DNA of 34,254 nucleotides from Methanomassiliicoccales archaeon (GCA_028682915.1 JAJRAN010000036.1:1-34254), one strand, 5' to 3'; positions 1 to 34,254 are shown, counted from the stretch's first letter. Notes: a model not told the origin generated them from the letters alone. Numbers and translations: made by a program.

Positions 1-1087
1 CGGGCCTCTTCGCCTTCTGGGGGCGCTCCTCTTCCTCCTCTTCCTCTTCCTCCTCGTCTTCCATCCCCGACTTCTTAGATTTGGAATCCTTGGAGACCTT
101 CTTGGTGAGGATGCGCTCGTAAATGACCTTCATGTACATGGCGTCGTGCTCTAGCAACGGAGAGGATGAGATGATCGTGATATTGGGGTTCGCGTCCACC
201 ATGTACTCGGCCAAGGGCTCGAAGCGCAGATCCCCCTTCTTTATCGGGGTGACCCTCTTCTCGTTCCCAGCCTCGTGCTCCACGCCGGAAAAGTGCGTAT
301 AAAAGAGCCCGCCAACGTACTTCTTGGTCTTATCGAACAGCTCGGCGAAATCGCTCGGCTCCCTTAGGATGCCGTTCTCCCGAGCGTGATAATGGGCGAA
401 ATTTATCACTGGTACCGGGCCATCGATGTCATCGCAGAGGTCCAGTATCTCCGCCAAGGATCCCCATACCTCCAGCCTTCCGGAGAACTCCAAGCCGAGC
501 TTGGGCTTTATCTTGTTGTCCTTCCACCAATGGGCGATCTCATCGAGGTTGTGCTTGATGCTCTGGGTCGCGACCTTCTTCGAGGTCTTGCCATAAAGTC
601 CGATGTGGGTGACGACCAGAGCCCCGTTCATCTGATTGGTCATCATGCCAGCCCATCGGATGGAATCCATGGACTTCTTGGTCAGCTCGTTGTTGCTCAC
701 CAAGTCCATGTAATATGGGGTATGCATGCTGAGCTCGACGTCCAGCTCCCTGCCCATCTTGCCCAGCTCCTGCAACTCCTGATAGTTCTGGACCAGGCCA
801 GAAGCCAAGGTGATGAGGGAGTCCTCTTCCTTGATCGCCTCGGAGAGGTTGGTCACCACCACTTCCTTCTTGCCCTTGCGGCGGACCATGCCCACGACCA
901 TATCGCCCTCGATCTGAAGGGGGGTGCGGCCGACCTCTTCCTCGTCGGGGAATCGTTCGACGACGTTTACCCGTACCATCTGCACTTCCATGGCGTTGAG
1001 CCCGAGGTTGTGAACGTCCTCGATGCCGTCCTTCAGAGTGCGACCTTTACAAGAAAGAGGGATGCCAGCTGGCCCGAAGCGAATCAT
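1..1087 (-). CDS. AP endonuclease family 2 / endonuclease IV-like TIM-barrel protein with acidic C-terminal tail (3' end truncated by window edge)
   Basis: Reverse-strand translation from ATG at 1087: MIRFGPAGIPLSCKGRTLKDGIEDVHNLGLNAMEVQMVRVNV...ELSMHTPYYMDLVSNN...GALVVTHIGLYG...LGLEFSGRLEVWGSLAEILDLC...INFAHYHARENG...YTHFSGVEHEAGNEKRVTPIKKGDLRFEPL; open to the edge. Pattern matches the xylose isomerase-like/EndoIV TIM barrel. Confidence 0.75.
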   Translation of the reverse strand, partial: MIRFGPAGIPLSCKGRTLKDGIEDVHNLGLNAMEVQMVRVNVVERFPDEEEVGRTPLQIEGDMVVGMVRRKGKKEVVVTNLSEAIKEEDSLITLASGLVQNYQELQELGKMGRELDVELSMHTPYYMDLVSNNELTKKSMDSIRWAGMMTNQMNGALVVTHIGLYGKTSKKVATQSIKHNLDEIAHWWKDNKIKPKLGLEFSGRLEVWGSLAEILDLCDDIDGPVPVINFAHYHARENGILREPSDFAELFDKTKKYVGGLFYTHFSGVEHEAGNEKRVTPIKKGDLRFEPLAEYMVDANPNITIISSSPLLEHDAMYMKVIYERILTKKVSKDSKSKKSGMEDEEEEEEEEEERPQKAKRP

Positions 1088-1252
1088 CAAGTCACCTGAG
1101 CGGTAATCCCTAGTAATCCGGTACTTGTATATATAATGCCTTACCGCTATGCCTGGCTAACGATTCTCATATATCAGTTTCGCCTCACCACGGCCAGCTG
1201 CTTTGCTAGTATATAAATCCCGGATGGTCCAGGATGGCTGTCTTTCTAGGAA

Positions 1253-1264
1253 ACCTTTATTAAA
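1253..1264 (+). promoter_or_regulatory. BRE/TATA-like element (ACCTTTATTAAA) upstream of the ribosomal operon
   Basis: GAAACCTTTATTAAAG about 50 bp upstream of the L18e start; archaeal BRE-TATA-like composition. Confidence 0.5.
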
Positions 1265-1311
1265 GAGGTCTCTATTAGACCGCCTTACCCAATGTCGGGA
1301 GAGTCAGAACC

Positions 1312-1674
1312 ATGAAGACCGGGAACAAGACGGACCCGAACCTGGTCGCCCTGATCGATACGCTCAAGGCGGCCTCAAGGGAGAAGGGTGCCGGCGTCTG
1401 GCGAGACATTGCTCAGAGATTCGAGAGGTCCAGCAAGAACTGGGCTGAAGTGAATCTGAGCAGGCTCGAGCGTTACGCTAACGAAGGCGACATCATAGTG
1501 GTGCCAGGGAAGGTGCTGGGGGCCGGGAGCATCAACAAGAAGCTCACCGTAGCCGCCTACAAGTTCTCCGACTCCGCAGCCAAGAAGATCGAGGAAGCGG
1601 GCGGCAGGAAGCTGACCATTCCGGAGCTGATACGGGAGAGCCCGAGCGGCCGTGACGTAAGGATCATGGGGTGA
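1312..1674 (+). CDS. rpl18e: 50S ribosomal protein L18e
   Basis: MKTGNKTDPNLVALIDTLKAASREKGAGVWRDIAQRFERSSKNWAEVNLSRLERYANEGDIIVVPGKVLGAG; followed by L13 and S9 as expected in archaea. Confidence 0.95.
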   Translation: MKTGNKTDPNLVALIDTLKAASREKGAGVWRDIAQRFERSSKNWAEVNLSRLERYANEGDIIVVPGKVLGAGSINKKLTVAAYKFSDSAAKKIEEAGGRKLTIPELIRESPSGRDVRIMG

Positions 1675-2099
1675 ACTTCATGACCACAGTCATCGATGCC
1701 GATGGGAACGTGCTGGGCCGGCTGTGCACCAGCGTCGCCAAGAAGATACTTAATGGTGAGGAGGTCGTGGTGGTGAACGCGGAGAAGGCGATCGTCACTG
1801 GAAACAAGGAGGACATCCTCGCCCAATACAAGCAGAAGAAGGACCGCGGCAAGGTCATCCATGGGCCTTTCTACCCCCGAAGGGCGGACCTGATCCTTAA
1901 GAGGACGGTCCGAGGCATGCTGCCCTGGGACAAGCCGAAGGGGCGCGACGCCTACCGCCTGTTGAAGGTGTACGTGGGCGTGCCCAAGGAGTTCGATGCC
2001 GCGGAGAAGGTCAAGTTGATGGGTGCCACGAACCTTAGCCGTGACCGCTACGTCACGCTGAGTGAGGTCTCTGAGCACCTCGGTTCGAAGGTGAGGTGA
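1671..2099 (+). CDS. rpl13: 50S ribosomal protein L13 (GTG 1671 or ATG 1680 start)
   Basis: [43 protein letters not shown]...[42 protein letters not shown]. Confidence 0.95.
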
Positions 2100-2104
2100 G
2101 GCTG

Positions 2105-2506
2105 ATGGCAGAGGTTGCAAACACCAGCGGAAAGAGGAAGACGGCCGTGGCCAGGGCGTCCGTGAAAGAGGGAACGGGCAAGGTCCGCATCAACTCCAAG
2201 CCCGTGGAGATCTGGACCCCTGAGCTGGCCAAGCTCAAGATAATGGAGCCACTCATGCTCGCACCCGAACGTGCGGCCAAGGTGGACATCGACGTCTCCG
2301 TCCAAGGGGGCGGCGTGATCGGACAGGCCGAAGCGGCCAGGACGGCCATCGCCAAGGGATTGGTCGAGTATTTCCAGGATGAGGAACTGGAGCGGACCTT
2401 CAAGTCCCAGGACAGGACGCTCATGGTCTCCGACGCCCGCAGGAAGCTCCCCAAGAAGCCTCTCGGCCGTGGTGCCAGAAAGAAGCGGCAGAAGTCGTAC
2501 AGGTGA
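2105..2506 (+). CDS. rps9: 30S ribosomal protein S9
   Basis: [35 protein letters not shown]...[22 protein letters not shown], the typical S9 C-terminus. Confidence 0.95.
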
Positions 2507-2510
2507 GAAT

Positions 2511-2702
2511 ATGATCATACCGGTTCGATGCTTCACGTGCGGGAAAGTGATTGGCTCCTCATACCAGACCTTCGTCAAGAGGGTGCAGATGGGCGAGGAC
2601 CCACAGCAGGTGCTGGACGATCTCGGCCTCACGAGGTACTGCTGCCGGCGTATGATCGTCTCGCACTCCGACCTGGTGGACGAGATCATCCCCCTGGGTT
2701 GA
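2511..2702 (+). CDS. rpoN: DNA-directed RNA polymerase subunit N (RPB10)
   Basis: [63 protein letters not shown]; CxxC...CCRRM zinc motif. Confidence 0.95.
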
Positions 2703-2733
2703 AACCTCTTACAACCCCAATCTTTTAACAACT

Positions 2734-2809
2734 GGGTCTGTGGGGTAGCTTGGTATCCTTCCAGCTTGGGGTGCTGGTGACTCCGGTTCAAATCCGGACA
2801 GACCCACCA
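2734..2809 (+). tRNA. tRNA-Pro (anticodon GGG), 3' CCA encoded
   Basis: GGGTCTG...CAGACCC acceptor stem; CCAGC-TTGGGGT-GCTGG anticodon arm with GGG; TCCGG-TTCAAAT-CCGGA T-arm; discriminator A then CCA at 2807-2809. Confidence 0.93.
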
Positions 2810-2814
2810 TATCA

Positions 2815-2821
2815 TTTTTTT
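2815..2821 (+). terminator. oligo-T terminator after tRNA
   Basis: T7 run directly after the tRNA 3' end; archaeal terminators are T-rich. Confidence 0.5.
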
Positions 2822-2920
2822 GAACGGCTGAATCTTGTTTGATGGTAGAGCCTGATTTTAAAAAAGTTGGGGTACAACATCTTCGATGGATCTATGCCCT
2901 CTTTCTCTTACCAATGATAG

Positions 2921-2930
2921 TTTTTATATC
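2921..2930 (+). promoter_or_regulatory. TATA-like box for the metalloprotease gene
   Basis: TTTTTATATC about 35 bp upstream of ATG 2964. It lies downstream of the ORF-track start at 2886, which favours 2964 as the real start. Confidence 0.5.
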
Positions 2931-2963
2931 CGAACGGTCAAGTACTATTTTGGGGAAGCAGGA

Positions 2964-5798
2964 ATGAGCAATAAGGTGAAGGTCAGTCCTCAGCCAATTG
3001 ATGAAGTAGGTTCTAAGGTACCCATATCAAGACGCTCTGATAGAGTAAGAATCAATCTACCTGACGAAATGGTTGCTGGGTCGCATATAAAGATAGCTCT
3101 TTATAATTCGGGCAACAGCAGGATCTCTCCCAGCGATTTCACTCTTAAATTCGTCGGAGATGCAGGTGGCTGTGAGATATCCAAGGCTTTAGAAACGACA
3201 AAAAAAGGCAAGGAGCTCATCATCCTACTCATCGCCGGTTCTGTACCTGGAGAGAGAATACTCCAAGTAACCTTGAAGCGAGCCCCTAGTAGACCTTTTA
3301 AATTCACATTCAAGGTGATCCGCCACAGGTCCAACTCACCTGAGGGGGCGGGTTTCAACGTTCAAGGTTTGGATCCGGCCCACCGGCCAAAGATCCCCTC
3401 ATTCGCAGGCATTAGCCCCCAGTCTGAAGGCTACCCAGGAGGAGGGGGAGCTCAGAATGTACTGAATTTTGGTATAATCAGGATCGGTTGGGATTATGGG
3501 GGCTACTCCCATCCTTTCGAATCCGACAAGGACTGGACTGCTCTGTTCGGAGGAGTAGGAGGGACGGGAAGTGGGGGTAGGAACGTCAAAACCTACTACG
3601 AAGAGATGCAGAACTCCTTCACCATACAATGCCAAGAGATCGGAACGTACCAAATGGAAGTGAACTGGAACGATTGCTTCTGGCTCGGGGCAAGTTATCA
3701 CTGGTTCCCGAACGAAAATCTCCTGGATCACATCTTCGATATGGCCAAAGGCGACATCGAGACATTGGGAGAAGAGTTCGTCAAGAGTCTGCACGGCCTC
3801 TTCATCGTGGTCATGCCTAGCCCGCACAATCAGGCGGTTTGGCCATGCTGCTTCGGGCCAAGGAACGTAAAAGTCGCTTATTCTGAAGGTTCCCCAGAGA
3901 TTTCGAAATATATCTATGGCATCTTCGTTTCAGAGGATATCGACGAGCCTGGAACCGCGACCTACGTACCTGATTATGACCTGGTCGAGAGAGCCGCACA
4001 TGAAATCGGCCATACGTTGGGCATGCAGGACCTTCGGATGACCACGTCCCCAGGGGGCGGATCAGCGCCTTTGAACCCGATCAACGATTGGGACCTTATG
4101 TGCGATGAGAAGTTGCTCCCCCAGATTGCCTTGGCGAATCGAGTCCATCATTCTTTAATTCCTGACACCCGGCTCTACGGGCACTCTATCTACCATCCCA
4201 ATCAGGGCGTTGTCCAATCATCTGGTCAGGGATCGAACCGTCCTGTCGCAAGCTACCGAGGTAAGCGCGGCCTAACATTCGTTCCAGAAGGAGATGTTCA
4301 AGCCTCGGAGGCTAGCCTAGAACCTCTGGAGACGGTAGCGAGCGTCGGCCCTAGCGGGTTAGAGATAGTCATCACGGAAGGATGGAGCCTTTTCTTCGAG
4401 TTTAGGAAAAGGCAGAGCGGCCAAATCAGTGACCAACATCTTGATAGAATCGCTCATGTCCAATCCAGCGCAGAGCAGGCCCTCATAGGCATGCAGAGCA
4501 AGCTTTGGGGCAAATTTGCACCATACAGGCAGGTCGAAATGTTACCGCATTTCCATGATGGTCTGCCTTTCTTCACGTCAATTAATCTCAACGAATCGTT
4601 TGAGGACATCGTGGTCAAGACCCTTGAGACCAGTCCAGTTGGAGATATTCAATCGGAGAGGAAGTTGGGATTGAGCGTTAAGTTCGTGGGCATCGAGAAT
4701 GGTTGCGCAAAAGTCGCCATACGAACCGTCCAACCACCAGAAAAGAAGGTCGATCCCTGCATCCATCCATGGAAGGGCTACGATGAATGGATTAGCCCGG
4801 ACATCAGGGTAGAGAACGATCCTGGCACTGACAACATAGTCCCAGGCCTCATGAACACCATCAAGCTGACGGTCTGGAACGCTGGCAATGACATATTGAG
4901 TGGCATAAGCGTCGACCTTTTCGCGATGGACATGGCGCTGGGCCACCCATGGGACATCTGGGACACCACGCCCATAGGCACCGTGAGAATGGGAGCGGGG
5001 GATCCACCGATAGCTCCGGGCGGGTCCCAGGAATTCTCGTTCGACTATCTCGCCCCAGAAAAGAATGAAGTCTCCGATGATGAGGAACGGAGCGATATCA
5101 AGTGCGGGACCATCATCGCCGCAAAGATCAGGGAGCTGAGCGGCGAGATCACTCGGGAAAATAATTTCGCACAATCACGTTTCATCTCCCTGACCGCGAT
5201 TAAGGAGTCGCTTGAGGAGTACTCCCGCGAGGTCACTGGGTTCGAGGTCACCAATCCTTACGATAGACCTGTGCAGATCTTCATCACCGCCAGACAGACA
5301 AGCCCGAACTACCGGATCCTGTTGGACAAGTCATGGCTCCGTCTTGGGCCTAATGAAACCAAGACCTTCGTAGCGCACTTCGAGTACAGACCTCAAGGAA
5401 GAGCGGTGAGCACCAGCGATGATGTGAATTGGGTCACAATCGAGTCCTTTGTCAGGGACCCTCTCGATGCCGATGGGCATCTTAAGCCTCTGTCTGGAAT
5501 CAATGTCAAGGTCTCCAATGCAATTTCGACTTCCATGAGGTTGAGCATTAACCGGACGACGCTCAGAGCGGAGGTCAAGGACTACAAGGGTAAATTGTTG
5601 AAGTCAGGGAAATTGATATTTTTGGTGGGCAGAGGCAAACCGCTTGATTCGAAGAAAATGAGATTCGAGGTCAATGTCAAGGAGAGAATAGGTGAGAATA
5701 TCGAGATCGAGCTTCCGAGAGGTTGGCAAAATATCAAGGCTTATTTCATTCCTCCTGCTGGATACGCAAGATGTGAATCCACCTTGGCTCACAAATAG
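2964..5798 (+). CDS. Large zinc metalloprotease-like protein (M6-like HExxHxxGxxD) with CARDB-like C-terminal region
   Basis: HEIGHTLGMQD motif (3999-4031) followed by NPINDWDLMC, similar to the WDLM of M6 peptidases; IRVENDPGTDNIVPGLMNTIKLTVWNAGND resembles CARDB. No N-terminal hydrophobic segment (MSNKVKVSPQPIDEVGSKVPISRRSDRV). Confidence 0.7.
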   Translation: MSNKVKVSPQPIDEVGSKVPISRRSDRVRINLPDEMVAGSHIKIALYNSGNSRISPSDFTLKFVGDAGGCEISKALETTKKGKELIILLIAGSVPGERILQVTLKRAPSRPFKFTFKVIRHRSNSPEGAGFNVQGLDPAHRPKIPSFAGISPQSEGYPGGGGAQNVLNFGIIRIGWDYGGYSHPFESDKDWTALFGGVGGTGSGGRNVKTYYEEMQNSFTIQCQEIGTYQMEVNWNDCFWLGASYHWFPNENLLDHIFDMAKGDIETLGEEFVKSLHGLFIVVMPSPHNQAVWPCCFGPRNVKVAYSEGSPEISKYIYGIFVSEDIDEPGTATYVPDYDLVERAAHEIGHTLGMQDLRMTTSPGGGSAPLNPINDWDLMCDEKLLPQIALANRVHHSLIPDTRLYGHSIYHPNQGVVQSSGQGSNRPVASYRGKRGLTFVPEGDVQASEASLEPLETVASVGPSGLEIVITEGWSLFFEFRKRQSGQISDQHLDRIAHVQSSAEQALIGMQSKLWGKFAPYRQVEMLPHFHDGLPFFTSINLNESFEDIVVKTLETSPVGDIQSERKLGLSVKFVGIENGCAKVAIRTVQPPEKKVDPCIHPWKGYDEWISPDIRVENDPGTDNIVPGLMNTIKLTVWNAGNDILSGISVDLFAMDMALGHPWDIWDTTPIGTVRMGAGDPPIAPGGSQEFSFDYLAPEKNEVSDDEERSDIKCGTIIAAKIRELSGEITRENNFAQSRFISLTAIKESLEEYSREVTGFEVTNPYDRPVQIFITARQTSPNYRILLDKSWLRLGPNETKTFVAHFEYRPQGRAVSTSDDVNWVTIESFVRDPLDADGHLKPLSGINVKVSNAISTSMRLSINRTTLRAEVKDYKGKLLKSGKLIFLVGRGKPLDSKKMRFEVNVKERIGENIEIELPRGWQNIKAYFIPPAGYARCESTLAHK

Positions 5799-5855
5799 AT
5801 AAAGAACGTCGGAAGGGGTTTGGCAGGCGTTGGCGACTTATTGTTATGCCCTACC

Positions 5856-6695
5856 CTACGGAAGGAGCATGCCTCCACCAGGATATAGACCACCGCCACC
5901 TGGATAAAGGCCTCCACCACCTGGATAGAGCCCACCTCCTCCAGGATAGAGCCCGCCACCACCTGGATATAATCCGCCCCCGCCTTGATTCACTGTACCA
6001 GTACCTGGATATAGACCACCGCCACCAGAGGACGGTCCGCCTGCTTCAAGAGCCGTGGACAAAGCGGCGACTATGGAGTCCCAGACCATTCTGGCCTCCG
6101 ATGGATCAATATCCACCCTGATGAAAAGTCTCGTGTACTTGTCCCAGGTGTTCAGATATAGCTCCTCGAGATTCCTAGGCCTGGTAAAGCTAGATGCGCG
6201 GAAGGCATTCGCAACGACGAATTTCTTGATCACCTCATCGTTCAGGGTCTTGAAACCTGACCAATCGGTCTGCAACGGATTCTTGTCTAAAACCCATTTC
6301 CCAACCAAGCGGAGTGAATTCAGGAGGAGCTGATCCTTGTAGCGCTCAATCCTCAGTTCCTTGACCGTTTCCTCCATTGCTCCGACACACTGCAGCACCG
6401 AGGTATGTACCTTGATGGCTTCCTTCATCTGCGCCTTGAGCTTGTCGAGGTCTTCGCAATTATCAATCTGGCTTTCGTCGAATAGGGATGCGCTCGATTG
6501 GCGCTCCGCTCCTACCCTATCGATAAGGTCCTGAATGCGATCCAGCTTTGGGAGGATTGCCAATTCGACAAGTTTGTTGATCGGATTGACCCCGAGAAGT
6601 TGGTTCGGGTCTGTGATCTTATAGCTGTCAAGCAACTCTCTGCCATTCATTGGCAAGAATGGTACTTCATCTAGCCCCATTATCTTCCCCTCCAT
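5856..6695 (-). CDS. Uncharacterised protein with C-terminal LYPGGGG tandem repeats
   Basis: 279-aa ORF; charged/helical N-terminal about 230 aa then GGGGLYPGTGTVNQGGGGLYPGGGGLYPGGGGLYPGGGGLYPGGGGLYPGGGMLLP. Confidence 0.75.
   Translation of the reverse strand: MEGKIMGLDEVPFLPMNGRELLDSYKITDPNQLLGVNPINKLVELAILPKLDRIQDLIDRVGAERQSSASLFDESQIDNCEDLDKLKAQMKEAIKVHTSVLQCVGAMEETVKELRIERYKDQLLLNSLRLVGKWVLDKNPLQTDWSGFKTLNDEVIKKFVVANAFRASSFTRPRNLEELYLNTWDKYTRLFIRVDIDPSEARMVWDSIVAALSTALEAGGPSSGGGGLYPGTGTVNQGGGGLYPGGGGLYPGGGGLYPGGGGLYPGGGGLYPGGGMLLP
5866..6030 (-). repeat. Degenerate 21-nt tandem repeat encoding LYPGGGG
   Basis: About five consecutive LYPGGG(G) units plus one upstream GGGGLYPG; nucleotide units differ mostly at synonymous positions. 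Confidence 0.85.
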
Positions 6696-6870
6696 TAGAT
6701 TTCAACGAAGAGCAGCCCCCTTCGCCATTTGTACATGGGATTCCGGGTTTATATGTATCTTTTCCCAGCGGAGGGGGCACATTGGACCAGCGCATCCAAC
6801 GGACCCAGCAATAACAGAAAAGGATATTAGCATCGCATCGCCTGATAAGGCAGGGGAAGGAGAAACTAGT

Positions 6871-9408
6871 ATGCCCGCCCTGGCCATGTCCAATACAAGC
6901 GCCTCAATCCCATTTTCAGGGAGGGCAAGGGAGCTGGACATCCTCTCAGAGAACTTGCTATCTGCGGCCGCTGGTAAGGGATTGACCGTCCTGGTTTCAG
7001 GGGAGGCTGGAATCGGTAAGACTCGCCTTCTTGAGGAGCTAAGGCTCGTAGCCGAATCCATGGGATTCGTGACCGCGATGGGGCATTGTATTCCAGGGCC
7101 TCCCTGCCCTTATCTGCCCTTCCAAGAGGCTTTCAGGTCTCTCAGGTCTTCGTCGCAGAGATACGGGGTACAGAATTGGTTGGAGGGCGATGGGCAGACC
7201 AAGAGCGTGGCTGCTCGGTTTGAGCAAGACGACGTGACGGCTGACGATCTCTTTACCTTCCAATCTGGAAAATTCACAGCAGACCAAGCCTTCTTCCAAA
7301 GGGAGAATGTCTTCTTCTCTAACTTGGAGTTCCTTAAGGGAAGGGCCGAGAACACGCCGGTCCTACTAATCGTTGAGGACCTCCACTGGTCCGATTCCGC
7401 CACGGTCCAGCTACTGCACTTCATCGCCAGCAATATCAGCAAGAGCCGAATAATGGTGATCGGCACTTACAGGCCGGAGGACCTTGTGGCGAAGGGAGAT
7501 GAGCCGATGCATCCCTTCTTGGCCGAACTCGCTGGCATGAGGAGAGAGGGCTTCATCAGGGAAATGAGATTGACTCCCTTGGATAACGAGGCGATCGAGA
7601 GGGCGCTCAGGGGATTGCTCGGAGGACCTTTGGACGATGAAGTGAAAACGAGGATGGCGGAGGAAGCTGAGGGGAATCCACTCTACGCTCTGGAGATGGC
7701 GAGACTCCTAGTCATGGAAGGGGCCTTGGAGCTGAATGACGGCGTCTGGAGATTCGGAGCGAAGGCGGTGACGTCCATCCCGCCCAACATCAAGGACGTG
7801 GTCCTTCGGCGGATTGAGAGGCTGAGCCATTCCGAGAGGCAATTGATCGAGTGCGCATCGGTCATCGGGGTCGACTTCGACCCCTTCGTGGTGATGGAGC
7901 TCCTGCCCAAAGCCGCAAATGAGACCATCTCCGCCTTCAACCGGATCCAGGAGAATCATGGGCTGCTGGTCGTTTCTGAGGATAAATTCCACTTCAGCCA
8001 CGAGCTGATTCGACGGGTATGTTACGAGAGCATTTCGCCCCAAAGGAGGAAGGAGCTGCACAGGAGGACTGCATCCATCCTCGAGTCCACCTATTCCGAG
8101 GTCTGCTCCCTGCCGCAGCTATCTTATCATTTCTATGAATCTGGAAACAGGGAGAAATGCTTCCGCTACTCCGTTCTTGCCGGTAAGAGGTGCAATGCGA
8201 AATGCGCTGGCCATGAAGGAATCCTGTACTTCAAGAGAGCTCTGGAGGTCGCTTCAGCGGTCGACTCATCTAATCCAAGCTTGAGGGAGGCCAAGGAAGG
8301 ACTCGGCGACGCATATTATGAGAAGGGCGATTACCAGGCCTCCTACAATGAGTTCGAGGAGCTCCTGAATGAGGAATCTACCGACGACGAGCGGGCGAGG
8401 CTGCTGAGGAAATGCAGCGATTGCTGGGCCCCTCAGAAACTCGGCAAGGGCGAGATCACCAGGCACATTGAATATCTGCAGAAGGCCCTAGCCTGCGTTA
8501 ACGTGAGCAGGAAGGAAAGGGCCGAGATCCTTCGAAACGCTTCGGTGGAGGCCATTTGGAGGGGAGACTTCAAGGAGGCGAACGGGCTGAGCATGGAGGC
8601 CGTCGGGCTCCTTAAGGAGGAGGGGGAGATGGAGATTGCCTCTTGGGAGCTCTCGTGCCATGCCTTTGTCTACATCTGCGAGGGGAATCCCACACAGGCC
8701 TTGATCGAGCTTAACGAAGCGAGGGAGATATTATTGGACCGCCCATGGCCGAGGGGCGAGGTCGAGAATGAGTTCTTCCAAGGAATGGCTCACCTCACCC
8801 TCGGGAGGGAGGAGGACGCCATCGAGCACTTTTCCGAGGCACGGGATTTGGCTGAGAAGCTCGGTGACAGGTACATTGAGTCATGGATCCAATTCTATGT
8901 CTCCTTGATCTTCGAAATGAAGGGAGAATACGGTGTCGCTGAAACCCTGGCGGAGCACGCGAGGAACTCAGCCTTCCAGTCCAACAACCTCAATCTGGCG
9001 GCGATGATCGATTCTCTGCTCGTCCATATCTATGGAACCACCCACCAAGCCGAGGCCGCTGAAGATCGGTATTCTGAGATCCTTAGAATCGTCAGACCCG
9101 ACCTCCGAGTGAAATCGCCGGTGTGGGGCCTTATCGAGATGGCGAAGGCAGAGATGCTCAACCTCTGGGATGATGAGGGCTGCTTGGCCGCCTACGCGAA
9201 CGGGATCAAGCTCCTGACCGGGGTCCAGATGGGTTCCTTCTACAGGGGGGTGGCTAGAACGTGGTTCGCGGAAGGGAGATCGAGGCACGACCCAGAGATG
9301 GCACGGTCAGAATTGCTATTGGCGAAGGAGGATTTCGTCAGCTTGTCCAACCATCGATACGCGGCGAAAGTTGACAAGATGCTGGCGTTGATCCATCTTG
9401 CGGAATGA
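6871..9408 (+). CDS. STAND/AAA ATPase with C-terminal TPR-like repeats
   Basis: Walker A GEAGIGKT, Walker B PVLLIVEDLHWSD, AAA_16-like layout; alpha-helical TPR-like second half (GDAYYEKGDYQASYNEFEELL, GMAHLTLGREEDAIEHFSEARDLAEKLGD). Alternative ATG at 6886. Confidence 0.85.
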   Translation: MPALAMSNTSASIPFSGRARELDILSENLLSAAAGKGLTVLVSGEAGIGKTRLLEELRLVAESMGFVTAMGHCIPGPPCPYLPFQEAFRSLRSSSQRYGVQNWLEGDGQTKSVAARFEQDDVTADDLFTFQSGKFTADQAFFQRENVFFSNLEFLKGRAENTPVLLIVEDLHWSDSATVQLLHFIASNISKSRIMVIGTYRPEDLVAKGDEPMHPFLAELAGMRREGFIREMRLTPLDNEAIERALRGLLGGPLDDEVKTRMAEEAEGNPLYALEMARLLVMEGALELNDGVWRFGAKAVTSIPPNIKDVVLRRIERLSHSERQLIECASVIGVDFDPFVVMELLPKAANETISAFNRIQENHGLLVVSEDKFHFSHELIRRVCYESISPQRRKELHRRTASILESTYSEVCSLPQLSYHFYESGNREKCFRYSVLAGKRCNAKCAGHEGILYFKRALEVASAVDSSNPSLREAKEGLGDAYYEKGDYQASYNEFEELLNEESTDDERARLLRKCSDCWAPQKLGKGEITRHIEYLQKALACVNVSRKERAEILRNASVEAIWRGDFKEANGLSMEAVGLLKEEGEMEIASWELSCHAFVYICEGNPTQALIELNEAREILLDRPWPRGEVENEFFQGMAHLTLGREEDAIEHFSEARDLAEKLGDRYIESWIQFYVSLIFEMKGEYGVAETLAEHARNSAFQSNNLNLAAMIDSLLVHIYGTTHQAEAAEDRYSEILRIVRPDLRVKSPVWGLIEMAKAEMLNLWDDEGCLAAYANGIKLLTGVQMGSFYRGVARTWFAEGRSRHDPEMARSELLLAKEDFVSLSNHRYAAKVDKMLALIHLAE

Positions 9409-9432
9409 ACGAATCGACAGCGGTATACTCGA

Positions 9433-10284
9433 TCAATCAGGGGTCTGTCCAATCACGGTAGGGTTTTCTTGATGGGCGCACCATTCGGTGAAGGACCCTT
9501 CGAATAGCCTGACATTTGGATAGCCCAATGCCCATTTCAAGACGCAGAGCTGGGCCGCGGCTTTCCTTCCACTCCCGCAATGGCATATTACCTCTTTCTC
9601 CCTAGTCACGTTCAACCTTTCCAGGATTCCCATCATATGGCTGGCATCCCTGAGTTTGCATAGGTTGCCGGCCTCGAACGCCTCAGACCACGGTATGTTC
9701 AATGCCCCGGGGATGTGCCCCCGCTTAGGCCAGTAAGAGCTGCCAGCGTACTGGTCAGCAGGCCTTGAATCAAGATGTGCCACATGGGGACGCCCCTTGA
9801 TGAGGCGGAATTCTTCGTAATCGACCGAAAGGCCGGTTCTGGTTCTCGCCACGAACCTGGATCTCTCGATTGCTGGGTACCTGGTCTCGATCTCCCTATC
9901 TTCTTGCAGCCAATCATCAAAGCCTCCATCAAGGACATACACCTCGCCGTGCCCATAGCGTACCAGCGAGTAGGCGAGCATCGGCGGGGGGACTCCGTCC
10001 CCCAATGGAATGCCAGGCACCGCCCTCCCATAAACAACAATCGGTCTCTCTATGTCGACACCTACGGTTGAAAGAACAGAGCTCGCCAGTGGGTCGTCCA
10101 GCCAAACATGGGGCAAGCCTCCCCGGCTGAGCCTAAGGCTCTCTTCGTTCAGATAGACGGCTCCCGGGATGTGACCGCGAATATAGTCATGCACGCTCGG
10201 TTGGCAATCGATGACTGTGAACGCGCCAAGTCGCCCTTGGAGCCAATCGGTGCTGACCCATTTGAAAACGGGGCCATTGGACAT
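9433..10284 (-). CDS. Two-domain rhodanese / thiosulfate sulfurtransferase
   Basis: VIDCQPSVHDYIRGHIPGAVYL ... VAHLDSRPADQYAGSSYWPKRGHIPGALNIPWSEAF ... CHCGSGRKAA active-site loop. Confidence 0.9.
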   Translation of the reverse strand: MSNGPVFKWVSTDWLQGRLGAFTVIDCQPSVHDYIRGHIPGAVYLNEESLRLSRGGLPHVWLDDPLASSVLSTVGVDIERPIVVYGRAVPGIPLGDGVPPPMLAYSLVRYGHGEVYVLDGGFDDWLQEDREIETRYPAIERSRFVARTRTGLSVDYEEFRLIKGRPHVAHLDSRPADQYAGSSYWPKRGHIPGALNIPWSEAFEAGNLCKLRDASHMMGILERLNVTREKEVICHCGSGRKAAAQLCVLKWALGYPNVRLFEGSFTEWCAHQENPTVIGQTPD

Positions 10285-10414
10285 GGAGCGTACCCGTTGG
10301 TGCTAGATTCTAGCCATAATGTAATGCTTTCTCTAATCGAATTCAGGCGATTGAAGAAATCAGAATATTAAATATCGAGGCCACATAGCATCTGATCATC
10401 CGCGGGTAGATCAC

Positions 10415-11128
10415 ATGGTGAGGCGCAAGATAATCAGGGTCGATGAAGCGAAATGCACCGGTTGTGGAGAATGTGCTATCACCTGCGCCGAGGGCGCGAT
10501 CGAAATCATCGACGGCAAGGCCAAGGTAATCAACGAGGTCTACTGCGATGGCCTAGGGGCTTGTATTGGCGAGTGTCCAGAAGGTGCTCTCACCATCGAG
10601 GAGAGGGAAGCACCGGAGTTCGACGAGCACAAGGTCAAGGAGCATCTTTCGAAAAAGGCGGAAAAGGAGCCACATATGATGGCCTGCCCTGGCTCCGGCC
10701 CGAGGCGCATCCTCGCTCCCAAAGCTGTGAAGGAAGGGGAGAAGCCCACACCCCAGCTCTCCAATTGGCCGGTGCAGCTGCGGCTCGCCCATGCCCAAGC
10801 TCCTTACTTCAAGAGGGCCAGGCTCCTCATCGCTGCCGACTGCTCCGCCTTCGCATATGCGGCCATGCACTCCGATTTCATCAAGGGAAGGGTGACGGTC
10901 ATCGCCTGCCCCAAGCTCGATGACAACCAGGAGCAGATCGCCAAGCTGACCGATATCTTCTCCATGAACGACATCCAGGACATCAAGTTAGTTAGGATGG
11001 AGGTGCCCTGCTGTGGCGGCCTGAAACTGGTGGTGAAGAAGGCCATGGAGCGGGCGAAGAAGAGGATACCATTAGAAGAGGTGGTGGTCGCTGCTGACGG
11101 CTCCATCATCGAGGGCTCCGTCGCCTGA
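10415..11128 (+). CDS. 4Fe-4S ferredoxin-type iron-sulfur protein
   Basis: CTGCGECAITCAEGAIEI and CDGLGACIGECPEGALTI clusters; later MACPGSGPRR and PCCGG motifs. Confidence 0.9.
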   Translation: MVRRKIIRVDEAKCTGCGECAITCAEGAIEIIDGKAKVINEVYCDGLGACIGECPEGALTIEEREAPEFDEHKVKEHLSKKAEKEPHMMACPGSGPRRILAPKAVKEGEKPTPQLSNWPVQLRLAHAQAPYFKRARLLIAADCSAFAYAAMHSDFIKGRVTVIACPKLDDNQEQIAKLTDIFSMNDIQDIKLVRMEVPCCGGLKLVVKKAMERAKKRIPLEEVVVAADGSIIEGSVA

Positions 11129-11147
11129 AAATCACTTGCTCGTGGAC

Positions 11148-11771
11148 CTAGACCTTCCTCCCTTCCTGGAAGACCGCGACCGGGCCGATGAGGGAGATGC
11201 TGCAGCGCGAGACCACCACCGCCCCTCCCTCGGGGATGGCGAAGATGTTACGCGAAGTCGATAAGCTCTCCAGCTGGGCGTCCATGTACGGGTCGTAATG
11301 CACTGCCACTCCCAGGTCCACCAGGCCCAGGCCGGAGGATATGGAGAAGGTGTCGCTATCTCCGGACAATAGGACGTACTCGGCGCAGAGGGCCACCGCC
11401 CCCGCGCTGTTGCCCACTATGACCTTTTCATAATTGGCCAGGAGGTGGGAGGCGCCGGTGTTGCGCATCCGCTCGATCAAGACCTTCGGGTCCCCTCCAG
11501 GCAAATAGATCAAGTCGGACTGCTCCACCAGCTTCACCATGTCCGGGTAGGGGAGGGAGGGCTCCACGAACCTGACCCCCCTCGCGCCCAGCTCCTTGAA
11601 GTAATCGACCATCAGACGGCGATACGCGTCCTCCCTGACCTTCTCCCTCGAGGTCCAGGGGAAGACCACCACCAGGGGGGACCCGCCCGCATCGCTGAAG
11701 GCGTGGCCGTTGACCTCCTTCGAGCCCCTGTCCTTTATGTCCTCCCCGCCGAGCAGATACAGCCTTAGCAT
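11148..11771 (-). CDS. Peptidase S51 (dipeptidase E-like) family protein
   Basis: LYLLGGED, LIYLPGGDPKVLIERM and VGNSAGAVALC (S51 GxSAGA nucleophile). Confidence 0.8.
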   Translation of the reverse strand: MLRLYLLGGEDIKDRGSKEVNGHAFSDAGGSPLVVVFPWTSREKVREDAYRRLMVDYFKELGARGVRFVEPSLPYPDMVKLVEQSDLIYLPGGDPKVLIERMRNTGASHLLANYEKVIVGNSAGAVALCAEYVLLSGDSDTFSISSGLGLVDLGVAVHYDPYMDAQLESLSTSRNIFAIPEGGAVVVSRCSISLIGPVAVFQEGRKV

Positions 11772-11817
11772 GGTCCTTCGGAGATTGGCAGTCCTTGATG
11801 AAAAGGGTTCTCACGGA

Positions 11818-12243
11818 TCAGAATTTCGTCTCGTTTTCCTTGGACCGCTCTGTCTCGGCCTGCTTTTCCGCCCATTGATAGTAATCGGAGCGGCGTCTCT
11901 TCCTCAGATTGTAGTCATCCTCCTCGACCTCGGAGGTGAAGATGATGGTGTATCTCTGCGCCACCCCCTCGTACTCGACGACGGGGAACTTCAGGCTCTT
12001 GTCCACGCGGCCCACGTAGGCGCGCATGAACTCCAGGTCCTCGTGCCCGTACTTCGGGGGCAGGGTGACCACGAAGGTGTTGACCTCGCGGACGGCGTCG
12101 AAGACGTAGCGTACGTCCGCTTCCAGGATCGTCTTGATGAAGCGGTCCTTGTCCTTCCTCCGCTTCGAGAGCTGGACCATGCGCTCGACCCAGACGTTTC
12201 CCATCTTGGGGATGACCGTCTCCTCGCCCAGGACTTTCCACAT
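11818..12243 (-). CDS. Hypothetical protein, 141 aa, charged C-terminus
   Basis: MWKVLGEETVIPKMGNVWVERMVQLSKRRKDKDRFIKTILEADVRYVFDAVREVNTFVVTLPPKYGHEDLEF...; family not recognised. Confidence 0.65.
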   Translation of the reverse strand: MWKVLGEETVIPKMGNVWVERMVQLSKRRKDKDRFIKTILEADVRYVFDAVREVNTFVVTLPPKYGHEDLEFMRAYVGRVDKSLKFPVVEYEGVAQRYTIIFTSEVEEDDYNLRKRRRSDYYQWAEKQAETERSKENETKF

Positions 12244-12289
12244 GAGGGGGGAATCGGGGGCCGGTTAGAAAAACTTTCTACAGGCAACT

Positions 12290-13567
12290 TCAACGGGCCT
12301 CGGCTGCAGGCTCCCTTACTAAGAGGGCTCCGACCAGCCTATCGAATTCGAAGCCGTCCTTGAGCAGGAGGTCGCGGATGGCGCGAACATCGATGCGGGT
12401 GCAAGGGACGCCTTTGAAGGCGCCAATATCCCCCGCCCCTCCCACCAGGATGGCGCCGACGACGCGGCCGTCCCTTATCGCCAGTTTACGGTACCCGTTC
12501 TGGCCGGTATCCATCTCCACCTTCCCCTCCGAAGCGCTAGCGTCCTTCGGCTCCCTGGACTCGCCGACGGTGACCACGGGCATCCCAAGGAAGTCCACCG
12601 CGCATATCTGCACGCCACCAGGGTATGCTGAGTCGCCCCCCGCCATGTTCATGCCCGCCACCCGGCCTTGCTCAGAGGCGACCGGCCATATGGTCAGGGT
12701 CGTGCCCTGGCCGGTGATGAAATCCTTGGCCTCGGCCACGTCCCCGGCGGCGTAGATATCGGGGGAGCTGGTGCGCAGATGGTCGTCAACGACCACGCCG
12801 CGCCTTACTGACAGACCCGCCCCAACGGCCAGATCGGTGTTCATTTCGACGCCCTTGGCCGAGACCACCAAATCACATTCGAGGATCCGTCCGTCCGATA
12901 ACCTGGCACCGATCGCTCTATCAGTCCCAAGGATCTCGTCCACATCCGTGCTGAGTACGACGTCGATGCCGCTCTTGCGGAGATGACCTGCCACCAGGTC
13001 GGCCGCTCTCTGATCGACGTTTTGGGAGAGGACCCGGGGGGAGGCTGACACCAGATGGGTTAGGATCCCCCGTTGGTGTAGAGCTATGGCCACCCCGATC
13101 CCCACCAGCCCGCCTCCCATGACCACGGCCGACCTGGCCCTGGCCGCCTCTTCGGATATCGACTGCGCATCCTCGATGGTCCTGAGCAAGTGAACCCCTG
13201 GTAGGTGATTCCCTTTCAGCGAGCGAAGGAGGGCTGAGGAGCCGGTCGCCAAGAGCAACCTCCCGTATCCCAATCGCGAGCCGTCGTCCAGTTGCACCTT
13301 CCTTTCTGAGGGGTCAAGGCTTGTCGCCCTTCGCCCAAGGAAAAGGCTCACCCCGTTCCGCTCATAGAAAGATGATGGCCGGTAGGTCAGGCTTTTCTCG
13401 GAGACCCTGCCAGATATGTATCCTGGCAAGAGGCATCGCGAGTAGGGCATCGCCCTCTCGTCCCCGACGATGGCGATCGTTCCCTTCGGATCGACCTTGC
13501 GCACGCCCTCGACCCCTCCCACGCCAGCAGGTCCGTTGCCGATGATCAAATAATCAAAGCCGAGCAA
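12290..13567 (-). CDS. NAD(P)/FAD-dependent pyridine nucleotide-disulfide oxidoreductase
   Basis: FDYLIIGNGPAGVGGVEGVRKVDPKGTIAIVGDERAMPYSRCLLPGY; SAVVMGGGLVGIGVAIALHQRG; IYAAGDVAEA. Start uncertain: the ORF stays open to 13771; candidates are TTG 13567 or ATG 13672. Confidence 0.85.
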   Translation of the reverse strand: MLGFDYLIIGNGPAGVGGVEGVRKVDPKGTIAIVGDERAMPYSRCLLPGYISGRVSEKSLTYRPSSFYERNGVSLFLGRRATSLDPSERKVQLDDGSRLGYGRLLLATGSSALLRSLKGNHLPGVHLLRTIEDAQSISEEAARARSAVVMGGGLVGIGVAIALHQRGILTHLVSASPRVLSQNVDQRAADLVAGHLRKSGIDVVLSTDVDEILGTDRAIGARLSDGRILECDLVVSAKGVEMNTDLAVGAGLSVRRGVVVDDHLRTSSPDIYAAGDVAEAKDFITGQGTTLTIWPVASEQGRVAGMNMAGGDSAYPGGVQICAVDFLGMPVVTVGESREPKDASASEGKVEMDTGQNGYRKLAIRDGRVVGAILVGGAGDIGAFKGVPCTRIDVRAIRDLLLKDGFEFDRLVGALLVREPAAEAR

Positions 13568-13731
13568 ATCCTTTCCCTCATGTCCTACAGACCACCCAGT
13601 CCGAAGTAAATTACGTTTTCTATGTCCATTGGGGTCCTTCCCAAGGATGCGGCGAGCCTCCCGGCCTGACATCAGGCCATGGTTTGGGGCCGTGACAATG
13701 TTTATCAATCCTAGGCACCTTATCCGCCCCG

Positions 13732-14322
13732 ATGCCCGAAATCGACCTGTTCGAGCACCGCCGCCAATCATACGCGCTTAGATTGCATGAATGGAGGGAG
13801 AGCGCCAGCCTGACTGAGAAGTTGGCGCTCAGCCTGTTCTTCGCCATTCTGGCCGGGGCTTCGGCCCAGATGCGGCTGTTCCTACCCTTCACCCCCGTCC
13901 CCCTGACCGGACAGGTCCTGGTTGTGCTCCTGGCCGGATTCGTGCTCGGGCGCTTCGGCGTCGTTAGCATGGGGATGTACCTCGTTCTCGGCTCTGCCTT
14001 CGGCTGGTTCAGCGGCGCCTTAGGCATGGCCGCGCTCTCCGGCATAACCGCAGGCTATCTTTTCGGATTCGTGCTGGCCGCCGCAGTCGTGGGTGAGCTG
14101 GCTCAGAGAAGGAAGGATTGGAGCTATAGCCAGATAGCAGCGGTCATGTGCGTGGCCGTGGGCACGATATACCTGCTCGGCTCGGCTTGGCTCAGCCTTG
14201 CGTTGGGCATAGACCCGCTGCAAGCCCTGGTCATCGGAGCGCTGCCCTTCGTGGTCGTCGATGCGATCAAGATACTCGTGGCCTCATCGGTGGCATACTC
14301 CATCACGCCCCGGAAGGCCTGA
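13732..14322 (+). CDS. bioY: Biotin transporter BioY (S component)
   Basis: LFLPFTPVPLTGQVLVVLLAGFVLGRFGVVSMGMYLVLGSAFGWFSGALGMAAL...TAGYLFGFVLAA; typical BioY pattern. Confidence 0.93.
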   Translation: MPEIDLFEHRRQSYALRLHEWRESASLTEKLALSLFFAILAGASAQMRLFLPFTPVPLTGQVLVVLLAGFVLGRFGVVSMGMYLVLGSAFGWFSGALGMAALSGITAGYLFGFVLAAAVVGELAQRRKDWSYSQIAAVMCVAVGTIYLLGSAWLSLALGIDPLQALVIGALPFVVVDAIKILVASSVAYSITPRKA

Positions 14323-14363
14323 GGCGCAGGGTTAATAGAAGGGAAACGGTTGTAGCGACGTAC

Positions 14364-14561
14364 ATGCCAGAGAACCTCCCCGACCACACCCATTGCCTGG
14401 AGTGCGACGCTGCGATACCGTTTGGCAAGCCGTTCTGCTCCGAGAGATGCGAGGCAGCTCACAATTCCAAGGTCAAGAGGGAGAAGAACAGGAACCTCAT
14501 GTACATGGTCATATTGGTGGCGATAATCGTGACCCTCGGCCTCGTCTCGCTGCTTCTATGA
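14364..14561 (+). CDS. Small DUF2116-like zinc-ribbon membrane protein
   Basis: MPENLPDHTHCLECDAAIPFGKPFCSERCEAAHNSKVKREKNRNLMYMVILVAIIVTLGLVSLLL; CxxC..CxxxC plus C-terminal TM helix. Confidence 0.75.
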   Translation: MPENLPDHTHCLECDAAIPFGKPFCSERCEAAHNSKVKREKNRNLMYMVILVAIIVTLGLVSLLL

Positions 14562-15725
14562 GATGCTCTGGGCCCGACGCACCGCGTCCACCATGCGCGC
14601 CACCATCTTGGTCTCCTTGACGTCGTGGGCGCGCACTACGCTCGCCCCGTTCATCATGGCGATGGAGGCGATCGCCAGGCTCCCCTCCTTCCTGTCGGTA
14701 ACGTCCTGGCCCAGCACCTTGCCGATGAACGCCTTGCGCGAGGCGCCGATCAGCAGGCCCCGCCCCAGGCAGCGGAACTCCCTCAAACGAACCACCACCT
14801 GCAGGTTGTGGTCCAGCGACTTACCGAAGCCTATGCCCGGATCCAGGAGCATGGAGGAGGGGTCTATGCCGCTGACCTCCGCGCTTTTCATCCTTTCATC
14901 GAGGAAGAGCGAGATGTCCCCCACCACGTCATCGTAGCTGGGGTGCTCCTGCATAGTCCGAGGGTCCCCGAGCATGTGCATCACCACCACTCCGGAACGG
15001 TGCTGGGCCACCACCTCGGCCATCCTCGCGTCCCGTAGGCCGCTGACGTCATTCACGATCTGAGCCCCCGCCTCCAAAGCCGCTCGAGCGACCTGGTGAT
15101 GCCTGGTGTCGATGGAGATAGGTACTTCGAGGCGGGAACGGAGCTCCTCGATGACCGGGACGACTCTCCGTAGCTCCTCTTCGGCCATGACCTCGTCCGA
15201 GTACGGCCTGGTGCTCTCACCGCCCACGTCGATGATGTCGGCGCCCTCCCCGACCATGTCCAAGGCCCTCTTGACCGCCTTGTCCTTGTCCAGATAGAGA
15301 CCGCCGTCGGAAAAGGAGTCTGGGGTCACGTTGAGCACCCCCATCACCAGGGTAGAGTCCAACCTCAGCTCCCTGTCAGCCAATCTCCAGGAGGGGGGTT
15401 CTGGGGCCAGGTAGTTGGAGAGCGCCCGCCAGATGGGCCGGAGGCGATCGTCCGGGCCTATTTGACAACTGTTGTTCTGCAGGACGCCATGCTCGAACAC
15501 CAGCATTGCTCTTGCGGTGGCCGTCCGACAACAGTAGGCATCGCCCCCAAGCTCCTCCGTGGCGAGGGCGATCTCCTCGACTTCCCTGGCGTCGCGCGAT
15601 TCGATGAAGAAGAAAACCAGGTCATAGAGGTCCCGTGGAGCCTCGGCGACCTGGGGAAGGCCCAGCCTTGTCCACTCGCTGATTGCCTCAGGAAGCCCTG
15701 AGTAATTGCGGAGCCGGGCGATCAT
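14556..15725 (-). CDS. folP: Dihydropteroate synthase with about 110-aa N-terminal extension
   Basis: MGVLNVTPDSFSDGGLYLD, DIIDVGGESTRPYSD, PISIDTRHHQVARAALEAGAQIVNDVSG, LLDPGIGFGKSLDHNL, GASRKAFIG. Confidence 0.92.
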   Translation of the reverse strand: MIARLRNYSGLPEAISEWTRLGLPQVAEAPRDLYDLVFFFIESRDAREVEEIALATEELGGDAYCCRTATARAMLVFEHGVLQNNSCQIGPDDRLRPIWRALSNYLAPEPPSWRLADRELRLDSTLVMGVLNVTPDSFSDGGLYLDKDKAVKRALDMVGEGADIIDVGGESTRPYSDEVMAEEELRRVVPVIEELRSRLEVPISIDTRHHQVARAALEAGAQIVNDVSGLRDARMAEVVAQHRSGVVVMHMLGDPRTMQEHPSYDDVVGDISLFLDERMKSAEVSGIDPSSMLLDPGIGFGKSLDHNLQVVVRLREFRCLGRGLLIGASRKAFIGKVLGQDVTDRKEGSLAIASIAMMNGASVVRAHDVKETKMVARMVDAVRRAQSIS

Positions 15726-15726
15726 C

Positions 15727-16836
15727 TCAGGCCTCGATAAGGGGCTCTAGGAACTCCACCAGGTCCATTATCTGCACCTTGCTCCCGCAGCTGCTCCCTC
15801 CCACCCTCAGGTTGTTCACGCAGAATGGGCACGTGGTCACCAGGACCTCGGCGAAGGACGCCTCCTCTACCCGCCTCGCCGCGATCTTCTCCGACAGATC
15901 AGGATAAGCGGAGCGGACACCCCCGCCCCCTCCGCAGCACCGAGCCGTGTCCTTGCTCCTAGGCATCTCCCTGAACTCGGCGTCGGGGACCCGGGCCAGG
16001 AGCTTCCTGGGTGCTTCGTAGACACCGCAGTGCCGCCCGAGATGGCACGGGTCGTGGTATGTCACCTTCTTGCGCAGCGGCGAGAGCTTGATGTCCCTCT
16101 CCGCTAGGAACTCGGAGATATGCTTGACTTTGAAGTCGACCTTGACGTGGCGGGGGTATTCCTCCTTGAACATGCGATAGCAACCGGCGCAGGAGAACAC
16201 CACCTCGTCCTTACCAGCTGAGGCGATCGCCTCCACGTTGCGCTCCATCAATTCCTTGACCTCTTCCTCGTCCACCCCGATGCGCTGCAGAACGCTGCCG
16301 CAGCAGACCTCGTCCACGATGGAGAACTCCTCGCCCAGCTTGTCCAGGATTGACGCGGTGGCCTTGGCGATGCTGGGATTGCGATAGGCGGCGGTGCAGC
16401 CGGCGAAATAGCCCAGCTCCCCTCCTCCCCCGCCAAGCCTCAGGGCGTCCTGTACGCGCTTCGCCTCCCCATAGGGGTTGCCATGGGCCGCGACGCTGGC
16501 CACAAGCCTCGCGTGCCTGGGAAGCATCTTGCCGCTGGCCACCAGGTCGCGGCGCGCCCGCTCCACCACGTCCACCACCTCGATGCCCGAGGGACAGCGG
16601 CGCTCGCAGTCCTTGCAGGTGGTGCATTGATAGAGGTGCTCGACGACGCTCTCGTCAGCGGGGATATCCTTCCGGAGGAGGCCATAGGAAAGGATTATGC
16701 GCCCCCTGGCCACGCTCGGGTCCCAGCCTATGCCCTCATAGGTGGGACAGACCGATTTGCAGAAGCCGCAGTAGGTGCAGGTCATCATCGTGCCCTGCGC
16801 GGCTCGAAGGTTCTTGGCCTCGATGTAATCCGCCAT
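15727..16836 (-). CDS. (Fe-S)-binding protein with CCG domains (GlcF/HdrD-like)
   Basis: CTYCGFCKSVCPTYEG, CTTCKDCERRCPSG, VCCGSVLQR, CCGGGGGVRSAYPDLS. Confidence 0.9.
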   Translation of the reverse strand: MADYIEAKNLRAAQGTMMTCTYCGFCKSVCPTYEGIGWDPSVARGRIILSYGLLRKDIPADESVVEHLYQCTTCKDCERRCPSGIEVVDVVERARRDLVASGKMLPRHARLVASVAAHGNPYGEAKRVQDALRLGGGGGELGYFAGCTAAYRNPSIAKATASILDKLGEEFSIVDEVCCGSVLQRIGVDEEEVKELMERNVEAIASAGKDEVVFSCAGCYRMFKEEYPRHVKVDFKVKHISEFLAERDIKLSPLRKKVTYHDPCHLGRHCGVYEAPRKLLARVPDAEFREMPRSKDTARCCGGGGGVRSAYPDLSEKIAARRVEEASFAEVLVTTCPFCVNNLRVGGSSCGSKVQIMDLVEFLEPLIEA

Positions 16837-16839
16837 GGC

Positions 16840-18075
16840 TCAGCTCACCTTCGGCACCACCACGCTTCCCTCGTATATGACGATGACGCTGGCCTCGGGG
16901 TCCCTGGCCAAGGCATCGTCCAAGGCGGCCTGGGCGCTGGCATAGGGATGGATGTTGATCTGCTCCAGGTCCGTGGGGTCCAACGAGGTCACGCCGCAGA
17001 TGCGGGAGCGCTTGGCAATCTCCGCCATCCTGACCGCCTTGTGGTCGCCCAGCCTGTACTCGGTCTCCATGTCCCTTTGGGCTTTCGTCGGGTCTCCCAT
17101 GGATTTCAGCGCCTCGTAGAACGGGCCCTCGCCTATCCCGTGCCGGCATTTCGACACCAGGATGAGAGTGCCCCCGTCGTTCAATGCGTACTTCGCGTTC
17201 TCCATGGCCTTCTGCGATTGGTAGAGGTCGACGTCCATGGGGTAGGGGGCGATGGTGATTACTACGTCCGCCTTGCGCTTGATCGGGACCACGTACACCT
17301 TGTTGGCCCAGCGCACGGCCCTCTCGAAGGAGGCGTGCAGCTCTCCCACCGCGACCTTGTGGACCATCTGGTTGCGGTCCAGGACCACCTGGATGCCGAC
17401 GATCCTCTTCCCCTTGAGCTCCTTGGCGCAGTCCACCATGTCCTCGTGCACCGGGTTGCCCTCCAGGGCCAGAACCTTGGACCCGGGCTTCATGGCCAGG
17501 CTATGGTTGTCCTCGATGGTGCTGTAGGCGCACACCCCTGGCAGTATGGACTTCCTCCCTCCGGTGTAGCCAGCGAAGTAATGGGGCTCCACGCTGGTGA
17601 TGATGAGGATGCGGTCGAACCTCTTCACCATCTCGTTCACCCAGATCTCGGTCCCGTGCCTCGACCTGCCCAAGTACTCGGTCTTGGAGCGGTGGGAATC
17701 GTGGACGTGGACCCTCGGTCTGAGGCGACCGAGCATCTTTCCGAAGATGAGGCTGAACTCTTCCTCGGTAGGCGCCCGATGCGCCCCCGTGGCGACGAGG
17801 AACTGCGCTTTTTCCAGGTCCACGCGCTTGTCCAACTCCTGAAGGACGGTCGCAGTGGGAGTGGGCCTCGTCCCGTCGTTGACGATGACCAGCACCTCCC
17901 CCTCGAAGAGGGACTCGACCGATTCCCCTCCAAGCGGTCGGTCAAGCCCCTGGTTGATCGCCTTGGCGTCCTCGTCGAAGCTGACGTCGTTGGGCCTGAC
18001 CACTTGGATGAGATTTCTCTTAGGCACCTCCAAGTGCTGGACCTCCTCCTTCCCGAATGGTATTTCAAGCCTCAT
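16840..18075 (-). CDS. LarA-like nickel-dependent lactate racemase family protein
   Basis: VNDGTRPTPTATVL, VATGAHRAPTEEEF, PHYFAGYTGGRKSILPGVCAYSTIEDNHSLAMKPG; LarA/DUF2088 motifs. Confidence 0.88.
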   Translation of the reverse strand: MRLEIPFGKEEVQHLEVPKRNLIQVVRPNDVSFDEDAKAINQGLDRPLGGESVESLFEGEVLVIVNDGTRPTPTATVLQELDKRVDLEKAQFLVATGAHRAPTEEEFSLIFGKMLGRLRPRVHVHDSHRSKTEYLGRSRHGTEIWVNEMVKRFDRILIITSVEPHYFAGYTGGRKSILPGVCAYSTIEDNHSLAMKPGSKVLALEGNPVHEDMVDCAKELKGKRIVGIQVVLDRNQMVHKVAVGELHASFERAVRWANKVYVVPIKRKADVVITIAPYPMDVDLYQSQKAMENAKYALNDGGTLILVSKCRHGIGEGPFYEALKSMGDPTKAQRDMETEYRLGDHKAVRMAEIAKRSRICGVTSLDPTDLEQINIHPYASAQAALDDALARDPEASVIVIYEGSVVVPKVS

Positions 18076-18190
18076 GAACGGGCGGAACGAAGGCGGGCGG
18101 CAATAATCAATCTTTCTTTATTGACGGGATATTTAGGTGCGCAAGTTGGCGGAAGCAAAGTAAAAGGAGCGGTCGAGCATACATGGAGCG

Positions 18191-19159
18191 ATGAGCCGCC
18201 TGAGCGAGATGGGTGAGAAGGAGGCTGTCCGCCGAATCCAGAATCTGATCGCTGATCGAGGTGCCTCCAGCAACATCGGTCCGGGTGATGACGCCGCGGC
18301 AGTAGACCTGGGGGTGATCTATCTCGTGGCCACCACGGACATCATGGCGCAGAGCACTCACATCCTCCCGGGCATGAGCTATTGGCAAGTGGGATGGAGC
18401 CTGGCCGCCATCAACTACAGCGATGTGGCCGCCATGGGGGCAAAACCCATCGGCCTACTGGTATCGATGGGGTTGCCCCGCGACTTCGAATCCAACGATC
18501 TGGATGAGGTCTTCCGAGGCATCCTCGACTGCTGCGAGTTCGCCGGGGGGGAACTCCTGGGTGGGGATACCAAGGAGACCAAGGAAATCACCTTGGCCGG
18601 CTCAGCCCTGGGCACCGTGGGAAAGCGCGAAATACTGCTGCGACGCGGGGCGTCGCCGGGAGACCTTCTCTGCGTCACCGGCAGCGTGGGATTGGCCGCG
18701 GCTGGGTATCATTCGCTGGCCAATAGGCTCTCGTTCAAGGCGGCCGAGAAGGCCATCCTCGAGCCATCCCCGAAGGTGAGGGAGGGCATGCTCCTCTCCG
18801 CCTCCGGCGCGGTCACCTCATGCATGGACGTCTCTGACGGACTGTCATCCTCCGTGCATACCCTGTCTGGAATGAGCCGGGTCTCTTTCTCCCTCGATTT
18901 CGACGAGATCCCGGTAGAGGACGAGGTGCTGGAGGTGGCCGAGGCCCTGGACCTGGACCCCATCGAGCTGGCCCTTTACTACGGAGGCGACTATCAGCTC
19001 CTCTTCACCGTCAGACCCAAAGGCTTGGACAGGCTGCGGGATGCGCTGGGGAACGACTTCTCGGTCATCGGCGAGGCCAAAGCCCCTGGTGAGAACGTAT
19101 TAGTAAGGGGGAGCGAAATAATCAGGCTCGAGAACCGAGGCTATGAGCACTTCCGATGA
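18191..19159 (+). CDS. thiL: Thiamine-monophosphate kinase
   Basis: NIGPGDDAAAVDLG, TTDIMAQSTHILPGMSYWQVGWSLAAINYSDVAAMGAKPIGLLVSMGLP, CMDVSDGL. Confidence 0.94.
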   Translation: MSRLSEMGEKEAVRRIQNLIADRGASSNIGPGDDAAAVDLGVIYLVATTDIMAQSTHILPGMSYWQVGWSLAAINYSDVAAMGAKPIGLLVSMGLPRDFESNDLDEVFRGILDCCEFAGGELLGGDTKETKEITLAGSALGTVGKREILLRRGASPGDLLCVTGSVGLAAAGYHSLANRLSFKAAEKAILEPSPKVREGMLLSASGAVTSCMDVSDGLSSSVHTLSGMSRVSFSLDFDEIPVEDEVLEVAEALDLDPIELALYYGGDYQLLFTVRPKGLDRLRDALGNDFSVIGEAKAPGENVLVRGSEIIRLENRGYEHFR

Positions 19160-20168
19160 CCGCGGTCTGCGGGAGGCGAAGTTCTGGAGGAAGGAAGGGG
19201 AGAGGCTGGAGTGCCTTCTCTGCCCCCACCATTGCCGGATCGCTTTGAACAAGATGGGCATCTGCGGGGTGAGGCAGAACCGTAACGGCCGGCTCTACAG
19301 TTTGATCTATGGCCAGGTCTCGGCCATGCACGTCGACCCCATGGAGAAGAAGCCCCTCTTCCATTTCCATCCTGGGAGGCCGGTGCTCTCGCTCGGAAGC
19401 ATCGGATGCAACCTCAGGTGCTTGCATTGCCAGAACTTCTCCATCTCCCAGGCCAAGTTCGGGTCGGCCCATCTGAATCCTCTGAGACCGGAGGATGTCC
19501 CCCAGCTCGCACGCGAGGGCGGGTGCCGCGACGTGGCCTTCACCTACAATGAGCCGACGATATGGCATGAGTTCGCCTACGACGCCTTCAGGCAATGCAA
19601 GGAGCGGTCGATCTCGACCGTTTACGTCACCAATGGCTTCATGGAGACCGAGCCTTTGCGGGAGCTCGCGCCTTACCTGAGCGCCGCGAACATAGACGTC
19701 AAGAGCTTCAGGGAGGACTTCTACCGCCAGACCTGCAAAGGGAGGCTCGGCCCGGTCCTGGAGGCCACCGAGCTGGCGCATAAGCTGGGGGTGCATGTTG
19801 AGCTCACCTACCTCATCATTCCCACCCGGAACGACAAGGAGGAGGAGGTCCAAGACTTCTGCCGATGGGTGGCTGACAAGCTCTCCCCCAAGGTGCCGGT
19901 GCACTTCACCCGCTTCCATCCCGACTACATGATGACGGACCTCCCGGGCACCCCGATGGCGACCATGGAGATGGCCATGCGCGTGGGGAGGCGCGAGGGG
20001 TTGAACTTCATCTATCTGGGCAACGTGAGCTCGGCGGAAGGCGAGAACACCCGCTGCCCCAAGTGCGGCTCACTGGCCATCAGGCGCTCTGGATACCGCG
20101 TAGAGATCACAGGCCTGCGGGATGGCAATTGCTCGAAATGCGGCGAGCCCCTCAATATCGTCGGTTGA
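19143..20168 (+). CDS. amrS: AmmeMemoRadiSam-type radical SAM enzyme (AmrS-like)
   Basis: CLLCPHHCRIALNKMGICGVRQN, LGSIGCNLRCLHCQNFSISQ (CX3CX2C), TYNEPTIWHEFAYDAF; C-terminal zinc ribbon CPKCG...CSKCGE. Confidence 0.9.
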   Translation: MSTSDDRGLREAKFWRKEGERLECLLCPHHCRIALNKMGICGVRQNRNGRLYSLIYGQVSAMHVDPMEKKPLFHFHPGRPVLSLGSIGCNLRCLHCQNFSISQAKFGSAHLNPLRPEDVPQLAREGGCRDVAFTYNEPTIWHEFAYDAFRQCKERSISTVYVTNGFMETEPLRELAPYLSAANIDVKSFREDFYRQTCKGRLGPVLEATELAHKLGVHVELTYLIIPTRNDKEEEVQDFCRWVADKLSPKVPVHFTRFHPDYMMTDLPGTPMATMEMAMRVGRREGLNFIYLGNVSSAEGENTRCPKCGSLAIRRSGYRVEITGLRDGNCSKCGEPLNIVG

Positions 20169-20170
20169 AC

Positions 20171-21055
20171 CTAGCCGATGAACGCCAAGATGGGGTTGCC
20201 GACCAGTGCGGAGATGACCAATCCTGCGGTGATGAAGATCAGGAAGGGGATCTTGGGGGTGACCCATATCCTGCTCGCCCCAACCGCGGCGAGGTCGTCC
20301 AGGATCTTTTCGTTCTCCTCTTCTTCCTTGGGGAAGTAGACGAACTTGAGTGCGCCGTTCTCCACTCTTTCCATGGGCCAAACGAACCTTTTCTTGGCCT
20401 CGCTCAAGCTCACCTTGTATCCCAGAAGCATGGCCGGGAACCTGATGTCGCCATGCGTTAGGTTGTGAATGAGCAGGCCCAAGGGCACGACCAGCGAGAC
20501 TATGGCGGCGTTGAATAGGACCAGCAACGAGAAGGGGAAGATGAGCATGAAGAGGTCGTTGGGAATGGAAATGAGGGGGAGGTCGCCTATCGACGGGTAC
20601 ACTGGGAACAGTAAGGACAAGGCTATCAGTGCCTTGGCATCTGCCCCTCCCTTGATTATGTCGATCTGGTAGAGGAGTATCATCACGCCGAACATGATCA
20701 GGATGTCCAGCAACTGCCAGAAGAGCAGTTCCTCCCAGAAGGAGAAGGCCAGGTAGACCAAGGCGATGACGGCCGCCAAATACATTAGCAAGGGAGCGAG
20801 GTTGATGCCGTTCTCGAGGATCCCTCTCCTCTCCCAGAAAATATCGAAGAACACCACGCCTAGCGGCAACAAGAAAATGAGGTAGCGGAGATCAGCACCG
20901 GAGATGATGACCTGACACGTTATAAGGCCGAGACCGACGCACCCCATGACGATCCAATATAGGTCGGATGCCAAGCGCGTCCTCCAATCCGAATAGGACG
21001 CCGCGACCAACACGACCATGGCCACCGCTAGACGCAATATGTCCAGCCATTCCAT
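20171..21055 (-). CDS. A24-family prepilin/preflagellin peptidase
   Basis: Polytopic membrane protein with SDWRTRLASDLYW near the N-terminus and KGGADAKALIALSLL (GxxD motif). Confidence 0.85.
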   Translation of the reverse strand: MEWLDILRLAVAMVVLVAASYSDWRTRLASDLYWIVMGCVGLGLITCQVIISGADLRYLIFLLPLGVVFFDIFWERRGILENGINLAPLLMYLAAVIALVYLAFSFWEELLFWQLLDILIMFGVMILLYQIDIIKGGADAKALIALSLLFPVYPSIGDLPLISIPNDLFMLIFPFSLLVLFNAAIVSLVVPLGLLIHNLTHGDIRFPAMLLGYKVSLSEAKKRFVWPMERVENGALKFVYFPKEEEENEKILDDLAAVGASRIWVTPKIPFLIFITAGLVISALVGNPILAFIG

Positions 21056-21215
21056 GTTTCGTAATCAGGGGTGCCTATTATAATCGTTCCGACCTGGTTT
21101 GCCATTTCTGGCATCGTGAAAGGAGGGTGGAGGTTCACCAAGGAAGGCATTGATATGCCATCCCCGCAGGGTGGTCACCGTTAAGTAAGACCACGCAGGA
21201 GCGCAGGAACCAGCC

Positions 21216-22250
21216 TCAAAGCAGACGGAGCCCTAGGTCTGTAGCGTGACGGATGGCCGCTTGGTACTCCTCGTGGCTCACCCTCGCCGTGAGCTCGGGG
21301 TGCTCATGAGCTAAGTGCATGGGCCGGTATTGGTCCATGATATTGACGCTCGCATCAGGGACGTTCTTGGATAACCAGTCCAGGACCGGCAAGGTGCAGC
21401 AATCCAGATGACCTGGCAGCATAAGATGCCGTACGAGTAGATCGGCGTGTTTGGCACCCAGCTTGTGGTTCCGGGTGACCACGCGGAAATAGTCGTCCAC
21501 CTTGGAGAGCCTGGAGGCGCACTCGTCGTTCCCGTACTTTAGGTCCGCTAGGAATACGTCGACCGTCCCATCGAGGAGCCGCATGGCCTCCTCGCTCATG
21601 TACATGTTCGAATTCCAAATCTGGGGGAGGTTGCTCCTCGTTTCCCTTAGGACCTTGAGGACGTAGGCGAGGTTGGGCGTGGGCTCCCCTCCCACCCAGT
21701 TGATGTTCTTTGCCCTCTCGCCCCATTCCCTGACCAATGTGACCTTGAATCCGGCGCGACCGACCTCGCTCAAGTTCTCCAGCCTTCTGGCCATAAGATC
21801 GACGGGATATGCCCGGCCGGAATCTGGATCGGTCGATATGTCGCAGTTCTGGCAGAACGCGCATTCGAAGTTGCAACCTGCGAAAAAAATGGTGTAGGAC
21901 GGGACCAATGGCCTCTCCTCACCATGATGCATGAAATGGCTAGCGATCTTGGCGTCCAGCACGCCGCATCTTCCCCGCTTGCCCGAGGTGCGGTCGGCCC
22001 GACACCTGCGCTCGCATAGCTCGCACGAGGACAACATGCTCTCGGCGATGGCTATCCTCAGGTCAAGGAGGCTGGAATCCGAGGGCGAGGACCTCTCCTT
22101 CCTAGCTCTGGCAGCTTTGGAATGCGCCTTCCACATCGCCTCGAGGCTGGCACCGGGAATGAGCTCCGCCTGAATGGACTTAGTGCTTTGGAAGCTCGGG
22201 CTGGCTTGCCCTCTTAATATGGATTGGTAACGAGGCAATGCTTCGCTCAT
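21216..22250 (-). CDS. Radical SAM protein (PflA/PflX-like, COG1313 type)
   Basis: CELCERRCRADRTSGKRGRCGV, FFAGCNFECAFCQNCDIS (CX3CX2C), NWVGGEPTPNL, DLKYGNDECA. Start placed at MSEALPRYQ (22250); the ORF track extends further upstream. Confidence 0.88.
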   Translation of the reverse strand: MSEALPRYQSILRGQASPSFQSTKSIQAELIPGASLEAMWKAHSKAARARKERSSPSDSSLLDLRIAIAESMLSSCELCERRCRADRTSGKRGRCGVLDAKIASHFMHHGEERPLVPSYTIFFAGCNFECAFCQNCDISTDPDSGRAYPVDLMARRLENLSEVGRAGFKVTLVREWGERAKNINWVGGEPTPNLAYVLKVLRETRSNLPQIWNSNMYMSEEAMRLLDGTVDVFLADLKYGNDECASRLSKVDDYFRVVTRNHKLGAKHADLLVRHLMLPGHLDCCTLPVLDWLSKNVPDASVNIMDQYRPMHLAHEHPELTARVSHEEYQAAIRHATDLGLRLL

Positions 22251-22283
22251 CGGCACTTGGTTATCGCGGGAACGGATTAATTC

Positions 22284-22303
22284 TTTGCCACCGGGGTGGC
22301 AAA
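22284..22303. promoter_or_regulatory. Perfect 20-bp palindrome, candidate operator in divergent promoter
   Basis: TTTGCCACC-GG-GGTGGCAAA, between the radical SAM gene (-, start 22250) and the nitroreductase gene (+, start 22347/22368); flanked by GATTAATT and ATTTTAAG TATA-like elements. Confidence 0.7.
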
Positions 22304-22367
22304 TAAGAAGTGATTTTAAGGGCCGGAGAGAATAGCAAATCGGCAAATGGCAGAGCGAGGTGAGCCA

Positions 22368-22868
22368 ATGGATGTATCCAGCGCTATTCAGAAGAGGAGA
22401 AGCATTCGCAAGTACAAGGCCAAGGAGATCCCGCACGACCTGCTCATGGAGACATTGGAAGGCGCTCGACTTGCACCTTCCGGCGCCAATCGGCAGCCTT
22501 GGCAGCTGATCGTGGTCACGGACGCTGAGAGAAAGCGCGGCCTGGTCCCCATCTGCAAGGACCAGAAGTTCATCGCCGACTGCTCCGCGTTCATAGCCGG
22601 CGTGGACGACCCCTCCCAGAAGTGGGCCAGGGTGGACGTGTCCATCGCCCTGGAGCACATCGCGCTCATGGCCGTGGAGAAGGGGCTCGGGACCTGCTAC
22701 ATCGGCGCCTTCGACGGCGAGAAGCTGGCAGCGTACTTGGGGATCCCCAAGCCTTATGTGGTGACGGTGGGGATGACGCTAGGATACCCAGACGAGTCGC
22801 CAGAGGCACGGAGCAGGAAGCCCGTCGCCGAGCTGCTGCATTGGGAGCGATATGGCGGTGGGGAGTGA
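22368..22868 (+). CDS. Nitroreductase family protein
   Basis: MDVSSAIQKRRSIRKYKAKEIPHDLLMETLEGARLAPSGANRQPWQLIVV...MAVEKGLGTCYIGAF; SD-like GAGGTGA before ATG 22368 (ORF opens at 22347). Confidence 0.92.
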   Translation: MDVSSAIQKRRSIRKYKAKEIPHDLLMETLEGARLAPSGANRQPWQLIVVTDAERKRGLVPICKDQKFIADCSAFIAGVDDPSQKWARVDVSIALEHIALMAVEKGLGTCYIGAFDGEKLAAYLGIPKPYVVTVGMTLGYPDESPEARSRKPVAELLHWERYGGGE

Positions 22869-22981
22869 ACCTTCGCGCCCATTGAATAAAATGGATTAAT
22901 AGGCAAGCGCCTCTCCCAACGGCGGGCATTGTTTTTTCCGTTTCCAGCCCGAGCCAACCAGGAAATGGCGGAGGCAGGCCA

Positions 22982-24421
22982 TTGGTGGTTCGAAGGCAGG
23001 GTGACACCGAGGGGACCGATAAGCGCTGGAAGGAATACCATTCCCTATGGCTCCTGCTCTTCCTCTCCTGGACCCTCCTCTACATCGACCGGGCCATAAC
23101 CGGGCCCGTCGTTGCTTGGATGATCGACAACGATGCGGGTTTCATGGCCGAAGCTCGATTCCCGTTCGCCTTGGGCGGGATCATCGGCTCCATGTTCTTC
23201 GCCGGCTACATGCTCACCCAATTCCCCTCCGGATATCTTGGGGACCGGCTCGGGCATAGGGCGATGATCGTTCTAAGTCTGCTTTGGTCGGGGATCGCCA
23301 CATTGGCAAGTGGTATGACCAAGAGCCTTACAGGCTTCGTCGCTCTCAGGGTCTTGACCGGCTTGGGCGAGGGAGCCTATTATTCGAACGACCGCGCGGT
23401 CGTCTGCGAGACCACTCCGGAAGGGGAACGGTCATTAGGCCTTGGGTTGGTCTTCACCGGTCTGGCGCTGGGCATGACCCTGGCCTTTGCGCTCACGCCC
23501 ACCATGCTCGACATGGGGGAGGATTGGTTAGGGGCCGAGGTGGCCTGGACCCTTCCCTTCCTGGCCTTCTCTGTTCCCACTTTCCTCCTTGGGATAATCC
23601 TCTGGCGGCGCTTCGGTGTGCCCAAAGGGGTGCTGGGAAAGGCGGGGTTGAAGCTCGCTGTCTGGTCGTCCTGCTTCCTCGTGGCTCTGATGCTTGTTTA
23701 CCTGGCCACCGTGCATCTCGGCTTCGGTCTATTGTTCCAGGCTTCTGCCGTGCTCTTGGTCACATTGATCCTTATCGCCATTATCTACCGAAGGCTGGGA
23801 GGGACGAGCCAGGCGCTGCGGGACCGTCGCCTGGTCATCCTTTATGTCTCGGCCATACCTCTCCTCTACACCCTATGGTTCTTCGGCTTCTGGGCCCTCA
23901 TGGTCGTATCCGAGTCGTCCGACCTTGGCATCTCCGCGGCGGCTATGTACGCTGCACTGTTCGGTCTGGCCAATGGAATTGGATATCCGCTCGGAGGCAG
24001 GCTGGGGGACGCCGTGGGGAGGGAACACAGGCCAAGATTGTACGTGATGCTGTGCGCAGGCGTCGCTGTATCGGTGCTCGCCATAGCCTTCCTGGTCCTT
24101 TCCAAGACGAGCTCCCTCGAGCTCGGCATGGCGCTCTTCATCATGGGGGTGTTCTTCGCCTCTGCCCAGACCGTGCATATGACCATCGCTGCCGACATGT
24201 CTCCACCAGGACAGAGGGGACAGACCTTCGGGATGTGGAACCTGGTCGCCGAGATAGGTGCGGTCTTGGCCCCAGTGCTCTCGGGAGTATTGAGGGACAT
24301 GACCGGGAACTGGACCCTCGCGATCCTCCTGGACGCATCATTGCTGGCCATAAGCGCGGCTTTGGTCTCCTACCTGTGGTTCGACGATAGGCGAAGTGCG
24401 CGCCCCTGCCACCGACAATGA
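22982..24421 (+). CDS. Major facilitator superfamily transporter (TTG start)
   Basis: Polytopic membrane protein; QFPSGYLGDRLGHRAMIVLSLLWSG (MFS motif A), LGGRLGDAVGREHRPRLYVML. Confidence 0.9.
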   Translation: MVVRRQGDTEGTDKRWKEYHSLWLLLFLSWTLLYIDRAITGPVVAWMIDNDAGFMAEARFPFALGGIIGSMFFAGYMLTQFPSGYLGDRLGHRAMIVLSLLWSGIATLASGMTKSLTGFVALRVLTGLGEGAYYSNDRAVVCETTPEGERSLGLGLVFTGLALGMTLAFALTPTMLDMGEDWLGAEVAWTLPFLAFSVPTFLLGIILWRRFGVPKGVLGKAGLKLAVWSSCFLVALMLVYLATVHLGFGLLFQASAVLLVTLILIAIIYRRLGGTSQALRDRRLVILYVSAIPLLYTLWFFGFWALMVVSESSDLGISAAAMYAALFGLANGIGYPLGGRLGDAVGREHRPRLYVMLCAGVAVSVLAIAFLVLSKTSSLELGMALFIMGVFFASAQTVHMTIAADMSPPGQRGQTFGMWNLVAEIGAVLAPVLSGVLRDMTGNWTLAILLDASLLAISAALVSYLWFDDRRSARPCHRQ

Positions 24422-24449
24422 TTTAATTGAGGATACCGTGGGAATCACG

Positions 24450-25196
24450 ATGCTCGTTTGCGCCATGGGGGACGTGCACGGCGATCAATACCTGGACCTG
24501 CTGAAAGAGGGCCGAGATAAGTTGGGAGCATGCGACCTCGTCCTATTAGCTGGGGACGTCACCGATACCAACGACCTGGAGATATACGGTCAGGTGCTCG
24601 GCACCCTGAGGGAGCTGACCGATGCGGAGATCCTGGCGGTTTTCGGAAACGAGGAGTATGATTCCTCCCACTTAGAGTACAGGGAGAGGTTCCGCATCGT
24701 CTTTCTGGAGGAGGAGTCCAAGGACCTGCGGTTCGATGACCTCAAGGTCAAGGTGGTAGGTACCACGGGTTCATTGGACCGGCCCACCTGGTGGCAGCGC
24801 ACCAACGTGCCTGACATCTGGGTAAGATATAAGGAGAGGCTGAGCAAGACCTCCTCCTTGCTAGAGAAGGGCGACGCCGACGTCATGGTGCTGCTCATGC
24901 ATTATGCGCCAACCTATGCCACGTTGGAAGGGGAGAAGCCATCGTCGTTCCCGGAGATGGGGTCCCTGGCCTTCGAGGGCCTGGTCCTGGAACGAAGGCC
25001 GGACCTGGCGCTGCACGCCCATGCCCACAGGGGAAGGAGGAAGGCGGCCCTGGTCAAAAGGCAGCGGAGCCTCGAGGACTATTCCGCCAAAGGCTCCGAG
25101 GTGATGGTCCACAACGTCTCCCTTCCCGTGGTCGGGCGGCCAACCTTCTTCGAGATAAAGGGGGAGGAGAGCGGTGTCTCCGTCCGCGAGTTGTAG
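24450..25196 (+). CDS. Calcineurin-like metallophosphoesterase
   Basis: MLVCAMGDVHGDQYLDLL (GDxHG), LLAGDVTDTNDLE (GDxxD), VFGNEEYDS (GN), MHYAPT, HAHAHRGRR. Confidence 0.88.
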   Translation: MLVCAMGDVHGDQYLDLLKEGRDKLGACDLVLLAGDVTDTNDLEIYGQVLGTLRELTDAEILAVFGNEEYDSSHLEYRERFRIVFLEEESKDLRFDDLKVKVVGTTGSLDRPTWWQRTNVPDIWVRYKERLSKTSSLLEKGDADVMVLLMHYAPTYATLEGEKPSSFPEMGSLAFEGLVLERRPDLALHAHAHRGRRKAALVKRQRSLEDYSAKGSEVMVHNVSLPVVGRPTFFEIKGEESGVSVREL

Positions 25197-26139
25197 CGAG
25201 GACGTGGATCTGATCGGCCTGATCTTCGAGGCCGTGGGCCAGATTCCAGAAGGGAAGGTCAGTACCTATGGGGATATAGCCAAGGCCATGGGGGACGTCA
25301 GAGCGGCAAAGGCGGTGGCCCAGGTCCTATGGGATGTGGATTGCCAGGAGGTGCCGAGGCATCGAGTGGTCTCCGCTGACGGAACCCTCGGCAGCTGTGT
25401 TGCGATATCCGTCTCAGAGGTGACGAGGCGGCTGATGGAGGAAGGCGTGTTCATACATAATGGGAGGATCGCCAGCCTGGAGGCGACCAGATTCGCCGAC
25501 TTTCACATCCCATCGGTCCTTCGGCAGCTACAGGCGGAGCAGGAGGCTCTGCGGCTCTCGGTGGTGGATTCGGACGATTTTCCGAGGCCGGCATGCGTCT
25601 CAGGGCTCGATGCCTCTTATACCAAGGATTGGGGGTGCGTTGCATTGGTGCGCATGGACCTGGAGAGCCTGGAGGTGGTGGAGGCCAGGAGCGCGGTTGG
25701 CCGGGTGCGGTTCCCCTACATAACCGGATACCTGGCATACAGGGAGCTCCCTCTCATCCGTAAGGTCTTCAGTGACCGAGACGGCGACATCCTTCTAATC
25801 GATGGCCATGGTATCCTTCATCCCAGGGGGTTCGGGGTCGCCTCCCAGGTCGGGGTGTGCTTGGACGTCGCCACCATCGGGGCGGCCAAGAGCCACCTCG
25901 TCGGGGCGATAGAAGGTGATGGGCCGAAGGCCAAGGTGATGGTCGATGGTGAGCTGAAGGGGATAAGGCTCAGTCCCAAGGGAGGGAAAGGGATTTTCGT
26001 CTCGGTGGGACATCGCATCTCATTGACGACCGCCTGCGCCTTATGCGAGCGCCTTATGATCGGAAGGATCCCGGAGCCGCTGCGATTGGCGCATGTCCTG
26101 GCCACAAGAAGGCGGAAGGAATTGGAGATAGAGCCATGA
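25174..26139 (+). CDS. Fusion: alkyltransferase-like (MGMT/ATL) domain + endonuclease V
   Basis: N-terminus IFEAVGQIPEGKVSTYGDIAKAMGDVRAAKAVAQVLW...EVPRHRVVSADGTLG (MGMT-like, PRHR for PCHR); C-terminus GLDASYT, YITGYLAYRELP, LLIDGHGILHPRGFGVAS, IGAAKSHL, VGHRISL (EndoV motifs). GTG start 25174 or 25204. Confidence 0.9.
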   Translation: MSPSASCSEDVDLIGLIFEAVGQIPEGKVSTYGDIAKAMGDVRAAKAVAQVLWDVDCQEVPRHRVVSADGTLGSCVAISVSEVTRRLMEEGVFIHNGRIASLEATRFADFHIPSVLRQLQAEQEALRLSVVDSDDFPRPACVSGLDASYTKDWGCVALVRMDLESLEVVEARSAVGRVRFPYITGYLAYRELPLIRKVFSDRDGDILLIDGHGILHPRGFGVASQVGVCLDVATIGAAKSHLVGAIEGDGPKAKVMVDGELKGIRLSPKGGKGIFVSVGHRISLTTACALCERLMIGRIPEPLRLAHVLATRRRKELEIEP

Positions 26140-27035
26140 GGATCGTCGTGTTCGGCGCTGGATCGCTGGGAAGCCTGGTGGGAGGATTGCTCACCCGGAG
26201 GAACGAGGTCACCCTGATCGGCCGACAGCCGCATGTCCAGGCGATCGAGGAGAGCGGGCTGGTGATCGCGGGCATGGTGGAGGCGGTGGTGGTCCCGAGG
26301 GCGGCGGAGGACATCCGAGGCCTGCCCCCGGCGGACCTGGTCCTGGTCACGGTAAAATCCTATGACACCCAGGAGGCGCTGGAGGCCATAAGACCTCTGG
26401 TATCCGATTCCACCCTGGTGGTCTCGCTCCAGAATGGGCTGAACAACGCGGGGCTCGTCACCAGGGCCTTCCCCGGAAGGGCGGTGATCGGCGTTACCTC
26501 CCTGGGAGCGACCAAGTCCGGGCCAGGTAGGGTGTTCTATGCGGGCGAGGGCGACACCTATTTCGGCACCGTCCAGGGCGATCCCGAGGATGCTGCGAGA
26601 GTGGCCGAAACCTTCAATTCCGTGGGGTTGGACTCCTACGTAACCGACGACATCATGGCCGAGGTCTGGGCCAAGGCTATCATCAATGCCGCGGTCAACC
26701 CCCTCACCGCGATCGCCCGCTGTAAGAACGGGGGCATATTGAAGGACGAGAGCCTCAAGCGGCTGGCGGAGCTGGCTTGTCTAGAGGGCGAGAGGGTGGC
26801 CAAGGCCAATGGAATCGAGCTGGGGGCCGAGCCCATGTTCGAGCGCACCAAGCTTGTCCTCCGCCGGACCTCAGAGAACAAGTCCAGCATGCTCCAGGAT
26901 GTGGAGAGGAGGAAGAGGACCGAGGTCGATGAGATCTCCGGTGAGATTGTACGCCGGGCTTTGGCTTCTGGGGTGGAAGCACCTGTCAATCATACGTTAT
27001 GGCTTCTGGTCCGTTCCATAACCAATTTCAGCTGA
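26136..27035 (+). CDS. panE: 2-dehydropantoate 2-reductase (ketopantoate reductase) family
   Basis: MRIVVFGAGSLGSLVGGLLTRRNEVTLIGR; VKSYDTQEALEAIRPL; SLQNGLNN; AEVWAKAIINAAVNPLTAI. Confidence 0.88.
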   Translation: MRIVVFGAGSLGSLVGGLLTRRNEVTLIGRQPHVQAIEESGLVIAGMVEAVVVPRAAEDIRGLPPADLVLVTVKSYDTQEALEAIRPLVSDSTLVVSLQNGLNNAGLVTRAFPGRAVIGVTSLGATKSGPGRVFYAGEGDTYFGTVQGDPEDAARVAETFNSVGLDSYVTDDIMAEVWAKAIINAAVNPLTAIARCKNGGILKDESLKRLAELACLEGERVAKANGIELGAEPMFERTKLVLRRTSENKSSMLQDVERRKRTEVDEISGEIVRRALASGVEAPVNHTLWLLVRSITNFS

Positions 27036-27045
27036 GCCCAGCGAT

Positions 27046-27086
27046 GCTTCGGCCCATGACCGCAAGGTCGCATGGTGGTCCGAAGC
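27046..27086 (+). other. Strong imperfect hairpin with GCAA tetraloop after panE
   Basis: GCTTCGG (27046-27052) pairs with CCGAAGC (27080-27086); inner CCATG/CATGG and ACC/GGT close a GCAA loop (27062-27065). Confidence 0.6.
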
Positions 27087-27160
27087 CTTGTGATGGTGGA
27101 TGGTCCAGCTGGAACGGAAACCTTAATTATGATGCCTCCTGATGTTCAAGCGGTGGTCCG

Positions 27161-27802
27161 ATGGTAGATGTGAAGGACTTGGCGAAGAAGGCACGAGAGT
27201 ACAAGGAGCGGGGCCTGAACGAGAGGGAGATCGGCGACGAGCTGCATGTATCCGTGGACACAGTCAGGTACCTTTTAGAAGAGGGGATGGACGGGACCCT
27301 TCCGCCAAGCGACATCAAGATCGGCTGGAGGAGCATCGGCGTCTACGGTGCCAGGATCGCCATGATGAGCGAGATCCTGTCCGACCTGATCGTTGAGGAG
27401 ATGGAGCAGCGCGATCTGGACGTCGAAGTAGTCTTGGGTATCGCCGTCAACGGGGTCTCCTTCGCCACCTATATCTCGGACATGCTCGATTCCGAGCTGG
27501 CCATCTACAAGCCTCCGGTCGAGCGCGGGAAGGCGGGGGGCTCGATCAGCGGCAACTATGCCTCCGTCGAGGGGAAGAAGGTGGTCATCGTCGATGACGT
27601 GATGTCCACTGGAGCCACCGCGCAGGAGGCGATCAAGGACGTCCGCGCCGCGGGCGGCACGCCCGTACTGATGGTCGTAATAGTGAACAAGAGCAGCCAG
27701 AACGAGGTCGATGGCGTCCCTCTCAGGGGAATCATCCGGGCCAGGTCCATGGGCGGCACCATTCTGGGGCATGGTCCGTTGCGCTCCTTCCCCTACAAAT
27801 AG
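27161..27802 (+). CDS. gfcR: GfcR-like transcriptional regulator: HTH + orotate phosphoribosyltransferase-like domain
   Basis: HTH-like YKERGLNEREIGDELHVSVDTVRYLLEEG followed by PRTase VVIVDDVMSTGATAQEAIKDVRAAGG. Confidence 0.8.
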   Translation: MVDVKDLAKKAREYKERGLNEREIGDELHVSVDTVRYLLEEGMDGTLPPSDIKIGWRSIGVYGARIAMMSEILSDLIVEEMEQRDLDVEVVLGIAVNGVSFATYISDMLDSELAIYKPPVERGKAGGSISGNYASVEGKKVVIVDDVMSTGATAQEAIKDVRAAGGTPVLMVVIVNKSSQNEVDGVPLRGIIRARSMGGTILGHGPLRSFPYK

Positions 27803-27805
27803 ACC

Positions 27806-28282
27806 ATGAACGCCCCTGAGGACAAATGGGACCTCGACACCGACCCTCTCACCGAGGATGACCGAGCCAGGATATTGGCCCGGATACACTCGGCGCTTTA
27901 CTGGCTGGGGAAGTTCATCCCCGAGGAAGAGATACTGGACGGCAAGATGGTCCCCCTTCGCGATATCATTTACAAGTTCGTGACCGATCCAAACCCATCG
28001 GACGAGGAGGTGGCCGCGGCCCTGTCCCTCTCCGATTCTATGCAGAGTAAGGCCAGGGACCTCGAGGCCTCCTTGAAGGGCGAAGAGCACCTGACCAAGG
28101 GGCAAGCGCACATGCTCCTGGATGAGATATGCGGCCTGATGCGCGCGGTCGACGAGGTCCGGACCTCCAAGGGACCAGACGCACAGCTCAAGGCGAGGGC
28201 GCTCATGGCCAAGGTCAGGGACGAGAAGCGCTGGCAGGAATTCATCAAATCTGTGGGCTTCTTGAACGACATCGAGCATTGA
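27806..28282 (+). CDS. Hypothetical protein, possibly DUF5788-like
   Basis: 158-aa ORF four bases after the PRTase stop; DDRARILARIHSALYWLGKFIPEEEILDGKMVPLRDIIYKFV. Family assignment tentative. Confidence 0.55.
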   Translation: MNAPEDKWDLDTDPLTEDDRARILARIHSALYWLGKFIPEEEILDGKMVPLRDIIYKFVTDPNPSDEEVAAALSLSDSMQSKARDLEASLKGEEHLTKGQAHMLLDEICGLMRAVDEVRTSKGPDAQLKARALMAKVRDEKRWQEFIKSVGFLNDIEH

Positions 28283-28345
28283 ACCTGTGCAAACACTTTA
28301 TGACGTTGCTGTTTCTCGGAAGTATTAAGTAATGTTCTTCCTTTA

Positions 28346-28381
28346 TCGTAAAAAAACATACGAAAAATTGTAGAGATACAA
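28346..28381. promoter_or_regulatory. Two adjacent A-rich dyads upstream of the Lrp/lysine operon
   Basis: TCGTA-N8-TACGA (28346-28363) and TTGTA-GAGA-TACAA (28368-28381), just upstream of the lrp start at 28394. Confidence 0.5.
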
Positions 28382-28393
28382 CGAAGGAGGCGA

Positions 28394-28825
28394 ATGAGGA
28401 TGATCGATCATTTGGACGAGAACATCATTGAGATCCTCAAGAAGGACTCCAGGAAGCCCTTCGTGGAGATCGCGGACGAGTTGAAGGTCTCAGAGGGGAC
28501 CATTCGAAGCAGGGTGAGGAAGCTCTTCGACGAGGGCGTAATCCAGAGCTTCACCATCAAGACCAGCTCCAAGAACGTGAAGGCCATCATCGAGGTCAAG
28601 ATCGATGTGAACGTCAATACCTCGGAGGTCGCCAACCAGATCGCGAAGTTCGATGGCGTTTCGGAGGTGTTCGAGGTGACCGGGGAGGAGGACATCGTCG
28701 CCATCATAGACGTCACCTCATCGCCTCAGCTGAACGACATCATCGAGCGCATCCGTCATTTCGATAATGTGCAATCGACACGGACCAGGCTAATCCTCAA
28801 GGAGCACTTCGGGGTGAGCGAATGA
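28394..28825 (+). CDS. Lrp/AsnC family transcriptional regulator
   Basis: MIDHLDENIIEILKKDSRKPFVEIADELKVSEGTIRSRVRKLFDEGVIQSFTI plus RAM-like domain VFEVTGEEDIVAIIDV. Confidence 0.92.
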   Translation: MRMIDHLDENIIEILKKDSRKPFVEIADELKVSEGTIRSRVRKLFDEGVIQSFTIKTSSKNVKAIIEVKIDVNVNTSEVANQIAKFDGVSEVFEVTGEEDIVAIIDVTSSPQLNDIIERIRHFDNVQSTRTRLILKEHFGVSE

Positions 28826-29703
28826 TCCACCTCCAGGGCACTGGGACCGCCATCGTGACCCCCTTCAAGGAGGGCGGGGAGGTGGACGAGGAGGGCTTGC
28901 GCTCGCTAGTGACATTCCAAGAGGAGAACGGGGTCGACTTCATCGTCCCAGTGGGCACGACCGGGGAATCGGCCACGCTCTCCCACACGGAGCATCTCAA
29001 GGTGATCAAGATCGTTGTCGACCAGGCCAAGCGGGCAAAGGTGGTGGCGGGGGCGGGGAGCAACTCCACCAGCGAGGCCATCCACCTTTCAAAGGGAGCC
29101 AGGGACCTGGGGGTGAGCGCCATCCTGTCCATCTCCCCGTACTATAACAAGCCGACTCAGAAGGGGCTGATCAAGCACTATGAGGCCATCACCAAAGCGG
29201 TGGACGCGCCCTTCATCGTCTACAACGTCCCAGGGCGGACGGGCAGCAACATTAACCCGTCGACCGTGCTGAAGCTGGCCGAGAACCCCAACATCATCGG
29301 GGTAAAGGAGGCCAGCGGGAACATGTCCCAGATAATGGCCATATTGGAGAGGGCCCCGAAGGGCTTCTCCGTCGTCTCCGGGGACGACGCGCTGACCTTC
29401 CCGATAATGGCCTTGGGAGGAAGGGGCGTCATCTCTGTGGCCTCGAACGTGGCGCCATCGCAGGTCAGCTCGATGGTCAGGGATGCCCTCGATGGGAGGT
29501 GGGAGGAGTCGCGCAAGCAGCACTTCAGGCTGCTGCCGCTGTTCACCAACCTCTTCCTGGAGACCAACCCCATACCTGTGAAGACCGCATTGCGCATGAT
29601 GGGCATGCCAGCGGGGGTCTTCCGCCTGCCCTTGTGCGAGATGGAACCATCCAATCAGGAGGTCCTAAGGAAGACCCTGGCGGATCTCGGGCTACTCAAG
29701 TGA
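28822..29703 (+). CDS. dapA: 4-hydroxy-tetrahydrodipicolinate synthase
   Basis: GTGTAIVTPFKEGGEVDEEGLRSLV, VPVGTTGESATLSHTEH, YYNKPTQKGLIKHYEAI, YNVPGRTGSNI, GVKEASGN. Confidence 0.95.
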   Translation: MIHLQGTGTAIVTPFKEGGEVDEEGLRSLVTFQEENGVDFIVPVGTTGESATLSHTEHLKVIKIVVDQAKRAKVVAGAGSNSTSEAIHLSKGARDLGVSAILSISPYYNKPTQKGLIKHYEAITKAVDAPFIVYNVPGRTGSNINPSTVLKLAENPNIIGVKEASGNMSQIMAILERAPKGFSVVSGDDALTFPIMALGGRGVISVASNVAPSQVSSMVRDALDGRWEESRKQHFRLLPLFTNLFLETNPIPVKTALRMMGMPAGVFRLPLCEMEPSNQEVLRKTLADLGLLK

Positions 29704-29753
29704 GGCCCGAGCCTCATCATTTTCCCTATCTGATCCAAAGGAGAGGTGTTGGC

Positions 29754-30533
29754 ATGATCAAAGTAGTAGTGGGCGGAGCCACAGGAAGACTCGGCTCCAT
29801 GATTTGCGAGCTTGTGAGACAGCAGAGCGACATGCAGCTGGTGGCGGGAGTGGTCTCGGACTCGGGAGGGCATGCGGGCAAGGAGATTTCCCAGGGTTGC
29901 AGGCTCTTCCCCTCAGCGGAGCTGGAGAAGGCGTTGGAACGCGCCGATGTCTACGTGGACGCCACCTCACCCTCCGCGGCCGCCAAGAACTTGGTGAAGG
30001 TGCCACCGCTGGGCATCAATTGCGTAGTGGCAACCACCGGCCTGCCAGAGGATTTGCTGAAATCGTTCGAGGCTGGGGTCCAGGAGAACAACATCTCGGC
30101 GGTGGTGTCTCCCAACTTCTCGGTGGGAGTGAACGTCTTCTGGAAGATGTGCGGGGTGCTGGCTGCGGTCCTGGAGAATTACGATATAGAGATAATCGAG
30201 ACGCATCACGACAAGAAGAAGGACGCGCCCTCGGGGACGGCGGCCAAGGCGGCCCAGATCGTTTCCGAGGTGACCGGGATAGAGTCCATCGTATACGGGC
30301 GCCAGGGCGTGGTCGGCGCCCGGGGCCGGGAGATCGGCGTTCACGCGGTCCGGGCCGGGGACGTGGTGGGGGAGCATACCATCATCTTCGCAGGCAACCG
30401 GGAGAGGGTCGAGCTCACGCATCGGGCGCATTCCCGCGAGACCTTCGCCGAGGGCTGCTTGACGGCCATCCGCTGGGTCTCGGCCAGGCGCGATGGGAAG
30501 ATCCACAGCATGGCAGAGGTGCTGGGGCTTTGA
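29754..30533 (+). CDS. dapB: 4-hydroxy-tetrahydrodipicolinate reductase
   Basis: MIKVVVGGATGRLGSMICELV; VSPNFSVGVNVFWKM; EIIETHHDKKKDAPSGTA; start at ATG 29754. Confidence 0.95.
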   Translation: MIKVVVGGATGRLGSMICELVRQQSDMQLVAGVVSDSGGHAGKEISQGCRLFPSAELEKALERADVYVDATSPSAAAKNLVKVPPLGINCVVATTGLPEDLLKSFEAGVQENNISAVVSPNFSVGVNVFWKMCGVLAAVLENYDIEIIETHHDKKKDAPSGTAAKAAQIVSEVTGIESIVYGRQGVVGARGREIGVHAVRAGDVVGEHTIIFAGNRERVELTHRAHSRETFAEGCLTAIRWVSARRDGKIHSMAEVLGL

Positions 30534-31885
30534 TCAAGGTCATGAAGTTCGGCGGGACCAGCGTGGGGAGCGAGCGGGCGCTGCGCAACCTCGTCTCCGT
30601 GGTCAAGGGCGATGAGGCCAGAAAGGCCTTGGTGGTCTCGGCCATGTCCGGGGTGACCAACTCCCTCATAGGCCTGATGAAGGAGGAGCAGGGGGCCAGC
30701 GACGCCTTCTTCGATGAGCTGCTTTGGAAGCACACCTCGGCGGTAAGGCCGATGATGGGCGAAGATGCCCTCGGCGACCTGGAGGCGAAGCTCAAGGTGA
30801 GGATAGCTGGCCTCAGGCAGGCAGTGGACCGATACCAGGAACCCTCCGCCCGGGTGATCATGCACGATGCCATTTCTTCCTGGGGCGAGAGGCTCTCCTC
30901 CTTGATGATCGCGTCCCTCCTCAAGTCCGACGGGGTGGACTCGCTTGCCATGACCTCCGAGGAGGCAGGAATCGTGGCGATCGGAGCCCCCGGCAACGGC
31001 ACCGCGGACCTGGAGGCCACCTCCCGCAACTTCAAGCGGAGCGTAGTGCCCCAGATCGAGGCGGGGAAGACGGTGGTCATCACCGGTTATTACGGTTGCG
31101 ATTCGGAGGGCAGGCCCCTGACCTTCGGAAGGGGAGGATCCGACTACTCCGGTTCGGTGGTGGCTTACTCCCTGAACGCCAGCACGTTAGAGATCTGGAC
31201 CGATGTCAACGGGTTCATGACCGCTGATCCTCGAGTGGTGCCCGCCGCGCGGACCATCAGGGAGATGGACTACGGGGAGGCGGCGGAGCTGGCCTTCTTC
31301 GGGGCCAAGGTGCTGCATCCACGGACGATCGAGCCGGCCCGCAAGAAGAGGATACTGGTGAAGGTCAAGAACACCTTCGACCCTGCGGCGGAGGGGACCT
31401 CCATACGCGACTCGAAGAAGAACGGCGACCGCCTCCTCAAGAGCGTGGCGGTAAAAAGCGACCTGGCGGTGGTGAAGGTCTATTCGTCGGAGATCGTCTA
31501 CAACCCAGGCCTGGTCATGCATCTGCTGGCGACGGTCTCGGAGAACGGCTCCGCGGCCTATGCCATTTCCACCTCGCTTTCCACCTTGGCCTTCGCTGTG
31601 CCATCCTCCTCGGCCAGGAGCATCTGCGAACGCATCAGGCACTCGGGGGAGGAGGTCGAGAAGGTCACGGTCAAGGAGAACGTTTCGCTGATTTGCGCGG
31701 TCGGCGACGACCTCATAAACCGCACCGGCGCCTCGGCCATGGTTTTCCATGAAGCGGCAGAGGTGGAGGCGAACATCGAGATGATCTCCGAGGGAGCCTC
31801 GGACGTGGCCTTGAACTTCGTTGTCCCCAGCGATAAGGCCAACGATGTGGTGAGGAGGCTTCACAGCAAATTCATAGGTGCTTGA
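30530..31885 (+). CDS. lysC: Aspartate kinase (TTG 30530 or ATG 30542 start)
   Basis: VMKFGGTSVGSERALRNL; ITGYYGCDSEGRPLTFGRGGSDYSGSVVAYSLNA; EIWTDVNGFMTADPR; ACT-like C-terminus. Confidence 0.95.
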   Translation: MIKVMKFGGTSVGSERALRNLVSVVKGDEARKALVVSAMSGVTNSLIGLMKEEQGASDAFFDELLWKHTSAVRPMMGEDALGDLEAKLKVRIAGLRQAVDRYQEPSARVIMHDAISSWGERLSSLMIASLLKSDGVDSLAMTSEEAGIVAIGAPGNGTADLEATSRNFKRSVVPQIEAGKTVVITGYYGCDSEGRPLTFGRGGSDYSGSVVAYSLNASTLEIWTDVNGFMTADPRVVPAARTIREMDYGEAAELAFFGAKVLHPRTIEPARKKRILVKVKNTFDPAAEGTSIRDSKKNGDRLLKSVAVKSDLAVVKVYSSEIVYNPGLVMHLLATVSENGSAAYAISTSLSTLAFAVPSSSARSICERIRHSGEEVEKVTVKENVSLICAVGDDLINRTGASAMVFHEAAEVEANIEMISEGASDVALNFVVPSDKANDVVRRLHSKFIGA

Positions 31886-33146
31886 TATGAGGGAATTCAG
31901 CAACGAGGACGGACAGATGATGATCGGCGGCGCGAGGGCTAACGAGTTGGTGGAGAGGTTCGGCTCCCCCATCTACGTCACGGACGAGAGGGCGGTGCGG
32001 GAGAACTACCGCAACATACGCGACGCCTTCAAGCCCTACATGCCAGCGAGGGTGCACTATGCCTGCAAAGCCAATGCCGCCCTGGCTATACTCAGGATAC
32101 TGCAGCAGGAAGGAAGCTACATCGATGCCGTGAGCATCGGCGAGGTGGACACCTGCCTGCGAGCGGGTTACTCGCCTGACAAGATACTGTACACCGGCGT
32201 CAACGTCAGCACCAAGGAGCTGCAGCAACTGGTGGCGCGCAAGGTAATGATCAACGTGGACTCGCTCTCGGAGCTCGAGCGCCTGGCCAGCATCTCCACC
32301 GACGTGGACATCTCCTTCAGGGTCAACCCACAGGTGGGCGCCGGGCACCACACGCACGTGGTGACCGGGGCCAAGAGCACGAAGTTCGGCGTGCCTAAGG
32401 ACCTGATCGTCCGCGCCTACGACCGCGCCCTGGAGCTGGGGTTCATGCCCTTCGGGCTGCACGCCCACATCGGCGCCGGGGTGCAGGACGTGGCGCCCTT
32501 CGCCGAGGTGACCGATGTCCTGGTCGGGATAATGAACGACGTCGAGCAACGGCTTGGCCTCAAGCTCGACGTGCTGGATATCGGGGGCGGTGTGGGCATC
32601 CCCTATCGGCCGGAGGACAAGCCGATGGACGTCGACGCCTATGCCCGCGAGGTCACCTCCCGCATCAAGGGACGATGCAGCGCCAAGACCGTGGCCATCG
32701 AGCCAGGCCGCTACATCATCGCCGACACCACCGTGCTGCTGACCAGCGTGGTGGACGTCAAGGACACGGGTGACAAGCGCTTCTGCGGCGTCGACGCGGG
32801 CTTCAACACCTTAATCAGGCCCGCCTTCTACGGCTCCTACCACCACGTGGCCGTGGCCAATAAGTTCCATCGACCAGAGGAGTTCACCTACGACGTGGTC
32901 GGGCCCATCTGCGAGAGCGGGGACTTCATCGCCAAGGACCGCCGGTTGCCCAAGGTGGAGGAGGGCGACGTCATCGCCGTCTACGATGCTGGCGCCTACG
33001 GCTTCGCCATGTCCTCCCAGTACAACATGCGCGGCAAGCCAAGGGAGGTGCTGGTCAAGGACGGCGCCGCCTCCCTCATCCGTGAGGCTGAGACCACCGA
33101 CGACCTGCTCCGGCTGGAACGGATCCCTTCGAGGCTGATGATTTGA
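31878..33146 (+). CDS. lysA: Diaminopimelate decarboxylase (GTG 31878 or ATG 31887 start)
   Basis: GSPIYVTDERAVRENYRNI, HYACKANAALAILRIL, GFMPFGLHAHIGAGVQD, LDIGGGVGIPY, VGPICESGDFIAKDR. Confidence 0.95.
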   Translation: MLDMREFSNEDGQMMIGGARANELVERFGSPIYVTDERAVRENYRNIRDAFKPYMPARVHYACKANAALAILRILQQEGSYIDAVSIGEVDTCLRAGYSPDKILYTGVNVSTKELQQLVARKVMINVDSLSELERLASISTDVDISFRVNPQVGAGHHTHVVTGAKSTKFGVPKDLIVRAYDRALELGFMPFGLHAHIGAGVQDVAPFAEVTDVLVGIMNDVEQRLGLKLDVLDIGGGVGIPYRPEDKPMDVDAYAREVTSRIKGRCSAKTVAIEPGRYIIADTTVLLTSVVDVKDTGDKRFCGVDAGFNTLIRPAFYGSYHHVAVANKFHRPEEFTYDVVGPICESGDFIAKDRRLPKVEEGDVIAVYDAGAYGFAMSSQYNMRGKPREVLVKDGAASLIREAETTDDLLRLERIPSRLMI

Positions 33147-33973
33147 GGTTCTTCAAGTACGAGGGGCTGGGGAACGACTTCATCGTCCTCGAGGACCTGG
33201 ACGGAAGATCGCCGAAGGACCCGGACTTCGCCATCAAATGGTGCGACCGCCGCTTCGGAATCGGCGCAGATGGCATACTGTACATCATGAGGAGCGAGGG
33301 CGCCGACGCCTACATGAAGATCCTCAACTCCGACGGGAGCGAGGCGGAGATGTGCGGCAACGGCATCCGCTGCGTCGCCAAGCACCTCTACGATCATAGA
33401 CTGGTCGGCAGCAAGGAGATGACCATCGACACCATGGCCGGCAAGAAGCGCGTCCGATGCAGCCTGAGCGACGGCAAAGTGGCCCAGGTCTCGGTGGACA
33501 TGGGCGCCCCCATCCTGGACTGCGAGCGCATACCCATGCGCTGCCAGGGGCGGTTCGTGGAGGAGGAGGTCGAGGTGGCCGGGATGAGGGTGCGTGGAAC
33601 GGCGGTGAGCATGGGCAATCCTCACTTCGTCACCTTCCAAGACCTAAAGCCAGAGGAGGTCGAGCAACTGGGACCGTCGCTGGAGCGGCATCCGCTCTTC
33701 CCCAGGAAGACGAACGTGGAGTTCGCTACCCAACGCCAAGGCATCATCCATGTGAAGGTCTACGAGCGCGGGGCCGCCTGGACGTTGGCCTGCGGCACCG
33801 GCGCCTGCGCCACGGTGGTCGCGGGGGTGCTGAGCGGCAGGGTCAAGGCGGGCAAGGACGTGGAGGTGCGCCTGCCTGGCGGCAGCCTGTGGATTAATGT
33901 AGATGAAGGCTTATCCTCGGTAGCCATGCGCGGCCCGGCCAAGCTGGTATACCAAGGCACGTTCCTGGAGTGA
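33143..33973 (+). CDS. dapF: Diaminopimelate epimerase (TTG start overlapping lysA stop)
   Basis: RFFKYEGLGNDFIVLED; EMCGNGIRCVAKHL; MGNPHFVTF; TLACGTGACATVVAGVLSG (both catalytic Cys contexts). Confidence 0.95.
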   Translation: MRFFKYEGLGNDFIVLEDLDGRSPKDPDFAIKWCDRRFGIGADGILYIMRSEGADAYMKILNSDGSEAEMCGNGIRCVAKHLYDHRLVGSKEMTIDTMAGKKRVRCSLSDGKVAQVSVDMGAPILDCERIPMRCQGRFVEEEVEVAGMRVRGTAVSMGNPHFVTFQDLKPEEVEQLGPSLERHPLFPRKTNVEFATQRQGIIHVKVYERGAAWTLACGTGACATVVAGVLSGRVKAGKDVEVRLPGGSLWINVDEGLSSVAMRGPAKLVYQGTFLE

Positions 33974-33979
33974 TGCAAA

Positions 33980-34254
33980 ATGGTGTTCGAGTACGCCAAT
34001 CGGGTCAGGAAGATCCCACCATACCTGTTCGCGGAGATCGAGGAGAAGGTACGCGTCAAGAAGGCGCAGGGAGTCGACATCATAGACTTCGGCATCGGGG
34101 ACCCGGACATACCCACCCCCGCCCCGATCATCGAGGAACTCCGCCGGCAAGTGCTGGACCCCGAGAACCACAACTATCCCTCGTCGGCGGGCGAGCCGGA
34201 GATCAGGCAGTCCATCGCGGACTTCTACAAGAGGCGGTTCGGGGTGAGCCTCGA
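33980..34254 (+). CDS. dapL: LL-diaminopimelate aminotransferase, N-terminal part (truncated by window edge)
   Basis: MVFEYANRVRKIPPYLFAEIEEKVRVKKAQGVDIIDFGIGDPDIPTPAPIIEELRRQVLDPENHNYPSSAGEPEIRQSIADFYKRRFGVSL; operon context. Confidence 0.88.
   Translation, partial: MVFEYANRVRKIPPYLFAEIEEKVRVKKAQGVDIIDFGIGDPDIPTPAPIIEELRRQVLDPENHNYPSSAGEPEIRQSIADFYKRRFGVSL

What the first reader, a model, noticed from the sequence alone, without database searches (positions are those of the whole stretch)
2734..9408. Post-tRNA trio: signal-less metalloprotease, LYPGGGG-repeat protein and STAND/TPR ATPase
Seen: directly after tRNA-Pro the composition becomes visibly more AT-rich, and three non-housekeeping genes follow. 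They are a 944-aa HExxHxxGxxD protease with no evident signal peptide or TM segment, a convergent gene with a Gly/Tyr/Pro repeat tail, and an 845-aa STAND-type NTPase divergent from the repeat gene. Established: tRNA genes are common integration sites, and STAND NTPases often act as sensors coupled to effectors, including proteases, in conflict systems. Inference: the trio could be a mobile sensor/effector/scaffold module. Opposing orientations mean it is not a single operon.
Basis: partly seen in the sequence, partly recalled or inferred. Interest (0 to 1): 0.62.

Follow-up and report, generated by a model that had tools for sequence, protein, structure and literature searches.

The report
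Variable gene slot behind archaeal tRNA-Pro
In an unnamed archaeon, the DNA just behind a proline tRNA gene is a slot whose cargo differs in nearly every related genome; here it holds a sensor-type ATPase of a common family with a sister at the same site in one relative, plus two genes found in no other archaeal genome searched, a protease and a protein with a repeated LYPGGGG tail.

Summary
In detail: tRNA-Pro at 2734-2809, then an M6-like metalloprotease (2964-5798, 944 aa, no signal peptide), a convergent 279-aa helical protein with five GLYPGGG repeats, and a divergent 845-aa STAND/TPR ATPase. The "one mobile trio" reading is only partly right. The interval between rpoN/tRNA-Pro and a Fe-S gene is a variable slot in this archaeal family: nearly empty in one congener, holding CRISPR-Cas, an integrase, TBP genes, a papain-like protease plus STANDs, and other cargo elsewhere. 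One sibling carries a 15-nt repeat of the tRNA 3' end. The trio is composite. The STAND has a sister in the same slot in a congener and belongs to a large family. Protease and repeat gene have no homolog in the archaeal genomes searched (390 and 61-175) and are the most atypical genes here in codon usage; only the protease C-terminus matches anything (truncated ORF on a Paenibacillus plasmid). The trio never recurs; one sibling has a non-homologous protease + small protein + STAND in the same slot. The protease's interdomain linker carries YPGGGG, the hexapeptide repeated in its neighbour's tail, suggesting (not showing) that the neighbour binds or is cut by the protease.

The parts
2511..2702 (+). 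rpoN, archaeal RNA polymerase subunit N; conserved left flank of the slot
   Evidence: NCBIfam PRK04016 E 1.6e-32; next to tRNA-Pro in all 20 loci fetched
2734..2809 (+). tRNA-Pro (GGG), CCA-encoding; integration target and left edge of the variable slot
   Evidence: ARAGORN, Rfam RF00005; DNA homology with G001, G002 and G014 ends at 2809/2810
2921..2929 (+). TATA-like TTTTTATAT, possible promoter of the 944-aa form of the protease
   Evidence: read from sequence; inference
2964..5798 (+). 944-aa M6-like metalloprotease without signal peptide: N-terminal beta-sandwich (about 1-121), linker with YPGGGG (157-162), zincin core with HEIGHTLGMQD (346-356) and WDLM Met-turn (376), CARDB-like region (about 611-702), C-terminal domain shared with a Paenibacillus plasmid ORF (728-939)
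   Evidence: no homolog in the other 389 genomes searched in the phylum
3432..3449 (+). codons for YPGGGG in the linker between N-terminal domain and catalytic core
5856..6695 (-). 279-aa protein: predicted helical N-domain (about 1-220) and C-terminal tail with GLYPGGG repeats
   Evidence: no homolog in 60 other relatives (full length) or 174 other genomes of the class (N-domain), or in plasmids, phages and viral contigs
5872..6018 (-). 21-nt repeat array coding for GLYPGGG units; synonymous differences only between the five perfect units
   Evidence: pattern found in no other of 293 genomes
6871..9408 (+). 845-aa STAND-type ATPase with TPR sensor, no fused effector domain: Walker A GEAGIGKTR (residue 44), VEDLHWSD, GTYR, GNPLY (268)
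   Evidence: sister of the G002 STAND in the same slot
9433..10284 (-). two-domain rhodanese; resident gene at the right edge of the slot
   Evidence: present at the same place in G001, G010, G006
10415..11128 (+). Fer4 Fe-S protein gene, conserved right flank of the slot
   Evidence: found downstream of rpoN in 9 of 10 other family genomes with long enough contigs

Best explanation
This is a tRNA-Pro-anchored variable gene slot, and the trio is composite. Shown: between rpoN/tRNA-Pro and a conserved Fe-S gene, family members carry 1.2 to 12.6 kb of differing cargo, and the tRNA 3' end is the left edge. Shown: the STAND ATPase has a sister in the same slot of a congener, while protease and repeat gene are found only in this genome. 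Inferred: the two were inserted more recently, as a pair, beside a resident STAND sensor. Most likely working (inferred, about 20%): the protease is a zymogen-like cytoplasmic M6-type enzyme whose N-terminal beta-sandwich is joined to the catalytic core by a YPGGGG linker. The neighbouring helical protein displays five LYPGGG units as a docking site or competing substrate that restrains the enzyme or is cut by it. The STAND protein works on its own as a TPR-sensor ATPase like MalT/PH0952; any control of the protease by it is unproven.
For: Slot: homology ends at window 2809/2810 in three relatives; interval sizes 1.2-12.6 kb in ten genomes; congener G001 has only 112 bp between tRNA-Pro and the rhodanese; G007 has an integrase gene abutting the tRNA; G006 has a 15-nt direct repeat of the tRNA 3' end 1.75 kb away. 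Composite: STAND sister pair 97/99 with the G002 slot copy; protease absent from 389 other genomes of the phylum, repeat gene absent from 60 relatives and its N-domain from 174 genomes of the class; codon scores of the two genes are the lowest of 23. Pairing: YPGGGG in the protease occurs in 9 of 100,000 shuffles, any tail 6-mer in 46 of 20,000. M6-like core: hhalign E 4.2e-6 against 13 M6-family domains from the same phylum. N-terminal beta-sandwich ending near residue 121. M6 enzymes such as PrtV lose N-terminal residues on maturation (PMC2613228).
Against: No direct repeat of the tRNA end and no integrase remnant in this window, so transfer by tRNA-targeted integration is not shown for this copy. 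The resident rhodanese has nearly the same codon score, so composition alone does not mark the pair as foreign. The G002 contig starts 220 bp before its STAND and that genome is 64% complete, so an undetected protease there cannot be excluded. The YPGGGG match was noticed after the fact in glycine-rich sequence, and the same string is common in AlaX-type proteins of relatives. The M6 match is confined to the active-site region. Models are single-sequence and weak (mean pLDDT 38 and 42).
Confidence: 0.6

Rival explanations
1. The trio is a working conflict (antiviral or inter-element) system: the STAND ATPase senses an invader through its TPRs, oligomerises, and activates the soluble protease, with the repeat protein as adaptor, inhibitor or pro-effector. 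Proteases are exchanged between lineages (M6-like here, papain-like in G014).
For: G014 carries a signal-less papain-like protease (PF00112 E 1.4e-14), a 188-aa protein and STAND genes in the same slot. The slot also holds type I-E CRISPR-Cas in G008. The STAND has no fused effector. AVAST/Hachiman pair ATPase sensors with proteases that activate a partner (PMC12799240).
Against: No co-occurrence of the window families anywhere else; none of the 48 loci holding a STAND homolog has the protease or repeat gene; the STAND family is common and has no PADLOC match beyond a TPR model at E 0.044; relatives of the G014 papain-like gene elsewhere are not beside a STAND; gene orientations differ, no operon.
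Confidence: 0.15
2. Unrelated genes accumulated in a permissive slot: the three neighbours have nothing to do with one another, and the shared YPGGGG is coincidence.
For: Cargo in siblings is a mixture of unrelated genes: TBPs, Trk-type transport, cation efflux, glycosyltransferase. Opposing orientations. YPGGGG is not rare in relatives.
Against: Protease and repeat gene are convergent with 57 bp between stops, both unknown elsewhere, similarly atypical in codon usage, and share the hexapeptide.
Confidence: 0.3
3. The protease and repeat gene are cargo of an archaeal virus or plasmid (e.g. a maturation protease and a structural protein) left at the tRNA after decay of the element.
For: tRNA position, low GC, orphan status, repeat tail; a homolog of the protease C-terminus lies on a Paenibacillus plasmid.
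Against: No match in PHROGs, phages or 2.9 million viral contigs; no integrase or replication gene remains.
Confidence: 0.15

Closest known systems
M6 family peptidases (TIGR03296; immune inhibitor A / PrtV type)
   Same: HExxHxxGxxD followed by a W-x-x-M turn, N-terminal domain before the core, beta-type domains after it
   Different: Below every family cut-off (TIGR03296 18.8 of 110.8 bits); no signal peptide; similarity confined to about 38 active-site residues
MalT / PH0952-type STAND ATPases with TPR sensor (PMC6468293)
   Same: AAA_16 NTPase core with STAND motifs followed by TPRs
   Different: No DNA-binding domain found, no fused effector; only a weak match to TPR_MalT (32 of 45 bits)
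AVAST/Hachiman nuclease-protease pairs (PMC12799240)
   Same: Idea of an ATPase sensor next to a protease and a partner protein
   Different: Protease there is trypsin-like and fused to the sensor or another defence enzyme, partner is an MBL-fold nuclease; none of these found here
tRNA-anchored genomic island hotspots
   Same: tRNA 3' end as edge, variable cargo, integrase and repeat of tRNA end in siblings, empty site
   Different: This window itself lacks the repeat and an integrase

Membership tests
tRNA-anchored integration hotspot | conserved flanks with cargo differing between relatives, and an empty site | tested here: met
tRNA-anchored integration hotspot | direct repeat of the tRNA 3' end and an integrase in this copy | tested here: not met
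   longest repeat 10 nt, chance level; no integrase match in the window; the two features are seen in siblings G006 and G007
M6 peptidase (TIGR03296) | zinc motif HExxHxxGxxD and Met-turn | tested here: met
M6 peptidase (TIGR03296) | family profile above curated cut-off | tested here: not met
   18.8 bits against 110.8; profile of phylum members gives 11.1 bits, best of 200 shuffles 4.4
M6 peptidase (TIGR03296) | zinc-dependent proteolysis with removal of N-terminal prodomain | not testable with these tools
   needs expressed protein
STAND NTPase with TPR sensor | AAA_16/NOD core with Walker A, DLHW Walker B, GNPL motif and C-terminal TPRs | tested here: met
   and the sequence VEDLHWSD read directly
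STAND NTPase with TPR sensor | inducer-driven ATP-dependent oligomerisation | not testable with these tools
   needs biochemistry
AVAST (Avs) antiviral system | match to Avs protein models | tested here: not met
   PADLOC scan: only a TPR model at E 0.044
AVAST (Avs) antiviral system | recurrent co-occurrence of sensor and effector genes | tested here: not met

The most novel reading that the evidence does not exclude
The slot carries an archaeal sensor-protease system with exchangeable proteases (M6-like in this genome, papain-like in G014), in which a helical partner holds the protease in check through repeated copies of the protease's own YPGGGG linker and a STAND ATPase releases it.
Probability: 0.1. 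Interest if true: 0.7.

Novelty: new member of a known kind. Interest (0 to 1): 0.36.

Why it matters
It gives a well-bounded integration slot with an empty site in a group of archaea, so cargo, including CRISPR-Cas, STAND sensors and soluble proteases, can be collected by flank alone. The protease and its repeat-tailed neighbour are unknown elsewhere and make a simple, testable hypothesis about how a cytoplasmic M6-like protease might be restrained.

Tried and rejected
Direct repeat of the tRNA 3' end in the window: none above chance. Homologs of the protease: genome contigs and viral-contig scans with the full protein and with a two-sequence C-terminal alignment found nothing; plasmids gave one C-terminal match, which as a query found only itself. 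PHROGs and PADLOC gave nothing useful. Single-sequence AlphaFold models of protease residues 1-480 and of the repeat protein's first 224 residues were too weak for fold assignment; Foldseek on the latter gave no match below E 1. The 10-nt inverted match to the tRNA end at 9441, between STAND and rhodanese, was rejected as chance. No convincing similarity between the G014 188-aa protein and the repeat protein, or between its papain-like protease and the window protease. YPGGGG as a unique marker was weakened by finding it in AlaX-type proteins of relatives.

Full report
Observation. tRNA-Pro(GGG) lies at 2734-2809. The repeat gene is 5856-6695 on the minus strand and the STAND gene 6871-9408 on the plus strand. 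None of the three proteins has an evident signal peptide or membrane segment by hydropathy. Base composition drops to 49-53% GC over protease and repeat gene; the STAND gene is at 56%. The GLYPGGG units differ only at synonymous sites (44 to 0), which shows that the frame is real and the tail is under selection.

The slot. S9, rpoN and tRNA-Pro stand together in all 20 loci fetched from relatives. On the other side a Fer4 gene follows in 9 of the 10 other family members whose contigs are long enough; the tenth, G005, shows none within the stretch fetched. The distance from rpoN to Fer4 is 7.7 kb here and 1.2, 1.8, 3.3, 3.6, 3.8, 4.8, 5.8, 8.9 and 12.6 kb in the others. DNA similarity to G001, G002 and G014 breaks off at window 2809/2810, the tRNA end, and returns at or near the Fer4 gene. 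G001, of the same genus, has 112 bp between tRNA-Pro and the rhodanese: in effect an empty site. Cargo elsewhere: type I-E CRISPR-Cas in G008, an integrase abutting the tRNA in G007, three TBP genes in G011, Trk-type transport genes in G009 and G003 (naming from sequence, not tested), a histidine kinase/response regulator in G010, PrsW and BspA-type LRR genes in G006, a cation efflux gene in G002. In G006 the last 15 nt of the tRNA recur in direct orientation 1,747 bp away, flanking one gene (expected about 3e-5 per locus). So tRNA-Pro is used as an integration target in this family. The window copy has no such repeat and no integrase remnant.

One module or several? The STAND protein is one of several in its genome, and homologs at E below 1e-20 occur in 119 of 350 genomes of the class. 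Its closest relative is the STAND immediately before Fer4 in G002 (36-38% identity, support 97/99), so this STAND lineage has most likely been in the slot since before those two genomes parted. Protease and repeat gene were not detected in G002 or G001. The protease is absent from all other 389 genomes searched in the phylum, the repeat protein from 60 relatives and its N-domain from 174 genomes of the class. Of 136 loci held, 48 contain a STAND homolog and none contains the repeat gene or the protease apart from the Paenibacillus C-terminal piece; many of these loci carry only 1.5 kb of flank. The trio is therefore best read as a two-gene addition beside a resident STAND. Caveats: G002 is 64% complete, its contig begins 220 bp before the STAND, and the codon score of the resident rhodanese is nearly as low as that of the protease.

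The protease. The core carries HEIGHTLGMQD and INDWDLM. A profile of 13 M6-family domains from the same phylum (found with TIGR03296; aligned) aligns to exactly this stretch with hhalign E 4.2e-6, probability 87%; the STAND protein as control gives 0.3%. Family cut-offs are missed by far, so it is called M6-like, not M6. The first about 121 residues are predicted as a beta-sandwich; a CARDB-like region is a sub-threshold Pfam match. Residues 728-939 match a truncated 270-aa ORF on Paenibacillus plasmid pART37 (26% identity, E 2e-8), so at least the C-terminal module exists in bacteria.

The repeat protein and a possible link. The N-domain is predicted all-helical but the model is weak, and no known family or fold matches. 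The tail repeats GLYPGGG. The protease contains YPGGGG once, at residues 157-162, in the stretch between N-terminal sandwich and catalytic core, the kind of place where M6 proteases are processed: mature PrtV begins at residue 106 of its precursor (PMC2613228). The hexapeptide appears in 9 of 100,000 shuffles of the protease; any 6-mer of the tail in 46 of 20,000. This was noticed after the fact, and YPGGGG is also the conserved string of AlaX-type proteins (family naming from memory of the TxFYPGGGGQ motif). The pairing is a hypothesis at about 20%.

G014 has in the same slot a papain-like protease without signal peptide, a 188-aa protein of unknown family, and two STAND genes, the first divergent from the small protein. 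Neither protease nor small protein resembles those of the window, and papain-like relatives in other genomes have no STAND within their short flanks. Two cases of protease + small protein + STAND in one slot are suggestive given AVAST- and Hachiman-type protease coupling (PMC12799240), but two cases in a slot that collects many things are not a test.

Verdict. A real tRNA-Pro integration slot, with one resident STAND sensor and two orphan genes of unknown function. Ordinary as a class of locus, moderately interesting for the orphan protease and its repeat-tailed neighbour.

Noticed in passing
L050:3762-11880 (G008): A type I-E CRISPR-Cas locus (Cas3, Cse1, Cas7-type CT1975, Cas1) with a long repeat array reaching towards tRNA-Pro occupies the same slot.
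   Followed up: partly
L049:12315-14384 (G011): Three TBP (TATA-binding protein) genes in a row directly behind tRNA-Pro; a possible local amplification of basal transcription factors in a mobile slot (one of the three tested with Pfam).
   Followed up: no
L044:13011-13025 (G006): 15-nt direct repeat of the tRNA-Pro 3' end flanking a BspA-type LRR gene: a small integrated element.
   Followed up: yes
L043:1634-2797 (G007): Phage-type integrase gene whose stop codon directly abuts the 3' end of tRNA-Pro at the same site.
   Followed up: partly
L015:11872-12681 (Paenibacillus sp. 37 plasmid pART37): ORF homologous to the protease C-terminus, starting in mid-domain: probably the remnant of a larger bacterial gene.
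   Followed up: partly
L060:6015-6728, L061:4604-5275, L062:11426-12115: Several STAND homologs in other genomes have the same type of about 230-aa gene (wHTH-like start, hydrophobic end) downstream, a recurrent STAND neighbour not seen in the window.
   Followed up: no
window 6696-6870: Repeat gene and STAND gene diverge from a 175-bp gap with one nearly symmetric TATA-like stretch (TTTATATGTATC / GATACATATAAA) that could serve both.
   Followed up: no
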